The translations under genes were made by a program, and so were the position numbers. A stretch of 64,000 nt of DNA from Sphingomonas sp. EC-HK361 (lineage in GTDB: Bacteria; Pseudomonadota; Alphaproteobacteria; Sphingomonadales; Sphingomonadaceae): positions 1,054,724-1,118,723 of the forward strand of contig NZ_LR701493.1 of NCBI RefSeq assembly GCF_902498785.1, in the 5' to 3' direction. The notes beneath the pieces are model-generated. The model made no database searches and was not told the DNA's origin. It saw only the letters and a list, made by a program, of their open reading frames with translations. This document shows, in pieces, positions 1 to 64,000 of the stretch. How positions within the stretch are numbered: the first letter of the stretch is position 1; every line of letters begins with the position of its first letter.

Positions 1-8
1 GAGGTTCG

Positions 9-1292
9 ATGGATTTCACGCTGAGCGAACGGGAGGGCTATTTCCGGGACCGGGTGCGCGATTTCATCGAGCAGAACATCCGGCCACGCAATGACGAATA
101 TCATGCGCAGGAGCATGAGGGCGAGCGCTGGAAGGTCGTCCCCGTCATCGAAGAGGTGAAGGCGAAGGCGAAGGCCGCGGGGCTATGGAACTTTTTCATG
201 CCTCCGCATTCGGGACAGACCCATGTCGACGACAGTTTCGAATTCGAGGGGACGCAGCTGACGAACCTCGAATATGCGCTGTGCGCCGAGGAGATGGGCA
301 AGGTGGGCTGGGCGAGCGAGTGCTTCAACTGCTCGGCGCCCGACACCGGCAATATGGAGGTCTTTCATCGTTACGGTACGCTGGAGCAGAAGGAGCAGTG
401 GCTGCGGCCGCTGATGAACGGCGAAATCCGTTCCGCCTTCCTGATGACCGAGCCGGCGGTCGCCTCGTCCGACGCGACAAACATCCAGACCTCGATGGTG
501 CGGGATGGCGATCACTATGTCATCAACGGCACGAAATGGTGGTCTTCGGGCGTTGGCGATCCGCGCTGCAAGGTCGCGATCGTCATGGGGAAGACAAACC
601 CGGACAGCTCCCGTCATACCCAGCAAAGCCAGATCATCGTGCCTATGGATGCGCCCGGCGTGACGATCAAGCGGATGCTGTCGGTCTATGGTTACGACCA
701 CGCGCCGCACGGGCACGGCGAGGTCGAGTTGAAGGACGTGCGCGTGCCGGTCGAGAACGTCCTGCTCGGCGAGGGGCGCGGGTTCGAGATCGCTCAGGGT
801 CGGCTCGGGCCGGGGCGCATTCACCACTGCATGCGGACGATCGGGGTCGCGGAGACGGGCATCGAGGCGATGGCGAAGCGGCTGCTGTCCCGCGTCGCGT
901 TCGGCAAGCGGATCGCGGACTTCTCGGTGTGGGAAGAACGGATCGCGCGCGCGCGGATCGATATCGAGATGACCCGGCTGCTTTGTCTGAAGGCCGCCGA
1001 CATGATGGACAAGGCCGGCAACAAGAGCGCGCAGCAGGAAATCGCGATGATAAAGGTGCAGGCGCCCAACATGGCGCTCAAGATCCTCGACGATGCGATC
1101 CAGGCGCATGGCGGCGGCGGTGTGTCGGGCGATTTCGGGCTCGCGCATTCTTGGGCGGCGATGCGGACGTTGCGCTTCGCCGACGGACCGGACGAAGTGC
1201 ACAACCGCGCGATCGCGCGAAACGAGTTCGGGAAATACGCAGACTATAGAGCGGAGCGCGTGTCGAGCGGGGACGTGGGGGTCAGCCGCTAA
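9..1292 (+). CDS. Acyl-CoA dehydrogenase, ACAD10/11-like
   Basis: This 427-residue protein belongs to the acyl-CoA dehydrogenase superfamily, FAD enzymes that oxidise acyl-CoA at the alpha-beta position in the cytoplasm. The middle domain carries the FAD/substrate motif [15 protein letters not shown] near residue 142, and the C-terminal helical domain ends with the segment [18 protein letters not shown], typical of the ACAD11-like branch. The ATG has a GAGG ribosome site just inside the window edge. It leads a rightward set with an alcohol dehydrogenase, a phosphotransferase and two SDR enzymes. In animals the same kinase and dehydrogenase modules are fused in ACAD10/11, so a role in removing a phosphate from 4-phosphoacyl-CoA is a reasonable inference. 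The family call is secure; the substrate is not. Confidence 0.9.
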
Positions 1293-1303
1293 CCGAAGAA
1301 AAC

Positions 1304-1384
1304 CGTCATCCCGGCGAAGGCCGGGATCCACTCATCCACTTGCGTTAACCTGCGCAGTGGATCCCGGCTTTCTCCGGGATGACG
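1304..1384. repeat. Palindromic intergenic element, family A
   Basis: An imperfect inverted repeat of about 80 bp fills the space between the first two genes. The left arm begins CGTCATCCCGGCGAAGG and the right arm ends CTCCGGGATGACG, so the two ends are complementary. The same core recurs at many other intergenic sites in this window. It could fold as an mRNA hairpin between the two genes; it lacks a T tract, so it is not a classical terminator. Confidence 0.8.
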
Positions 1385-1395
1385 AAAGGACATAG

Positions 1396-2478
1396 ATGAA
1401 AGCCGCCGTTCTGTTCGAAGCGAAGACGCCGCTCAGCATCGAAGACGTCACGATCGACAAGCCCGCCGCGCACGAGGTGCTGATCCGCACCGTGGCGTGC
1501 GGGGTATGCCGCAGCGACCTCCACTTCGTCGATGGCGCCTATCCGCATCCGCTGCCCGGCATTCCCGGGCATGAGGCGGCAGGGGTCGTCGAGGCTGTCG
1601 GCGAGGAGGTGCGCAGCGTGAAGGTCGGCGACCATGTCGTCACCTGCCTGTCGGCCTTTTGCGGCCACTGCGAGTTCTGCGTGACGGGACATATGTCGCT
1701 GTGCCTCGGCGCCGATACGAAGCGTGCGAAGGGCGCGCCGCCGCGGCTGAAGATCGGCGATCAGCCGATCGCGCAGATGCTGAACCTGTCCGCCTATGCC
1801 GAGATGATGCTGGTCCACGAACATGCCTGCGTGGCGATCGATCGCGAGATGCCGATGGACCGCGCGGCATTGATCGGCTGCGCGGTGACGACCGGGGCGG
1901 GCGCGATCTTTAATGCGGCCGAGCTGGTGCCGGGCGAGACGGTGTGCGTCGTCGGCTGCGGCGGGATCGGGCTGGCGGCGGTGAATGCCGCGAAGATCGC
2001 GGGCGCGGGCAAGATCATCGCGATCGATCCGGTCGCGGAGAAACGCGCGACGGCGGAGAAACTGGGCGCGACCCACACGATCGATGCATTGTCGGAGACG
2101 GCGGCGGACGAGGTGGTCGAGATCAGCCGCGGCGGCGTCCACCACGCGATCGAGGCAGTCGGGCGTCCGCAATCCGCCGCGACCGCGGTCAAGGTGCTGC
2201 GCCGGGGCGGGACAGCGACGATCCTCGGCATGATGCCGCTCAGTGAAAAGGTCGGCCTGTCCGCGCTCGATCTGCTCGCCGACAAGAAGGTGCAGGGCGC
2301 GCTCATGGGTCGTAACCATTTCCCCGTCGATATTCCGCGGCTCGTCGATTTCTATCAGCGCGGCTTGCTCGATCTCGACACGATCATCGCCGACCGGATG
2401 CCGCTGGAGCGGATCAACGACGCGTTCGACGAGCTGCGCAAGGGCGACACGACCCGAAGCGTCATAACCTTCGCGTGA
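1396..2478 (+). CDS. Zinc-dependent alcohol dehydrogenase
   Basis: This 360-residue medium-chain dehydrogenase oxidises alcohols with NAD(P). Catalytic zinc ligands are visible as Cys38 in CGVCRSD and His59-Glu60 in PGHEAAG. The structural zinc site is the cysteine set 89, 92, 95 and 103. A Rossmann motif VGCGGIGLAAV lies near residue 180. The length is normal for the family. It is followed after only 10 bases by the phosphotransferase gene, so the two are probably co-transcribed. The substrate is likely a hydroxyacyl or fatty alcohol intermediate, judged only from the neighbouring acyl-CoA genes. Confidence 0.9.
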   Translation: MKAAVLFEAKTPLSIEDVTIDKPAAHEVLIRTVACGVCRSDLHFVDGAYPHPLPGIPGHEAAGVVEAVGEEVRSVKVGDHVVTCLSAFCGHCEFCVTGHMSLCLGADTKRAKGAPPRLKIGDQPIAQMLNLSAYAEMMLVHEHACVAIDREMPMDRAALIGCAVTTGAGAIFNAAELVPGETVCVVGCGGIGLAAVNAAKIAGAGKIIAIDPVAEKRATAEKLGATHTIDALSETAADEVVEISRGGVHHAIEAVGRPQSAATAVKVLRRGGTATILGMMPLSEKVGLSALDLLADKKVQGALMGRNHFPVDIPRLVDFYQRGLLDLDTIIADRMPLERINDAFDELRKGDTTRSVITFA

Positions 2479-2488
2479 GGAGCGGCGC

Positions 2489-3565
2489 GTGACCGAGACG
2501 AGCGACGCGCAGACGACGATGGTCGGCACGGTGCCGGTGCCGGCTGACGATCCGATCAACGTGAAGGCGCTGGAGCGCTGGATGCGCGAACGGATGCCGG
2601 GCTTCGAAGGCCCGATCGCGCTCGAGAAGTTCAAGGGCGGGCAATCGAATCCGACCTACCGCGTCGATACGCCGGGCCGCAACTACGTCCTGCGTCGCCA
2701 GCCATTCGGGACGCTGTTGCCTTCCGCCCATGCGGTGGACCGCGAATACCGCCTGATCGCGGCGCTGCACCCCACCGGTTTCCCGGTGCCCAAGCCCTAT
2801 TTCGGCCTGTGCTCCGATGACTCCGTGATCGGATCGATGTTCTACATCATGGAACTGGTCGAGGGACGGAATTTGTGGGACGGCGCTCTCCCCGACCTCT
2901 CCCCGCCGGAGCGGACCGCGCATTACCATGCGATGGTCGATACGCTGGCCGCACTTCACAACACCGATTATGTCGCCGCGGGGCTGGGAGATTACGGAAA
3001 GCCCGGCAATTATTTCGAACGGCAGGTCGCGCGCTGGACCAAGCAATACAAGGCCGCCGAAACCGAGTTTATGGAACCTGTCGAGCGCCTGATCGAATGG
3101 CTGCCGCGCACGGTGCCCGAGCAGACGCGCACGTCGATCGTCCACGGCGATTTCCGCATCGACAACATGATCTTCGCGCCCACCGGGCCGAAGGTGATCG
3201 CGGTGCTCGACTGGGAGCTGTCCACCCTCGGCGACCCACTTGCGGACTTTTCCTATTTCCTGATGAGCTGGGTGACCCAGCCGGAGGGACGGTCGGGCGT
3301 CATGGGATTGACCGGGGCGGAGACGGGAATCCCGACGATCGACGAGGTGACCGCGCGCTATTGCGCCGCGACCGGTCGTGATGGCGTGCCCGATCTCAAC
3401 TGGTATTTCGCCTACAATCTCTTCCGGCTGACCGGGATCGTCCAGGGGATCAAGAAGCGCATCCAGATCGGCACGGCGTCAAGCGCGCAGGCGGAGAAAG
3501 CCGTCGCGCGGGTGGGGGGGCTGGCGGATGCCGCATGGGGATTTGCGGTGAAGGCGGGAGCATAG
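2489..3565 (+). CDS. APH-family phosphotransferase (ACAD10/LvaA-like)
   Basis: This 358-residue protein has the aminoglycoside-phosphotransferase/choline-kinase fold. The catalytic loop HGDFRIDNMIF lies near residue 214 and the metal-binding LDWELSTLGDPLADF follows at about 237. A GTG start at 2489 follows the previous stop by 10 bases. Such kinases next to ACAD11-like dehydrogenases are not drug-resistance enzymes. In the Pseudomonas putida levulinate pathway (LvaA) and in animal ACAD10/11 they phosphorylate the 4-hydroxyl of 4-hydroxyacyl-CoA. The ACAD encoded at 9-1292 is the obvious partner. Family assignment is strong and the reaction is inferred from context. Confidence 0.88.
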   Translation: MTETSDAQTTMVGTVPVPADDPINVKALERWMRERMPGFEGPIALEKFKGGQSNPTYRVDTPGRNYVLRRQPFGTLLPSAHAVDREYRLIAALHPTGFPVPKPYFGLCSDDSVIGSMFYIMELVEGRNLWDGALPDLSPPERTAHYHAMVDTLAALHNTDYVAAGLGDYGKPGNYFERQVARWTKQYKAAETEFMEPVERLIEWLPRTVPEQTRTSIVHGDFRIDNMIFAPTGPKVIAVLDWELSTLGDPLADFSYFLMSWVTQPEGRSGVMGLTGAETGIPTIDEVTARYCAATGRDGVPDLNWYFAYNLFRLTGIVQGIKKRIQIGTASSAQAEKAVARVGGLADAAWGFAVKAGA

Positions 3566-3568
3566 GCG

Positions 3569-4333
3569 ATGTCGCTGTTCGATGTGACGGGGAAGGTCGC
3601 GATCATCACGGGGTCGTCGCGCGGGATCGGCAGGGCCTCCGCCTTCGAACTCGCCGAACACGGAGCGAAGGTCGTCATTTCGAGCCGCAAGCAGGACGCG
3701 TGCGACGCGGTCGCGGCAGAGATCAACGGCAAATATGGCGAGAATACTGCGATCGCTGTCGCGGCCAATATCTCCGACAAGACGGGGCTCCAGAACCTTG
3801 TCGACGAAACCCGCAAGGCGTTCGGGAAGGTCGACGTGCTCGTCTGCAACGCGGCATCCAACCCCTATTACGGCCCGCAGGAAGCGATCGCGGACGAGCA
3901 GTTTCGCAAAATCCTCGACAACAACATCGTGTCGAACCACTGGCTGATCTCGATGGTCGTGCCGGAAATGCGCGAGCGCGGAGAGGGATCGATCGTCATC
4001 GTGTCGTCGATCGGCGGGCTTCGCGGATCGTCGATCATTGGGGCCTATTGCATCTCGAAGGCGGCGGACATGCAACTGGCGCGCAATCTGGCGCATGAAT
4101 ATGGCCAACACGGCATCCGCGTGAACTGCATCGCGCCGGGGCTGATCCGCACCGATTTCGCGCGCGCGTTGTGGGAGGACGAGGCTGCGGTCGCCGAGCG
4201 CAACCGCACGACGCCGTTGCGGCGCATCGGTGAGCCGCACGAAATCGCTGGCGCGGTCGTGTATCTCGCGTCGCCTGCCAGCACGTTCATGACCGGGCAG
4301 ACGCTGGTGGTGGATGGCGGCGTCACGATCTGA
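3569..4333 (+). CDS. SDR family NAD(P)-dependent oxidoreductase
   Basis: This is a classical short-chain dehydrogenase of 254 residues. The cofactor-binding [10 protein letters not shown] is at residues 15-24, NAA follows strand 4, and the catalytic Ser plus YCISK lie near residues 145-162. The C-terminal G-rich end LVVDGGVTI is typical. It starts three bases after the phosphotransferase stop, so translation is probably coupled. In this cluster it may interconvert 3- or 4-keto and hydroxy acyl intermediates. The exact substrate cannot be read from sequence. Confidence 0.9.
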
Positions 4334-4355
4334 ACCGCGGAGACGGAGAGACAAG

Positions 4356-5156
4356 ATGGGAAGGTTCACCGACAAATCGATCATCGTCACCGGCGCAGGC
4401 TCCGGCATCGGGCGTGCTGCGGCGATCCTCTTTGCAGCGGAAGGCGGACAGGTGCTCGTCGCCGACAAGACCGATGGCGCGGACGAAACCGCGGCGATGA
4501 TCGGTGACGCCGGTGGCACCGCGGTTGCGCTGCGGATGGATGCGGGCGCTGAGGAGGACGTCGTTCGGGCGGTCGCCACTGCGTGCGAGCGGTTCGGCGG
4601 GCTGGATGTCATGTTCGCCAATGCCGGCATCTCGGGGGGGATGGCGAATATATTCGATACCGATGTGGCGCTCATTACCGAGGTTCTGCGCGTCAACCTG
4701 ATCGGGCCGTATCTGGCGATCAAGCACGCCGCGCCGAAGATCGCGGAGCGCGGTGGCGGCGCGATCGTGCTGACCGCGAGCGTCGCGGGCATCCGCTCGG
4801 GCGCCGGGTCGCCCGCCTATTCCGCGTCGAAAGCCGGGGTCATCAACCTCGCGATGGTGTCCGCGCAGCAATTGGCGGGATCGAACGTGCGGGTGAACGC
4901 GATCTGCCCGGGGCTGACCGAAACCGGCATGACCAAGCCGACCTTCGACTATGCGCGCGAGGCGGGGAAGATGGACCGCGTCGGCCGCCTGAACCCTCTG
5001 CGCCGCGGCGCGCAGCCCGACGAGCTCGCGAAGGTCGCTTTGTTCCTCGCCTCCGACGATGCGAGCTATGTCAACGGGCAGGCCATTGCGGTCGATGGGG
5101 GCCTGTCGTCGAGCCACCCGGTTACCCGACAGGAATACGGCCGAACTGCGGTGTGA
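4356..5156 (+). CDS. SDR family oxidoreductase (second)
   Basis: This 266-residue short-chain dehydrogenase has [11 protein letters not shown] near residue 12, NAGISGG near 88 and the active-site YSASK near 154. The start is placed at ATG 4356, which has GGAGAG upstream and gives the usual [15 protein letters not shown] beginning; an in-frame upstream codon at 4314 would overlap the previous gene and add no family sequence. It is the last gene of the rightward acyl-CoA set and lies 22 bases after the first SDR gene. The two SDRs are clearly different proteins, not a duplication. Confidence 0.9.
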
Positions 5157-5212
5157 TTTGACGAGGTGAACCCGCTCTTAAGTGCGCCATCGTATGACGG
5201 GTCGCCAACATA

Positions 5213-5896
5213 TTGCGGATTAGCGCTGTGGACCCCGCCGGTAATCTTCGATCAGGATCGATCTGGGACGCCATCGACCGATCGCAGGCGGTCATCGAGT
5301 TCGCGATGGACGGACGGATCACCGAAGCCAACGCGATTTTCCTGAGCCTGCTCGGTTATTCCCGCGACGCGCTGATCGGCCGACATCACAGCGTGCTATG
5401 CGACCCCGCCTATGCCGCCAGTGCCGAATATCGCGACTTCTGGGCCGCGCTCAACCGCGGGCAGTACGAGGCGGGTCGGTTCTGCAGGATCGGCGGCGAT
5501 GGCCGTCGCGTATGGATCCAGGCGACGTATACGCCTATTCTCGACGCCTCCGGCCAGCCGATGAAAGTGGTGAAGTTCGCGACCGACGTGACCGACGAGG
5601 TGCGGCTTGCAAACGAGGTCGCGTTGCGGTTGCGCGAGAGTCAGGTGCTGCAGGACATCGCAGCGTCCCGACAGCAGGAAATCGAGGCGATGGTTGTCAA
5701 GCTGTCCGGGGTGGTCGAGGTGATCGCGGGGATTGCAGCGCAAACCAATCTTCTCGCGCTCAACGCGACGATCGAGGCGGCGCGCGCCGGGGATGCCGGA
5801 CGCGGTTTCGCGGTCGTCGCTGGCGAAGTGAAGAAGCTGGCGACCGATACGCGCAACGCGACGGAAGCTGCGCGGACGATGATCGGCGCGCGCTGA
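5213..5896 (+). CDS. Short PAS-domain chemoreceptor-like protein
   Basis: This 227-residue protein has an N-terminal PAS domain (about residues 20-130, including [20 protein letters not shown] and a PAC-like [10 protein letters not shown]). After it comes the conserved hairpin tip of a methyl-accepting chemotaxis protein ([19 protein letters not shown]), ending soon after at RTMIGAR. There is no transmembrane segment and only a short return arm, so it is a small cytoplasmic receptor, much shorter than typical MCPs. The start is uncertain: TTG 5213 or GTG 5228, neither with a strong ribosome site. No other chemotaxis gene is in the window. It may sense a redox or small-molecule cue through PAS. 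Confidence 0.8.
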
Positions 5897-5957
5897 TCCT
5901 CGAACCCTCGCGGCAAGCTGACTTGCGCGCGCAACAATTGCGCGGCAAGTTGCTCGC

Positions 5958-7091
5958 ATGAAACGGGTTTTGCTGCTCGCTGGCGTGTTCGCGGCTTCCG
6001 GGGCTGCGGTTGCGCAGGTTCCTCCGCCGATCGTGTCGGCGCCATCGGCATCGGCTCCGCAGCAGGTGCTGCTCGCCTGGATGCCGGGCGAGGTGCGTTG
6101 CGGGAATTCGGTGATCGCCGCAACACCGATGCGGCGACCATGGACGTCGCTCTATTGGTCCGCGCCGTCGTCTGACGCGCCGAAGCCGCTTGCCTTTACG
6201 TTTCGCATCGATGCGGACGGCCGCGCTTTGTCGATCAAGCGCGACGGCGATGCCTATGCGCCGTTCAGCGACGATATCGCGCCCTCGCTCGCCGCGTCGC
6301 AATTCGCGCGCGGGGCCGAAAGGTCGGGATGCCGGGTGATCTACACCGCCAGCCGCACGCCGCTGGCCGAGGCGCCGATCGAGGATTTGATCTCCTATTC
6401 GCTCAACCCGATGTCCGGCGCGCTGCCAAAGGCCGGCTGGGACCGCATCCGCTCGCCGGCGGCGACCTGCATCGACGAGCCAAGGCCGCGACCCCTGACC
6501 CAGGTCTATCCCGATTTCCTGTCCTTCGCCGGTACGCCTGGCGTGAGGGACTGGTCGATGGTCGGCTACGATCAGGATGCCCGCGGCAAGCCGACGCATG
6601 TTCGCATCGATTACGGCACTGGCAACCGCGCGTTGGATACCGCGGCCATCAAGGCAGTCGCAGCATCGCGGTATACGGGCGGCGCGCGAACGGGGTGCCG
6701 CTTCCCCTTCTGGCGCGCGGCGGAGAAGCTGCCGGCACCGCCCATCCCCGACGACCCGGTCGCTCGCCCGGCGGGCGCGACGTGCCCGGAGGGACGCGAC
6801 TGGGCAACCAGGCCGGTGCTCCGCTTTCCTGACGCCTATCGCCGCCGCTCGATCGAGGGGTGGGCGGTCGTGACCTACGATGTCGCGCCGTGGGGCGAGA
6901 TCGGAAATGTGAAGGTCGTTGCCGCCGAACCCTCCGACGATTTTGGGAAGCAGGCGATTCAGGTCCTGCGCAGCGCAAAGCTTGCAGACGCGCCGCAGGG
7001 CGCCACAGGCTGCGTCGACCGCGTGCGCTTCGTTATGGGGCCGGTCGGCGGCGTCCTCTCGAACGAAGAGCCGCCACCACCGCCGTTCTAG
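5958..7091 (+). CDS. Secreted TonB C-terminal-like repeat protein
   Basis: This 377-residue protein starts with a signal peptide (MKRVLLLAGVFAASGAAVAQ). It appears to contain three TonB C-terminal-like modules. Recognisable pieces are AFTFRIDADGRALS near 75, the block around GNRALDTAAIKAVAASRY near 220, and RRSIEGWAVVTYDV near 295 followed by DDFGKQAIQVLRSAKL. Each module has a cysteine near its end. It ends in a proline-rich PPPPPF tail. With no transmembrane anchor beyond the signal peptide, a classical energy-transducer role is doubtful; it is more likely periplasmic. It stands alone between the chemoreceptor gene and a converging peptidase gene. Confidence 0.7.
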   Translation: MKRVLLLAGVFAASGAAVAQVPPPIVSAPSASAPQQVLLAWMPGEVRCGNSVIAATPMRRPWTSLYWSAPSSDAPKPLAFTFRIDADGRALSIKRDGDAYAPFSDDIAPSLAASQFARGAERSGCRVIYTASRTPLAEAPIEDLISYSLNPMSGALPKAGWDRIRSPAATCIDEPRPRPLTQVYPDFLSFAGTPGVRDWSMVGYDQDARGKPTHVRIDYGTGNRALDTAAIKAVAASRYTGGARTGCRFPFWRAAEKLPAPPIPDDPVARPAGATCPEGRDWATRPVLRFPDAYRRRSIEGWAVVTYDVAPWGEIGNVKVVAAEPSDDFGKQAIQVLRSAKLADAPQGATGCVDRVRFVMGPVGGVLSNEEPPPPPF

Positions 7092-7120
7092 CGCGCGTTG
7101 CGTTCAATCGGGCGAACCTT

Positions 7121-7198
7121 CCGTTCGTTTCGAGCGCAGTCGAGAAGCCGGAGCGGGATACCTTATGGCCGTTTCTCGACTTCGCTCGAAACGAACGG
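7121..7198. repeat. Palindromic intergenic element, family B
   Basis: This is a nearly perfect inverted repeat. The left arm CCGTTCGTTTCGAGCGCAGT matches the reverse of the right arm, which ends CTCGAAACGAACGG. A second copy of the same family lies at 16025-16100. The remaining 86 bases up to the next gene (7199-7284) show no further feature. Confidence 0.8.
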
Positions 7199-7284
7199 TT
7201 GAGGTGGCCTATGGCGTGGGACGCCGCAGCATGGGGCGGGTGCACAAGGGAATCCCGCGTGGTGGTGACGATTCGCTAGCCGCC

Positions 7285-9108
7285 TTATGCCGCCTGCCAA
7301 CGCCCGACCACACCGCCGAGCACGCCGAGCGGTACGCCACCGGTCTGAACGACGAGATCATCAAATGCCTTGAGGTCGAACCGGGCGCCCATCGCCGCCT
7401 TGGCCGCCGTCCGAAGCCGATTGATCTCGTTATGCCCGGTCTTGTAGCCGAGCGCCTGGCCCGGCCAGGCGCAGTAGCGATTGAGTTCCGACCGCGCCTG
7501 GCTCGCGGTGAAGCCGGTGGTCGCCATGAACCAGGCCATCGCCTGCGGCATCGTCCAGCGCTTGTGATGAAGCCCGGTGTCCGCCACGAGCCGCGCGGCG
7601 CGGAAGTTCATCGACTGGAGATAACCGATCCGCCCCAGCGGATCGTCGTCGTAGAAACCGAGCTCGTCGCCAAGCTGCTCGGCATACAGCCCCCAGCCTT
7701 CCGAATAGGCATTGAACGACAGGAGCGTGCGGATCAGCGGCAGGCTGAACGTGTATTCGCCCTGCCAGATGTGCCCCGGAATGCCCTCGTGGAAGGTCAG
7801 CGTCGGCAGCGCGAAGCGTGGCCAGATGCCGACATCCTTCAGGTTGATGTAATAGGTGCCGGGCTTCTTGCCGTCGAGCGAGCCGGGGCCGGCATAGCCG
7901 TTGGGCGCGCCGTCCTGGATTTCGATCGGCACGCGGCGGATCTGGAGATTGCCGGGGACGATCTTGCCGAACGCGCGGGGCAAGCGCGGACGAATTTTCG
8001 CAACCACGCCGTTGAGATAGGCCAGAAGCTGGGCGCGGCCGGCGTCGCTGTCCGGAAACAGCAGGTCGGGGCGCTTGCCGAGGATCGTCAGCCGCGCGCC
8101 GACGGTCCCGCGGGTCAGACCTTGCGCGCGGAGCAGCGCGTCCATTTGCGCGGCGAGCGCCTTGCACTGATCGAGCCCGTCCTCATGGATCGCCTCGGCC
8201 GTGCGGGTCGTGGTCGTGCCGGCCTCGACGAGCCATTGATAGCGATCCGCAGCGCCCGGTATGCGCCACATTCCCGGCGTGTCGCTAGCCTTCGGGCGAA
8301 CCCTCTTGAGTGCAGCGATCTGGCGCTGGAGCGCTGGTGCGACCTTGTCGGAAATGATGCGGGCGGCGCGGGCTTCCCAGTCCGCATCGAGTCCAGCGGC
8401 TTTCGTCTTTGCGCCGAGGCCCTTCACCAGGCCCCATTCCGCGGCGGGTTGCGCCGCCACGCCCTGCATCTGGCCGACCGTGATATCGTTCAGGAATGCC
8501 GGCAGGACGGTCCCCGCAGCAGCATCCGCACCGATCCGCGGCGTTTCCTGATCGAGCGCGGTGGCATAGGCCTCCAGCCGCGCGAGATAGGCTTCGGCAT
8601 CTTCGCGCGCCTCTACGCCGTGCTTGGAATCGAGGAGGTCGGGCACCTCGGCATAGGCGCCGGACCCCTGCGACACGATATAGGGCGTGCTGCGATAGCT
8701 CACATTGTTGTTGAGGATCGCGACGTCACCCACCGGCAGTCGCTTCCACCCGTCGAGTGCGAGAACATGCGCAGCCTTCGTCACCTCGACATGCAGGCGC
8801 GTGTCAGGCGAAAGGCTTGCGAGATCGATCCGGTCGAGGTCGGTGAGGCGCGTGGCGGCGGCCGTGCGTCGGCGCTGGTCGCCCTCGACGCTCCGATCGT
8901 TGAGCTTGCCGCGCAGCCTCGAGCGCTTGCCGGAGTCGATGCCCAGATACAGCGCATTCTCGGGATATTCCGCAAGCAGCGCCTCGGCCGTCGCATCGAG
9001 CAGTGTCATCGCCGCGGCATCGGCAGGCGTTGCGGCGATAGCCGGCAACGCGCCGCTGACGCCAAGCGCGGCGGTGCCGCCGAGGAAATGACGACGGTCG
9101 AGCAACAT
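7285..9108 (-). CDS. DUF885 family putative metallopeptidase, Tat-exported
   Basis: This 607-residue protein belongs to the DUF885 family of putative zinc carboxypeptidases. The zinc motif HEGIPGH lies near residue 425, and a downstream glutamate segment YSEGWGLYAEQLG follows at about 450. The N-terminus MLLDRRHFLGGTAALGVSG is a twin-arginine signal, so export by the Tat system is expected; tatABC are in this window. ATG 9108 is chosen because an upstream in-frame extension would run into tesB and hide the signal peptide. It lies 11 bases after tesB and is probably in its transcript. Confidence 0.88.
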   Translation of the reverse strand: MLLDRRHFLGGTAALGVSGALPAIAATPADAAAMTLLDATAEALLAEYPENALYLGIDSGKRSRLRGKLNDRSVEGDQRRRTAAATRLTDLDRIDLASLSPDTRLHVEVTKAAHVLALDGWKRLPVGDVAILNNNVSYRSTPYIVSQGSGAYAEVPDLLDSKHGVEAREDAEAYLARLEAYATALDQETPRIGADAAAGTVLPAFLNDITVGQMQGVAAQPAAEWGLVKGLGAKTKAAGLDADWEARAARIISDKVAPALQRQIAALKRVRPKASDTPGMWRIPGAADRYQWLVEAGTTTTRTAEAIHEDGLDQCKALAAQMDALLRAQGLTRGTVGARLTILGKRPDLLFPDSDAGRAQLLAYLNGVVAKIRPRLPRAFGKIVPGNLQIRRVPIEIQDGAPNGYAGPGSLDGKKPGTYYINLKDVGIWPRFALPTLTFHEGIPGHIWQGEYTFSLPLIRTLLSFNAYSEGWGLYAEQLGDELGFYDDDPLGRIGYLQSMNFRAARLVADTGLHHKRWTMPQAMAWFMATTGFTASQARSELNRYCAWPGQALGYKTGHNEINRLRTAAKAAMGARFDLKAFDDLVVQTGGVPLGVLGGVVGRWQAA

Positions 9109-9119
9109 GCGGTAACCCC

Positions 9120-9995
9120 TTATTCGCGCAGCCGGATCAGCCCTTCTTGTGCGACACTCGCGACCAGCCGTCCATCGCGCGCAAAGATTTGTCCGCGGTT
9201 GAAGCCCCGCGCATGGCCCGCCCAGGGGCTGTCGGTCGCGTAGAGCAGCCAGTCGTCGGCGCGGAAATCCTCGTGGAGCCACACCGCGTGGTCGAGGCTC
9301 GCGGTCTGCAGACGGTTCATCATCCAGTTAACGCCGTGGGGCAGCGTGCAGGTGCCGAGCAGCGACATGTCGGAGGCATAGGAGAGCACCGCCCGGTGCA
9401 GCGCGGCATCATCGCCGATCGGCGCGACCACGCGGAACCAGCTAAATTGCCGCGGCTCCTGCTTCACCGGGTGGAACCAGCTTCGCGGCTGGACCGGGCG
9501 TATCTCGATCATGCGGGGCCGGGTGAACTGATCGCGGAATTTCTCCGGGACCTCGTCGATCATCGCGCGGCGGAGATCGCGTTCGGCCTGCAGGTCTTCG
9601 GGCGGTGGCACGTCGGGCATCGCGTCCTGATGCGCGAGGCCGTCCTCGGGCACCTGGAGCGAGCAGGCCATGTTGAGGATCGGCCGCCCGCGCTGCATCG
9701 CGATCACGCGGCGGGTGGAAAAGCTCTTTCCGTCAAAATCGCGCACCACGCGGTAGATGATCGGATGCGCCTCATCTCCCGGCCGCATGAAATAGGCGTG
9801 CAGCGAATGCGCAGTCTTGGGCGATTCGGTCGATCGCTGCGCCGCCTGAAGCGCCTGCGCGATGACCTGCCCCCCGAACACGCGCCCGAATCCGTCATTC
9901 CCGCGCGGACCCCGGTAGAGATCGGTATCGATCTCCTCGACGTCGAGGAGATCGACAAGATTCTGCGCGAGTTGCGCGGGGGTAGGTTCTGTCAT
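9120..9995 (-). CDS. tesB: Acyl-CoA thioesterase II
   Basis: TesB hydrolyses medium- and long-chain acyl-CoA to free acid and CoA. The 291-residue length fits the family. The double hot-dog fold signatures are present: FGGQVIAQAL near residue 39 and HSLHAYFMRPG near 64. The second-domain catalytic residues appear as Asp in YASDMSLLGT, the SLDHAVWLH segment, and Gln in FNRGQIFARDG. It precedes the DUF885 peptidase gene on the same strand. Its location among acyl-CoA dehydrogenases fits a release valve for CoA esters. Confidence 0.93.
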   Translation of the reverse strand: MTEPTPAQLAQNLVDLLDVEEIDTDLYRGPRGNDGFGRVFGGQVIAQALQAAQRSTESPKTAHSLHAYFMRPGDEAHPIIYRVVRDFDGKSFSTRRVIAMQRGRPILNMACSLQVPEDGLAHQDAMPDVPPPEDLQAERDLRRAMIDEVPEKFRDQFTRPRMIEIRPVQPRSWFHPVKQEPRQFSWFRVVAPIGDDAALHRAVLSYASDMSLLGTCTLPHGVNWMMNRLQTASLDHAVWLHEDFRADDWLLYATDSPWAGHARGFNRGQIFARDGRLVASVAQEGLIRLRE

Positions 9996-10003
9996 CTATT
10001 CAT

Positions 10004-10133
10004 TCCTCCCCGACACGGGGAGGGGGACCAAGCGAAGCTTGGTGGAGGGGGCCCGCCACACGCGCATCGCATGGGGCAGGGCCCCCTCCACCACGCCCTG
10101 CGGTCGCGGTCCCCCTCCCCGTGCCGGGGAGGA
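10004..10133. repeat. Large palindromic element, family C
   Basis: An inverted repeat of about 130 bp separates tesB from the next dehydrogenase. The left outer arm TCCTCCCCGACACGGGGAGG is complementary to the right end CCCGTGCCGGGGAGGA, with one mismatch over about 26 bases. An inner pair, GGTGGAGGGGGCCC against GGGCCCCCTCCACC, is perfect. The structure resembles a small mobile palindrome such as a MITE or BIME. A related fragment occurs at 32663-32700. Confidence 0.8.
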
Positions 10134-10142
10134 ACTGAAGTT

Positions 10143-11270
10143 TCAATACCCCGCCGCTGTCGCCAGCGCATCGGCATGAAAGTTCGCATCCCCGAACATC
10201 TCCGCGAGCACCCGCGCGCGCTTCATGTAGAAGCCGATGTCATACTCGTCGGTCATGCCGATGCCGCCGTGCATCTGGACGCCTTCCTGCACGCTGAGCG
10301 TCGTCGCCATCGCCGTCATCGCCTTGGCGACGGAGACGGCAGCATCTGCCTTCAGGTCGCCGCAATCGAGTAACTGCTGTGCCTTCAGCACCGCCGCGCG
10401 CGCAACCTCCATCTCCGAATAGAGATGCGCTGCGCGGTGCTGGAGTGCCTGGAAACTGCCGATCGCGGCGCCGAACTGCTTGCGCTCCTTGAGGTAGCTC
10501 ACCGTCAAATCCATCGCCCCCCCGCCGACGCCGAGCAACTCCGCGGCTGCGCCGGTGCGCCCCGCGCGCAGTAGCCGGTTGAGCGGGTCGCGGCCGGCAT
10601 CGACCTCGCCGATCACCGCATCCGCGTCTACGGCTACCCCATCGAACCGCATCCGCGCGGCCAGGCTCGAATCGGCAAGCCTTTCGGCCTCGGCTGTCAG
10701 CCCGGCCGCATCCCGCGGCACCGCGAACAGGGTCACGCCCCCCGTGTCGTCGGCACTGCCCGCGGTGCGCGCGGCGACGATCAGCAGGTCGGCGACATGG
10801 CCGTGGGTCACGAACTGCTTGGCGCCGGTAAGGCGGAAACCGTTGCCCGATCGCTCGGCCTTCATGGCGATCGACGCTCTGTGCTTCGCGCCCTCATCGA
10901 TCGCCAGCGCCGCGACCGTTTCTCCGGCGAGAATGCTGGGGAACCAACGCTCGGCCTGCGCGGAGCCTTTCAGCGCCTCGACGGCTGCGACGGCGGTCGA
11001 GAGGAAGGGGGAGGGCGACAGGTTGCGTCCGATCTCCTCCAGCACGACGCCCGCCTCGACATGACCGAGGCCAAGGCCGCCCTGATCCTCGCCGATCAGG
11101 ATGCCGGTGAAGCCCATCTCGGCGAACTGCTTCCAGAGATCGCGGGAGAAGCCGGTCGCGTCCTTCTCGTCGCGAAGCGCGCGCATATGGCTGACAGGTG
11201 CATGTTCGGCGACGAAGTCCTTCGCGGTGTCGCGGAGCATCGTCTGTTCGTCGTTGAGGTAGAGGGGCAT
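10143..11270 (-). CDS. Acyl-CoA dehydrogenase (subunit-like, 375 aa)
   Basis: This flavoprotein of the acyl-CoA dehydrogenase superfamily begins MPLYLNDEQTMLRDTAKDF and shows the C-terminal helical signature VSYLKERKQFGAAIGSFQAL near residue 250 and HGGIGMTDEYDIGFYMKRA near 335. It lies just downstream of a second, larger acyl-CoA dehydrogenase gene on the same strand. Such adjacent unequal pairs (as in mycobacterial FadE pairs) often form heterotetramers acting on bulky or branched CoA esters. That pairing is an inference. A palindromic repeat separates the two genes. Confidence 0.9.
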   Translation of the reverse strand: MPLYLNDEQTMLRDTAKDFVAEHAPVSHMRALRDEKDATGFSRDLWKQFAEMGFTGILIGEDQGGLGLGHVEAGVVLEEIGRNLSPSPFLSTAVAAVEALKGSAQAERWFPSILAGETVAALAIDEGAKHRASIAMKAERSGNGFRLTGAKQFVTHGHVADLLIVAARTAGSADDTGGVTLFAVPRDAAGLTAEAERLADSSLAARMRFDGVAVDADAVIGEVDAGRDPLNRLLRAGRTGAAAELLGVGGGAMDLTVSYLKERKQFGAAIGSFQALQHRAAHLYSEMEVARAAVLKAQQLLDCGDLKADAAVSVAKAMTAMATTLSVQEGVQMHGGIGMTDEYDIGFYMKRARVLAEMFGDANFHADALATAAGY

Positions 11271-11279
11271 TTCCTACTC

Positions 11280-11364
11280 CGTCACCCAAGCGAAGGCTGG
11301 GGTCCATGGCTCTCTCGGGTGGCACTTCATTCAGTGATAGACCCCAGCCTGGGCTGGGGTGACG
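11280..11364. repeat. Palindromic intergenic element, family A
   Basis: An inverted repeat starts CGTCACCCAAGCGAAGGC and ends CCTGGGCTGGGGTGACG. The arms enclose a short unpaired centre. It occupies most of the gap between the two acyl-CoA dehydrogenase genes. Confidence 0.78.
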
Positions 11365-11373
11365 TTCAACGGC

Positions 11374-12555
11374 TCAGGCTCCCGGCAACTCCAGGATCCG
11401 CTTGGCGATGATGTTGAGCTGCACCTCGCTCGTCCCGCCCTCGATCGAATTGGCCTTGGTTCGCAGCCACGCCCGAGCCGCCCCGCCGCCGCCCGATCGC
11501 TCGCTCTCCCATTCCAGCGCATCCGAACCGCCCGCCGCCATCGCCAGTTCATGCCGGCTCTTGTTCAGCTCGGTTCCATAATATTTCATCATGCTTGGCT
11601 GGGCCGGATGCGCACGTCCGGCCTTCAACTCGTCGATGAACCGCTCGGACATGGCCGCGAACGCCTTCGACCGCACCTCGAACTGCGCGATCTGCGCACG
11701 GAGCAGCGGGTCGGCGAGCTTGCCGTCGTGATCGACGCCAATCGTCGCGATCGCGCCGTCGATCAGCGGGTTGCCGCCAGTGCCGCCCAGGCCCATGCCG
11801 GAGATCATCTCGCGCTCATGGCCGAGGAGGTATTTGGCGACGTCCCAGCCCTTGTTCTCGTCATGGATGCGTTGCGATTTCGGCACCTTCACATTGTCGA
11901 AGAACGTCTCGCAAAAGGGCGAATACCCCGAAATCAGCAGGATCGGCTTCGTCGAGACGCCGGGAGACGCCATGTCGAAAAGGACGAAGCTGATCCCGCC
12001 CTGCTTCGACTCTTTCGACGTGCGCACGAGGCAGAAGATCCAGTCGGCCTTGTCGGCATAGCTCGTCCAGACCTTCTGTCCGTTGAGGACATAATGATCG
12101 CCCGCATCCTCGGCGGAAGTCGCAAGGCTGGCGAGATCGGAACCGGCATTGGGTTCCGAATAGCCCTGGCACCACCGGATTTCGCCGCGCGCGATCTTGG
12201 GCAGGTAATCGAGCTTCTGCTCCTCGGTCCCGTATTTCAGCAGCGCCGGCCCGAGCATTGAAATGCCAAAGCTGTTGAGCGGATTGCGCGCACGGATGCG
12301 GGCCATCTCCTCACGCAGCATCTTCGTCTCGGCTGGCGTGAGTCCGCCGCCGCCATAAGCCTTGGGCCAGTCCGGCACGGTCCAGCCGCGTGACGCCATC
12401 GCGTCCATCCATTCCTTCTGCCCCGGCTGGAAGTCGGGATGGCGCCCGCCCCAGCACGCGTCCTTTTCGGAACGGACGGGCTCGCGCATCTCTGGCGGGC
12501 AATTCAGCTCCAGCCAGGCGCGGGTTTCGGTGCGGAAGGTGTCGAGGTCGGTCAT
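11374..12555 (-). CDS. Acyl-CoA dehydrogenase (393 aa)
   Basis: This is a full-length acyl-CoA dehydrogenase. The FAD/substrate loop WCQGYSEPNAGSDLASL is near residue 133 and the FAD-contacting end SIEGGTSEVQLNIIAKRIL is near 370. ATG 12555 overlaps the stop of the upstream amidase gene as TGATG, which points to coupled translation, so it is preferred over a GTG one codon earlier. It probably works with the neighbouring 375-residue dehydrogenase. The natural CoA ester is unknown. Confidence 0.92.
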   Translation of the reverse strand: MTDLDTFRTETRAWLELNCPPEMREPVRSEKDACWGGRHPDFQPGQKEWMDAMASRGWTVPDWPKAYGGGGLTPAETKMLREEMARIRARNPLNSFGISMLGPALLKYGTEEQKLDYLPKIARGEIRWCQGYSEPNAGSDLASLATSAEDAGDHYVLNGQKVWTSYADKADWIFCLVRTSKESKQGGISFVLFDMASPGVSTKPILLISGYSPFCETFFDNVKVPKSQRIHDENKGWDVAKYLLGHEREMISGMGLGGTGGNPLIDGAIATIGVDHDGKLADPLLRAQIAQFEVRSKAFAAMSERFIDELKAGRAHPAQPSMMKYYGTELNKSRHELAMAAGGSDALEWESERSGGGGAARAWLRTKANSIEGGTSEVQLNIIAKRILELPGA

Positions 12556-13865
12556 CACTGGCTCCGGACAAGATCGTGCGCCGCTCTGGCGACGGCGATG
12601 GCGGTATGGTCATGATAGCGGTCGGCGATCACCTGAACGCCGATCGGCAGGCCGTTGGGATCGACGGCGATTGGCACGCTGGTGGCGGGCAGCAGCGGGA
12701 AGGTCGCGAGGCCGGGATAGGCGATCTGGGCGCCGAAAGGGGTCGGCACCCCGTCGATTACCGCGATCCGCTCGGCGATCGGCGTGTCGTCATGTGCGAA
12801 GGCCGTCGTCCCCCAGGCCGGCGCGATCACCGCGTCATAGGATCGGAACAGCCGCCGCCAGGCGCGGCGGCAATCGGCCTGCCGATCGAGCAGGACCGGC
12901 ATCGGCGTGGAGGGCGGGCCGCCCGGACCCGGTCGTCCCCGTGCCATCGCGACCGCGAGGATTCGCATGTAGTCGGCGTGTTGCGATTCCAGATCGGGAA
13001 GGAGGTCGCTCTGATGATCGACCGTCGCGCCGGCGGCTGCGAAGGCGGTCCCCACCTTTTCGACCGCGCCTGCCACATCCGCCGATGCAGCCGCGAGCGG
13101 GTGGCGTGCGAGAACCAGGATGCGCCAATCGCCAAGCCGGCGCGGGGCAGGCCTGGGTAGCGGGAGGTCGGCGGTCAGATCGAGCGCGAGCGCAAGGTCG
13201 TCGGGATCGCGCGCCAGCGGGCCGATCACGCTGAGATTGGGGGCGGCTCCTTTCGTGCGCGGGAAATAATGTCCCTCGGCATCTAGCATCCCGAAAGTCG
13301 GCTTATGGCCCCAGACGCCGCAAAAGGCCGCTGGCACGCGGATCGACCCGCCGATATCGGACCCCATTTCCAGCGGAATGAAACCCGCCGCGAGCGCTGC
13401 CGCCGATCCCCCCGACGATCCGCCGCTGACCCGGTCGGGATGATGCGGATTGCGGGTACGCCCGTAATTGGGGTTGTTCGACTGCAGATCGGCAAGACCG
13501 AGCGCGACATTGGTCTTGCCGAGGATGATCGCGCCCGCCGCCTTCAGTCGCTGGACAGCGACGGCATCCTCATCCGCCACATGATCGGCATGTTCGGCAA
13601 AGCCCCAACTCGTCGGCAGGCCGGCGACGTCGAAGCTCTCCTTCACCGTCATCGGCACGCCGAGCAGCGGCGCGTCGAAGCCATCCGAGATCCGCTGGTC
13701 CAGCGCCGCGGCGGCCGCGCGGGCGCGATCGAAATCGCGAACGACGACCGCGTTGAGCGCCCCGTCGCCCGCCTCGATCCGCGCGATGGCCGCTTCGGTT
13801 TCGGCGCGCGCGCTGGTCTCGCCGCTACGGACCGCGGCGGCCGTCTGGAGGGCGGAGCGTTCCAT
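12555..13865 (-). CDS. Amidase (amidase signature family)
   Basis: This 436-residue hydrolase has the complete Ser-cisSer-Lys apparatus of the amidase signature family. Catalytic Lys is in VPMTVKESFDVAG near residue 73, the glycine/serine-rich signature RVSGGSSGGSAAALAAG is near 148, and the nucleophile is in GSDIGGSIRVPAAFCG near 170. It hydrolyses amides to acids and ammonia. GatA is unlikely because no gatB or gatC is adjacent. Its stop overlaps the start of the acyl-CoA dehydrogenase gene, suggesting a shared transcript and perhaps the use of acyl-amide substrates. Confidence 0.92.
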   Translation of the reverse strand: MERSALQTAAAVRSGETSARAETEAAIARIEAGDGALNAVVVRDFDRARAAAAALDQRISDGFDAPLLGVPMTVKESFDVAGLPTSWGFAEHADHVADEDAVAVQRLKAAGAIILGKTNVALGLADLQSNNPNYGRTRNPHHPDRVSGGSSGGSAAALAAGFIPLEMGSDIGGSIRVPAAFCGVWGHKPTFGMLDAEGHYFPRTKGAAPNLSVIGPLARDPDDLALALDLTADLPLPRPAPRRLGDWRILVLARHPLAAASADVAGAVEKVGTAFAAAGATVDHQSDLLPDLESQHADYMRILAVAMARGRPGPGGPPSTPMPVLLDRQADCRRAWRRLFRSYDAVIAPAWGTTAFAHDDTPIAERIAVIDGVPTPFGAQIAYPGLATFPLLPATSVPIAVDPNGLPIGVQVIADRYHDHTAIAVARAAHDLVRSQ

Positions 13866-13876
13866 TACATCCCCGC

Positions 13877-13958
13877 CGTCACCCCGGCAAAGGCCGGGGT
13901 CCAGCGTTTCAGATGGCGCTGCTCAGGACACTGGGTCCCGGCCTGCGCCGGGATGACG
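13877..13958. repeat. Palindromic intergenic element, family A
   Basis: An inverted repeat begins CGTCACCCCGGCAAAGGCCG and ends GCCTGCGCCGGGATGACG. It fills the gap between the amidase gene and the fatty-acid oxidation gene. Confidence 0.8.
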
Positions 13959-13971
13959 CGCGAGGTAGGGT

Positions 13972-16005
13972 TCACTTCAGCCTACCACCGCTCGCGGCGG
14001 CGTCCTTCAGCGACCGCGCGACCGCGCACCCATGCTTCTCCAGCCCCGCGACGATCTTGGGCAGCCCTTCGGTCCCCGCCCAGAACATCGGCCCGCCGCG
14101 ATAGACCGGCCAGCCATAGCCGTAGATCCACACCACATCGATGTCGGACGCGCGCTGCGCCTTGCCTTCCTCCAAAATCAGCGCGCCTTCGTTGACCATC
14201 GGATAAAGCGTGCGCTCGACGATCTCCTCGTCGCTGATCTCGCGCGGGGCGGGCGCGCCCGATTTCTGGCGGAACTCCTCGATGATCTCGGCGACGCGGG
14301 GGCTGGGGGAGGGGTTCCGCCTCTCGTCGTAGTCGTAGAAACCGGCCTGCGTCTTCTGCCCCCAGCGCTTCTCGGCGGCGAGCGCGTCGCGGATGCTTTC
14401 GATCCGGGTCGGGTCGCGGTGCCAGCCGATGTCGACGCCGGCGAGATCCGACATCTGGAACGGCCCCATCGGCATGCCGAAGGCGACATGGACCTTATCG
14501 ACCTGTTCCGGCGTCGCGCCCTCCATCAGCAGCTTCATCGCCTCGATCTGGCGCGGCGCGAGCATGCGGTTGCCGATGAAGCCGTGGCAGACGCCCGCCA
14601 CCACCGCCACCTTCCGGATTTTCTTGGCGAGTGCCATTACCGTGGCGAGGACGTCCTTCGCGGTCTTCTCCCCGCGCACGACCTCCAGCAGCTTCATGAC
14701 GTTCGCGGGCGAGAAGAAGTGCATGCCGACCACATCCTCGGGTCGCCCGGTGCTCGCCGCGATCTCGTCGACGTTGAGGTAGCTGGTGTTCGAGGCGAGA
14801 ATCGCGCCCTTCTTGACGATGGTGTCGAGCTTGCCGAACAGCTCCTTCTTCACGTCCATATTCTCGTAGACCGCCTCAATCACGAGGTCGCAGTCGGCGA
14901 GATCGTCGAGGCTCAGCGTCGGAGTCAGCGCACCCATCGCGGCCTCGACCGCCTCGGGTTTGATCCGGCCCTTGGCGGCGGTGGCTTCGTAATTCTTGCG
15001 GATCACGCCGGTGCCGCGATCGAGCGCGTCCTGCTGCATCTCGACGATCGTGACCGGGATGCCCGCCGACAGGAAGTTCATCGAAATCCCGCCGCCCATC
15101 GTGCCTGCGCCGATCACGCCGACCTTCTTGATCGGGCGCAGCGGCGTGTCGGCCGGCACGTCGTCGATCTTCGCGGCCTGACGCTCGGCGAAGAAGATGT
15201 GGCGCTGGGCGGCGGACTGGACGCCCATCATCAGCTTCATGAACTCTGCGCGTTCGAAGGCGATGCCGTCGGCGAACGAGGCGCCGGATGCGGCCTTCTC
15301 CACACAGGCGATGTTGGCGGCAGGCGCATCGAAGCCGCGGAAGCGGCGGGCGTTTTCCTTCCTGAACGCCTCGACCGCCTCCGGATCGGGCGTCACATTC
15401 TTCTCGCTGGCGCGCGGGAGCGGGCGGTTCGATGCAACCTCCCGGGCGAAGGCGATGGCGTCCGCCTCCAGGCTGTCCTCACCCGCCAAACGGTCGATCA
15501 ACCCCGCATCCTTCGCGCGGCTCGCAGAGATCGGATCGCCCTTCGCCGTCATCTCCAGCGCCAGCTTCACGCCCGCGATGCGCGGGATGCGCTGCGTCCC
15601 GCCCGCACCGGGCAGCAGGCCGAGCTTCACCTCGGGCGTCCCGATCTTCGCCGACGGCACCGCGATCCTGTAATGACAGCCGAGCGCGACCTCGCACCCG
15701 CCGCCCAGCGCGGTGCCGTGGATCGCCGCAACCACCGGCTTGTCGGCCGCCTCGATCATGTCGATGACGGTCGGCAGCCCCGGCTCCTGCATCGGCTTGC
15801 CGAATTCGGTGATGTCCGCGCCAGCAAAGAAAGTGCGTCCATCGCAGCGGATGACCATCGCGGTGATGCTCGCATCCGCGACACCTTCCTTGACGCCCGC
15901 CTCCAGCCCCTGCCGGACGGCGGCGCCGAGCGCGTTGACGGGCGGACTGTCGGACACGATCACGAGGACATCGCCGTGGCGTTCGGTGCGGATGGGGGAC
16001 GTCAT
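13972..16005 (-). CDS. Bifunctional enoyl-CoA hydratase/3-hydroxyacyl-CoA dehydrogenase
   Basis: This FadB/FadJ-type fusion performs hydration of enoyl-CoA and NAD-dependent oxidation of the 3-hydroxy product in beta-oxidation. The N-terminal crotonase domain covers roughly residues 1-190 (oxyanion-hole segments [11 protein letters not shown] and [12 protein letters not shown]). The dehydrogenase part follows from about residue 295, with the Rossmann motif [24 protein letters not shown] and the catalytic His in [11 protein letters not shown]. The 677-residue length is slightly short of E. coli FadJ (about 714). No thiolase gene is nearby. It fits the surrounding acyl-CoA dehydrogenases. Confidence 0.93.
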
Positions 16006-16024
16006 GTCAGGCTCTCCAGAAAAT

Positions 16025-16100
16025 CCGTTCGTTTCGAGCGAAGTCGAGAAACGGGGGCAGTGTTCCGTGAACGTATCTCGACTTCGCTCGATACAAACGG
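16025..16100. repeat. Palindromic intergenic element, family B
   Basis: This is a second copy of the element at 7121-7198. The left arm CCGTTCGTTTCGAGCGAAGT pairs with the right arm CTTCGCTCGATACAAACGG. The right arm has a few mismatches, so this copy has decayed more than the first. Confidence 0.78.
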
Positions 16101-16116
16101 GAGGGGCGTAAGATCA

Positions 16117-17325
16117 TCAGGTCATCGCGGCATAGATCATCGTCTTCAGCTCGCGCCGGATCGGATAGGTGCTGCTAGGCGATAGCTGGGTCATGAACAC
16201 CATCGTCACGCGCTCGACCGGATCGACGAAGAACGCGGTCGAGAACATCCCGCCCCAATAATATTCGCCCTTCGATCCCGGGATCATCGTCTTCGCGACA
16301 TCCTCGTTGATCGCGAACCCCAGCCCGAAGCCGGTCCCCGCATTCGCCGCCTCGCTGAACAGCGATTTCGACAGCGTCGCGAGATCGGATTTCCCGGGCA
16401 GGTGGTTCTGCGTCATCAGATCGAGGGTCTTGCGCCCGACGAGCCCTCCGCCGCCCGCCAGCAGCGCGGACGTGAACTTGTGATAGTCGATCGCGGTCGA
16501 CACCAGCCCGCCACCGCCGGAGACCAGCTTCGGCATCCGGCTCCACGCGCTCGCCTCGCCGCGGTCATACATGATGCGGCCCTTGCCGGGCACTAAGGTG
16601 TAGCAGTCGGTCAGCCGATCGATCTTGTCCGCCGGCACCTGAAAGAAGGTGTCGTCCATCCCCAGCGGCGCGAAGATGCGCTCCGCGAAGAATCGGTCGA
16701 GCGGCATGTCCGACACCCGCTGCACAACCGCGCCGAGCACGTCGGTCGCCACCGAATAGTTCCAGCCATCGCCCGGCGAGAACTCGAGCGGCAGCTTGCC
16801 CAGCGCTGCCACGAATCCGTCGAGATCGAGATGGCCGTGCCAGTTCTCGATCTTCCCCTCGCGATAGGCGGCGTCCACGTTGCCGCGGTTCTGGAAGCCA
16901 TAGGTCAGCCCCGAGGTATGCCGTAGCAGATCGACCATCCGCATCGGCTGCTCGCAGGGCTTCGTCAGGAACGGCACCCCGCCGCCGCCGCCACTGTAGA
17001 CGCCGATCCCCTTGAACTCGGGCAGGACGTGGTGAACCGGCGTATCCACCGCGACCTTGCCTTCCTCGACCAGCATCATGAACGCGATCGAGGTGATCGG
17101 CTTGGTCATGCTGGCGATGCGGAACAGCGAGGATTCGTCGATCGTCTTCCCGCCTTCCCGGGCGGCGCCCTGATGCGAGAAATGGACGACCTCGCCCTCG
17201 CGCGCGATCAGCAACTGCGCGTGCGGCAGCAGCCCGGTGTCGAGATAGCGCGCCTTGACGAACGCATCGATCGCGGCGAGCCGATGCCCGTCGAAGCCGT
17301 GCGATCCGGGCTTGGCGATTGTCAT
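16117..17325 (-). CDS. Serine hydrolase, class C beta-lactamase fold
   Basis: This 402-residue enzyme belongs to the beta-lactamase/EstB/CubicO family of serine esterases. The nucleophile motif SMTK lies near residue 69 in FRIASMTKPITSIAF and the second motif Tyr-Ser-Val is in GWNYSVATDVLG near 194. No clear signal peptide is present, so it is probably a cytoplasmic esterase rather than a resistance enzyme. ATG 17325 is chosen because upstream in-frame sequence has no family character and would cross the divergent promoter region. Natural substrates are unknown; acyl esters are plausible given the neighbourhood. Confidence 0.88.
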   Translation of the reverse strand: MTIAKPGSHGFDGHRLAAIDAFVKARYLDTGLLPHAQLLIAREGEVVHFSHQGAAREGGKTIDESSLFRIASMTKPITSIAFMMLVEEGKVAVDTPVHHVLPEFKGIGVYSGGGGGVPFLTKPCEQPMRMVDLLRHTSGLTYGFQNRGNVDAAYREGKIENWHGHLDLDGFVAALGKLPLEFSPGDGWNYSVATDVLGAVVQRVSDMPLDRFFAERIFAPLGMDDTFFQVPADKIDRLTDCYTLVPGKGRIMYDRGEASAWSRMPKLVSGGGGLVSTAIDYHKFTSALLAGGGGLVGRKTLDLMTQNHLPGKSDLATLSKSLFSEAANAGTGFGLGFAINEDVAKTMIPGSKGEYYWGGMFSTAFFVDPVERVTMVFMTQLSPSSTYPIRRELKTMIYAAMT

Positions 17326-17472
17326 GGGACGAGCATACCCCCGTTTCGAAACTTGCGCGACCCTATTGCCTTGAGTAGCGCAGGAATCAACACTAACCTC
17401 GCAAGTGACGTAACGTAAGCCAAACCCGACATTCCAATTGCCGCAATTGGCTGCTCCTGAGAGAGGATTGCC

Positions 17473-19224
17473 GTGACTACAGAACCGCTCGTCGCGCTCG
17501 ACCCGTCCTGGCCGAAGATGACGCTGGCGCAGGTCACCGCCGCGCTGACCGCGCCGGGGGCGAAGTTCGAGATGGGGATGGCCGACATCCACGGCGTGCC
17601 GACCCGCGTGTGGAAGAACGCACCGCCGACGCTGGCCTGGCTCGCACAGGCCGCGCGTGCGCACGGCGACAAACTGTTCACGATCCATGAGGACGAACGC
17701 GTAACCTATGAGGCGGCCTACCGTGCGACGGCTGCGTTGGCCGCACATCTCGCGGCGCTAGGCGTGGCGAAGGGCGACCGCGTGGCGATCGCGATGCGCA
17801 ACCTGCCCGAATGGCCAGTCGCCTTCTTCGCCGCGGCGAGCCTCGGCGCAATCGTCGTGCCGCTCAATGCGTGGTGGACCGGGGCCGAGCTGGAATATGG
17901 CCTCGCTGATTCGGGCGCGAAGATACTGATCGTGGATGGCGAGCGGCATCACCGGCTGGCGGCGCATTATGCTGCGCTCCCGGCGCTGGAGCATATCCTG
18001 GTCGCGCGCGCCTCGGCTCCGCTCGAAGGCGTGGCTGCACGGCTGGAAGACGCGATCGGTACGCCGCACGACTGGGCGACGCTGGCGGAGGTGGCGTTTC
18101 CCGCAATCGATATCGCGCCCGACGATGACGCGACGATCTTCTACACCAGCGGCACCACCGGCAATCCGAAGGGCGCGCTCGGCACGCACCGCAATCTCAC
18201 CACCAATATCCTGTCGAGCGGCTATTCCGCCGCCCGCCAATTGCTCCGCCGCGGCGAGGTGCCGCCCGCCGCGCCGATCCCGAAGACGATGCTGACGGTG
18301 ATCCCGCTGTTCCACGTCACCGCGTGTTCGGCGACGATGATGATGGCGATCGCCAGCGGATCGACGCTCATCTTCCTGCGCAAATGGGACACGGTGCGCG
18401 CGATGGAGATCATCGAGCGCGAGAAGGTGAACCTGACCGGCGGCGTCCCGACGATCGCGTGGCAGTTGCTCGAGCATCCGGATCGCGAGAAATATGATCT
18501 CTCCAGCCTGGAGGCGATCGCCTATGGCGGCGCGCCCTCCGCGCCCGAACTCGTCAAGCGCATCTACACCGAATTCGGCGCGCTGCCCGGCAATGGCTGG
18601 GGGATGACCGAGACGATGGCGACGGTCACCGCGCATTCGGGCGAGGACTATCTCGCCCGCCCGACAAGCGCCGGCCCGCCGGTCGCGGTCGCGGACCTGA
18701 GGATCATGGACGAGGCGGGCGAGCGTGAACGCGCCACGGGCGAGGTCGGCGAACTATGGGCGCGCGGCCCGATGATCGTGCGCGGTTACTGGAACAAGCC
18801 GGAGGCGACCGCCGAAACCTTCATCGATGGCTGGGTCCGCACCGGGGATCTCGCGCGGGTGGACGAAGACGGGTTCCTCTACGTCGTCGACCGCGCCAAG
18901 GACATGATCATCCGCGGCGGCGAGAACATCTATTCGACCGAGGTGGAAAACGTCCTCTACGCGCATCCCGCGGTCACGGACTGCGCGCTGATCGGCGTGC
19001 CACATCGCACGTTGGGGGAGGAGCCGGTCGCGGTCGTCCATCTCTGCCCCGGATGCAGCGCGACCGAGGCGGAGTTGCAGGGCTGGGTGCGCGAGCGGCT
19101 GGCGGCGTTCAAGGTCCCCGTCGCGATCCGCTTCGTCGACGAGACGCTGCCACGGAACGCGAACGGCAAGATCTTGAAGAAGGACCTGAAAGGCCTGTTC
19201 GAGGACCGCGCGGCTGCGGCCTGA
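17473..19224 (+). CDS. Acyl-CoA synthetase (AMP-forming)
   Basis: This 583-residue ligase activates carboxylic acids to acyl-CoA through an acyl-adenylate. The P-loop-like motif FYTSGTTGNPKGA lies near residue 223, the A5 motif GWGMTET near 376, the A7 motif GWVRTGDLARVDEDG near 454, and the A10 lysine is in NANGKILKKDL near 565. The GTG start at 17473 has GAGAGG upstream. It is transcribed away from the serine-hydrolase gene. It could feed the beta-oxidation or 4-hydroxyacid enzymes of this region; chain-length preference is not readable. The 147-base divergent gap (17326-17472) presumably holds both promoters but no clear consensus is seen. Confidence 0.92.
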   Translation: MTTEPLVALDPSWPKMTLAQVTAALTAPGAKFEMGMADIHGVPTRVWKNAPPTLAWLAQAARAHGDKLFTIHEDERVTYEAAYRATAALAAHLAALGVAKGDRVAIAMRNLPEWPVAFFAAASLGAIVVPLNAWWTGAELEYGLADSGAKILIVDGERHHRLAAHYAALPALEHILVARASAPLEGVAARLEDAIGTPHDWATLAEVAFPAIDIAPDDDATIFYTSGTTGNPKGALGTHRNLTTNILSSGYSAARQLLRRGEVPPAAPIPKTMLTVIPLFHVTACSATMMMAIASGSTLIFLRKWDTVRAMEIIEREKVNLTGGVPTIAWQLLEHPDREKYDLSSLEAIAYGGAPSAPELVKRIYTEFGALPGNGWGMTETMATVTAHSGEDYLARPTSAGPPVAVADLRIMDEAGERERATGEVGELWARGPMIVRGYWNKPEATAETFIDGWVRTGDLARVDEDGFLYVVDRAKDMIIRGGENIYSTEVENVLYAHPAVTDCALIGVPHRTLGEEPVAVVHLCPGCSATEAELQGWVRERLAAFKVPVAIRFVDETLPRNANGKILKKDLKGLFEDRAAAA

Positions 19225-19236
19225 TTGTCTTGTAGC

Positions 19237-19344
19237 CGTCACCCCGGACTTTGTTCCGGGGTCTACTGCGCAGCGATGACGATGCCTTATTATGACGAGC
19301 TATGCGTGCGGGTGGGTAGACCCCGGAACAAGTCCGGGGTGACG
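19237..19344. repeat. Palindromic intergenic element, family A
   Basis: An inverted repeat of about 108 bp lies between converging genes. The left arm CGTCACCCCGGACTTTGTTC is complementary to the right end GAACAAGTCCGGGGTGACG except for one position. The centre is unpaired. It may act as a bidirectional transcription barrier, although it lacks T tracts. Confidence 0.8.
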
Positions 19345-19350
19345 GGTGGA

Positions 19351-19965
19351 CTACGTCCGGCGCAGTAAATCCACCGCGTCAGCCAACCGCTCGTCGAGTA
19401 GCTCCAGCAATCCCGTCCAGTCGAGCAGCTTGCCCAGTTCGCCCGCCCCATCGGAAACGCCGCGCAGGCCTGCGAGCGGCACGCCAAAGCGCTGGCAGGC
19501 GCGCAGCACCGCGAAAGTCTCCATATCGACCATGTCGGCGTCGATCGCGGCATAGGCGTCGCCGCTGACGATATCGCTGCCGGTCGATAACGTAGCGGTC
19601 GGCACGCCGGTGAAGGGCGTGTCCAGCGGCTGGACCGGCGCCAGGTCGAGGAACGGCGTCACGCCTTTGGGGATGCCGAGCGCGCTGGCGTCGATGTCGC
19701 GCCACGATACGCTCGCGATCTGATAGACCGCGCCAAGCGTGCAGCGCCGCGACCCCGCCGAGCCGAGCGAAACCACGCGGTCGGGCAGGGCACTCTTGTC
19801 GGCGAGCGCCTGCAACGCCAGAGCCGTGCCGATCGCCGCCTCGATCGGGCCGACGCCGGTGATGAGCGGGTTGATCCGCGCGCGCAGGGCGGGGCCGTAT
19901 TCGTGGGTCGTCGCCATGACGAACAGCGTGCGCCGCCCGCCGATCTCGGCGCAGTCCCAGGTCAA
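19351..19965 (-). CDS. 5'-methylthioadenosine/S-adenosylhomocysteine nucleosidase-like protein
   Basis: This 204-residue protein is a nucleoside phosphorylase/nucleosidase-fold enzyme. ITGVGPIEAAIG near residue 30 and VVSLGSAGS near 60 form the ribose/base pocket, VDMETFAVL near 145 holds the key glutamate, and GVSD near 167 holds the catalytic aspartate. The start is taken as TTG 19965, which overlaps the glpK stop as TTGA and keeps the N-terminal strand; ATG 19917 is the alternative. It is slightly short for the family (about 230). It probably acts in purine or AdoMet by-product salvage. Coupling to glpK is structural, not obviously metabolic. Confidence 0.8.
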   Translation of the reverse strand: MTWDCAEIGGRRTLFVMATTHEYGPALRARINPLITGVGPIEAAIGTALALQALADKSALPDRVVSLGSAGSRRCTLGAVYQIASVSWRDIDASALGIPKGVTPFLDLAPVQPLDTPFTGVPTATLSTGSDIVSGDAYAAIDADMVDMETFAVLRACQRFGVPLAGLRGVSDGAGELGKLLDWTGLLELLDERLADAVDLLRRT

Positions 19966-21419
19966 TCCGGCAGCACCGCTGATACCGCCGCTTTCCACCC
20001 GGCAAGCCGTTCCTCTCGCACGCCAGCCTCGATCGTCGGCTCGAACATCTCGACCTTGCCGCGCATCGCCGCGGCCTCGCTCAGATCGCGGAACATGCCG
20101 CACCCGACACCCGCCAGCATCGCGGCGCCCAGCGCGGTCGTTTCGGCGAACTTCGGCCTTTCCACCGTCAGCCCCAGCATGTCGGCCATGTCCTGCGCCA
20201 TCCAGTCGTTGGCGACCATGCCGCCGTCGATCCGCAGCTGCGACCAGTCCGCGCCGTCGGCGGCAAAGGCAGTCTTCAGGTCATGCGCCTGATGCGCCAT
20301 CGCCTCCAGTGCGGCGCGCACGATGTGGGGCTTGCCGGTCGCGAAGCTGAGGCCGGAGATCGCCGCCCGCGCCTCAGGCTCCCACCACGGTGCGCCGAGA
20401 CCGGACAGGGCCGGGACGAGATACACGCCGCCATTGTCATCGACGCTGCGGGCCAGCGCATCCGTTTCGCTCGCCGCCGCGATCAGCCCGACCGAATCGC
20501 GCAGCCATTTTATTAGGCTCCCGGCGACGAATACCGATCCTTCCAGTGCGTATTGGCGTTCGCCGTTCAGCTGCCATGCGACGGTCGCGAGCAGCCTGTG
20601 TGTGGATTTGGGCGGTGTCGTGCCCGCCTGGGTCAGCACGAACGCGCCGGTGCCGAACGTCGCCTTGGTGTCGCCCTCGCCGAGACAGGCCTGTCCGATC
20701 GTCGCGGCCTGCTGGTCGCCCGCAAGGCCGCACACCGGGATCGACCCGCCGAACAGTGTCGTCCGTCCGAACTCGCCCGCACAGTCGACGATCTCGGGGA
20801 GCGCACGGCGCGGCGCGCCGAACAGGTCCGCCAGCTCGTCATCCCAGCCGCCGTCGAGCGCCATCAGTGCGGTGCGGCTGGCGTTGGAGGCGTCGGTGAC
20901 GTGCGCGCCGGTCAATTTCCAGACGAGCCAGCTCTCGATCGTGCCGACCGCCAGCCGGTCGCCCGCCTCGGCGAGTTGCGGCCATTCGCGCATCGCCCAG
21001 CCCATCTTGGAGCCGGAGAAGTAGGGATCGAGGATCAAGCCGGTCTTGGCTTGCACTGCATCCTCGTGGTCCGCATCCCTGAGCGCGCGGCAATCGGCGG
21101 CGGTGCGGCGGTCCTGCCAGACGATCGCGGGCGCCAGCGGCTCGCCGGTCGTCTTGTCCCAGAACACCACCGTCTCGCGCTGGTTGGTGATGCCGATCGC
21201 GGCGATATGCTGCGGCCCGCCCGCCTGCGCGACCATCGCGCCGGCGACCCGCAGCGTCTTGCGCCAGATTTCGGCGGCGTCATGCTCGACCCAGCCGGGG
21301 CGGGGATAATGCTGCTCCAGCTCGGTCTGCTCGCTCGCATGGCAGCGCCCGCCGGCGCCGAACAGCATCGCGCGGGTCGAGGTCGTGCCCTCGTCGATGA
21401 CCAGAATCTTCTTATCCAT
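19962..21419 (-). CDS. glpK: Glycerol kinase
   Basis: Glycerol kinase phosphorylates glycerol with ATP to sn-glycerol 3-phosphate. The 485-residue protein shows FGGY-family motifs: DEGTTSTRAMLF near residue 9, the glycerol-binding NQRETVVFWDKTTG near 79, IVWQDRRTA near 98 and the ATP-site ATFGTGAFVL near 258. The second FGGY signature is near 360 (GKPHIVRAALEAMAHQ). No glpF, glpD or glpR gene is adjacent. Its stop overlaps the TTG start of the nucleosidase gene, so both are likely on one leftward transcript. Confidence 0.95.
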   Translation of the reverse strand: MDKKILVIDEGTTSTRAMLFGAGGRCHASEQTELEQHYPRPGWVEHDAAEIWRKTLRVAGAMVAQAGGPQHIAAIGITNQRETVVFWDKTTGEPLAPAIVWQDRRTAADCRALRDADHEDAVQAKTGLILDPYFSGSKMGWAMREWPQLAEAGDRLAVGTIESWLVWKLTGAHVTDASNASRTALMALDGGWDDELADLFGAPRRALPEIVDCAGEFGRTTLFGGSIPVCGLAGDQQAATIGQACLGEGDTKATFGTGAFVLTQAGTTPPKSTHRLLATVAWQLNGERQYALEGSVFVAGSLIKWLRDSVGLIAAASETDALARSVDDNGGVYLVPALSGLGAPWWEPEARAAISGLSFATGKPHIVRAALEAMAHQAHDLKTAFAADGADWSQLRIDGGMVANDWMAQDMADMLGLTVERPKFAETTALGAAMLAGVGCGMFRDLSEAAAMRGKVEMFEPTIEAGVREERLAGWKAAVSAVLPD

Positions 21420-21492
21420 GGGCGAACGCTAGCGCGGATTACATCGCGACCGAAACCCGCTAGTTTCAAATCCGTCGCTCGAAAGGATGTTG

Positions 21493-22731
21493 ATGGCCGA
21501 CCTACCCGATTCCGAACCCGTCGCCGCAGCATCGCCGACCGTGCCAGCGGCGGCGGGCGCCTTCGGGCTGCCGATCGGGGGGGATTCGCCGGAAGACATG
21601 CGCATCGCACTCCGGCGCGATAGGCTGCTCGCGGCGCTGACGCTGTTGGCCGGGGTCGGGGTCGCGCTCGGCACGCCGTTCGCGCTGAAGAGCGGGGCGG
21701 AGTTCTTCCTGCCGACGACGGCGGCGCTCGTCATCGGGATCGCGCTCATTCCGCTGCTGGAGTGGTTCGAGCGGCGCGGGTTGCCGTCCGCGCTTGCGGC
21801 GTTCATTTGCGTGATCCTGTTCGTCGCCGCGGCGAACATCGCGCTGGCCGCGATCGTGGTGCCAGCGACCGAGTTCTTTCGCCTGCTGCCGCTGCGGATC
21901 GGCCGGATCCAGCACAATCTCGCGCCGCTGCTCGATCTCTATTCGAACCTGGAAAAATACGCGAACCGGACGCTGCGCCAGATCGCATCGACTCCGCCCA
22001 GGGCGAGTCCGACGGCAGCGGTTTCGCCGCCAAGCTCGATTCTGGAGCTTGCGGCGACCTCGGCACCGGCGGCGATCATCCAGGTCTTCTACGGCATCCT
22101 CGTCGCGTTCTTCTTTCTCGCAAGCTGGACGAAGCTGCGCAAGCGCACGATCACCGGGCGGATGAGCTTCGGCGGTGCCATGGCGACCGCGCGGGTCATC
22201 CAGGATGTGGTCGATGACGTCTCGGCCTATCTCGGCACGATCACCGCGATCAACGTCCTGCTGGGCCTTATCGTCGCGGGCGCCTTCTACGCCATCGGCA
22301 TGCCGTTTCCGCTGATGTGGGGCGGTCTGGTGACGCTGCTGAACTATATCCCCTATTTCGGGCCCGTCATTGCCGCGCTGCTGATGGCGATCGGCGGGCT
22401 GATGACCTTCACCGACGTGTGGATGGCGATGGTCCCGCCGGCGATCATGATCGGCTGCCATCTGGTCGAGGCGAACATCGTGACCCCGCTGATCGTCGGC
22501 CACCGACTTACCGTCAGCCCGATCCTGATCCTCATATCGATCAGCTTCTGGGGCTGGGTTTGGGGGACGACCGGCGCGCTGCTGGCGGTGCCGCTGCTCA
22601 TCATCATCCAGACGGTGATCGGTGCGGCCGGCAAGCCCGATATTGCCGGCTTCCTGTTCGAGCACGGGACGCTCGTCCAGCAGCGCCCGAAGGGTGGCAA
22701 ACGATGGCGGAATGCCGAGCCTGAAATCTGA
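21493..22731 (+). CDS. AI-2E family transporter (PerM-like permease)
   Basis: This 412-residue integral membrane protein belongs to the AI-2E/PerM permease family. Eight hydrophobic segments can be made out, including LLAALTLLAGVGVALGTPF near residue 40, the pair around 80-120, LLGLIVAGAFYAIGM near 255, and the last near 355. The conserved LLNYIPYFGPVIAAL motif is near 280. ATG 21493 is preferred over ATG 21487 because it leaves a normal six-base gap after AAAGG. The family name reflects one member; the true substrate here is unknown. It is transcribed away from glpK and ends 73 bases before tRNA-Asp. Confidence 0.88.
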   Translation: MADLPDSEPVAAASPTVPAAAGAFGLPIGGDSPEDMRIALRRDRLLAALTLLAGVGVALGTPFALKSGAEFFLPTTAALVIGIALIPLLEWFERRGLPSALAAFICVILFVAAANIALAAIVVPATEFFRLLPLRIGRIQHNLAPLLDLYSNLEKYANRTLRQIASTPPRASPTAAVSPPSSILELAATSAPAAIIQVFYGILVAFFFLASWTKLRKRTITGRMSFGGAMATARVIQDVVDDVSAYLGTITAINVLLGLIVAGAFYAIGMPFPLMWGGLVTLLNYIPYFGPVIAALLMAIGGLMTFTDVWMAMVPPAIMIGCHLVEANIVTPLIVGHRLTVSPILILISISFWGWVWGTTGALLAVPLLIIIQTVIGAAGKPDIAGFLFEHGTLVQQRPKGGKRWRNAEPEI

Positions 22732-22756
22732 TTCCGAAAGAATGTCGTGGGCGCTG

Positions 22757-22783
22757 TTGACAGGTCCGGAAGGGTGCCATAGT
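22757..22783 (+). promoter_or_regulatory. Probable sigma-70 promoter of tRNA-Asp
   Basis: A perfect TTGACA at 22757-22762 is followed after 15 bases by CATAGT (22778-22783), or after 17 bases by TAGTGG. It is placed about 21 bases before the tRNA. The -35 match is strong; the -10 is weak. Confidence 0.6.
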
Positions 22784-22804
22784 GGGCGCGCCTCAACGCT
22801 TTCA

Positions 22805-22881
<77 letters not shown>

Positions 22882-23050
22882 TTCCTTCGCAAAGGATGGC
22901 GTAGCGAACACCGAAAAATTAGTCGTTTAAGTCAGGTCGCGACAGGCTTTGGCAAGCTTTTCAGGTGTCTTCAGCGGATGCGAGGGAGGGGCTGCGTCGA
23001 TGCCCCGATGTCTCGACATACCTCGCCGCGAACGGGTTGGGTAGTCTCCT

Positions 23051-23737
23051 TCAGCCGCCCGTCATTGCACGCTCGAAGGCTTGAACCGCCGCCACCTCGT
23101 CGCCACCCCAGACCGCGTTCGAAACCGCGAGGAAATCGGCTCCAGCGGCCACAAGCGGCGCGGCATTGTCCGGCGTGATCCCGCCGATCGCGACCGAGGG
23201 CAGTTCGAACAGCGTCGACCACCAGGACAGGATCGACATTTCCGGCCGGTGCTTCGTCGCCTTGGTCGTCGTCGGGAAGAACGCTCCGAACGCGACATAG
23301 TCCGCCCCGGCCTCGCCCGCCTCCATCGCAAGGTGCCGGCTGTCGTGGCAGGTCACGCCGATCTGAACTTCTGGCCCCAGCACTGCGCGCGCGTCGCGCG
23401 GATCGCCGTCGTCCTGCCCCAGATGGACCCCGTCGGCGCCCAGCCGCTTGGCAAGGCTAACGCTGTCGTTGACGATAAAGGCCACCTCACGATCGCTGCA
23501 GATGCGCTGGAGCGGCTCTGCGAACGCGGCGGCGGCATGCTGGTCGATGTCCTTGGCGCGAAACTGGAAGGCGGCCACCGGACCGGCATCGAGCGCCCGG
23601 GCAAGGCGATCGGGAAAGGCGCCGCTCATGTCGAGCGGCGAGACGAGATAGAGCTGGCAGGGTGGCCTGCGCATGTCGCGCACGAACTTTTCAGCGAAAT
23701 CGGGATCTAGCGGGCCGAGCGGGTCTTGGATGTCCAT
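23051..23737 (-). CDS. thiE: Thiamine phosphate synthase
   Basis: ThiE joins hydroxymethylpyrimidine diphosphate and thiazole phosphate to make thiamine phosphate. The 228-residue TIM-barrel protein shows FQFRAKDID near residue 57, the diphosphate-binding [23 protein letters not shown] near 87-109, GVTCHDSRH near 124, [10 protein letters not shown] near 147 and the C-terminal AIGGITPDN. Start ATG 23737 is chosen over an upstream in-frame codon because the extension is low-complexity and unlike the family. No other thiamine gene or TPP riboswitch is visible beside it. It follows the O-methyltransferase gene at a 35-base gap. Confidence 0.9.
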
Positions 23738-23772
23738 GCGGTTCCCTAGCGCGTCGGGTCCGCGCACGGAAG

Positions 23773-24444
23773 TTAGTCGACGATGGCGATCAGAAAGCCG
23801 TCCCATTTCTTGCTGCCGACCGTCTGGATCGCGGTGGCGGTCAGCCGCGGTTCGGCCGCGACCGCTTCGAACAGAGCGCGCGTGCCGATCACGCGGTCGT
23901 CAGCGGAGGCTGCGTCCAGGATTTCCCCCTCGCGCACCACATTGTCGACCATAATGGTCGTGCCGGGGCGCGACAGCCGCAGCGCGGCGTGGAGATAGGC
24001 GACGTTGGATGGCTTGTCCGCGTCGATGAAGATGAGGTCGAACGGGCCGCTAACGCTCGCGAGCGTTTCCACCGCTGGGCCGATGACGATCTCGACGCGT
24101 TCGCCGACACCTGCGCGGTCGAGATTGTCGCGCGCGACGGCCGCGTGATGCGGGTCGATCTCCAGCGTCACGACGCTGCCTGTCGGCCCCACGGCGCGAG
24201 CGAGCTCGATCGTCGAGTAGCCGCCGAGCGTTCCGACCTCCAGTACGCGCCGGGCGTTCGCCATGCGCACCAGCAGATGGAGCATCCGTCCCTGCGGTGG
24301 CGACACGTCGATATCGGGCAAGCCAGCGGCCGCATTGGCCGCGAGCGCACCTTCCAGCGCCGTATCGCGGCCGAGAAGATGTTCGGCGATGTAGCGGTCG
24401 ACCGCCTCCCAGGCCGGATCGGGCGGGGAGAGGCGCTCGACCAC
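23773..24444 (-). CDS. Class I SAM-dependent O-methyltransferase
   Basis: This 223-residue enzyme is of the caffeoyl-CoA/catechol O-methyltransferase type (Methyltransf_3). The AdoMet-binding motif [16 protein letters not shown] is near residue 70, [16 protein letters not shown] near 96, the metal-binding [10 protein letters not shown] near 140, and VDNVVREG near 170. Start GTG 24444 lies just after the aldolase stop with GAGGAA as ribosome site, so the two genes are coupled. The methyl acceptor is unknown. Its association with a glycolytic gene is probably only positional. Confidence 0.9.
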
Positions 24445-24448
24445 CGCC

Positions 24449-25357
24449 TTATTCCTCGCCCTTGTAGATGCGCACGAGTTTGTCGAGCATCGCGAGCGCC
24501 TCGTCACGCGGACGCTGGAAGGTGTTGCGGCCGATGATCGACCCGTTGCCGCCGCCGTCGCGAATGTCGCGTGCGTCCTGAAAGACCGCATCGGCGCCCT
24601 TGGCCGCGCCGCCGGAAAAGACGTTGATCCGGCGCCCGGCAAAGCTCGCCTGGCGGACATGCGCGACGCGCTTGGCCATCGTCGACCAGTCGCCGCCCTC
24701 ATACGCCTTTTTAGCGTCCTTCTGCTCGATATGGTCGGTCGGCAGCTTGGTCTTGATGATGTGCGCGCCGAGCAGCGCCGCCATGTGCGCGGCATAGGCG
24801 CCGACATCGAGCGCGAGTTCACCGTCCTTCGACAACTCGCCGCCGCGCGGGTAGGACCAGAGGACCGAGACGAGCCCGACCGCCTTCGCCTGCGCGGACA
24901 ACTCGCGAAACTCCTCCATCATCTCGAAGATGTTGTCAGAGCCGGGATAGATGGTGAAGCCGATCGCGGCGCAGCCGAGGCGTAGCGCGTCGTCGACGCC
25001 GCCGGTCACGGCCTGATCGATCGAGGTCGCCCAGCTGTTCGAGCTGTTCACTTTCAGAATGGTCGGAATCTGGCCGGCAAATGTCTCGGCGCCCGCTTCC
25101 AGCATACCAAGCGGAGCGGCATAGGCGCTGAGCCCCGCATCGATCGCAAGCTGGTAATGGTAATGCGGATCATAGGCCGGCGGGTTGATCGCGAAGCTGC
25201 GCGCAGGGCCATGTTCGAACCCCTGGTCGACCGGCAGGATGATGAGCTTGCCTGTGCCGCCAAGCCGTCCCTGCATCAGGATGCGGGCGAGATTCGCCTT
25301 CGTGGCGGGGCTGTCCGATTCATATTTTTCCAGGATCGCACGTACGGCCGGGGTCAT
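24449..25357 (-). CDS. Class I fructose-bisphosphate aldolase (DhnA/FbaB type)
   Basis: This 302-residue aldolase cleaves fructose 1,6-bisphosphate by a Schiff-base mechanism and belongs to the archaeal-type class I group. Visible motifs are ILPVDQGFEHGP near residue 40, KVNSSNSW near 103, IGFTIYPGSDN near 133 and VFSGGAAKGADAVF near 246. The Schiff-base lysine is expected in the TKLPTDH region near 203. It is separated from pgk by a toxin-antitoxin pair, and the O-methyltransferase gene follows it directly. Confidence 0.9.
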   Translation of the reverse strand: MTPAVRAILEKYESDSPATKANLARILMQGRLGGTGKLIILPVDQGFEHGPARSFAINPPAYDPHYHYQLAIDAGLSAYAAPLGMLEAGAETFAGQIPTILKVNSSNSWATSIDQAVTGGVDDALRLGCAAIGFTIYPGSDNIFEMMEEFRELSAQAKAVGLVSVLWSYPRGGELSKDGELALDVGAYAAHMAALLGAHIIKTKLPTDHIEQKDAKKAYEGGDWSTMAKRVAHVRQASFAGRRINVFSGGAAKGADAVFQDARDIRDGGGNGSIIGRNTFQRPRDEALAMLDKLVRIYKGEE

Positions 25358-25377
25358 CGCATTTCCTTTTCGGTTAA

Positions 25378-25710
25378 TTACAAAGTTAGCCAGCGGCGAA
25401 GCGCCTGATCGACCTGTTCCATCGCGGTCGGGGAGGCACGGCCGATCGCGCGGACTATTCTGGCCCGACGAAGTGACTGGACCTTGTCGATCTGCACTTC
25501 ACTCTCCTCGCGCAAACCGGTGCCCGGTTCCGGCGCAAAAGCGATCCGAAACAGGGCATTGCCGGTAACGATACTGGTGATGGGGCAAAGCGTGAACGAC
25601 CCGTGCGACGCATTGAACAGATCGGACTGGACGACGAGGAACGGACGGGGCTTGGCAGAATAGTCGCCGGGCCCCGCCGCCAGCACGATCATTCCGCGGC
25701 TTATTTCCAA
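25378..25710 (-). CDS. PemK/MazF-type toxin
   Basis: This 110-residue protein has the MazF/PemK endoribonuclease fold. The start region ISRGMIVLAAGPGDYSAKPRPFLVVQSD matches the family's RGDIV...KPRPALVVQ pattern in shorter pieces (KPRPFLVVQ, PITSIVTG, EESEVQIDKVQSL). TTG 25710 is taken as start because it follows GAGGAC at normal distance and overlaps the antitoxin end by 10 bases; ATG 25692 is possible. It probably cleaves mRNA when freed from its antitoxin. The pair sits between pgk and fba. Confidence 0.88.
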   Translation of the reverse strand: MEISRGMIVLAAGPGDYSAKPRPFLVVQSDLFNASHGSFTLCPITSIVTGNALFRIAFAPEPGTGLREESEVQIDKVQSLRRARIVRAIGRASPTAMEQVDQALRRWLTL

Positions 25711-25937
25711 GAGCCGTCCTCAGCTTCGATTGCCTCCCAGAAGGCGTAATCGTCTGCGGCATCGCCCTCGGTTGCGCGCAGCGACTGGCGCCGCGCTTCG
25801 GCCTTGAACGCCTCGTCGTGGAGATCGACATAGCGGCGAACCGCTTCGCGCGCGATATCGCTCTTGCTGCGCCCCTGCGTGCGCGCGACGGACGCGAGCC
25901 GCTGTTCCAGATCCGTGTCGAGTCGTACACCGAGCAT
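25701..25937 (-). CDS. Ribbon-helix-helix antitoxin
   Basis: This 78-residue acidic protein has an N-terminal ribbon-helix-helix DNA-binding domain (MLGVRLDTDLEQRLASVA, then SKSDIAREAVRRYVD). An acidic C-terminal tail (DDYAFWEAIEAEDGSWK) likely wraps the toxin. GGAGG lies five bases before ATG 25937. A perfect 18-bp palindrome lies directly upstream and is the likely operator, giving autoregulation of the pair. Its end overlaps the toxin start. Confidence 0.88.
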   Translation of the reverse strand: MLGVRLDTDLEQRLASVARTQGRSKSDIAREAVRRYVDLHDEAFKAEARRQSLRATEGDAADDYAFWEAIEAEDGSWK

Positions 25938-25946
25938 ACGCGCCTC

Positions 25947-25964
25947 CGTTTAACGCGTTAAACG
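25947..25964. promoter_or_regulatory. Operator palindrome of the toxin-antitoxin pair
   Basis: The sequence CGTTTAACGCGTTAAACG is a perfect 18-bp palindrome nine bases upstream of the antitoxin ATG and immediately before its GGAGG ribosome site. It is AT-rich compared with its surroundings. Ribbon-helix-helix antitoxins bind such palindromes; binding here is inferred. Confidence 0.75.
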
Positions 25965-25995
25965 CTAGGCTTCGAGCGTCGGCATTTCAACCGTT

Positions 25996-27186
25996 TTACG
26001 TGATGAGCGCCGCCACCCCCGGCAGCTCTCGCCCTTCCATCCATTCGAGGAACGCGCCGCCTGCGGTCGAGACGAAGGTGAAGGAGTCGGCGACGCCCGC
26101 ATGGTTGAGCGCGGCGACGGTGTCGCCGCCGCCCGCGACCGAGACGAGGCTGCCGTCCTCGGTCAACGCCGCGGCGGTCTTTGCCAGCGCGACGGTTGCG
26201 GCGTCGAATGGTGGTGTCTCGAACGCGCCGAGCGGGCCGTTCCAGACGAGCGTGCGGCAATTCTTGAGGACATCACCAAGCGCCTCGACCGCGGCTGGTC
26301 CGATGTCGAGGATCATCTCCTCGGCTGCGACCTCGTGCACGTTGACGGTGCGCGTTTCGGGGTTTGGCTTGAACGCCTTTGCGACGACGACGTCATAGGG
26401 CAGGTGGACGGTGCAGCCGGCCCTGTCCGCCGCGTCCAGAATGTCGTCCGCCGTGCCGGTCAGATCGTGCTCGCACAGGCTCTTGCCGACGTTCACGCCG
26501 CGCGCCGCGAGGAAGGTGTTTGCCATGCCGCCGCCGATGATGAGGTGATCGACGCGAGTGACGAGGTGCTTCAGCACGTCGAGCTTGGACGAAACCTTGG
26601 CCCCGCCTACGACAGCGGCGACGGGATGTTCGGGGTTGCCGAGCGCCTTCTCCAGCGCATCGAGTTCCGCTTCCATCGCCCGTCCGGCGAAGGCGGGGAG
26701 GGCGTGCGCAAGGCCTTCGGTCGAGGCATGGGCGCGGTGGGCGGCGGAGAAGGCGTCGTTGACGTAGAGGTCGCCGAGCGCGACGAAGCGCTCGACCGTC
26801 GCCGCGTCGTTCTTCTCCTCGCCGCCGAAGAAGCGTGTGTTCTCGAGGACCGCGACATCGCCCTCGCGGAGCGCCGCCACACCAGCGGCATCGTTTTCCC
26901 AATCGATGTAGGCGACAGGTCGTCCAAGCACGGCTTCGTATGCGCTGCGGACTCGCGATAGCGACATGCCCGGGTTCGGTTGCCCCTTGGGACGGCCGAA
27001 ATGCGCGAGGATCAGGACGATGGCGCCCTTGTCGGCGAGCTCGGTGACGGTCGGGAGCGTCGCGCGGAGCCGCGTGTCGTCCGTGACGGTATCGCCGTCC
27101 ATCGGCACGTTCAGATCCTCGCGGACCAGCACGCGCTTGCCGCGAACATCGCCCATATCGTCGAGCGTCTTGAAAGGCTTGCTCAT
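25996..27186 (-). CDS. pgk: Phosphoglycerate kinase
   Basis: Pgk transfers phosphate from 1,3-bisphosphoglycerate to ADP in glycolysis. The 396-residue protein has the family motifs [13 protein letters not shown] near residue 19, the arginine-rich [11 protein letters not shown] near 55, [10 protein letters not shown] near 115, [13 protein letters not shown] near 192 and the nucleotide loop [12 protein letters not shown] near 351. Its ATG overlaps the stop of the MOSC gene as ATGA, so the two are translationally coupled. Upstream gap and downstream fba complete a glycolytic run. Confidence 0.96.
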
Positions 27187-27668
27187 GATTCTTCGATCCT
27201 GATCTCATCGCCGACGGTGATGTGGCCGCCGACCTTCACGCGGGTGCAGACGCCGCCGCGCCAGTCGGACGACAGCGCCGCCCTGAGGCCCGGCGCAAGC
27301 GCTTCCATCCGTTCGCACGGATCGGTCTCGCGCGTGACTTCAAGGACTACATCACGGCCGATGCGCAGGCACATGCCGGGCGTTTGCGGCAGATCCATGT
27401 TATCGACCAGCAGGTTGGCACGCCGTTCCTGCCAGGGGATGGAGCGGCCAACATCGGCCATCGCCGCGGCCCAGTCGCGGCGTTCCATCAGCGTCACCTG
27501 ACGGCGCCCGCGTCCGCCGGGTTTCACCGCCCCGCGAAAGTCACCCGTGACGCCCCCATCGATGGTGATCTCGACGGACTCGACGACCTCCATCGGCGCT
27601 TTCGGGAAAGCGTGGCGGGCGATGCCGGTCAAGACTCCGTTCGCGTCCGACGATGCCGATACCCGCAT
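27183..27668 (-). CDS. MOSC domain-containing protein
   Basis: This 161-residue protein matches the MOSC domain of molybdenum-cofactor sulfurase C-termini and YiiM-like proteins. The typical [22 protein letters not shown] segment can be read in pieces ([10 protein letters not shown], then [12 protein letters not shown]), and the conserved cysteine is in WRGGVCTRV near residue 139. ATG 27668 has GAAG upstream; ATG 27704 is an alternative. It sits between gap and pgk and overlaps pgk by four bases. A function in sulfur transfer or detoxification is possible but unproven. Confidence 0.8.
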
Positions 27669-27705
27669 CGCGACTTCGCCAGATACGAACGGAGTCTGGC
27701 GCATT

Positions 27706-28716
27706 CTACAGAAACTTCGCCATCGCGGTTGCGGTATCGACCATGCGGTTGGAGAAGCCCCATTCATTGTCGTACCAGCTGACGACCCGCACGAGCTTGC
27801 CGTCGATGACTGCGGTTTCCAGGCTGTCGACGGTCGAGGACTGGGGGGTGTGCATGAGGTCGACCGACACTAGCGGCTCGTCCGAATAGACGAGCACGCC
27901 CTCGAGCGGCCCGCTTTCGGCAGCCGCCTTCAGGATCGCGTTCACCTCGTCGCGGGTCACGTCGCGCGCGGGCGTGAAGGTCAGATCGACGAGGCTGACG
28001 TCGGGCGTCGGCACGCGGATCGCCGAGCCGTCCAGCTTGCCCTTGAGTTCAGGGAGCACTTCGCCGACGGCGCGCGCGGCGCCGGTGGTCGTCGGAATCA
28101 TCGACATACCCGCCGCGCGCGCACGGCGCAGATCGGGGTGGATCTGGTCGAGAATCTTCTGGTCGTTGGTGTAGGCGTGGACAGTCGTCATCAGCCCGCG
28201 TTCGATGCCGATCGCGTCGTTCAGCACCTTTGCAACGGGGGCCAGGCAGTTGGTTGTGCAGGACGCGTTCGAGACGATGGTGTGCTCGGCGGTCAGCTTG
28301 TCGTGGTTGACGCCGTAGACGACGGTCAGGTCGACGCCCTTGCCGGGGGCCGAGATCAGCACTTTCTTCGCACCCGCATCGATGTGCTTCTGGCAGGATG
28401 CCTTGTCGGTGAAGAACCCGGTGCATTCGAGGACGAGATCGACGCCGAGGTCCTTGTGCGGCAGGTTTGCCGGGTCGCGCTCGGCCGTGACGCGGATGCG
28501 CTTGCCGTCGATGACGAGATCGTCGCCATCGGCCGTCACGGTGCCGGGATATTTGCCGTGGACGCTGTCGCGGCTGAAGAGCCAGGCGTTCGACTTCGCA
28601 TCGGCAAGGTCGTTGATCGCGACGAGTTCCAGATCACTGCCGCCGCGTTCGATCATGGCGCGTGCCACGAGCCGACCGATCCGGCCGAAGCCGTTGATCG
28701 CAACCTTCACCGTCAT
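27706..28716 (-). CDS. gap: Glyceraldehyde-3-phosphate dehydrogenase, type I
   Basis: GAPDH converts glyceraldehyde 3-phosphate to 1,3-bisphosphoglycerate with NAD(P). The 336-residue protein starts [16 protein letters not shown] after AGGAGA, and the catalytic cysteine motif [13 protein letters not shown] lies near residue 155. C-terminal [16 protein letters not shown] is typical. It is the first gene of the leftward glycolytic run gap-MOSC-pgk. The 191-base divergent region before the small coiled-coil gene (28717-28907) must hold promoters for both sides but no clear consensus is seen. Confidence 0.96.
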
Positions 28717-28907
28717 GCCGACATCTCCTGAAATGGCCCGGATCGGCGTGAGCGCGCATCGGGCGAGTCCGTTCGCGGGCGTCCTTGCGCGATGCGGCAC
28801 GCGCGCGTCAACCACGCGTCAATTTCGGGGCCGCAATTGCCACGATGCGTGGCGCATCAGCGGTGAATCCGCTTGTCGCGGCAGGGCATCGTGGTAATCG
28901 AAATGTC

Positions 28908-29096
28908 ATGCCCGATCATGACTCTCTGACCGCGATGGACCGGATCGACGCGGCGATCGCGCGGATCGACGCGGCCGTCGCGCGCCGCGCCGAAGCGACC
29001 GAACAGCTGCGCCAGCGCCACGGAACCCTGCGGGCGCGGATGCAGGACGCGGTGGATGCGCTCGATTCCGTCATCACGCGTGAAGGGCGGCGCTGA
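28908..29096 (+). CDS. Small coiled-coil protein upstream of zapA
   Basis: This 62-residue protein is nearly all helical, with a heptad-like pattern (MDRIDAAIARIDAAVARRAE, then EQLRQRHGTLRARMQDAVD). Its stop overlaps the zapA start as TGATG, which strongly suggests joint expression. A ZapB-like partner role in division is tempting from context only; there is no specific motif. ATG 28908 is used; ATG 28935 would give a 53-residue form. Confidence 0.72.
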   Translation: MPDHDSLTAMDRIDAAIARIDAAVARRAEATEQLRQRHGTLRARMQDAVDALDSVITREGRR

Positions 29097-29401
29097 TGGC
29101 CGAGGTCACGATCACCATTGGCGGCCGGCCCCACACGCTCGCCTGCCGCGCGGGGGAGGAGCAGCATCTGCTCAACCTCGGCAAGCGGCTGGACGCCGAA
29201 TGGGCGACGGCGAACCGCGCCGCCGGCGGCCTGGACTCGGAACGTGCGATGTTGTTCCTCGCGCTCATCATGGCGGATTCGCTTGACGAGGCGGAGCGCC
29301 GTCCGCCCGGCGAGGGCGCGGGAGAGGCGACATTGATGCGCGTGGCTGACAAGCTGGAGAAACTTGCAGGTGCCCTTGAGCAGAACCCTGCGGGCGCCTA
29401 G
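29096..29401 (+). CDS. zapA: Cell division protein ZapA
   Basis: ZapA promotes bundling of FtsZ filaments at the division site. The 101-residue protein has the family N-terminus VTITIGGRPHTLACRAGEE, LLNLGKRLDAEW-like helix (residues 22-38) and the C-terminal coiled coil. It overlaps the small coiled-coil gene. The arrangement zapA, 6S RNA, formyltetrahydrofolate cyclo-ligase is ancient and found in many proteobacteria, which supports the call. Confidence 0.9.
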   Translation: MAEVTITIGGRPHTLACRAGEEQHLLNLGKRLDAEWATANRAAGGLDSERAMLFLALIMADSLDEAERRPPGEGAGEATLMRVADKLEKLAGALEQNPAGA

Positions 29402-29404
29402 ATT

Positions 29405-29570
29405 GGATGCGGCGGGTTCTGCCCGGTACGAGCGACACGAACATCCCTGAGGCTATTCATCATCCTTGGGGGCTGTCCCTGCCCAGGCCCTGGCCTGACG
29501 CACATGGTTCCCACCTGACGTTACGGGCGTCAGAGGATATTCTCGCAAACGGCCATGGTGGTCCCGCCAC
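29405..29570 (+). ncRNA. ssrS: 6S RNA (candidate)
   Basis: The gap between zapA and the 5-FTHF cyclo-ligase gene is the standard place for 6S RNA, which binds RNA polymerase holoenzyme in stationary phase. The sequence folds as a long rod. GGCGGG (29411-29416) pairs with CCCGCC (29563-29568), CCG/CGAG (29423-29432) pairs with CTCG/CGG (29542-29552), and ATCC-CTGA (29443-29450) pairs with TCAG-GGAT (29530-29538). The open middle and an apical CAGGC/GCCTG hairpin also fit. The ends are approximate. The call rests on position and hand folding, not on a covariance search. Confidence 0.75.
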
Positions 29571-29582
29571 CCACCATTTGCC

Positions 29583-30119
29583 ATGACGGACAAGAGAGCC
29601 ATCCGCGTCGCCGCGCGGCGCGCCCGCGCCGATTTCGCGCCAGCCGGCCCGATCGTCGTCGCGCACGCATTCCTGCATCGGCTACGGCCGGGGCTGGTCG
29701 TCGCTGCCTATCTGCCGATCGGCGGAGAAGCGGACCCGGCGCCGCTGGCGGATGCGGCCCGCGCACAGGGGTGCATGATGGCGCTGCCCGTCACGGTCGA
29801 TCGCGCGACGCCGATCGCGTTTCTGCCGCATGACGACGAATGCGAGATCGTCGACGGTCCCTTCGGCCTCAGCCAACCCGCCGCGCGAGACAAGGGTGTC
29901 ACCCCCGACATCATCCTGACACCGCTGGTCGCCTTCGATCGGCGCGGAAACCGGGTCGGGCAGGGGGCGGGGCATTACGACCGCGCATTTGCGGCCTATC
30001 CGCGAGCATGGCGCATCGGTATCGCCTGGTCGGTGCAGGAAATCGCGGCCTGTCCGGCGGACGCATGGGACGTGCCGCTCCAGGCAATCGCGACCGAAAA
30101 GGAATGGATCACGCCATGA
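29583..30119 (+). CDS. 5-formyltetrahydrofolate cyclo-ligase
   Basis: This 178-residue enzyme converts 5-formyltetrahydrofolate to 5,10-methenyltetrahydrofolate using ATP. Signatures include the N-terminal KRAIRVAARRARADF, AYLPIGGEADPAPL near residue 41, and the C-terminal nucleotide/folate motif LVAFDRRGNRVGQGAGHYDRA near 116-136. It lies right after the 6S RNA and its stop overlaps the DUF2842 start as ATGA. Confidence 0.93.
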   Translation: MTDKRAIRVAARRARADFAPAGPIVVAHAFLHRLRPGLVVAAYLPIGGEADPAPLADAARAQGCMMALPVTVDRATPIAFLPHDDECEIVDGPFGLSQPAARDKGVTPDIILTPLVAFDRRGNRVGQGAGHYDRAFAAYPRAWRIGIAWSVQEIAACPADAWDVPLQAIATEKEWITP

Positions 30120-30322
30120 CGCCAAGCTGGCGCAAACCCGCAGGCGCGCTCGCGATCCTCGTGCTCATCGCGGCGTGGTGCGTGCTTGTCGTCAGCTTGT
30201 CTGCGCAGGTTGCGACCTGGCATCCGGTGGTGCAGCTCGTATTCTACATCGGCACCGGAATCGTGTGGATCACACCGCTGAAACCGTTGCTGCGCTGGAT
30301 GGAAACAGGGCGCTGGCGTTGA
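30116..30322 (+). CDS. DUF2842 family small membrane protein
   Basis: This 68-residue protein has two hydrophobic helices (AGALAILVLIAAWCVLVVSL near residue 10 and VVQLVFYIGTGIVWI near 38) and ends with the family motif WITPLKPLLRWMETGRW. Such DUF2842 proteins are found in alphaproteobacteria and their role is unknown. Its start overlaps the cyclo-ligase stop by four bases. Confidence 0.85.
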   Translation: MTPSWRKPAGALAILVLIAAWCVLVVSLSAQVATWHPVVQLVFYIGTGIVWITPLKPLLRWMETGRWR

Positions 30323-30396
30323 GCGCCGCTATTTCGTTGCAGTAGGGAAATAATTTCCGGCGGTCGCGTTCTGAGGGCAAAGGAGGAGTATTTCCT

Positions 30397-31404
30397 ATGC
30401 GTATCGCAACTGCCCTCAACATACTGGTCCTTGCCTGCGCGGCACCTGCTCTCGCGCAGCCGGCCCCCGCGACACCTTCGCCAGCCGGTGTCGTCGACCG
30501 AGACGTTTTGCACGTGCAGGTGATCCTCGATCATCTCGGCTTCGGTCCCGGCGTGCTGGACGGGAAGGGCGGGCAATCGCTGGTCGCGGCGCTCAAGGGA
30601 TTCCAGGAAGCGAACGGCCTGCCGAAAACGGGAAAAGCCGATGCCGCGACGCTGCGCGCGCTCTACCCGCACCGCGCCACCCGCCCGACGGTGACGATCG
30701 CGCTGACGCCCGCCATGCTCGCCGGCCCGTTCTACACGATTCCGAAGGGCGAGGATGAGCAGGCGAAGCTGCCCGCGCTTGGCTACCGCAACGTCATGGA
30801 AAAGCTGGGCGAGATGTTCCACACGACGCCTGCGACCCTCATTGCGCTCAACAGCCCCGACACGCGGCTGGCGCCGGGGGTGAAGGTGATCTTTCCCAAC
30901 GCACTGCCGACGTCGCGCGACTATGACGCCAAGCTGACGCCCGAATGGCGCGGCACGCTCGCGATGCTGAACGTCGATGCGAACCAGCCGCAGGGCGACA
31001 AGGTGGTGGTCGACAAGTCGGACGGCGTGCTGCGTGTTCTCGACAAGCGGGGCAGGCTCATCGCGCAGTTCTCGGCGACGATGGGATCGAGCCACGATCC
31101 GCTGCCGATCGGTACCTGGAAGATCAAGGGCGCGGATTACAATCCCAAATTCCATTACAATCCGGCACTGTTCTGGGATGCGAAAAAGGGTGACGAGAAG
31201 GCGATGCTCCCGGCGGGGCCGAACGGCCCGGTGGGCGTCGTGTGGCTCGACCTGTCGAAGCCGCATTACGGCATCCACGGCACACCCGAGCCGCAACTGA
31301 TCGGTCGCACCGAAAGTCATGGCTGCATCCGCCTGACGAACTGGGACGTCGCCCGGCTGTCGATGATGGTGAAGCCCGGCACCGTCGCGGTCTTCCAGAA
31401 ATGA
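30397..31404 (+). CDS. L,D-transpeptidase with peptidoglycan-binding domain
   Basis: This 335-residue exported enzyme cross-links peptidoglycan by 3-3 bonds or anchors proteins. It has a signal peptide (ending ALAQPAPA), a PG_binding_1 domain (DVLHVQVILDHLGF to KTGKADAATLRALY, residues about 35-90) and a YkuD catalytic domain with HGTPEPQLIG and the cysteine motif SHGCIRLTNWD near residue 305. AAGGAGGAG precedes ATG 30397. The next gene encodes an M23 endopeptidase, so the pair may remodel the wall together. Confidence 0.93.
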   Translation: MRIATALNILVLACAAPALAQPAPATPSPAGVVDRDVLHVQVILDHLGFGPGVLDGKGGQSLVAALKGFQEANGLPKTGKADAATLRALYPHRATRPTVTIALTPAMLAGPFYTIPKGEDEQAKLPALGYRNVMEKLGEMFHTTPATLIALNSPDTRLAPGVKVIFPNALPTSRDYDAKLTPEWRGTLAMLNVDANQPQGDKVVVDKSDGVLRVLDKRGRLIAQFSATMGSSHDPLPIGTWKIKGADYNPKFHYNPALFWDAKKGDEKAMLPAGPNGPVGVVWLDLSKPHYGIHGTPEPQLIGRTESHGCIRLTNWDVARLSMMVKPGTVAVFQK

Positions 31405-31423
31405 CGAACGCAGGCTGCCGCGC

Positions 31424-32017
31424 GTGACGAAGCTCGGCTGGTCGATCCTCGCGATCATCCTGATCGGGCTGGCGGCGTTCGGATCAATGCTGTCCTTCGG
31501 GTCCGGCGAACACCGTGCATCGGCGGTCGCACGGGTGCAGGCGAAGCTCGAGCAGTCGGCGCCCGATAATGCGGGGGTGCTGGTTGTGCCGGTCGCCGGC
31601 GTGCAGCGCGCCGCGCTCATCGATAGCTGGGGCGATGCGCGCGGCGGCGGGACGCGGGCGCATCACGGGATCGACATCATGGCGCCGGGCGGAACACCGG
31701 TGGTCGCGGCGGCTGCCGGTGCGGTGGAAAAGCTGTTCCATAGCAATCTTGGCGGCACCACGATCTATGTGCGCTCGCCGCGCCGGGGCTGGATCTACTA
31801 TTACGCGCACCTTTCCGGCTATGCGCCCGGCCTGCACGAGGGACAGGTGGTTCGCGCCGGACAGACGATCGGCTATGTCGGCGATACCGGCGATGCGGGG
31901 CCGGGCAACACCCACCTGCATTTCAGTATGACGCGCACCGGGGCTGCGGACGGTTGGTGGCAGGGCCAGGACGTCAATCCGTTTCCCGTGCTTGCCGGAA
32001 AAGCCGCCGGTCGCTAA
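31424..32017 (+). CDS. M23 family metallopeptidase, membrane-anchored
   Basis: This 197-residue LytM-type endopeptidase has one N-terminal transmembrane segment (LGWSILAIILIGLAAFGSML). Zinc ligands are seen in HHGIDIMAPGG near residue 81 and in the HxH motif THLHFSM near 165. GTG 31424 is used as start. It follows the L,D-transpeptidase gene closely and lies before efp. It likely cleaves peptide cross-links in the periplasm. Confidence 0.9.
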   Translation: MTKLGWSILAIILIGLAAFGSMLSFGSGEHRASAVARVQAKLEQSAPDNAGVLVVPVAGVQRAALIDSWGDARGGGTRAHHGIDIMAPGGTPVVAAAAGAVEKLFHSNLGGTTIYVRSPRRGWIYYYAHLSGYAPGLHEGQVVRAGQTIGYVGDTGDAGPGNTHLHFSMTRTGAADGWWQGQDVNPFPVLAGKAAGR

Positions 32018-32089
32018 GGCCACGCCAACGGTTTCCCGACGGGCGTGGCTCGGCGGGACACTTTTACGCTCTTTCCAGCAGGTACATCC

Positions 32090-32653
32090 ATGAAGATCAG
32101 CGGCGTCGAGATTCGTCCCGGCAACATCATCGAATATGAAGGCGGCATCTGGCGCGCGGTGAAGATCCAGCACACCCAGCCCGGCAAGGGCGGCGCCTAT
32201 ATGCAGGTCGAACTGAAGAACCTGATCGACGGCCGCAAGAACAACGTCCGCTTCCGCTCCGCCGAAAGCGTAGAGCGGGTGCGGCTCGACACCAAGGATT
32301 TCCAGTTCCTGTTCCGCGACGGCGACGCACTGACCTTCATGGACAAGGAAAGCTACGAGCAGATCACCCTCGATGCGGGAATTCTGGGCGACGCCGCGGC
32401 GTTCCTGCAGGACGGCATGGACGTCGTGCTCGAACTCTATGACGAGCGGCCGATCTCGGTCGAGCTGCCGAGCACGATCGAGGCGATGATCGTCGAGGCC
32501 GACGCGGTGGTGAAGGGGCAGACCGCCTCGTCCAGCTACAAGCCCGCGATCCTCGACAACGGTGTGCGCGTGATGGTGCCGCCGCATATCGGTTCGGGCA
32601 CCCGGATCGTCGTCGATGTGTACGAGCAGACCTATGTGAGGCGCGCGGACTGA
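32090..32653 (+). CDS. efp: Elongation factor P
   Basis: EF-P rescues ribosomes stalled at polyproline. The 187-residue length and three beta-barrel domains fit the family. The tip loop reads TQPGKGGAY with Lys33, the position modified in EpmA-type organisms. The C-terminal [18 protein letters not shown] matches the family signature. ATG 32090 gives [12 protein letters not shown], the usual start. The proline-rich proteins in the window, such as SPOR proteins and FtsZ, are possible clients. Confidence 0.96.
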
Positions 32654-33189
32654 CCTGATCGACTCCCCTCCCTGCAAGGGAGGGGCTGGGGGTGGGTCGG
32701 TGTCGGGGGCACCGGTCGGCAAGCCCCATGCCCACCGCCCCAATCCCCCGCCCCGACCGGCGTGCGACCCACCGGCAGGGATACATACGGCAGCAGCGCA
32801 ATCGCCAGACCGTCTCCGTCGGGATGAAGGAAATTCGCCTTCATCCCGAGCGTCACGTCGCCGACGCGCCCTGCGCTATCGATCGCACCGGTCGCCTTGT
32901 CGCGGGTACGGACATGGCCATAAGGCGTCCAGCCGATCCTCGCCTCGATCGCTTCGGCCAAACCGACACGCACCACGGTATCGCCGATCAGCACCGTGTC
33001 GGTGCGCGAATCCGGCTGATTGTCGAGCGTCCAGTCGGCGATCGAGGTTTCGACCGACACCTTGCCGGGCGCGATCGTGCAGGCCGGGGTGTTGAGGCCG
33101 GGTCGGTCGGGACAATACTCGCGGTCTTCCGCCTGCGCCGCGACGGGCAGGAGCGCGAGACAGGCGGCGATCGCCCGGCCATATCTCAC
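32632..33189 (-). pseudogene. 3'-truncated MetA/phenol-degradation-type outer-membrane transporter
   Basis: The readable part has a signal peptide (GRAIAACLALLPVAAQAE) and then residues resembling the Phenol_MetA_deg transporter family: VSVETSIADWT, RVGLAEAIEARIGWTPYGHV, GDVTLGMKANFLH and LLPYVSLPVGRTPVGAGDW. Similarity stops at GDW near base 32740. The frame then reads into a family C palindromic repeat and even overlaps the efp end. Members are usually about 250-300 residues, so a C-terminal beta-barrel portion is missing. GTG 33189 overlaps the xth stop as GTGA. It is probably nonfunctional. Confidence 0.7.
32663..32700. repeat. Palindromic element fragment, family C
   Basis: The segment starts CTCCCCTCCCTGCAAGGGAG and continues GGGCTGGGGGTGGGTCGG. 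The inner hairpin CTCCCCTCCC/GGGAGGGG is clear. It marks the point where the transporter reading frame loses family similarity. Confidence 0.65.
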
Positions 33190-33956
33190 CGCAGGCGCAC
33201 CCAGGTGGGGGCATGGTCGCTCGCCTTCTCGCGACCGCGATATGCCTTGTCCACGCCGGCATCGACCAGCCGGTCGGCGGCCTGCGGGCTGAGCAACAGA
33301 TGGTCGATCCGAAACCCCGCATCGCGCGCCCAGGCGCCGGCCTGATAATCCCAGAAGGTCCACACGCCGCCCGCAGGATGCCGCGTGCGCAGCGAATCGG
33401 TCCAGCCCTGCGCCAGAAGCGCCCGGTAGCCGCTGCGGCTCTCCGGCTGCATCAGCGCATCGTCCTGCATCGCGCGCACGGAATAGGTGTCATCGTCATT
33501 GGGAATGACGTTGTAATCCCCCGCGAGCACGGCCGGCACTTCCTGCGCCAGCAGCGCGGCGGCGCGCGCGCGCAGCCGGTCGATCCAGCGCAGCTTGTAG
33601 TCGAATTTCGGCCCCGGCCGCGGATTGCCGTTAGGCAGATAGATCGATGCGACGACAAGATCGCCGACCGCGCATTCGAGATAGCGGCTGTGATCGTCCT
33701 CGGGCTCTCCGCCGAGGCCGCGCTGGCGCTCCACCGGATCGATGCCCCTGGCGAGCACCGCGACACCGTTCCAGCTTTTCTGCCCGTGCCATACCGCGCC
33801 ATAGCCCGCCGCGCGGATTTCGCTCTCGGGAAAGGTCTCGTCCGAGGCCTTCAGCTCCTGCAGACACACGATGTCAGGGCCGTCTTCCTCGAGATATTCG
33901 AGGAGCCGTGGCAGGCGCGCCTTGATGCCGTTGACGTTGTAGGTGGTGATCTTCAC
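33186..33956 (-). CDS. xth: Exodeoxyribonuclease III
   Basis: This 256-residue AP endonuclease/exonuclease acts in base-excision repair. Motifs are KITTYNVNGIKARL at the start, the metal ligand in CLQELKASDE near residue 36, the active-site tyrosine region SIYLPNGNPRPGPKFDYK near 105, GDYNVIPNDDD near 146, and the terminal catalytic SDHAPTWVRL. GTG 33956 is the natural start, seven bases after the erpA stop. Its stop overlaps the start of the truncated transporter. Confidence 0.94.
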   Translation of the reverse strand: MKITTYNVNGIKARLPRLLEYLEEDGPDIVCLQELKASDETFPESEIRAAGYGAVWHGQKSWNGVAVLARGIDPVERQRGLGGEPEDDHSRYLECAVGDLVVASIYLPNGNPRPGPKFDYKLRWIDRLRARAAALLAQEVPAVLAGDYNVIPNDDDTYSVRAMQDDALMQPESRSGYRALLAQGWTDSLRTRHPAGGVWTFWDYQAGAWARDAGFRIDHLLLSPQAADRLVDAGVDKAYRGREKASDHAPTWVRLR

Positions 33957-33963
33957 GCGCGGG

Positions 33964-34299
33964 TCAGATCGCGAAGCTGGAGCCGCAGCCGCAGCCGCTC
34001 GCCGCGTTCGGATTGTCGACCTTGAAGGCAGCCCCGCCAAGCGATTCGACATAATCGACCGCGCAGCCGCGGACGAGATCAAGACTGATGCTGTCGACGA
34101 CGAGGCGCACGCCGTCGGTTTCGGCGACCGTATCGTCGGCGTCCGGCGCATCCGCGAACCCGAAGCGATACTGGAAACCGGAACAGCCGCCGCCATCGAC
34201 CGAAAGCCGCAGGATCGCCGGCTTGCCCTGGCGTTCCGCGATCGCCGCGACACGCGCGGCGGCGGATGGGGTCAGCGTGATGTCACGTGCGGTCGCCAT
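33964..34299 (-). CDS. erpA: Iron-sulfur cluster insertion protein (ErpA/IscA type)
   Basis: This 111-residue A-type carrier delivers Fe-S clusters to target proteins. The three conserved cysteines are visible: one in DGGGCSGFQY near residue 37 and the pair in ASGCGCGSSF near 104-106. ATG 34299 gives MATARDITLTPSAA, typical of the family; the upstream extension is not conserved-looking. It is followed closely by xth. Confidence 0.88.
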   Translation of the reverse strand: MATARDITLTPSAAARVAAIAERQGKPAILRLSVDGGGCSGFQYRFGFADAPDADDTVAETDGVRLVVDSISLDLVRGCAVDYVESLGGAAFKVDNPNAASGCGCGSSFAI

Positions 34300-34361
34300 G
34301 TGCGGGAGATAGGCGTTGCCGCGCACGGCGGCAACGCCCTCCCCTCCCAAGGACTCGAGAT

Positions 34362-35096
34362 TCAGTCGAGCGGCGCCGGGCCCGTCGAAACAGGGATCGC
34401 GCTGACCGAACGGTCCTGCGCGGCGAGCAGATAGTCGCCCGTGGTCAGGAACGGCACCGGGTTCACCGCATGGCCATCGATGCGGACCTCGTAATGGAGG
34501 TGCGGCCCGGTGGAACGGCCGGTCGAACCCATCAGCGCGATCAGCTGCCCGCGCTTTACCCGCGTGTTGTCGGCGACGAGGATCTTGGACAGATGGCCGT
34601 AACGGGTCGCGATGCCCTTGCCGTGGTTGATTTCCACCATGTTGCCGTACCCACCCAGCCGCGCAGCATGGTCGACGATGCCGTCTGCGGTCGCATAGAC
34701 GGGGGTGCCGGTCGGGCCGGGGATATCGACGCCGGCGTGCATCGCGGAGGTGCCGCGGAACGGATCGCTGCGGATGCCGAAATTGCTGGTGAAGGACAGA
34801 TGCTGGACCGGCTGGACCGATGGGATCGCAATCGCGCCGCCCATCGACTGCGAACCGTCCAGCTTCTTCCAGGTCTGGAACAGCGTGCGAAACTGAACGT
34901 CGGCCTTCAGATCGGCGCTGGCCTCGGCGCTCGCCGCGTCGATCAACGGACCGCCTTCAGCGGCCTTGACCGCGGGGACTCGCGTCGTCGTCTGTGCCGA
35001 TGCGGCTACGCTCGCGAGGCCAAGGATACAGGCGGCGACCGAAAAGATGCCTTGCCGGAAGACTGACGATACCGGCACGTTGGAAGATTTGGTCAT
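34362..35096 (-). CDS. M23 family metallopeptidase (periplasmic)
   Basis: This 244-residue LytM-domain protein has a signal peptide (AACILGLASVAASAQ). Zinc ligands are found in MHAGVDIPGPTGTP near residue 119 and in GPHLHYEVRIDG near 197, with RYGHLSK in between. It likely cleaves peptidoglycan cross-links. ATG 35096 follows a GGGG ribosome site. It stands alone with a 110-base gap (35097-35206) to the DUF455 gene, in which I see no feature. Confidence 0.9.
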   Translation of the reverse strand: MTKSSNVPVSSVFRQGIFSVAACILGLASVAASAQTTTRVPAVKAAEGGPLIDAASAEASADLKADVQFRTLFQTWKKLDGSQSMGGAIAIPSVQPVQHLSFTSNFGIRSDPFRGTSAMHAGVDIPGPTGTPVYATADGIVDHAARLGGYGNMVEINHGKGIATRYGHLSKILVADNTRVKRGQLIALMGSTGRSTGPHLHYEVRIDGHAVNPVPFLTTGDYLLAAQDRSVSAIPVSTGPAPLD

Positions 35097-35206
35097 TGAA
35101 CCCCGACGATCCCGTGCGCGAGCTGCCGGAGCGGCGCCCGCATCGTTGTGTTCCCTGATCGCAGCCCCACCCGCGTCCTTGGACGGATGGTTACTGACCG
35201 GAATGG

Positions 35207-36001
35207 TCACGCTTCGGCAAGAGCGCCGTAATATTCCCGCGTCAGACCGGCAGACGCACGCGCCGAGTCGTTGAATGGTGGCTTTAACAGCCCGCGAAAA
35301 TGCGCGGAGATGAGCGCACGCCAATGCTCTGCGGGGTCCAGCGCCGCCTCGGCACAGCCATGTTTGAACCATGTCGTGCCGACCGACACATGCCGTATCT
35401 CGTCGGTGTAGATACGCAGCAGGATCCGCGCGCTCGCATGGTCGCCCGCTGCATCGAACCGTGCAACCGTCGTCGGCGTAACGTCCAGACCGCGCGCTTC
35501 CAGCACCATCGGCACGACGGCCAGCCGGGCCAGCGGATCGTGCGCGGTCTTGGCGGCGGCCTCCCACAGTCCGGCGTGCGCGGGCAGGTCGCCATAGGCG
35601 CAGCCAAGCGTGCGCAACCGCCGGTCGAGGATCGCGAAGTGCATCGCCTCGTCGGCCCCAACCCCGATCCAGTCATCGACGAAGCTGCGCGCAGACCGGT
35701 CGCCGAAGCGCCCCGCCATGTCGAAGGCGAGGTCGATCGCGGCGAATTCGATATGCGCCAGCGCATGGAGCAGCGCGATCCGCCCGCGTTCCGATCCGCC
35801 GCGCCCGCGTTTTGGCATGCGGTTCGGCGGCAGCAATTCGGGTCTAGTCGGCCGTGCCGGACTCTCCGGCATCGGCACGTCGAACACGTGCAACAGATCG
35901 CCCCGCCGCCACGCCCGCGCGACCGAGCGTGCCGCGCGCACCTTCGCCGCCGGCTCCGCCGTCAGCAGCACGTCGCGGATGGCGCGCGCGATGCTCGTCA
36001 C
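35207..36001 (-). CDS. DUF455 family ferritin-like protein
   Basis: This 264-residue protein is a ferritin-like four-helix diiron candidate of the DUF455 family. Putative metal ligands are in HALAHIEFAAIDLA near residue 85, GADEAMHFAIL near 119 and IYTDEIRHVSVG near 205. The reaction is unknown; some relatives are thought to be hydroxylases. GTG 36001 overlaps the bcp stop as GTGA, so expression with the peroxiredoxin is likely. Confidence 0.85.
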   Translation of the reverse strand: MTSIARAIRDVLLTAEPAAKVRAARSVARAWRRGDLLHVFDVPMPESPARPTRPELLPPNRMPKRGRGGSERGRIALLHALAHIEFAAIDLAFDMAGRFGDRSARSFVDDWIGVGADEAMHFAILDRRLRTLGCAYGDLPAHAGLWEAAAKTAHDPLARLAVVPMVLEARGLDVTPTTVARFDAAGDHASARILLRIYTDEIRHVSVGTTWFKHGCAEAALDPAEHWRALISAHFRGLLKPPFNDSARASAGLTREYYGALAEA

Positions 36002-36459
36002 AGCGCGGCTGCCGCCTCCAGGACCTTGCGCGCATGCCCCGCGACCCGCACCTTGCGCCACATCTGCGCCAGCGTGCCGTCCGCGCCGAACAGAAAGGTC
36101 GACCGCTCGATCCCCATCGAGGTGCGGCCGTAGAGTGTCTTCTCCACCCACACCCCGAACGCCTCGGTCACCGACCCGTCGGTGTCGCTGGCGAGGCGCA
36201 CGGTCAGGTCGTGTTTCTTCGCGAACTTCGCGTGCGCCGCAGGCGTGTCGCGCGAGATGCCGATCACGCCGATCCCGGCGGCGGCGAATTCGTCACCCAG
36301 CGCGGAAAAATCGATCGCTTCGGTCGTGCAGCCCGGCGTGTCGTCGCGCGGGTAGAAATAGACGACCAGCGGCCCCTTTGCCGCCTCGCGCAGCGCAAAA
36401 ATGCTGCCGTCCGGCGCGGTCGGCGTCACGTCGGGAATGCCTTCGCCAATATCCATCAT
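35998..36459 (-). CDS. bcp: Thioredoxin-dependent thiol peroxidase (Bcp/PrxQ)
   Basis: This 153-residue peroxiredoxin reduces hydroperoxides. The peroxidatic cysteine is in DDTPGCTTEA near residue 45. The usual resolving cysteine five residues later is absent (TTEAIDF), so it is a one-cysteine variant needing an external thiol. Its ATG overlaps the glnE stop by four bases, and the DUF455 gene overlaps its end. Confidence 0.92.
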   Translation of the reverse strand: MMDIGEGIPDVTPTAPDGSIFALREAAKGPLVVYFYPRDDTPGCTTEAIDFSALGDEFAAAGIGVIGISRDTPAAHAKFAKKHDLTVRLASDTDGSVTEAFGVWVEKTLYGRTSMGIERSTFLFGADGTLAQMWRKVRVAGHARKVLEAAAAL

Positions 36460-39143
36460 GCCTCTTCCTGCCAGATCGCGGCCACCTCCTGCCGCGCGGC
36501 GTCGAGCGAGGCAACCACCGCGTCCCAGTCCGCACAGTGAAGCGCCCGCGCAATGAGCGCGCGCGTCGGCTCGGCCGGCGGCGCGGCGTCGGGCGCGACG
36601 AGGCGGAGCGTCACCAGCAACCGGGTCAGCACATCATGCGCGTGGCGTGCGCCCGCCGGCATGAGCCCCTCGGCCAAGAGCGCGTCGATCGCGCGGCCGA
36701 GATCGGGGTCGAACCCCGTCTTGTGGATCAGCTGCGCGCGGTGAACGGCGAACTCCAGATCGACCAGCCCGCCGGGAAGCAGCTTCGCATCGAGCGGACC
36801 CTGCGAAGGCTTGTGTGCGGCCATCTCGGCGCGCATCGCCTCCGCGTCGGCCGCGATATCGCGCGGCTTGCGATTGCCGCGCAGCACATCGTCGATGACC
36901 GCCTGAAGGTCCGCCCGCGCCACTCCCGACCCGAAGACCGGCCGCGCGCGGGTCAGCGCCATATGCTCCCAGGTCCACGCTTCCTCGCGCTGGTAGCGCG
37001 CGAACGAATCGAGGCTGACGACGAGCGGACCCTGCGTGCCCGACGGGCGCAGCCGCGTGTCGATCTCGTAGAGCGGCCCCGCAGCCGTCGCGACCGACAG
37101 CGCCGCAGTCACCCGCTGCGCGAGGCGGTTGTAGTAGAGCGTCGCGCCGAGCGGCTTCGCGCCGTCCGACTCCGCGGCGAAATCGCCGGTGAAGAGGTAG
37201 ATGAGGTCGAGGTCGGAGGCATGGGTCAACGCCCCGCCGCCCATCCGCCCGAGCGCGAGGATCACGAACTCGCTGTCGGGCACGCGGCCGTGCGCGGCGG
37301 TGAATTCGGCGATGGCGGCGTCAGCGAGAACGTCGATCGCCGCCTCCGCGACGCGCGCATAGCTGGCAGACACCGCGAGCGGATCGGCCGCGCCTGCGAC
37401 GATCTGCGCACCCAGCGCGAACCGCTTCTCGCCGACGATGCGGCGCACAAGGTCGAGCCGCGCCTGATAGTCCGGCGCGTCCCCGCCGCGCATCTCGGCC
37501 GACAGGTCCGCGACGGAGCCCAAATCGTCGAAAGCGCTCGCGTCGATCAGCCCGTCGAGCAGCGTCGCGCGGCGGGCCAGCGCATCGGCCAGCGGCGGTG
37601 CATGGCTCAGGATCACGGCGAGCAGCGTCGCGAGGCCCGGCCGCGCTTCGAGCAGGCGGAAGACGTTGATCGCACTCGACAGCCGCTCGAACAGCGAATC
37701 GAGTCGCAGCATCGCCTTGTCGGGCGCGGGCGCCGCCGCGATCGCGCGGACGAGGATCGGCAGCACCGTCTCCAGCGCCGCGCGCGCGGCGGGGCTGCGC
37801 AGCGACGGATAGCTCCCCCCACGCCACGCCGCGATCCGCTGCATGGCCGGGTCGGGATCGGCGAACCCGGCCTCCGAAAGCTGAACTGCAAGCTGGACCG
37901 GATCGATCGACAGCCCGCTCTCGCTGTCCCCCGACAGCGTGTCGTAGATATGCGCCACGGCCTCGACATGCGGGCGGAGCATCGCGACGAGCGCGGCGCC
38001 GTCCTCCAGCCCGTGGAGCCGCGCCACGCGATCGAGCGCATCTCCGGTCGGCAGATGATGCGTCTGCCGGTCGTCGATCATCTGCACGCGGTGCTCGATC
38101 GTGCGCAGAACCTCGTAGGCCGCGCTCAGCGTCTCCGCTTCCTCCGCGCCGATCCGCCCCGCCGCCGCGAGCGCGGCGAGCGCACCGCGCGTGTCCGCCA
38201 CCCGCATCGACCGGTCCCGCCCGCCATGGATCAACTGGTGAACCTGCGCGAAGAACTCGATTTCGCGGATTCCGCCCCGCCCCCGCTTCAGATCATAGCC
38301 GGGGCCGAACGCCTGCCCCTGCGCGTGATGGTCGCGAATCCGCCGCGTGATGTCGACGATCTCCGCAATCGCGCCGAAATCGAGGCTGCGGCGCCATACG
38401 AAAGGGCGGATTGCGTCGAGGAAGCGCTGGCCAAGCGCGACGTCCCCCGCTGCGGCGCGCGCGCGGATGAAGGCGGCACGCTCCCACGCCAGTGCCTGCG
38501 ACTCATAATAGCTGATCGCGGCATCGATCGGGATCGCGATCGGCGTGACTTCCGGCGAAGGGCGCAGGCGCAGATCGACGCGCAGCACATAGCCGTCGCC
38601 GTCACGCGCCTGAAGCAGTTCGACGACGCGCCGGGCGATCCGCACAGCCGCCTCCTCCACATCCTCGCGCTCGCGGTGCGGCAGCGTGTCGGGATCGTAG
38701 ATCAGGATCGGGTCGATATCGGACGAATAGTTGAGTTCGCCGCTGCCCTGCTTGCCGAGCGCGATCGCTGCGAAGCCCAATGGCTCGGAATTGGGGGTGC
38801 GCTCGAGGATGGCGGTACGAATGGCGAGATCGAGCGCGCGGTCGGCAAAACCGGTCAGCGCCGTCGTGACACCCCTCAGGTCCAGCTCGCCTGCCAGATC
38901 GCCGATCGCGACGCCAAGCGCCACGCGTCGCCGCGCGAGCCGCAACGCCCGCGCCGGCGGGAGTTCGCGATCGATCGCGCCCACCGGCACCGAAGCCCCC
39001 TCTTCGAGCGCGCACGCCATCTCGGGTTCGCGTTCGAGCAGCATCGCAAGGAACGGCGCGTGCGCCCGAGCGCGCTCCACCGAGGCCTTTACCGCCTGTT
39101 TACGATGTGTGTCCGCGGTGCAACGCGTATCGGCGTTAGTCAT
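36456..39143 (-). CDS. glnE: Bifunctional glutamine synthetase adenylyltransferase/adenylyl-removing enzyme
   Basis: GlnE adds or removes AMP on glutamine synthetase in response to nitrogen state. The 895-residue protein has two nucleotidyltransferase domains: the first with GKQGSGELNYSSDIDPILIY near residue 130 and the second with GRMGGGALTHASDLDLIYL near 635. Start ATG 39143 (MTNADTRCTADTH) is chosen over an upstream codon that would cross the divergent small gene. It begins a leftward string glnE-bcp-DUF455 joined by overlapping codons. Confidence 0.94.
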   Translation of the reverse strand: MTNADTRCTADTHRKQAVKASVERARAHAPFLAMLLEREPEMACALEEGASVPVGAIDRELPPARALRLARRRVALGVAIGDLAGELDLRGVTTALTGFADRALDLAIRTAILERTPNSEPLGFAAIALGKQGSGELNYSSDIDPILIYDPDTLPHREREDVEEAAVRIARRVVELLQARDGDGYVLRVDLRLRPSPEVTPIAIPIDAAISYYESQALAWERAAFIRARAAAGDVALGQRFLDAIRPFVWRRSLDFGAIAEIVDITRRIRDHHAQGQAFGPGYDLKRGRGGIREIEFFAQVHQLIHGGRDRSMRVADTRGALAALAAAGRIGAEEAETLSAAYEVLRTIEHRVQMIDDRQTHHLPTGDALDRVARLHGLEDGAALVAMLRPHVEAVAHIYDTLSGDSESGLSIDPVQLAVQLSEAGFADPDPAMQRIAAWRGGSYPSLRSPAARAALETVLPILVRAIAAAPAPDKAMLRLDSLFERLSSAINVFRLLEARPGLATLLAVILSHAPPLADALARRATLLDGLIDASAFDDLGSVADLSAEMRGGDAPDYQARLDLVRRIVGEKRFALGAQIVAGAADPLAVSASYARVAEAAIDVLADAAIAEFTAAHGRVPDSEFVILALGRMGGGALTHASDLDLIYLFTGDFAAESDGAKPLGATLYYNRLAQRVTAALSVATAAGPLYEIDTRLRPSGTQGPLVVSLDSFARYQREEAWTWEHMALTRARPVFGSGVARADLQAVIDDVLRGNRKPRDIAADAEAMRAEMAAHKPSQGPLDAKLLPGGLVDLEFAVHRAQLIHKTGFDPDLGRAIDALLAEGLMPAGARHAHDVLTRLLVTLRLVAPDAAPPAEPTRALIARALHCADWDAVVASLDAARQEVAAIWQEEA

Positions 39144-39183
39144 GTCGGCGCAACCTCTACGCCGATCGGCCGTTCTTGACACC

Positions 39184-39360
39184 ATGACTCGCACACTTGC
39201 CACGATCGATCAGGCCGACCCGAAGGGTGGCTATGTCGTGCGCACCCCGCGCGAGAACGATGCGACGGGGGCCGTGCTGCGTCACGCGTTCGGCGAGGAT
39301 ACGCGTCTTCCGCAGGACATGACTGCGTTGCTCAAGGCTATCAGCGAACGCGCGCACTGA
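39184..39360 (+). CDS. Small hypothetical protein (58 aa)
   Basis: This 58-residue protein reads MTRTLATIDQADPKGG and continues with YVVRTPRENDATGAVLRHAF; it has no signal or membrane segment. I do not recognise it. It lies alone between the divergent glnE start and the converging ecfG end. Codon use looks like that of its neighbours, and the compact charged sequence suggests a real small protein, perhaps linked to stress signalling by position only. Confidence 0.6.
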   Translation: MTRTLATIDQADPKGGYVVRTPRENDATGAVLRHAFGEDTRLPQDMTALLKAISERAH

Positions 39361-39379
39361 GCGCCTGTCCAGATTGCCC

Positions 39380-40045
39380 TCATCGCTCGCGGCTGAGCGT
39401 GTCCACCTCGTCCATGATGCTGTCGAGCGCCGTCACATCGCGGTCCGACTTGTGGCTACGCCGCGAAGGCAGCGATCCGTCATTGAGGATCGTCTCCAGA
39501 GCGACTCGCCCGCGTGCGACGCGACTCTTGATCGTGCCGACCGCGACGTTGCAGATCTCGGCTGCTTCTTCATAGGCGAAGCCGCCCGCGCCGACGAGGA
39601 TGAGCGCCTCGCGCTGCGGCTGCGGCAGGTGGAGCAATGCGCGCTGCATATCGCCCAGCTCGACGTGACGATCCTGGCTGGCGGGCGCCGCCAGCAGGCG
39701 ATCGGCGACGAGATCATCCCATTCGCCCTTGAATCGGGCGCGGCGCATCTGCGACAGATAAAGGTTGCGCAGGATGATGAAGGTCCACGCGCGCATGTTG
39801 GTGCCCGCCTGGAAGCGCTTGCGGGCCGCCCATGCCTTCAGCAGCGTTTCCTGCACCAGATCGTCGGCCAGATCGCGGCTGCCCGACAGCGAACGGCCGA
39901 ACGCGCGCAGGTGCGGGATGACCTGCGCCAGCTCCGTCTTGAACTCCGGATCGGACAGCGAGACATGCTCGACGGGCGGGGCATCGTCCTGCTCGTCGTC
40001 ATGGTCCGTATCGGCACCGGCGGCACGCATGGGGGATTGGGTCAT
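39380..40045 (-). CDS. ecfG: ECF sigma factor EcfG (general stress response)
   Basis: This 221-residue sigma factor directs transcription of stress genes from GGAAC-N16/17-CGTT promoters. Region 2 is seen as RDLADDLVQETLLKAWAA with NMRAWTFIILRNLYLSQMRR after it (about residues 55-100). Region 4 is seen as REALILVGAGGFAYEEAAE with VGTIKSRVARGR after it (about 145-180). It is held inactive by NepR until PhyR is phosphorylated. ATG 40045 has AGGGAG at correct spacing. phyR and nepR lie just upstream. Confidence 0.93.
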   Translation of the reverse strand: MTQSPMRAAGADTDHDDEQDDAPPVEHVSLSDPEFKTELAQVIPHLRAFGRSLSGSRDLADDLVQETLLKAWAARKRFQAGTNMRAWTFIILRNLYLSQMRRARFKGEWDDLVADRLLAAPASQDRHVELGDMQRALLHLPQPQREALILVGAGGFAYEEAAEICNVAVGTIKSRVARGRVALETILNDGSLPSRRSHKSDRDVTALDSIMDEVDTLSRER

Positions 40046-40145
40046 CAGGCTCCCTGGGATCGCCACAGGCCGAGACGACATGCTCCGGCCCCCCATAGAT
40101 AGGAGGCTTCCGGCACGATTGCCACCCGCCCAAGCGTCGTGAAAA

Positions 40146-40283
40146 TCAGCGTAAAAGCAGAACCGCGAAGATCACGATCACCAGCACCAGCGAAATCGCC
40201 AGAATATACCGGGTCATGTGCGGGGTCGCCCCCGCGCGCGCATCCTCGGCATCGAGGTGGATGGGTTGTTCGTCGTTCGCCAT
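40146..40283 (-). CDS. 45-aa single-span membrane protein in the stress locus
   Basis: Translated by hand, this short gene gives MANDEQPIHLDAEDARAG, then TPHMTRYILAISLVLVIVI and FAVLLLR. It has an acidic cytoplasmic tail and one C-terminal transmembrane helix. It lies between phyR and ecfG, on the same strand, with 67 bases before it and 100 after. The function is unknown. The clean membrane helix and location argue that it is real and co-regulated with the stress response. Confidence 0.7.
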   Translation of the reverse strand: MANDEQPIHLDAEDARAGATPHMTRYILAISLVLVIVIFAVLLLR

Positions 40284-40350
40284 GACCCATCAACCCCCCA
40301 ACACCGTTTTGGCTCCGTATCGACCTGTCGAAAACCGCTCTGGCGGCGAA

Positions 40351-41151
40351 TTATGCCGCGGGTACGGTGGACTGGTCGAAGAACAGCGCCTGGCTGATCG
40401 CAGCTTTCACCGTGGACCGCTGGAACGGCTTGGTGATGAGGAAGGTCGGCTCCGGCCGTTCGCCCGTCAGCAGCCGCTCCGGAAAGGCGGTGATGAAGAT
40501 CACCGGCACGTCGAACTCGGCCAGAATGTCCTTCACGGCATCGATTCCCGAGCTGTCGTCGGCAAGCTGGATGTCGGCGAGGACAAGGCCGGGACGGTCC
40601 TCCATCGCCAGCGCGACCGCCTCGTCGCGCGTCACCGCGACGCCGGTCACGTCATGGCCGAGATCGCGCACGATCGTCTCGATATCCATCGCGATGATCG
40701 GCTCGTCCTCGATGATCAGCACGCGCGCGCGGGTCTGCTTCTCGATCTCCGCCATCGCCTCGGCGACCAGCGCGTCGACCTCGGACGGCTCGACCTCGAT
40801 CAGATATGCGGTGTCCTCGGGCGTGAAGCCCTCCATCGCGGTCAGCAGCAGCGCCTGCCGCGACAATGGAGTCATCCGCGCGAGGCGCGCACGCGCGATC
40901 GACTCCTGATCGTCGCTGCGCAGATCGTGATCGTCGAAATCGTCGTGGTTCGCCGACCCCCAGATCGCCTGGAACATCCGGTAGAGGCCAAGGCGCGGAT
41001 CGACGCCCTTGGGAAACTCGTCTGGTGCCGCGACGATCGCCTCCAGCGTCGCGCGCACATATTTGTCACCATGGCTCTGGCTGCCGGTCAGCGCCCGGCC
41101 GTAGCGCCGCAGGAAAGGAAGGTGCGGTGCGAGTTGTTGTCCAAGCGACAT
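40351..41151 (-). CDS. phyR: Response regulator PhyR (anti-anti-sigma factor)
   Basis: PhyR has a sigma-like N-terminal domain (about residues 1-130) and a C-terminal receiver, the defining layout of the partner-switch protein. On phosphorylation it binds NepR and releases EcfG. The receiver begins VLIIEDEPIIAMDIE near residue 143. The phosphoacceptor aspartate is in LADIQLADD near 190, and the lysine is in FLITKPFQRS near 240. The 266-residue length is normal. It diverges from nepR. Confidence 0.95.
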   Translation of the reverse strand: MSLGQQLAPHLPFLRRYGRALTGSQSHGDKYVRATLEAIVAAPDEFPKGVDPRLGLYRMFQAIWGSANHDDFDDHDLRSDDQESIARARLARMTPLSRQALLLTAMEGFTPEDTAYLIEVEPSEVDALVAEAMAEIEKQTRARVLIIEDEPIIAMDIETIVRDLGHDVTGVAVTRDEAVALAMEDRPGLVLADIQLADDSSGIDAVKDILAEFDVPVIFITAFPERLLTGERPEPTFLITKPFQRSTVKAAISQALFFDQSTVPAA

Positions 41152-41283
41152 GAGCGTGACGGTCTCCCCTTGGCACGGACGGCTGCCGACCGCGCGTGCC
41201 CTTGCAAATCAGAACTCTGAACGATCCCCCGGCGTTCGCCGGATACGTTCCGGCGCAGTGTCGATATTTCGTCAGCAAGCGTT

Positions 41284-41309
41284 GGAACAAACGAAGCGCT
41301 ATTTGGTTT
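41284..41309 (+). promoter_or_regulatory. Probable EcfG promoter of nepR-phyP
   Basis: GGAAC at 41284-41288 is followed after 16-17 bases by GGTT/GTTT (41305-41309). The -35 is perfect and the -10 is close to the CGTT consensus. It would give a leader of about 95 bases before nepR and allow feedback by EcfG. Confidence 0.6.
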
Positions 41310-41410
41310 CATCCGCTCAAAGCAAGAATGCGCAGCCGTCGCCACGGTAGCAACCGGGCGATTTGTATCTAGGATTCACCAAGCCCGCTCGGGCCGTCTG
41401 GGGGAATGCG

Positions 41411-41581
41411 TTGCAGTCGGGTAAGGGACCAGACACGCCATCGGCCAAGGGGAAGGCCGGCAAGGCAAAGGTTCACAGCAAGGATCACGATATGGGTGCC
41501 GCGCTCCGCACCGTCTATCAGAAGACGGTGGAGGAAACGGTTCCCGACGACCTGCTCGCACTCCTTGGGAAGCTCGATTAG
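41411..41581 (+). CDS. nepR: Anti-sigma factor NepR
   Basis: NepR binds and silences EcfG in unstressed cells and is sequestered by phospho-PhyR. The core family motif is clear: GAALRTVYQKTVEETVPDD, then LLALLGKLD at the C-terminus. TTG 41411 is chosen as start because GGGGGA lies seven bases before it, giving 56 residues, close to the family norm; an earlier TTG at 41363 would add 16 unrelated residues. It is followed nine bases later by the phyP-like kinase gene. Confidence 0.9.
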   Translation: MQSGKGPDTPSAKGKAGKAKVHSKDHDMGAALRTVYQKTVEETVPDDLLALLGKLD

Positions 41582-41590
41582 CGACATTCT

Positions 41591-43177
41591 ATGGCCAAAG
41601 ACGTTTCCCTGCCCGGCGCACGGCACGACCGCGCGGGGATCGGTGCCCATTGGCCGACCGGTGCGAAGCTTTTCCTGATTCTCAGCGCAGCGCTGCTGCC
41701 GCTCGCCCTTTTCGCCGTTTACGCGACCCTGCAGACGACGCGCGTCGCCGCGCAGGAGGCGCGCGCGCGGCTTCGCGTGGCCTCGGCGGAAGCGTCGCGC
41801 ACGCTGGCGATCGAACTGGTCGGCGACACGCGCGCACTAGGCGCTGCGCTCAAGGCGCTTGCCCGGGACCCGAACGACTCGCCGAGCTGCGCGCGCGCGC
41901 AGGGTGTTTTCGCCCAGCAGGCGGCAACCGGCGCGCGCTTCCTGATCGCGGCGCGCGACGGTCGCGTGCTGTGCGGCGGCGCGTTCGACGGCATGGCGAC
42001 GGCGCGTCGCCCCGAATTGACCAGCACGCCGACGGCGCGGTTGTTGCCCGGCAAGGGACTGGCGATCGACATGGCGGCGCCCGGTGGCTCGAGCTACGCG
42101 TCCGCGCTGTTCCCGGTCGATTTTCTCCACGCGATCAGCAGGCCGAGCGGCTTCGGTCAGCCCTATGCCGCCACCCTGACCGACGGCGACGCCGCGCTCT
42201 CGCTCGCCGAGCTTGAGACGGCAAGTCCGCTCGAACGGCGCGACACGATCCGCAACGATCTCGGCATCGCCGGCCTCTCGCTGGAAATGCAGGCGCGCGG
42301 CGCGCCGATTTCCTCCCCCACCATCGTCGCGCTGATGCTGCCGCTGATGATGTGGGCCGCGGCCGCCAGCATCGCCTGGCTCGTCGTCGATCATCTGCTG
42401 ATCCGCCCCTTGCGCGCGCTACGGCAAAGCGTCGCGACCTATGCGCCGGGCGAGGAGATCGACGCGCGGATCGTTCGCGGCCTCCCCGCGCAGGAAATCC
42501 GGGAGCTGGGCGATACCTTTCGCGCGATAAGCCGCACCGTCGCGATCCACGAAGCGGGGCTCGCCGAAGGACTCGTCAAGCAGCAGAAGCTGACCCGCGA
42601 GGTGCATCACCGGGTGAAGAACAACCTGCAGGTCATCTCCAGCCTCATCAATTTCCATGCGCGCGGGGCGGTGAGCGCGGAGGCCATCCGCGCCTATGCC
42701 TCGATCCAGCGCCGGGTCGATGCGCTCGCCGTCGTCCACCGCAACCATTTCGCCGAGATGGAGGAGAATCGCGGTCTCGGTCTCCGGTCGGTGATCGGCG
42801 AGCTTGCATCGAACATCCGCGCGACCGCCCCGGAGGGCAGTTCGATCGGGATCACGATCGATATCGATCCCGTGCTCGTGTCGCAGGACACCGCGGTCGC
42901 GGTCGCGTTCCTGCTGACCGAGGCGATCGAGCTGGCAAGCAGCGTCGATCCAGCCGCGCAGCTGCGCATCGCGGTGAAGCCCGCCGAGGACCCGGCGCGC
43001 GCCGTCCTTCGAATCACCGCGCGCGCGCTGGTCGAGAGCGACGTGCTTCGCGAAGGCATGACCCGCCGATACGGCCGCGTCATGGACGGCCTGGCCCGCC
43101 AGCTGCGTGCGCCGCTCCACCACGATCCCCTTTCCGGTGCATTCGAGATTACCGTCGCGATCACCGGGCGCGAGTAG
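41591..43177 (+). CDS. phyP: HisKA_2-family histidine kinase, PhyP-like
   Basis: This 528-residue membrane sensor has two transmembrane segments (LFLILSAALLPLALFAVYA near 26 and LPLMMWAAAASIAWLVVDH near 241) around a periplasmic domain. A HAMP-like linker follows, then the HisKA_2 box REVHHRVKNNLQVISSL with His339/340. The ATPase part is degenerate. The expected N-box asparagine is absent in AFLLTEAIELASS near 440, and the G boxes are not recognisable. In Sphingomonas Fr1 the phyR-linked kinase PhyP is a negative regulator of PhyR; position and degenerate ATPase fit that. The ortholog call is an inference. Confidence 0.8.
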   Translation: MAKDVSLPGARHDRAGIGAHWPTGAKLFLILSAALLPLALFAVYATLQTTRVAAQEARARLRVASAEASRTLAIELVGDTRALGAALKALARDPNDSPSCARAQGVFAQQAATGARFLIAARDGRVLCGGAFDGMATARRPELTSTPTARLLPGKGLAIDMAAPGGSSYASALFPVDFLHAISRPSGFGQPYAATLTDGDAALSLAELETASPLERRDTIRNDLGIAGLSLEMQARGAPISSPTIVALMLPLMMWAAAASIAWLVVDHLLIRPLRALRQSVATYAPGEEIDARIVRGLPAQEIRELGDTFRAISRTVAIHEAGLAEGLVKQQKLTREVHHRVKNNLQVISSLINFHARGAVSAEAIRAYASIQRRVDALAVVHRNHFAEMEENRGLGLRSVIGELASNIRATAPEGSSIGITIDIDPVLVSQDTAVAVAFLLTEAIELASSVDPAAQLRIAVKPAEDPARAVLRITARALVESDVLREGMTRRYGRVMDGLARQLRAPLHHDPLSGAFEITVAITGRE

Positions 43178-43216
43178 GATTTTTCGCAGGCAACGCGAAT
43201 TTTTTACAAGCCGAGC

Positions 43217-43241
43217 GGAACCAGCGGTTCGGTGCGTCGTT
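43217..43241 (+). promoter_or_regulatory. Perfect EcfG promoter (GGAAC-N16-CGTT)
   Basis: GGAAC at 43217-43221 and CGTT at 43238-43241 are separated by exactly 16 bases, matching the alphaproteobacterial general-stress promoter at every defined position. No protein gene starts right after it; instead an RNA-like two-hairpin segment ending in a terminator follows. Confidence 0.8.
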
Positions 43242-43247
43242 CTGCAA

Positions 43248-43346
43248 TGCGGATGGCGACCTTATGCCCCCCCGCTCTCGCCATCCAAGCCATAGGCCCG
43301 GAAATGTCCCCCTCCCCCCCGGTGACATTTTCGGGCCTTTTCCTTT
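43248..43346 (+). ncRNA. Candidate stress-induced small RNA, GsrN-like
   Basis: A transcript of about 99 nt is predicted from the EcfG promoter (start near 43248) to an intrinsic terminator. Hairpin 1 pairs GGATGGCGA (43251-43259) with TCGCCATCC (43278-43286), nine perfect pairs with an 18-base loop holding seven consecutive C residues. Hairpin 2 is the terminator, with a 15-base loop that is again C-rich and contains CCTCC, complementary to ribosome-binding sites. The layout resembles GsrN of Caulobacter, a sigma-T-dependent sRNA with C-rich target-binding loops. It lies between phyP and an entericidin gene. Evidence is hand folding and promoter match; no homology search was possible. Confidence 0.75.
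43294..43346 (+). terminator. Intrinsic terminator of the candidate sRNA
   Basis: AGGCCCG-G-AAATGTC (43294-43308) pairs with GACATTT-T-CGGGCCT (43324-43338), a 15-bp stem with one G-T pair. The stem is followed by TTTTCCTTT. This is one of the two clear Rho-independent terminators I find in the window. Confidence 0.88.
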
Positions 43347-43369
43347 GAGCGAAAAAAGATCACGCGTCC

Positions 43370-43394
43370 GGAACGATCCGATGCGTTGCGCATT
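43370..43394 (+). promoter_or_regulatory. Probable EcfG promoter of the entericidin gene
   Basis: GGAAC at 43370-43374 is followed after 16 bases by CATT (43391-43394), one mismatch from CGTT. The predicted start would lie about 30 bases before the entericidin ATG, a normal leader. Confidence 0.55.
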
Positions 43395-43432
43395 TCAGCG
43401 ATCGAGATGTGTTCGTTCAGTGGAGAAAGTCG

Positions 43433-43567
43433 ATGCGTAAACTTCTTGGACTCATGATCGTCGCCGGCGCGCTTGCGGTGAGCGCATGCAACACCATCGA
43501 AGGTGCAGGCAAGGACGTTTCCTCGGCCGGCCAGACGGTCGCCAAGACGGCTGACGACGCGAAGTAG
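43433..43567 (+). CDS. Entericidin A/B family lipoprotein
   Basis: This 44-residue lipoprotein reads MRKLLGLMIVAGALAVSAC, with the lipobox cysteine at residue 19, followed by NTIEGAGKDVSSAGQTVAKT. The mature part is the typical amphipathic entericidin. The gene is too short for ordinary gene calling. A ribosome site (GGAGAAAG) lies eight bases before the ATG, and an EcfG-type promoter lies upstream. Entericidins are often stress-induced in sphingomonads and related bacteria. Confidence 0.88.
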   Translation: MRKLLGLMIVAGALAVSACNTIEGAGKDVSSAGQTVAKTADDAK

Positions 43568-43601
43568 GATCGCTTCGGTCAGCGCCGCAGCGCTAAGCAG
43601 G

Positions 43602-43637
43602 ACGGGCCGGGTTGCACATGCAGCCCGGCCCGTTTTC
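43602..43637 (+). terminator. Intrinsic terminator after the entericidin gene
   Basis: ACGGGCCGGG (43602-43611) pairs with CCCGGCCCGT (43624-43633) around a 12-base loop, followed by TTTT. It abuts the tatC stop on the other strand. Confidence 0.88.
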
Positions 43638-44431
43638 TATTCCGCGACCTCGATCACGTCCGCTTCGCGCGCGCGGCGCTTTTCGGTGAACCAGATGCCG
43701 ATGATCGCGAGTTCGTAGAGGATGATCAGCGGCACCGCGAGCAGCACCTGGCTCATCAGATCGGGCGGTGTCAGCACCGCGGCGATCGCCGTCGCCGCGA
43801 CGATCGCATAGCGGCGCGCGCCGATCAGCTGCTTGCGGGTCACGATCCCGGCACGCTCCAGCAGCATCAGCAGCACCGGCAGCAGAAACGCGAAGCCGAA
43901 GCCGAACATGAACTGCATGATGAACGACAGATAGTTGCCGATCGCGGGAAGCGCCTCCTGGTGCACCCCGCCGACATTGCCCTGGAAGCTCAGCAGGAAA
44001 TGCAGCGCCAGCGGCACCGCGACGAAATAGGCCATCGCCGCCCCGGCGGTGAACAACACCGGCGTCGCGAGCAGGAACGGCAGCAGCGCACGCCGCTCCT
44101 TGCGATAGAGTCCCGGCGCCACGAACTGCCACAGCTGCATCGCGATGACGGGGAACGCGATCATCATCGCGGCAAAGAACGCGACCTTCACCTTGACGAA
44201 GAAGGCTTCGAAAATCTGGGTGTAGATCAGCGTCTTCTGCCCCGCGGCCAGCAGCGGCTTGGCGAGAAAGGCGAAGATACCTTCGGCGAAGTAGTAACTG
44301 ATCCCAAACGCGATCACCATCGCGACGATGCAGTAGAGCAGCCGCCGGCGAAGCTCGATCAGATGATCGAGCAGCGGCGCCTTCGACGCTTCCAGCTCGT
44401 CGCCGTCTTCGATCCGTTCTGGCGTGGTCAT
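43637..44431 (-). CDS. tatC: Sec-independent protein translocase TatC
   Basis: TatC is the receptor subunit of the twin-arginine translocon. The 264-residue protein has six hydrophobic segments and the N-terminal family signature HLIELRRRLLYC near residue 25, then FVAPGLYRKERRALLPF near 105. Its ATG overlaps the tatB stop as ATGA. Tat substrates with visible RR signals in this window include the DUF885 protein. Confidence 0.95.
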   Translation of the reverse strand: MTTPERIEDGDELEASKAPLLDHLIELRRRLLYCIVAMVIAFGISYYFAEGIFAFLAKPLLAAGQKTLIYTQIFEAFFVKVKVAFFAAMMIAFPVIAMQLWQFVAPGLYRKERRALLPFLLATPVLFTAGAAMAYFVAVPLALHFLLSFQGNVGGVHQEALPAIGNYLSFIMQFMFGFGFAFLLPVLLMLLERAGIVTRKQLIGARRYAIVAATAIAAVLTPPDLMSQVLLAVPLIILYELAIIGIWFTEKRRAREADVIEVAE

Positions 44432-44877
44432 GGCTTGGCCGGGGGCGCGGGCGGCATCGGCAGATCGAGCATCGGCGCGCGATCGTTCTGCTGCGGTTCG
44501 GGATCAGGCGAAGCCGTCGGCACCTCCTCGACAAGCCCGCCGATCACATCGGGCTTGGGCGTCATCGCGGGCGGCGCCTCGCTGCCCTCGTCTAACGATG
44601 CCGGTGTTCCGGCCGTCGATGCTTCGGTTACGGCCGGCTCGGCGGGATGCTCGCGCATGATCCGCTCATTTTCTTCCTTCCAGCGCTTCTCCATTTCCTC
44701 GAGCTCGGCCTCGCGGACCATCGCGTCGAAGCCGGAACGGAACTGGCGGCCCACCGCGCGCGCCTTGCCGACCCACTGGCCGACGAAGCGCATCGCCTTG
44801 GGCAGATCCTTCGGCCCGATGACCACCAGCGCGACGATCGCGACCAGCAGCAGTTCGGAAGGATTGAAATCGAGCAT
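44428..44877 (-). CDS. tatB: Sec-independent protein translocase TatB
   Basis: TatB assists TatC in signal-peptide recognition. The 149-residue protein has the N-terminal helix NPSELLLVAIVALVVIGPKD, then the amphipathic helix PKAMRFVGQWVGKARAVGR, and a long acidic proline-rich tail ending in PPAPPAKP. The order tatA-tatB-tatC is normal. The 106 bases between tatA and tatB (44878-44983) hold no feature I recognise. Confidence 0.93.
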   Translation of the reverse strand: MLDFNPSELLLVAIVALVVIGPKDLPKAMRFVGQWVGKARAVGRQFRSGFDAMVREAELEEMEKRWKEENERIMREHPAEPAVTEASTAGTPASLDEGSEAPPAMTPKPDVIGGLVEEVPTASPDPEPQQNDRAPMLDLPMPPAPPAKP

Positions 44878-44983
44878 CGAGAAACGGATCCGATCAGATC
44901 ATCGCGCCATCGCCGCGGCGGATCGCCCCGCCACAGGGCACCCGGTCGTTGAGCACCCTGTCATCGGGGCACCGCAGCTACGA

Positions 44984-45229
44984 TCAACGATCGTCGCGGA
45001 CGCCCTCGCGAATCTTGTTGCCGTCGCGGTCGAACGCCGGGTCGGCAGCCGACTGCGCCTCGATCCGCGCCGCCGGGCGCTTGGCCTCGTCTTCCTCGGC
45101 CATGCCCTTCTTGAAGTTCTTCACGCCCTTGGCGACATCGCCCATCAGGTTCGAGAAACGCCCGCCGCCGAGCAGAAGGATCGCGACGACCGCGAGCACG
45201 AGCAGATGGATGGGGCTGAAACCGCCCAT
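44984..45229 (-). CDS. tatA: Sec-independent protein translocase TatA
   Basis: TatA forms the pore. The 81-residue protein has the helix IHLLVLAVVAILLLGGG, the hinge and the amphipathic MGDVAKGVKNFKKGMAE. It follows scpB by 29 bases, the standard order scpA-scpB-tatA-tatB-tatC in alphaproteobacteria. Confidence 0.95.
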   Translation of the reverse strand: MGGFSPIHLLVLAVVAILLLGGGRFSNLMGDVAKGVKNFKKGMAEEDEAKRPAARIEAQSAADPAFDRDGNKIREGVRDDR

Positions 45230-45258
45230 GACTGGTCTCCTGGATACAGACCCCTGAT

Positions 45259-45846
45259 CTAGGCGTCTTCTTCGCCCTTTTCCACCTCATCCTGCGCTTC
45301 GAGCGATTCAAATGCGAGATCGACCGGATCGAGCAGCCCCGCGGCACGCAGATCGTCGATTCCGGGCAGATCGCGGCGGCTCTGCAGGCCGAAATGGACG
45401 AGGAACTCCGCCGTCGTCGCGAACATCAGCGGTCGCCCCGGCACTTCGCGGCGGCCGGCCGGGCGCACCCAGCCCGCCTCCATCAGCACATCGATCGTGC
45501 CCTTGGAGATTTGCACGCCGCGAATCGCCTCGATCTCGGCGCGCGTCACCGGCTCGTGATAGGCAATGATCGCCAGCGTCTCGATGCCCGCGCGGCTCAG
45601 CTTTCGCATTTCCTCTCTATCGCGGCGAAGCAGATGCGCCAGATCGGCCCCGGTGCGAAAATGCCAGCGGCCGCCATTTTCGACGAGCTCGATGCCCCGC
45701 CCCGCATAAGCCTGTGTCAATTCGCGCAGCGCGCCGCGGACATCGCCCGCACCGACATGCGCCGCGATTCCCTCGACGGTGAGCGGCTCGACCGCGGCGA
45801 AGAGCACCGCCTCCACCGCGCGCGCGAAGTCGTCGGGCGGGGTCAT
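45259..45846 (-). CDS. scpB: Segregation and condensation protein B
   Basis: ScpB is the winged-helix partner of ScpA in the SMC condensin. The 195-residue protein shows VEAVLFAAVEPLTVEGIA near residue 11, LSRAGIETLAIIAYHEPVTRAEIEAIRG near 83 in pieces, and PGRPLMFATTAEFLVHFGL near 137. ATG 45846 overlaps the scpA stop as ATGA. An acidic C-terminal tail is normal. Confidence 0.95.
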   Translation of the reverse strand: MTPPDDFARAVEAVLFAAVEPLTVEGIAAHVGAGDVRGALRELTQAYAGRGIELVENGGRWHFRTGADLAHLLRRDREEMRKLSRAGIETLAIIAYHEPVTRAEIEAIRGVQISKGTIDVLMEAGWVRPAGRREVPGRPLMFATTAEFLVHFGLQSRRDLPGIDDLRAAGLLDPVDLAFESLEAQDEVEKGEEDA

Positions 45847-46571
45847 GCGGGCGCCTTGAGGTAGAGCGGCGCGAAGGGTGAGGCCTGGCGCAATTCCACC
45901 CGCCCCTGACGCGCCAGTTCCAAGGCAGCGAGGAAACTGGAGGCGAGCGCCGACTTCGCATAGGCCGGGTCGGCGCCGTCAGGCAGGAAATCGCGGATCG
46001 ATCGCCAGTCGATGGCGCTGCCGACGAACCGCGCCACCCGCTCGATCGCGACCTCCAGCGTCATTACCGGGCGATCATGGACGACATGGAACACCGGACG
46101 ATTGCGCGCCGAGACTCGTCCGTAAGCGGCGATCAGATCGTAGATGTCCGCCTGCCAGCGCGCCTTGCGCACCGTCCGCAGTCCCTCCGGCGCACCCCGC
46201 AGGAAAACGTCGCGCCCAAGCCGGTCGCGCGCCATCAGCCGGGCGCCGGCATCACGCATTGCATTCAGCCGTTCGAGGCGGAGTTGCAGCCGCAGCGCCA
46301 GCTCCTCCGGGCTGGGTTCCACCTCCGGATCGCGCGGCAGGAGCAGCGCCGATTTCAGATAGGCGAGCCACGCCGCCATCACGAGATAGTCAGCCGCGAC
46401 CTCCAGCTTCAGCGCGCGCGCTTCCTCGATGAAGGCGAGATATTGCTCGACGAGCGCGAGAATCGAGATTTCGCGCAAGTCGACCTTCTGCCCGCGCGCC
46501 AGCGACAGCAGCAGGTCGAGAGGCCCTTCCCAAGCGCCCAGTTCCAGCGTCAGTGTTTCGTCGTCCCCCAT
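45843..46571 (-). CDS. scpA: Segregation and condensation protein A
   Basis: ScpA is the kleisin of the SMC-ScpAB condensin. The 242-residue protein has the N-terminal motif WEGPLDLLLSLARGQKVDL near residue 13 and the C-terminal winged helix with SSFLAALELARQGRVELRQ. ATG 46571 (MGDDETLTLELGAWEGPLD) is chosen; an earlier in-frame codon adds only a palindrome-proximal extension. It precedes scpB and the tat genes. Confidence 0.94.
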   Translation of the reverse strand: MGDDETLTLELGAWEGPLDLLLSLARGQKVDLREISILALVEQYLAFIEEARALKLEVAADYLVMAAWLAYLKSALLLPRDPEVEPSPEELALRLQLRLERLNAMRDAGARLMARDRLGRDVFLRGAPEGLRTVRKARWQADIYDLIAAYGRVSARNRPVFHVVHDRPVMTLEVAIERVARFVGSAIDWRSIRDFLPDGADPAYAKSALASSFLAALELARQGRVELRQASPFAPLYLKAPA

Positions 46572-46623
46572 GACGCGCAGGTTACAGGGTTGGACGGACG
46601 GGGGAAGCCTTTCAACCAATGTC

Positions 46624-46709
46624 CGTCATCCCTGCGGAGGCAGGGATCCATGTCTCCCGGTCACGCGCACCACGAGCAGACAGGGGCCCCTGCCTCCGCA
46701 GGGGCGACG
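46624..46709. repeat. Palindromic intergenic element, family A
   Basis: An inverted repeat starts CGTCATCCCTGCGGAGGCAG and ends CTGCCTCCGCAGGGGCGACG. It fills the gap between nagZ and scpA and directly abuts the nagZ stop codon. Confidence 0.8.
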
Positions 46710-47711
46710 CTAAACCAGCGCCAGCAGCGCATCCCGCTTCGCGAGCGCCGCCGCCATATCGCCCTCGCTCGCACCGCACAACGCCATCGCCCGCGCCAAT
46801 CGCTCCCGAGCCCGGTGGGTCATCGCCGGCAGCGCCGCGGCGACGGCCTGCATCACCGCAAGGTCGCCCGAGCACTCGAGCACCACATCCACCCCGGCCG
46901 TCAGCGCCGCAACGGCCCGATCCGCAACGCGCCCCGACAGCGCGCCCATGCCGATATCGTCGGTCATCAGCAGCCCGTCGAAGCCGATCTCGCCGCGAAT
47001 CACGCGGTCGATCACGATCGGCGAGAGCGTTGCCGGCCGCTCGGCGTCGAACGCGGTGAAGACGATGTGCGCGGTCATCCCCATCGGCGCATTCGCGAGC
47101 GACCGGAACGGCGCCATATCGCCGGCAAGCTCCTCTGCGCTCGCCGTCACGGTCGGCAGCGACAGATGCGTGTCCGCGACCGCGCGGCCATGGCCTGGCA
47201 TATGCTTGATGACGCCAGCGACGCCCCCTTCGGCCAGCCCGTCGAGCATCGCGCGGCCAAGCGCCGCGACCCGCATCGGCTCGCGTCCCAGCGCGCGGGG
47301 CAGCACCGCGCTCGTCGTCTCGGGCCGCCCCAGATCGAGCATCGGCGCACAATCGACGGTTATCCCGGCCTCGCGCAGCATCAGCGCGAGCGCGAGGGCG
47401 TTGGCGCGCATCGCCTCGATCGCCGACATCGGCGCGATCTCGTAGAGCGCATCGAAGGCCGGGCCGGCCGGAAACGCGGGCCAGACCGGCGGCTTCATCC
47501 GCACCACCGGCCCACCCTCCTGATCGATCAGCACCGGCAGGTCGTCGCGCCCGGTCAGATCGCGCAGCGAATCGGTGAGCGCGCGAAGCTGCGCTTTCGT
47601 CTCGACGTTGCGGCCGAACAGGATGAACCCGGCCGGCACGACTTCCGCGAAGAAGGCACGCTCGGCATCGGTCAGGACAGGGCCGGAAAGCCCGAAGAAT
47701 GCGGGTGTCAT
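46710..47711 (-). CDS. nagZ: Beta-N-acetylhexosaminidase (peptidoglycan recycling)
   Basis: NagZ removes N-acetylglucosamine from anhydro-muropeptides in the cytoplasm. The 333-residue family 3 glycosidase shows LIDQEGGPVVRM near residue 62, the histidine loop IKHMPGHGRAVADTHLSLP near 165 and the nucleophile aspartate in LLMTDDIGMGAL near 244. ATG 47711 is preferred over an upstream frame extension. It follows the SPOR-domain gene, consistent with a wall-maintenance group. Confidence 0.93.
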   Translation of the reverse strand: MTPAFFGLSGPVLTDAERAFFAEVVPAGFILFGRNVETKAQLRALTDSLRDLTGRDDLPVLIDQEGGPVVRMKPPVWPAFPAGPAFDALYEIAPMSAIEAMRANALALALMLREAGITVDCAPMLDLGRPETTSAVLPRALGREPMRVAALGRAMLDGLAEGGVAGVIKHMPGHGRAVADTHLSLPTVTASAEELAGDMAPFRSLANAPMGMTAHIVFTAFDAERPATLSPIVIDRVIRGEIGFDGLLMTDDIGMGALSGRVADRAVAALTAGVDVVLECSGDLAVMQAVAAALPAMTHRARERLARAMALCGASEGDMAAALAKRDALLALV

Positions 47712-47751
47712 GGCCGCGCGGTCTACGCCCCCCGCGGACCCGCGCAACCCG

Positions 47752-48495
47752 TCAGTTGGCGACCACGAAGCAGGTTTCGCCTGCAACCTTCAACCGTCCG
47801 CACACATCGGACGCTGCACCCGCGCTGCCGGCATTGACGCGCAGGCGGTAAACCTTGCGGCCGCCCACTTCGGCGGTCTGCACCGATTTGCCGAGCGTGG
47901 CGATATAGGCGAAGCGCTTCGCCATCGCGCTCCACGCGCCGTTCGCCGCAGCCTCGCTGGGGAAGGCGCCGAGCTGGACGAGCGATCCGCCGGTCGCGGC
48001 GCCGGGCACGTTGGTCCTGGGCGCACTCATCGGCGGCGCCGCTGTCAGCTTGCCCCCCGATTGCGGAACCGAGCTCACCGCCTTGTCGCCCGCCGCTGTC
48101 GCCGGCGCATTGCCCTGGCCACTACCGGACTTTGTCGCGGTGACGGGCTTTTCGGGCACCGCGTTCAGATCGATCCGCCCGCCGTCCGCGCCCTTGCCGG
48201 CGCTCGTCGCGATCGCGGCATCGCCCTCGCCATTGACCTTCATTCCGCCGGGATCGTCGGGGCGCACCTTGTAGTCGCCCTCCTGCGCGGCGATCAGATC
48301 GCCGTTACCGGCCGGTGCCGAAGGGCGTTGCAGGCGGTAGACGCCGAGCACGATCGCCGCGAGCACGACCAGCCCCAGAACGACGAGCGCGATCGTCCGC
48401 GCGACCGTCGGCCCCTCCTGCTCATCGGCCTCGACCGTCTCCAGCCACGGCAGACGGTCCTCGTCGCGAAGATCGATCTCGTCCGCCATCGCCAT
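47752..48495 (-). CDS. SPOR domain inner-membrane protein
   Basis: This 247-residue protein has a cytoplasmic start, one transmembrane helix (TIALVVLGLVVLAAIVLGVY, near residue 32), a proline/alanine-rich periplasmic linker, and a C-terminal SPOR domain (VQLGAFPSEAAANGAW near 170 to CFVVAN). SPOR domains bind denuded glycan at the septum. ATG 48495 overlaps the argS stop as TGATG. Confidence 0.9.
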   Translation of the reverse strand: MAMADEIDLRDEDRLPWLETVEADEQEGPTVARTIALVVLGLVVLAAIVLGVYRLQRPSAPAGNGDLIAAQEGDYKVRPDDPGGMKVNGEGDAAIATSAGKGADGGRIDLNAVPEKPVTATKSGSGQGNAPATAAGDKAVSSVPQSGGKLTAAPPMSAPRTNVPGAATGGSLVQLGAFPSEAAANGAWSAMAKRFAYIATLGKSVQTAEVGGRKVYRLRVNAGSAGAASDVCGRLKVAGETCFVVAN

Positions 48496-50219
48496 CAGTG
48501 CATCTCCTCGACCGCCTCGACACCCATGATGGCGAGACCATTGCGGATAATCTGCGCGACCGCGCTCGCCAAGAAGAGTCGCGCGGCGGTCGCGGCCGGG
48601 TCCTCGACCACTAGGAAGCGCCGGTCGGGACGGTCGTTGCCGACATTCCACAACGCGTGGAAGGCTGCTGCCAAGTCATAGAGATAAAAGGCGATTCGGT
48701 GCGGCTCGCGCGCCGCGGCCGCAGTCTCGACGATGCGCGGGAACTGCGCGGCGAGCTGCACCAGCGCCAGCTCTTCCGTATCAAGCCGGGACAGATCGGG
48801 ATTCTCTGCCGAAATCCCCGCCTCCGCCGCACGCCGGTGGAGCGAGGCGACGCGGGCGTGCGCATAGTTCACGTAGAAGACGGGGTTGTCCTTCGACGCC
48901 TCGACCACCTTGGCGAAGTCGAAATCCATCTGCGCATCGCTGCGCCGGGTCAGCATCGTGAAGCGCACGACGTCCTTGCCGACTTCGCGCACGACATCGG
49001 CGAGCGTCACGAAATGGCCCGATCGCTTCGACATCTTCACCGGCTCGCCGTCGCGCAGTAGGCGCACCATCTGGACGAGCTTCACGTCGAAGCGCTTATT
49101 TCCTCCGGTCAGCGCGGCGACCGCGGCCTGGATGCGCTTCACCGTGCCGGCATGGTCGGCGCCCCAGATGTCGATCAGCTCGTCGGCGCTCTGGCTTTTC
49201 TGGAAATGATAGGCGAGATCGGCGCCGAAATAGGTCCAGCTGCCGTTCGATTTCCGGATCGGGCGATCCTGGTCGTCGCCGAATTGCGTCGAGCGGAAGA
49301 GCGGCAGCTCGACCGGTTCCCAATCCTCGGGTGTCTCGCCCTTCGGCGCCTCGAGCACGCCGTCATAGACGAGCCCGCGCGACCGGAGCTCGGCCTCGGC
49401 CGCTTCGGGCTTGCCAGCCGCCTGCAATTCGGCCTCGGACGAGAAGAGCGCGTGATGGATGCCGAGCAAGGCGAGATCGGCCTTGATGAGCGCGAGCATC
49501 GCCGCGACCGCGCGCGTGCGGAACAGCGCCAGCCATTCGCCTTCCGGCGCCTCGGCATAGCGATCGCCGAACTCCGCCGCGAGCGCCTGGCCTACGGGTA
49601 TGAGGTAATCGCCCGGGTACAGTCCTTCGGGAATTTCGATCGTCGCGCCCAGCGCCTCACGATACCGCAGGTGCACCGAGCGCGCGAGGACATCGACCTG
49701 CCCGCCCGCATCGTTGACATAGTATTCGCGGATGACCGTGTGGCCGGCGAATTCGAGCAGGCTGGCGAGCGCGTCGCCCACCACCGCGCCGCGGCAATGC
49801 CCCATGTGCATCGGCCCCGTCGGGTTGGCGGAGACATATTCGATGTTGACCGTCCGGCCCGCGCCCATCTGCGAACGGCCATAGTCGTCCGCGGCTCCGA
49901 CGATCGCGGCGAGCTCGGCGCGCCAGCTGTCGTCGGTAAGCTTCAGGTTGATGAAGCCCGGCCCGGCGACCGAGACGTCGGCCACCTCGTCCAGCTTGCG
50001 CAGTTCACTCGCGAGCGCGTCGGCGAGCGCACGCGGGTTCATCCCCGCCGGCTTGGCGAGCACCATCGCGGCGTTGGTCGCCAGATCGCCGTGCGCCGTA
50101 TCGCGCGGCGGCTCGACCGTGATCGCACGCCGCTCCATCCCCGCCGGCAGGTTGCCTGCCGCCACCAGCATGTCGAGCGCCGCATCGACATGCGCGGCAA
50201 AGCGGGAATAGAGCGTCAT
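48495..50219 (-). CDS. argS: Arginyl-tRNA synthetase
   Basis: ArgS charges tRNA-Arg. The 574-residue class I synthetase has the HIGH-like motif HMGHCRG near residue 127 in NPTGPMHMGHCRGAV, the KMSK motif in PVKMSKRSGHFVT near 395, and the DALR anticodon-binding C-terminus. ATG 50219 gives MTLYSRFAAHVDAAL; earlier in-frame sequence is not family-like. The SPOR gene is coupled behind it. Confidence 0.96.
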   Translation of the reverse strand: MTLYSRFAAHVDAALDMLVAAGNLPAGMERRAITVEPPRDTAHGDLATNAAMVLAKPAGMNPRALADALASELRKLDEVADVSVAGPGFINLKLTDDSWRAELAAIVGAADDYGRSQMGAGRTVNIEYVSANPTGPMHMGHCRGAVVGDALASLLEFAGHTVIREYYVNDAGGQVDVLARSVHLRYREALGATIEIPEGLYPGDYLIPVGQALAAEFGDRYAEAPEGEWLALFRTRAVAAMLALIKADLALLGIHHALFSSEAELQAAGKPEAAEAELRSRGLVYDGVLEAPKGETPEDWEPVELPLFRSTQFGDDQDRPIRKSNGSWTYFGADLAYHFQKSQSADELIDIWGADHAGTVKRIQAAVAALTGGNKRFDVKLVQMVRLLRDGEPVKMSKRSGHFVTLADVVREVGKDVVRFTMLTRRSDAQMDFDFAKVVEASKDNPVFYVNYAHARVASLHRRAAEAGISAENPDLSRLDTEELALVQLAAQFPRIVETAAAAREPHRIAFYLYDLAAAFHALWNVGNDRPDRRFLVVEDPAATAARLFLASAVAQIIRNGLAIMGVEAVEEMH

Positions 50220-50325
50220 CGGACTTGTCCACCAAGCGAAAGCGCGCGCCTTAGCGGCTGACGCCCGCTTCGTCACGTGGCGATGCTTCGCGGCGAAATG
50301 GAAACGACCCACACACGCTCCATAC

Positions 50326-50460
50326 CGTCATCCCCGCGCAGGCGGGGATCCATGTCTCTATCGTGTGGCATACCCGCCAGAGATGGACCCCAGCCTTCGG
50401 CCGATGGCCGAAGTTCATCCTGAGCGCCTGCCTTGCAGGCAGTCGAAGGGCTGGGGTGAC
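50326..50460. repeat. Palindromic intergenic element, family A (long variant)
   Basis: The left part CGTCATCCCCGCGCAGGCGG is a hairpin of its own, and a second part with GGACCCCAGCCTTCGGCC and GAAGGGCTGGGGTGAC forms another. It looks like two elements in tandem. The rest of the 249-base gap between argS and the DUF1501 gene (50220-50468) shows nothing else. Confidence 0.72.
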
Positions 50461-50468
50461 AGACGTCG

Positions 50469-51626
50469 CTAGACCCGAACCAATCCCTCCACCGCCGCGG
50501 TCTTCGCGCCCGTCGGGAACAAGGCCGCCATCGCGCGCGCCGGCTCGACCCCGAAATGCCCCGCCACCGCACCGCCGATGAACGCGTCGAGGTTCGTCGT
50601 CGGCTTCAGGTCGCGGCCTTCATACAGCGCCGCCTGCGCCAGTCCCGGCCAGTCGGCGACGACCCGCCCGCCCTTGACCGCGCCGCCGAACAGCATCGCC
50701 GACGATCCGGTCCCGTGATCGGTCCCGCCGGTGCCGTTGACCGCGACCGTCCGCCCGAACTCGGTCGCGACCAGCACGACGGTATCGCTCCACAGCGGCC
50801 CAAGCCCGGTCTTGAGCGCGCCGACCATCGCATCGAGCCCCTTCAGCTGTGCCGCCAGCCGGCCGCGCTGGCCGGCATGGGTGTCCCAGCCGCCGGTCTC
50901 GATCATCGCGATCCGCGCGCCGTCCGCAGGCGCGAGCAGTTTTGCCGCCAGCGCCCCGGTCGCCGCGGCGTTGCGGCCATTGTCCTGCGCCAGATCGCTC
51001 GTCAGCCCGCGGGTCTGCAGCGCTTCCGACCACAGACCGTGGAGCTGCTGGTCGCCCTGATACAGCATCGTCACGCGCTGGAGCAGGTCGTCCGACGCAT
51101 CGGGCAGCGCCGACGGCGCGTAGGAGGCGACGTCATGCGGCCCGCGCAGCGCCATCGGGATCGCTGCCGCGATCGCGATCGCCTTCGCATCACCGGCCGG
51201 CACCAGACCCATCATCCGGTTCATCCAGCCGTCCTTGACCTGATAGGCCCCCGTGCCTCCGGTCTCGAGCACGTTCTGCCCGTCGAAATGCGACCGGTCG
51301 CGATAGGGCGAGGCGACCGCATGCGCGAACAGCGCCTCCCCCGATTTGAACATCGCGAGGCCGTTCACCATCGCCGGGTGCAGCGCGAACATCGCGTCGA
51401 GCTTCGGTGCGCTGGCGAAATCGGCGGCTAGATCGCCGCGTGCGCCCGCAAAGGCGGGATCACCCACCGGTGCGACGGTGCCGAGTCCATCGGCCGCGCC
51501 GCGCTGGATGATGAAGACGAAGCGACGCTCGGTTGCGGCCTTGGCGAAGGCCATGCGCGGGCACAGGCCCGCGCCCGCGAGCCCCAAGGCGCCGGTGACG
51601 AGCAGCGAACGACGATCGACGATCAT
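50469..51626 (-). CDS. DUF1501 family protein, Tat-type signal
   Basis: This 385-residue protein of the DUF1501 family starts MIVDRRSLLVTGALGLAGAG, a twin-arginine-like signal, so Tat export is likely. Family motifs include FVFIIQRGAADGLGTVAP near residue 32, MIETGGWDTHAG near 235 and VVLVATEFGRTVAVNG near 275, which resemble alkaline-phosphatase/sulfatase-fold metal-site motifs. It starts five bases after the DUF1800 gene, its usual partner. The function of the pair is unknown. Confidence 0.9.
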   Translation of the reverse strand: MIVDRRSLLVTGALGLAGAGLCPRMAFAKAATERRFVFIIQRGAADGLGTVAPVGDPAFAGARGDLAADFASAPKLDAMFALHPAMVNGLAMFKSGEALFAHAVASPYRDRSHFDGQNVLETGGTGAYQVKDGWMNRMMGLVPAGDAKAIAIAAAIPMALRGPHDVASYAPSALPDASDDLLQRVTMLYQGDQQLHGLWSEALQTRGLTSDLAQDNGRNAAATGALAAKLLAPADGARIAMIETGGWDTHAGQRGRLAAQLKGLDAMVGALKTGLGPLWSDTVVLVATEFGRTVAVNGTGGTDHGTGSSAMLFGGAVKGGRVVADWPGLAQAALYEGRDLKPTTNLDAFIGGAVAGHFGVEPARAMAALFPTGAKTAAVEGLVRV

Positions 51627-51631
51627 GACAC

Positions 51632-53149
51632 TTACCTCCGCATCGCTTCGGGAGAGACGAGCAGCAGCGCGAGCGCCTGCCCGGGACTTTCGGCGCGCGA
51701 CAGCGCCTGGGTGGTCGCCGGCGTCACCGCCGCCGGATAAAGCTTCGCGGCGAGCGCGCGGGCGTCGATCGTCGATGGCGCGCGGGTGGCGAAGCGCTCT
51801 GCCGCCTCCACCCGGCGCATCACCGCGTCGGGCCCGGCCCAGCTGCCCGCGATATCGTCATACCCGATCGGCTGCCCCGGCTTCCACATCGGCTGGCCGA
51901 GCTGGTTGAGCAAACCTGTCATCACCGGGCCGTCGACCGTCTTCATGCCAAGCGCGCGCATCGACGACACCGACCATTCCCACGGCGTCTTGAACTTCAC
52001 CGGCGCCGCCACCCACGCCTCGGGCGAGGCGATGACCGCGCGGTAGACCATCGGCAGGTCGCCGCCCGACTGTAGAAACGCATCGCGCACCCGCGCCACC
52101 ATCGCCGGCGGCGGGGTATCGCCCGCAAAATGCCGCGACAGCTTCGTCGCGATATGCGTCGCGGTCGCGGGATCGACCGCGAGGTCCGCAAGCACCGCGC
52201 TGGCCTGCGCCACGCCGCCCGCCGGATAGCGCTTGCCGCGGATCGTCCGGTCGCCCGGTTCGTGCAGCGCGTCCGCGAAGACGAAGTCTCCGGGTATCCC
52301 GTCGGTCCCCGCGGCGCGCGCGCCCGGGCCCTGTCCGATCCCCGCGACCGTCCACCCCGTCATCGCCCGCGCGAACTCGGTTACGTCGGCCTGCGTGTAG
52401 CCCGTCCGCACGCCGAGCGTGTGCAGTTCCATGATCTCGCGCGCGAGGTTTTCGTTGAGGCCGATCTTGCGATTGCCACGCGCCGCGATCCGGCTGCCGA
52501 GCGGACTCGTCGGGCCGACCGACACCGCCTGATCGAGATAGAGCAGCATCGCCGGGTGCTGCTCGACCGCCATCAGCATGTCGGAGAATTTGCCGAGCAC
52601 ATGCGGGCGGATCGCCTCGAACTCGAAGGGGCCAGCGAGGCCGACCACCTGCAGCTTGTCCGCCGAGACCGCGAAGTGGTTCGACCAGAAATGCACCATC
52701 CGCTCCATGAACGGCGTGTCGCTGGCCAGCGTCGTCGCCGCGCGCGCACCGACCCCGGCCGCGTAGTCGAGCCGATTGGCGCGCGCCGCGAACTGGCGGG
52801 CCTGCTTCATCTCGTCGCTGCGTGCCGGTTTCGCCGGGCGCGCGCCGAGGGCCAAGGCTGCCATGTCGGGCGCGGGGACCATCGCTTGCGGTTGCGGTTG
52901 AGCCGGGGTTTGCGGCGGCTGTCCGCCCATCCCCTGCCGGTTCGCGCGGCGCATCGCCTGCTGCTCGCGGAAATAAGCGGCGAGATCGGCCGCCACGCCA
53001 GCGGTGGTCGGCGCGTTCGCGATCGCGTCCGGCTTCGGGTCATAGCGCGCGAACTGGCCGAGCAGCCACGCCTTGCCATCCGACGGCGCAGCCTCGCCGC
53101 TACGCAATCCGTAGCCGAAGCGGTTGAGAGCAATGCTGATTTCGCTCAT
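51632..53149 (-). CDS. DUF1800 family protein
   Basis: This 505-residue protein matches DUF1800. The pattern MSEISIALNRFGYGLR at the start, MVHFWSNHFAVSADK near residue 150, and LNENLAREIMELHTLGV near 233 are characteristic, as is a C-terminal segment with WKPGQPIGYDD. A glutamine/proline-rich insert near 95 (PPQTPAQPQPQ) is a low-complexity stretch. It forms a two-gene unit with DUF1501. Such pairs are common in proteobacteria and planctomycetes; their task is not established. Confidence 0.9.
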   Translation of the reverse strand: MSEISIALNRFGYGLRSGEAAPSDGKAWLLGQFARYDPKPDAIANAPTTAGVAADLAAYFREQQAMRRANRQGMGGQPPQTPAQPQPQAMVPAPDMAALALGARPAKPARSDEMKQARQFAARANRLDYAAGVGARAATTLASDTPFMERMVHFWSNHFAVSADKLQVVGLAGPFEFEAIRPHVLGKFSDMLMAVEQHPAMLLYLDQAVSVGPTSPLGSRIAARGNRKIGLNENLAREIMELHTLGVRTGYTQADVTEFARAMTGWTVAGIGQGPGARAAGTDGIPGDFVFADALHEPGDRTIRGKRYPAGGVAQASAVLADLAVDPATATHIATKLSRHFAGDTPPPAMVARVRDAFLQSGGDLPMVYRAVIASPEAWVAAPVKFKTPWEWSVSSMRALGMKTVDGPVMTGLLNQLGQPMWKPGQPIGYDDIAGSWAGPDAVMRRVEAAERFATRAPSTIDARALAAKLYPAAVTPATTQALSRAESPGQALALLLVSPEAMRR

Positions 53150-53278
53150 GCGACTCGTCCTTCGTGGCCTGTCGCAAACGATGGACGCGACTTGTCGCAG
53201 AACTATGCCAGGCCAGCGGCTCGTCGCCAAAAAGGGCTCAATTCGTCGCGCTTGGAGCGTGATAAGCTGATGATGAAT

Positions 53279-53359
53279 CGTCACCCCGGACTTGATCCGG
53301 GGTCCCGCTTCTCACCACCGTCCCGAACAGCGGGACCCCGGATCAAGTCCGGGGTGACG
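53279..53359. repeat. Palindromic intergenic element, family A
   Basis: A near-perfect inverted repeat with left arm CGTCACCCCGGACTTGATCC and right arm GGATCAAGTCCGGGGTGACG, so the first 20 bases are fully complementary to the last 20. It is the cleanest copy in the window. Confidence 0.88.
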
Positions 53360-53368
53360 GTGTGGGCC

Positions 53369-54547
53369 TCAAAACCCCTCGGGCAGGTCGATCGGCCCGA
53401 CAGCCTGCCGATACGACGTCACCGCATAACGATCGGTCATTCCCGCGATGAAATCCGCGATATGCCGGCTGCGGTGCGGCTCGGCGACCGGCAGCCGCTC
53501 GCGCCAGTCCTCGGGCAGCAGCCGCGGATCGTTACGATACGCAGCGAACAGCCCCGCGACGATGCCATGCGCCGCCTCCGCCGCGGCGAGCTGGCGCGGG
53601 TGGTGATAGAGGTTCGCATACATGAACCGCTTCAGGTCGCGCTCCTCGGCGCGCATCGCGTCGGAAAAGCCGACGAGCGGGCGTCCGGCGACCCGCACGT
53701 CTTCGGCCGAGGCGACGCCGCTTTCCGCGATCCGCCGCCGCGTCTGCGCGATCAGATCGTTCGCCATCGCGCCGATCTGGCTGCGGACGAGTTCGCGCTC
53801 CAGCCGTTTCGCCGGCACGTCGGGGAACCGCGCGCACGCCGCCTCCCATTCCCGCCGGACCAACGGCACCTCGAGCAGCTGATCCAGCGTCAGCAGCCCT
53901 GCGCGCAAGCCATCGTCGATATCGTGATTGTCATAGGCGATATCGTCCGCGATCGCCGCGACCTGCGCCTCAAGGCTCGGCCATGCCGCCAGATCGAGGT
54001 CGAACGCCCGGTTCGCCTCGGCGAGCGCCCAGCCGGGATGGCGCACCGGGCCGTTATGCTTCGCCAGCCCCTCCAGCGTTTCCCAGCTGAGATTGAGACC
54101 GTGGAAGCGCGGATACACGCGCTCGATCTCGGTCAGCGTGCGCAACGTGTGCCCATTGTGATCGAACCCGCCCGCCTCCTTCAGCGCCGCCTTCAGCGCA
54201 TCCTCGCCGGCATGGCCGAACGGCGGGTGGCCGATGTCGTGCGCAAGGCACAGCGCCTCGGTCAGATCCTCGTTCAGTCCCAGCGTCCGCGCGATCGTCC
54301 GCCCGATCTGCGCGACCTCGAGACTGTGGGTCAGCCGGACGCGAAAATGATCGCCATCGGGGGCGAGGAACACCTGCGTCTTGTGGCGCAGCCGGCGGAA
54401 GCTGATCGAATGGACGATTCGGTCGCGGTCGCGCTGGAAGGCGTCGCGCGGCCCCCGGGGCACATCGGGCGCGGACCCGCTTTGTTCTTCGTGAAGCCGG
54501 CCTCTGCTACGCTCCGGGTCCGAGGCCCACGGAGCGTGGCGCGTCAC
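53369..54547 (-). CDS. dgt: Deoxyguanosinetriphosphate triphosphohydrolase-like protein
   Basis: This 392-residue HD-domain enzyme hydrolyses dNTPs to nucleosides and triphosphate. The metal site is seen in [11 protein letters not shown] near residue 50, [12 protein letters not shown] near 73, and [17 protein letters not shown] near 98, with the third ligand in [14 protein letters not shown] near 205. The GTG start at 54547 is close behind the SPOR gene. It is of the shorter dgt type widespread in alphaproteobacteria. Confidence 0.92.
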
Positions 54548-54569
54548 GCAGCTGCGCTCGCGCGGCGGC

Positions 54570-56630
54570 TCACTTGCCGCCGACGGGCGTCATCTTCTGG
54601 CCCTTCGTGCTCGTGAAAGTGAAGGCCGACACGCCCTGCTTCGCCAGCGTGTTGACGAACGCCTGCGCCTCGTCGTCGCTCTTGAACGGGCCGGTGACCA
54701 GCCGGTTGGTCGCGCGCAGCGGGGTGGAATAGGCCGACTTGCCCTTCAGCGCGGCAGACTTGCCCTGCACGCCCTTCCACGCCTTCGCCAAATCGTTTTC
54801 GTTCGCACCGCCGGCGACCTGCACCCAAACCCGCGGCGGGTCGGCCTTGGCCAGCTTCTCCTCCGCCGCCTTCTTGTCGGCAGCGGCCTTCTTGTCCGCG
54901 GCGGCCTTCGCGTCGGCGAGCTTCTTCGCGGCCGCCGCCTTCCGGTCGGCCGTCGCTTGCGCGGCCGCCTCGCGCTTCACGGTGGCGGCTCTGGCAGCCG
55001 CGGCGCGCTCGGCCGCGGTGTCGGTTGGCGGTCGAGCCGGCACGGGCGCCGCCGCGAGTTCGCTGTCCGGCACCTTGATGTTCGCGATGATCCTGGCGAG
55101 GATCGAATCGCCCTCGCCGGCCGGTGGTGTTGCGACCGGAGAGGCCGCTGCTGCGACCGGCGTCGCCGGGCGGGATACGGGCGGCTCGGCGAGCGGCTGA
55201 CGAACAGTCGCGGGGCCGGGGGTGACCGTCGCGACCCGCGGGGCGGGCTGGGCGGTCGCGGTCGAAGCGGGCTCTGCGGCGCGCGCCTGCAGCTGCGAAG
55301 CGGCATCGGCATTGGCGAGCGCGACCGCCGATGTCTTGCCCGCCACCGGCGCCGGGGTCGCCGCGGCGCGCACCGATGCCGCCGCGGCGCGGCGTTCCTC
55401 TGCGCGCTTCTCGGCCTCCCAGCGCGCCTGGTTCTGCGCGAAGGTCGCGCTGAACTGGCTGACCTGCGGCAGGTTGGGCACGCTGGCGGCAGCGACCTGA
55501 GCCGGCGCGGTGACGCGCGGCTGCGCAGCGGGCGTTGCGGCCGGGGGCAGCGCGACGCTCGCTGTCGCCGTCGTTGCGGGCTGGATCACTGCCGGCGCGG
55601 GAATCGGGACCGGAACGGGCTGTGTGGGCGCCGGCGTCGGCGCCGTCTTGCCCGGAAGCGACTGCACCATCTGCAACGCATAGGCCGGCGGCTTCGGCTT
55701 CGCGGCCGCGACCTGCTTCCCGCCGCGCCGGGCTTCGCGCTTCGTCTTGCGGCCATCGTCCTTCGCCGCGACCTGGACGGGTGCGGTCGGTTGCGACGCG
55801 ACCATCACCGGCGCCGTCGGATCGGGGCCGAGCGCGGGCAGCGCCGGCACCATGCGCGCATCGGCGAGCCGTTCGGGGGTCGCGCGGACCTCGCCGAAAT
55901 GCACCGCGAAGGCGCGGTCGGCGGCGGGCAGGCTGGGCAGGCGTTCGAAAAAGGGTTGCAGCCCGCTCGCCATGCCGGGGGGCATCATCGTCGTCGCGAT
56001 CTTGCTCGCGCCCGCCACGTCGCCCGCCATCGCCAGGATGAAGGCGCGCGCGCGCCACGCGCTCCGGTCATTTTGCCGGAGCAGCGGATCGAGCAGTTGC
56101 AACGCAAGGTCGCGCTTGCCCGAGATGCCGAGCGACAGCGCGTAGCGCCGCGTAACCTCGGGATTGTCGCCCCCGGTCCGCAGCGCCACGCGGTAATCCC
56201 GCTGCGCACGATCGGATTCGCCGATCAGATCATAGGCGAGTCCCCGCTCCGCCGCGAACCGTGCGGGGTCCAAGCCGAACCCGACCGCCTGATCGAAATA
56301 GCGCAGCGCCTCGCCGGGGCGCTCCTCATGCACCAGCAGCGCCGCCTCGCCCGCCTTTACCCGGCCGTTGCGCGGATCGACCTTTTCGGCGCGCGCGAAG
56401 AATGCCGCCGCGGCACTCGCATCGCCGAGCCGCATCGAAAGCTCGCCCGCGGTCACCAGCGCGTCAATGTTCTTCGGGTTGGCGCCGAGCGTGCGCACCG
56501 CCGCTGCCAGCGCGTCGGCATCGGACTGCGGTTGCGGCAGGGTGGAGTAGGTCTGGGCGAATGCGGCGGCGGGCAGAGCCGCGGCGGTCGCCATCAACAG
56601 GGGGATTAGCGGGAGTCGGGACATGCGCAT
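54570..56630 (-). CDS. SPOR domain protein with tetratricopeptide repeats
   Basis: This 686-residue exported protein starts with a signal peptide ([19 protein letters not shown]). TPR-like helices follow (about residues 40-200, e.g. [20 protein letters not shown]). A long alanine/proline-rich and Lys/Ala coiled-coil region (residues about 280-590, with repeated [14 protein letters not shown]) leads to a C-terminal SPOR domain beginning [17 protein letters not shown] near 605. It follows ftsZ and likely works at the septum. ATG 56630 is used; TTG 56639 and ATG 56624 are close alternatives. Confidence 0.85.
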
Positions 56631-56783
56631 GGCTGACAAAAGCTAAGACCCCGGCGGCAATGAACGGACAATGACGCCGCCGCAGGCGCGCGACGAGCCG
56701 TGGGAGGAACGCGGCGATGCACGCGCGCGCATGATGCCAACCGCGGCGACGTCCAGATTGGACGGGCGCCGCCGCGGCGGATG

Positions 56784-58253
56784 TTACTGGTTGTTCTGGC
56801 GGTGAAGGAAACGCGGAATGTCGAGCGAGTCCTTGCCCTCGGCATCGTCTTCCGGCTTGGCGGCGCCGCGTGAGGCGTTCTGCATCCGCTCGAACAGCGT
56901 GCCACCCAGCTTCATGCGCGGCTGGGGCGCGGCGGGCTCGGCCGGCTCTTCGCTCGCGCTCGACAGCCACCGGCGGCGCGACGGCTCGGGCGCGGCGGGC
57001 ACATCGTCGCCGAACACGCGGGGCGCCTCGAGGGCGGGCTCCGCTTCGGGCACGATCGTTTCCGAACCCAGCACCAGTTCCTCGTCGGCAACCGCATCGG
57101 TCGCGCCGAGTTCGAGCGTGTCGTCCGATGCTTCGGCCGCGACCGGCGTGGCGGTGTCGGCTTCGGGTGCCTCCTCGACGACGGGTGCAGCCGCGACCGG
57201 CGCCGGCTCGGGCGCTGCCGCCTTGCGCGGGGCGGAGAAGGTGAAGGCGCGTGCCGGCTCGGGCGCGGGCGCCGCGTCGGTGCGCACGTCCGCCTCGATC
57301 CCGGTCGCGACGACCGAGACGCGGATCTTGCCTTCCAGCTCGGAATTGAACGCCGAACCCCAGATGATGTTCGCATCCTCGTCGACCAGTTCGCGGATGT
57401 GGTTCGCCGCCTCGTCGACCTCGAGCAGGCGCATATCCTCGCCGCCGGTGATCGAAATGATGACGCCCTTCGCGCCCTTCATCGACACGCCGTCGAGGAG
57501 CGGGTTGGCGATCGCCTTCTGCGCCGCCTCGATCGCGCGGTTGTCGCCCGAGCTTTCGCCCGTGCCCATCATCGCCTTGCCCATTTCCTGCATCACGCTG
57601 CGCACGTCGGCGAAGTCGAGGTTGATGAGGCCGGGCATGACCATCAGGTCGGTGATCCCGCGCACGCCCTGCTGCAGCACCTCGTCGGCCATCTCGAACG
57701 CTTCCTTGAAGGTCGTGTTCGCATTGGCGATGAGGAACAGGTTCTGGTTCGGAATGACGATCAGCGTATCGACGAACTTCTGGAGTTCCTCGATGCCCTG
57801 CTCGGCCGACTTCGACCGGCGGCTGCCCTCGAACGAGAAGGGTTTGGTCACCACGCCGACGGTCAGGATGCCCATGTCGCGCGCCGCCTTGGCGATGACC
57901 GGCGCCGCGCCCGTGCCGGTGCCGCCGCCCATGCCGGCGGCGATGAAGCACATATGCGCGCCCTCGAGGCGCTTCGACAGGTCGTCGATCGTCTCTTCCG
58001 CCGCGGCGCGCCCGATCTCGGGTCGGCTGCCCGCGCCCAGGCCTTGCGTGATCTTCGCGCCAAGCTGGATCTTGTGCGGCGCGATCGACTGTTTCAGCGC
58101 CTGCGCGTCGGTGTTCGCGACGAGGAAATCCACCCCCTGGACCTCCGCGCGCATCATGTTGGCAATCGCGTTTCCGCCCGCCCCGCCGACGCCGATCACC
58201 GCGATGCGCGGGCTCAGCTCGTCGACCTCCGGAGTAATGAATTCGATGCTCAT
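56784..58253 (-). CDS. ftsZ: Cell division protein FtsZ
   Basis: FtsZ is the tubulin-like GTPase that forms the division ring. The 489-residue protein has the tubulin signature [13 protein letters not shown] near residue 105, a T7 loop NLDFADVR near 207, a long disordered linker rich in Ala, Glu and Pro (residues about 320-470) and the C-terminal peptide [12 protein letters not shown] that binds FtsA and ZipA-type partners. ATG 58253 gives [12 protein letters not shown], the standard start. The 120-base gap to ftsA (58254-58373) is AT-rich in places and may hold an ftsZ promoter, but no certain box is seen. The 153 bases after ftsZ (56631-56783) show nothing clear. Confidence 0.97.
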
Positions 58254-58373
58254 CGCCAAAAATCTCCGCCCTCGCCCCGGATGAAACGCTACGGCCGGGC
58301 CCCGTTGATTAACCGTTGTGCACTATCGATTCACGCCGTTCCAGCCGAAAACTCGCCCGCACGGCCCGATTTG

Positions 58374-59636
58374 TTAATAATTTGCCCGCGCTGCATGAAT
58401 GAGTCGCCGGATCGCCTTGAAGCCCTTGGGCCGGTGGACGGTCTGCTGTGTCGGCGCGAGCCCGCGCAGGTCGATCGGATCGTTCGCCGCATAGAAGGCC
58501 AGCCCCGCCAGCGTCGCGAACGCCGGTCCGGCATGTGCGTCAGGCAGCGCGGTCAGTCCGCGCGGACGCCCGACCCGCACCTGCCGCCCGAGCGCCTGCT
58601 GCGCATAATCGGCAATGCCCTTCAACTCCGCCCCGCCGCCGGTCAGCACGACCTGTCGCCCGACCGGCCCTTCGAACTTCAGCTCGGCCAGCGCGGTGCG
58701 GATTTCTCCCATCATATGTTCCAGCCGCGTGCGGATCACCGCGATCAGCGCCGCCTTGGTGATCTGCACCGAATCCCCGCCTTCATCCTCACTCGACAGC
58801 GGCATGACCGGTATCATCTCGTGATTGTCGCGCGGGGATGCGTTGGCGGAGCCGTGGAAGCACTTCATCCGCTCCGCCTGGCTGCGCCTGGTGCCGAACG
58901 CCGAGGCGATATCGTCGGTGATGTCGGCCGCGCCCATCGCGATCGACTTCAGCCCGACGAGCATCCCGCCCGCGAACAGCGACACGTTCGTGATCCCGGC
59001 GCCCATCTCGACGAGCGCGACGCCCAGGTCGCGCTCTTCTTCCGACAGGCAAGCGAGTCCGGTTGCGACCGGCGAGGCGATGATCGATTTCACCTCGAGA
59101 TGCGCCAGCCGCACGCACAGATCGAGATTGCGCACCGGCGATCCGTCGGCGGCGACGACATGGATGTGGACACCGAGCCGGTCGGCGTGGAGCCCGATCG
59201 GCTTCTTCACCCCCGTAAGCCCGTCGAGCGTGTAGAGCGCCGGCTGCGCGTGAAGCACCATCCGCCCCTGCGGATCGATCGCCGAGCGGCCCTCGTGCAG
59301 CAGCGCCTCGATATCGCCCTGCTCGATCCGGTGGCCGCCAAGCTCGATCTCGATGAACGCCTCGTCGCTGACGAGCCCGCCGGCCGAAAAGCCCGCCCAG
59401 ACATTCTCGATGCTGAGGCCAGCGATCCGCTCCGCCTGCTCCACCGCCTCCCGCACCGCCGCTTCGGTCGCCTGCATGTCGGCGATATAGCCACGCTTGA
59501 CGCCGCGGCTCTCGCGCTGGCCGGTGCCCAGCACGATCAGCTCGCCGCCATCGCCTTTCTGCGCGATCATCGCCGACACCTTCGACGATCCGATGTCGAG
59601 CGCGGTAATCAGTCCTTCCGGTGCCGCCTTGGCCAC
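58374..59636 (-). CDS. ftsA: Cell division protein FtsA
   Basis: FtsA is the actin-like membrane tether for FtsZ. The 420-residue protein has the phosphate-1 motif ALDIGSSKVSAMIA near residue 12, phosphate-2 VGAGITNVSLF-like segment (GAGITNVSLFAGG near 206) and the adenosine motif LTGGGAELKGI near 340. A C-terminal amphipathic helix (GFKAIRRLIHAARANY) is present. GTG 59636 is the start, with GGGGA upstream. Confidence 0.95.
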   Translation of the reverse strand: MAKAAPEGLITALDIGSSKVSAMIAQKGDGGELIVLGTGQRESRGVKRGYIADMQATEAAVREAVEQAERIAGLSIENVWAGFSAGGLVSDEAFIEIELGGHRIEQGDIEALLHEGRSAIDPQGRMVLHAQPALYTLDGLTGVKKPIGLHADRLGVHIHVVAADGSPVRNLDLCVRLAHLEVKSIIASPVATGLACLSEEERDLGVALVEMGAGITNVSLFAGGMLVGLKSIAMGAADITDDIASAFGTRRSQAERMKCFHGSANASPRDNHEMIPVMPLSSEDEGGDSVQITKAALIAVIRTRLEHMMGEIRTALAELKFEGPVGRQVVLTGGGAELKGIADYAQQALGRQVRVGRPRGLTALPDAHAGPAFATLAGLAFYAANDPIDLRGLAPTQQTVHRPKGFKAIRRLIHAARANY

Positions 59637-59649
59637 GTCATTTCCCCTA

Positions 59650-60600
59650 TTAGCCCTCTTGCGGGCTGTTCCCCGCCCCCGCCGTCATCGACGGCGCGCC
59701 GTTCGTTCCCGTGCCGATGCTCGCCCCGTCATCGGGGATCCTGTGCTGCGTGTCCTGCCCCGGCTTGCGCGCGACGAGCCGGGTCGGATCGCGCAGGTCG
59801 AAACGCAGCCAACCCTTGCCGAGCAGCGGCCGCGCGCCATCGAGCTGCGCGAACTTGACGAGCGCCGCCTCCGCGCCGTCCTGCGGCAGCGCCAGCGTCT
59901 CGCCGGTGTCGAAGGTCAGATCCCAGCGCCGATCCCCGACCCATGCCGCCGCCTTCACGCGCGGCTTGAGCGCAGGCGCTGCGGCGAGCAGCTTCTGATA
60001 CCCCGCCTCCTGCTTGTCGGCGCCGGGGCCGATGACGAGCGGCAGGTTCGGCATCGACGCCGCATCGACCGGCGCCAGCAGCACGCCTTCCTTGTCGATC
60101 AGCGTCAACTGCCCCTCATTCTGCCAGATCGCCGCCGGCTGGCGCTCGACGATATCGACCAGCAGCTTGTCGGGCAGCCGGCGCGACACATGCGCATCGG
60201 CGATCCAGCCATAGCGCAGCAGATTCTGCCGCACGCCTTCCAGATCGACGAGCGGCATCGCGCGGCTCTGTTGATCCAGCGCGACGGCATAGACCGTCAT
60301 CCGGTCCATCCGCTTCAGCCCGGTGATCTCGATCTGCTCGACCCGGAAGCCGGCGCGGCCGACGCCTTCCGCAACCGCGGTCCCGGCCATGCCCGGTATC
60401 CCGACCCAAGCCGCCGCGGCCACGACCGCGACCCCACCCGCACCCAGCAACGTCCACGTCACCGCGCGTTTGAGACCCGTCTCGGTGATCGGCAGCTTCG
60501 CCAGGATGCGGTCGCCGAGCGACGCCTTCTTCACCTTGCGGCGCGGGCGCTGGTTGGCGGGGCGTCGGGGCGGCGCGCCGCGGCGGATCGTCCGGCTCAT
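59650..60600 (-). CDS. ftsQ: Cell division protein FtsQ
   Basis: FtsQ is a bitopic septal protein. The 316-residue sequence has a cytoplasmic basic start (RRGAPPRRPANQRPRRK), one transmembrane segment near residue 50, a POTRA domain (FRVEQIEITGLKRMDRMTVY near 85) and the FtsQ domain. The ATG overlaps the ddl stop as ATGA. Confidence 0.93.
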   Translation of the reverse strand: MSRTIRRGAPPRRPANQRPRRKVKKASLGDRILAKLPITETGLKRAVTWTLLGAGGVAVVAAAAWVGIPGMAGTAVAEGVGRAGFRVEQIEITGLKRMDRMTVYAVALDQQSRAMPLVDLEGVRQNLLRYGWIADAHVSRRLPDKLLVDIVERQPAAIWQNEGQLTLIDKEGVLLAPVDAASMPNLPLVIGPGADKQEAGYQKLLAAAPALKPRVKAAAWVGDRRWDLTFDTGETLALPQDGAEAALVKFAQLDGARPLLGKGWLRFDLRDPTRLVARKPGQDTQHRIPDDGASIGTGTNGAPSMTAGAGNSPQEG

Positions 60601-61547
60601 CCGCGCGCCCTCGTCATCGCGCCGTCGCGCAGCGCCTCGTCGACGATTTGCCGGACCAATTCTGGATAGCTCATCCCCGTATGTCGCGCCTGTTCGGGGA
60701 CGAGGCTGAGCGGCGTCATCCCCGGCTGGGTGTTGACCTCCAGCAGGAACAGCCCGTCCACGCCGCGCTCGTCATCCCAGCGGAAATCGGCGCGGCTGCA
60801 ACCTTTACACCCCAACAGCCGGTGCGCCTCGACCGCATAGGCCATGCACGCCTGGGTGATCGCATCGGGAATTTCTGCCGGAAAGATGTGGTCGGTCATC
60901 CCTTCGGTATATTTGGCGTCATAGTCGTAGAAGCCGCTCTTCGGTCGGAGTTCGGTGACGCCCAACGCGTGGTCCCCGAGCACCGCCGTCGTCAGCTCGC
61001 GCCCGCGGACATAGGGCTCGGCCAGCAACTCCTCGAACTCCTGCCACGGCCCCACCACGTCGCGCCCGATCGGCGACCCGTAATTGCCGTCCGCGGTGAC
61101 GATCGCGATGCCGACCGAGGACCCTTCGTTCACAGGCTTCAGCACATAGGGCCGCGCCATCGGATCGCCCTCGAACAGGTCGGCCGACCTGACGACGCGC
61201 CCGCCGGGCATCGGGATGCCGTGGGGGACGAGCGCCTGCTTGGTCAGCACCTTGTCGATCGCGATGACCGACGCGACCATGCCCGAATGGGTGTAGGGCA
61301 CGCCCATCAGGTCGAGCATCCCCTGCACCGAACCGTCCTCCCCGGGGGTGCCGTGGAGCGCGTTGAAGACGAGATCGGGCTTTGCCTCCGCCAGCCGCGA
61401 CGCGACGTCATGCCCCATGTCGATCCGCGTGACCTGATGGCCGAGCGACGCCAGCGCATCGGCGACGCCGGCGCCCGACATCAGCGAGACTTCGCGTTCG
61501 GCGGACCAGCCGCCCATCAGCACGGCGATGTTGAGGGTATCCGTCAT
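60597..61547 (-). CDS. ddl: D-alanine--D-alanine ligase
   Basis: Ddl makes D-Ala-D-Ala for peptidoglycan. The 316-residue ATP-grasp enzyme shows VLMGGWSAEREVSLMSG near residue 9, HGTPGEDGSVQGMLD near 67, KPVNEGSSVG near 145 and the metal-binding LLEVNTQPGMTPLSLVPEQA near 270. ATG 61547 is the start. A palindromic element separates it from murB. Confidence 0.95.
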   Translation of the reverse strand: MTDTLNIAVLMGGWSAEREVSLMSGAGVADALASLGHQVTRIDMGHDVASRLAEAKPDLVFNALHGTPGEDGSVQGMLDLMGVPYTHSGMVASVIAIDKVLTKQALVPHGIPMPGGRVVRSADLFEGDPMARPYVLKPVNEGSSVGIAIVTADGNYGSPIGRDVVGPWQEFEELLAEPYVRGRELTTAVLGDHALGVTELRPKSGFYDYDAKYTEGMTDHIFPAEIPDAITQACMAYAVEAHRLLGCKGCSRADFRWDDERGVDGLFLLEVNTQPGMTPLSLVPEQARHTGMSYPELVRQIVDEALRDGAMTRARG

Positions 61548-61556
61548 AGAGCCGCC

Positions 61557-61663
61557 CCTACCCCGGCGAAGGCCGGGGTCCAGCCCAAAGCAGAAAATGC
61601 GCACGAAAGTGCGCTGATCGACGCTTCGCGTCGAGTCTGGACCCCGGCCTTCGCCGGGGTAGG
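61557..61663. repeat. Palindromic intergenic element, family A
   Basis: An inverted repeat begins CCTACCCCGGCGAAGGCCGG and ends CCGGCCTTCGCCGGGGTAGG, with the arms fully complementary over 20 bases. An inner AAGTGCGC/GATCGACGC region is unpaired or weakly paired. It lies between murB and ddl inside the division cluster. Confidence 0.85.
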
Positions 61664-61677
61664 CGAGGGGAAAGACG

Positions 61678-62640
61678 TCACTTGGCCGCCCCCACGCGCT
61701 GGATTTCCCATTCGAGCGTCACCCCCGAATGCGCCTTCACCTTCGCCCGCACCTCTTCGCCCAGTGCCTCGATATCCGCGCTCGTCGCGCCCCCAAGGTT
61801 CAGCAGGAAATTGCAATGTTTTTCACTGACCTGCGCATCGCCGCGCCGCAGACCGCGGCACCCGGCGGCGTCGATCAGCGCCCAGGCCTTGTACCCGTCC
61901 GGGTTCTTGAAGGTCGATCCGCCGGTGCGCGAACGCAGCGGCTGCGACGCCTCGCGCTCGGCCGCGATCCGGTCCATTTCCGCCTTGATCACCGCCGGCT
62001 CGCCCGGCTGCCCGCGAAACGTCGCGCTGACGACGATCGCCCCCTCCGGCAGTTCGCTGTGGCGATAGGTGTAGTTCAGATCGCTCGCCGCCAGCACCCG
62101 CCGCTTGCCGGAGCGCAGCACGACCTCGCACTCGACCAGGATCTCGGCAGTCTCGCGGCCATAAGCGCCGCCGTTCATGCGCACGAACCCGCCGACCGTG
62201 CCGGGAATCGAGCGCAGGAACTCGACCCCCGCAATCCCCGCATCGCGCGCGGTCGAGGACACGAGAATGCCGCTCGCCCCGCCGCCGCAGCGCAGCGTCA
62301 CCGCATCGATCGCCTCGACCCTCGCAAACGCCTTTCCCAGCCGAACGATAACGCCGGGCACGCCCCCATCGCGGACGATGAGGTTCGAGCCGAGTCCCAG
62401 CGCCATCACCGGCACCGTCGGGTCGAGATCACGCAGGAAGGCGGCGAGGTCTTCGGCGTCCTTGGGCTCGAACAGCCACTCAGCCGCACCGCCGGCCTTG
62501 AACCAGACGAGCGGCGCGAGGGGGGCTTGCGGGGTAAGCCGGCCTTCAGGACGCGAACCCGCGTTGTGCTCCCGCGAAGGCGGGAGCCCAGACTGGGTCC
62601 CCGCCTTCGCGGGGACACAATTGGTGGCCTCAAGGCTCAC
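61678..62640 (-). CDS. murB: UDP-N-acetylmuramate dehydrogenase with palindrome-encoded N-terminal insert
   Basis: MurB reduces UDP-GlcNAc-enolpyruvate to UDP-MurNAc using NADPH and FAD. The 320-residue protein has the FAD-binding segments [16 protein letters not shown] near residue 79 and [17 protein letters not shown] near 115, [14 protein letters not shown]-like sequence near 137, and the catalytic region [24 protein letters not shown] 62640 overlaps the murC stop as GTGA. Residues about 7-26 ([20 protein letters not shown]) are encoded by a palindromic element, an in-frame insert not expected in the family. No other in-frame start codon exists between this insert and the conserved domain. 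Confidence 0.92.
62564..62620. repeat. Palindromic element inside the murB coding sequence
   Basis: The segment is a 57-bp inverted repeat: 28-base arms (62564-62591 and 62593-62620) match at 24 positions around one central base. It carries the family A core GCGAAGGCGGG. Its length is exactly 19 codons, so the murB frame is kept. Confidence 0.82.
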
Positions 62641-64000
62641 GGTGCCCGGCTCCGGATCGCGTCGGCAAGCCCCGCCGCCCACTTCGTAATGTCGCCCGCC
62701 CCCAGGCACACGACCTGATCGCCAGCGCGCAAGCCTCCCGCCAGCGCATCTGCAAGCGCTTCGGCACTGTCGATCGTCGCCGCCGATCGATGCCCACGCC
62801 GCTTCAATCCCTCGACCAGCGCGTCGGCATCGATACCCTCGACCGGCGTCTCCCCCGCGGCATAGACTGGCGTCACATAGACCACATCCGCGTCGTTGAA
62901 CGCGGTCTGGAACTCCTCCATCAGATTGCCCAGTCGCGAATAGCGGTGCGGCTGGACGACCGCGATCACGCGACCTGCCGCGCTTTCCCGCGCCGCCGCC
63001 AGCACCGCGCGGACCTCCACCGGGTGGTGGCCGTAATCGTCGATGATCGTGGCCGAACCACCCCCAAGATCTTGAGCCACCGCGACCTCGCCGACCTTGG
63101 TGAAGCGCCGTTTCACCCCGCCGAACTGGCCGAAACCCTTCTGGATCGTGGCATCGTCGATGCCGAGCTCCAGCGCCACGCCGATCGCGGCGAGCGCATT
63201 CTGTACGTTGTGCCGCCCCGGCATCGGCAGCTCGATTCCCTCGATCGACCGCACCGTCCCGTCGCGGCTCCGCACGATCGTCTCGAACCGGTTGCCCCCC
63301 GCGACCGGGGTCACATTCACCCCGCGCACGTCGGCCTGCGCCGAAAAGCCATAGGTCACGACCCGCCGGTCGCGCACCCGCGGCAGGATCGACTGCACCT
63401 CGGCGTGATCGAGACACAGCAGCGCCGCGCCGTAGAAGGGCACGTTCTCGACAAACTCGACGAACGCATCCTTCACCCGCTCGAAGCTGCCGTAATGATC
63501 GAGATGTTCGGGATCGATATTGGTGACGACCGCGATCGTGCCGTCGAGCCGCAGGAAGCTGCCGTCGCTCTCGTCCGCCTCGACGACCATCCAGTCGCTG
63601 TCGCCCAGCCGCGCGTTCGAGCCATACTGGTTGATGATCCCGCCATTGATGACGGTCGGATCGACCCCGCCCGCATCGAGCAGCGCCGCGACCATCGACG
63701 TCGTCGTCGTCTTCCCGTGCGTGCCCGCCACCGCGACGGTCGATTTCAGCCGCATCAGCTCCGCAAGCATCTCGGCGCGGCGGACGACGGGAATACGCCG
63801 TTCGAGCGCCGCCTCGACCTCCGGATTGCCGCGCTTGATCGCGGTCGAGGTGACGACGACCGCGGCTTCGCTGAGGTTCGCCGCGTCGTGCCCGATCGCG
63901 ACGGGAATGCCCTTCGCGCGCAGCCCCTCGACGACATAGCCTTCCGCCACGTCGGAGCCCTGCACGCTATAGCCGAGATTCTTCATCACCTCGGCGATGC
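62637..64000 (-). CDS. murC: UDP-N-acetylmuramate--L-alanine ligase (partial, 5' end outside window)
   Basis: MurC adds L-alanine to UDP-MurNAc with ATP. The visible part of about 454 residues begins within the N-terminal domain ([17 protein letters not shown]) and includes the ATP P-loop [17 protein letters not shown] near visible residue 97. It continues to [20 protein letters not shown] and the C-terminal ligase domain with [12 protein letters not shown]. The beginning lies beyond base 64000. Its stop overlaps the murB start. Confidence 0.95.

Follow-up and report, generated by a model that had tools for sequence, protein, structure and literature searches.

Cuckoo RNAs/CcsR and ar14 carry anti-Shine-Dalgarno-like CCUCC loops under different sigma factors and at different loci, while ErsA/Pseudomon-1 (Rfam RF01719) depends on a stress sigma factor. 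Closer to the small RNA (sRNA) described here is GsrN of Caulobacter crescentus, an RNA of about 100 nt with a SigT promoter that acts through six tandem C residues in a loop and, when paired with the katG leader, activates katG (PMC5869019). GsrN is processed to a stable 5′ isoform and stabilized by Hfq. GsrN homologs usually lie near ecfG-nepR-phyR, those found by BLASTn are confined to Caulobacteraceae, no gsrN-like gene was apparent to the authors in Erythrobacter litoralis, and the string "Sphingo" does not occur in the main text of their paper (PMC5869019). The GsrN-like RNAs predicted in Rhizobiaceae and in Bradyrhizobium/Rhodopseudomonas share an EcfG site and a place in the stress locus, and those of Rhizobiaceae also share a C-rich loop; they were predicted from place, promoter, and some expression data, with no covariance support seen in the available text (PMC5869019). 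SuhB of Sphingopyxis granuli is likewise an sRNA of a sphingomonad, but it is 61 nt long, is abundant at fast growth, and acts on thnR, and the available text of its description shows no link to EcfG (PMC6563040).

We analyzed a 64,000-nt stretch of DNA from Sphingomonas sp. EC-HK361 (the window), in which a candidate sRNA lies behind phyP in the general stress locus. Its parts are:

43217–43241, plus strand: EcfG-type promoter of the sRNA, GGAAC-N16-CGTT, from the window sequence and conservation
43248–43346, plus strand: sRNA gene, about 99 nt, its start placed from the promoter and its end from the terminator
43251–43286, plus strand: hairpin 1, 9 bp with an 18-nt loop containing C7
43294–43346, plus strand: terminator hairpin and U-rich tail, the stem pairing 43294–43308 with 43324–43338

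The promoter boxes are GGAAC at 43217–43221 and, after N16, CGTT at 43238–43241, and promoter and terminator together assign the RNA to the plus strand. Hairpin 1 pairs GGATGGCGA with TCGCCATCC around a loop at 43260–43277 that holds eleven C residues altogether, seven of them consecutive (43267–43273). The terminator hairpin (43294–43338) has 15 bp, one of them a G-U pair, and a C-rich 15-nt loop at 43309–43323, CCCCTCCCCCCCGGT, which contains CCTCC; the U-rich tail then runs to 43346. A first-pass annotation, made from the letters of the DNA, had described a GGAAC-N16-CGTT promoter, a 9-bp hairpin whose 18-nt loop holds seven C residues, a 15-bp intrinsic terminator with CCTCC in a second C-rich loop, and a segment of about 99 nt with no protein start. 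All of these elements lie where it placed them, the seven C are contiguous, and across relatives the segment shows no consistent reading frame, because the C-run of loop 1 varies in length (6, 7, 9, or 10).

Folding predictions agree with an RNA that exposes this C-run. In the predicted fold of 43243–43346, hairpin 1 has a mean pair probability of 0.99; the choice of ends matters, because when the fold is extended to 43356 (overall z −5.5) an alternative replaces hairpin 1. Across relatives the predicted probability of hairpin 1 is at least 0.98 in 27/28 sequences and 0.62 in the remaining one (L015), and the C-run of loop 1 (C6–10) is predicted to be unpaired at 0.84–1.00 in all 28 sequences, so that, as in GsrN, an exposed C-rich loop would stand in the 5′ part of the molecule.

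The promoter is conserved as well. Counting the window, GGAAC-N15–18-NGTT stands upstream of the sRNA in 31/32 sequences and the strict form GGAAC-N16/17-[CG]GTT in 29/32. Studies of S. melonis Fr1 and S. granuli TFA report the same EcfG motif (PMC6599016, PMC7083833), and a promoter of the general-stress sigma factor (EcfG/SigT) is also what the motif suggests by comparison with GsrN; EcfG is very probably the sigma factor that transcribes the sRNA. The pattern alone is insignificant (1 match in the window vs. 1.28 expected in shuffles), and it is because of conservation, not the promoter pattern by itself, that the locus rises above chance. Conservation concentrates in the promoter boxes and the sRNA. 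In the 93 aligned sRNA columns (28 sequences) the majority base has a mean frequency of 0.87; the corresponding figure from 32 sequences is 0.45 ahead of the −35 box, 0.49 within the spacer, and 0.40 on the downstream side, values that are somewhat lowered because flank and spacer columns were anchored without gaps.

Both helices covary. Our main alignment (A1, plain MAFFT) holds 28 sequences, after removal of L004, which equals L001, and of L026, L027, and L031, which are near-identical by eye. RNAalifold recovered both helices from it unprompted, with two-sided changes at 13/23 pairs. In the drawn structure 97.9% of cells are paired and 14/24 pairs show two-sided changes, whereas slid controls are 33–46% paired and 0/500 shuffles reached any of five structure measures. 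Two-sided changes affect 3/9 pairs of hairpin 1 and 11/15 pairs of the terminator stem in A1, and 8/9 and 13/15 pairs in A3, a more diverse alignment of 41 of 58 sources in which both sides vary in 21/24 pairs and which, being aligned with the model, leans toward the model's structure. The stems of divergent genomes differ by coordinated changes on both sides, and the C-rich loops are retained. From this comparison of sequences, we conclude that the sRNA belongs to a real, well-conserved gene family of EcfG type in Sphingomonadaceae.

The sRNA is embedded among, yet separable from, the genes of the general stress response. The neighboring features in the window are:

39380–40096, minus strand: ecfG ORF, start uncertain (Pfam sigma-70 regions 2 and 4)
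40351–41151, minus strand: phyR (Pfam PhyR_sigma2)
41284–41308, plus strand: EcfG-type promoter of nepR-phyP, GGAAC-N16-GGTT, from the window sequence
41400–41404, plus strand: G5 run in the ribosome site of nepR, where the sRNA might pair, from leader comparison
41411–41581, plus strand: nepR, anti-sigma factor of EcfG, with a TTG start placed by comparison (Pfam NepR, 34.8 bits, cut-off 25.7)
41591–43177, plus strand: phyP, now phyT (PMC6599016), a HisKA_2 kinase/phosphotransferase upstream of the sRNA (Pfam HisKA_2, 60.4 bits)
43370–43394, plus strand: likely EcfG promoter of entericidin, GGAAC-N16-CATT, from the window sequence
43433–43567, plus strand: entericidin (Pfam Entericidin, 30.0 bits on the ORF 43409–43564)
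43637–44431, minus strand: tatC, convergent, the most constant downstream neighbor (Pfam TatC)

The nepR-phyP promoter is similar in L003, L017, L025, and L030. S. granuli TFA uses CATT as a −10 box (PMC7083833), and given its GGAAC-N16-CATT box entericidin is probably driven by EcfG as well. Two further ORFs lie in this region: a short one adjoining ecfG (39184–39360, plus strand) has, as judged by eye, a NepR-like C-terminus (LRHAF...LPQDMTALL) and is perhaps the NepR2 of S. melonis Fr1, and a membrane-like ORF of 45 aa between phyR and ecfG (40146–40283, minus strand) has a G6 before its start in the window, with similar ORFs but no conserved G-run in relatives and no Pfam match.

Searching with PhyP yielded 32 loci, in 31 of which phyP is followed by the sRNA; the exception, L016 (Sphingobium), has it elsewhere in the same genome (L037). 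There the sRNA adjoins tatC and entericidin, and the phyP relative is on a different contig. Among divergent loci, tatC was recognized by eye as the common neighbor in 8 of the 11 read. Because its constant neighbor is tatC and not phyP, the sRNA is a gene in its own right. A first covariance model (R1), applied at E 0.001 to 296 genomes of the order, matched 80; a second (R2), built partly from the R1 draw of order genomes, matched 123/298 genomes of the family at the same threshold, 108 of them at E < 1e-8. Five genomes searched individually each gave a single strong match (5/5), and named carriers include Sphingomonas, Hephaestia, Sphingomicrobium, and Sphingobium sp. CECT 9361 (via its genome). 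The sRNA was missed in 175/298 family genomes, a figure to be read with the fact that strict filters lose weak members; conversely, the weakest matches listed may be chance, because a 35-bit match elsewhere (L145) reads like an ordinary terminator. Of 20 family genomes without the sRNA, 13 yielded RNA matches, most of them weak, when E up to 1 was allowed, and no EcfG box was seen upstream in the ten such loci examined. A NepR query matched 18/21 divergent carriers and 1/20 family genomes without the sRNA, so that the latter give no control for the nepR G-run.

At the level of the class, R2 matched 3/385 genomes, of which two are sphingomonads already represented among the earlier matches and the third is a weak match (L093). 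This last locus (G613, 35.9 bits) has a C7-loop hairpin and, after it, a terminator whose loop contains CCUCCCCC (1501–1600), with no GGAAC upstream in the stretch read and no tatC, and may be a C-loop sRNA that arose by convergence, or a chance match.

These results bear out much of the first-pass reading, which had taken the segment for a general-stress sRNA inside the stress hub, like GsrN, and had made that reading depend on conservation of hairpins and promoter in relatives. Conservation is as it expected (31/32 loci, 31/32 promoters, covariation in both stems), and the EcfG-type promoter, the missing reading frame, and the conserved terminator all argue for a general-stress sRNA. Its placement holds for the loci with phyP and is not universal, since in Sphingobium and in most of the divergent loci read the sRNA sits by tatC. 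The likeness to GsrN stands as an analogy of promoter type, length, and C-rich loop. The two RNAs have in common a general-stress sigma promoter, a length of about 100 nt, an exposed C-rich loop, a terminator of their own, and a place near the ecfG-nepR-phyR genes that is usual among GsrN homologs, and by this analogy the sRNA most likely works like GsrN; the sphingomonad RNA differs in having two C-rich loops, one of them in the terminator. Rfam 15 places no family above its gathering score at the sRNA locus, and within the window it reports a single match, a tRNA (22805–22878). Up to E 10 the locus matches nothing besides Pseudomon-1, which at 13.2 bits vs. a gathering score of 50 is below threshold; the likeness consists of CCCCCUCCC in a loop before the terminator, and the subthreshold match rests on the C-rich loop. 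No published description of the sRNA was found in the open-licence literature searched, and the main texts of two sphingomonad stress-regulon studies yielded no sRNA at all (PMC6599016, PMC7083833). As far as Rfam and this literature search extend, the sRNA is apparently undescribed.

If the C-rich loops pair with mRNAs, G-runs at ribosome-binding sites are where one would look for targets. Few plausible starts in the window stand behind at least 5 G, and nepR is among them. Across relatives, 25/27 nepR leaders have G5–6 before the start, S. daechungensis (L028) and L013 have only G4, and a TTG start was read in 27/27; the script chose the start among in-frame codons near a G-run, which favors this count, and the run is also visible by eye in the aligned leaders. 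Runs of at least 5 G precede the starts of four neighboring genes in only 6/99 cases pooled (phyR 0/30, ecfG 0/30, entericidin 0/16, the small ORF between phyR and ecfG 6/23), by which two of them drop out as targets: ecfG, whose G6 near the ORF start in the window is unconserved, and the small ORF. nepR was not found in L015, L016, L022, L025, L027, L031, L104, or L109. Divergent carriers of the sRNA are less uniform, and their 16 readable nepR leaders comprise one with G5, nine with G4, and six with no run at the start; because of these six, nepR cannot be a universal target. In four carriers (L095, L097, L098, and L110) nepR starts with ATG and its leader differs. Among genomes of the class other than G001 and G010, G5 stands at the nepR start in 0/6 readable leaders, nepR not being found in 9/17 class loci. 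Predicted duplex energies between loop 1 and the nepR leaders are matched by 1438/5400 shuffles of the same leaders and are therefore uninformative beyond G content.

A wider view of G-runs yields a second candidate. The S. daechungensis genome has 36 G6 sites vs. 23 for a reversed control pattern; among 33 stretches retrieved around such runs, 23 show an ORF of at least 40 codons behind G6–7, about eight of which are real starts by eye. himA, examined since G6 stood before it in this one genome, has G5 or longer in 10/25 leaders from genomes with the sRNA (L196–L220) and may be a second candidate target. It encodes IHF alpha, and its G-run is also present where nepR has none (L216 and L217, with L095 and L098). 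pdhA, from the same list, was rejected, with a run of 5 in 0/25 leaders (script-picked starts). GsrN's target katG showed no G run of 5 in the 13 readable of 23 sphingomonad leaders, a weak test of pairing; these starts, too, were script-picked. Since himA has G5 or more in 10/25, the nepR G-run is not unique, for which reason we slightly lowered an already low estimate: for Sphingomonas and Sphingomicrobium the leaders favor nepR over the other candidate targets, and that it is a direct target seems possible and yet unlikely.

How the sRNA acts, and on what, can be explained in several ways. One possibility is that it is an EcfG-dependent sRNA with targets other than nepR, the G-run being a strong ribosome site that offsets the TTG start. 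GGGGG can indeed pair with the anti-Shine-Dalgarno sequence via a G-U pair. The absence of the run from six of 16 divergent carriers, the unexceptional duplex energies, and the G-runs of himA all point the same way, whereas compensation for a weak start is at odds with pdhA, where script-read GTG or TTG starts lack a run of 5 throughout (0/25), and with ecfG, where 11 of the 30 runless leaders also have TTG or GTG. We judge this explanation nearly as likely to hold as to fail. If the RNA instead served as a decoy, titrating a C-rich-RNA-binding protein without base pairing, this would account for loop sequences far better conserved than a terminator requires and for C-runs of 6 to 10, a variation that a protein site might tolerate. 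We know of no C-rich-RNA-binding protein of such kind in sphingomonads. GsrN, with a C-rich loop likewise, works by pairing (PMC5869019), and we regard the decoy as improbable.

The remaining explanations deny that the segment is an independent regulatory RNA. Its position directly 3′ of phyP in the window could make it a mere phyP terminator or a 3′UTR-derived piece of phyP mRNA, which is very unlikely given that it has its own conserved promoter, that in Sphingobium it adjoins tatC and entericidin and shares no contig with the phyP relative, and that termination needs neither hairpin 1 nor its loop. No more credible is a cis-acting leader or attenuator of entericidin: although entericidin lies downstream in the same orientation at many loci, it has its own GGAAC box, and the sRNA is kept in L013, L015, L017, and L021–L032, loci in which entericidin went undetected at E 0.01. 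That the segment is a short coding sequence (ATGCCCCCC...) is the most improbable of all, for while a start-like NTG precedes the C-run in 26/28 sequences, two sequences have no start, the frame is broken by the varying C-run lengths, and sequence changes follow base pairing.

The promoter of stress-sigma type, the terminator within the RNA itself, and the two open C-rich loops are consistent with a base-pairing sRNA. We consider it probable that the RNA is a small regulatory RNA acting in trans in the Sphingomonadaceae general stress response, and judging from its sequence it probably acts by base pairing through its C loops. Transcription by free EcfG would begin at a GGAAC-N16/17-CGTT promoter belonging to the RNA and end at the RNA's own intrinsic terminator. 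The RNA would expose two C-rich loops, G-C6–10-GC in hairpin 1 and CCCTCCCCCCC in the terminator loop, which would pair with G-rich ribosome-binding sites and alter translation of the target mRNAs. Were nepR blocked in this way, less anti-sigma factor would be made, and perhaps less of the cotranscribed phyP/phyT, and lowered NepR would prolong the general stress response. The sign of the effect could be the opposite, with activation instead of blocking, as for GsrN with katG. In S. melonis Fr1, nepR and phyT are EcfG-dependent and serve feedback control (PMC6599016). A post-transcriptional positive feedback, in which EcfG makes an sRNA that represses the G-rich site of nepR (and phyT), so that brake genes transcribed by EcfG are held back during stress and lineages without the nepR G-run use other targets, possibly himA, is a speculative scheme that we think rather unlikely to hold in full.

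An sRNA family of EcfG type would add a post-transcriptional arm to the general stress response of sphingomonads, a group that has a model system in S. melonis Fr1 with mutants ready. If nepR is a target, the sRNA would also help explain how the switch stays on though its own brake belongs to the regulon.
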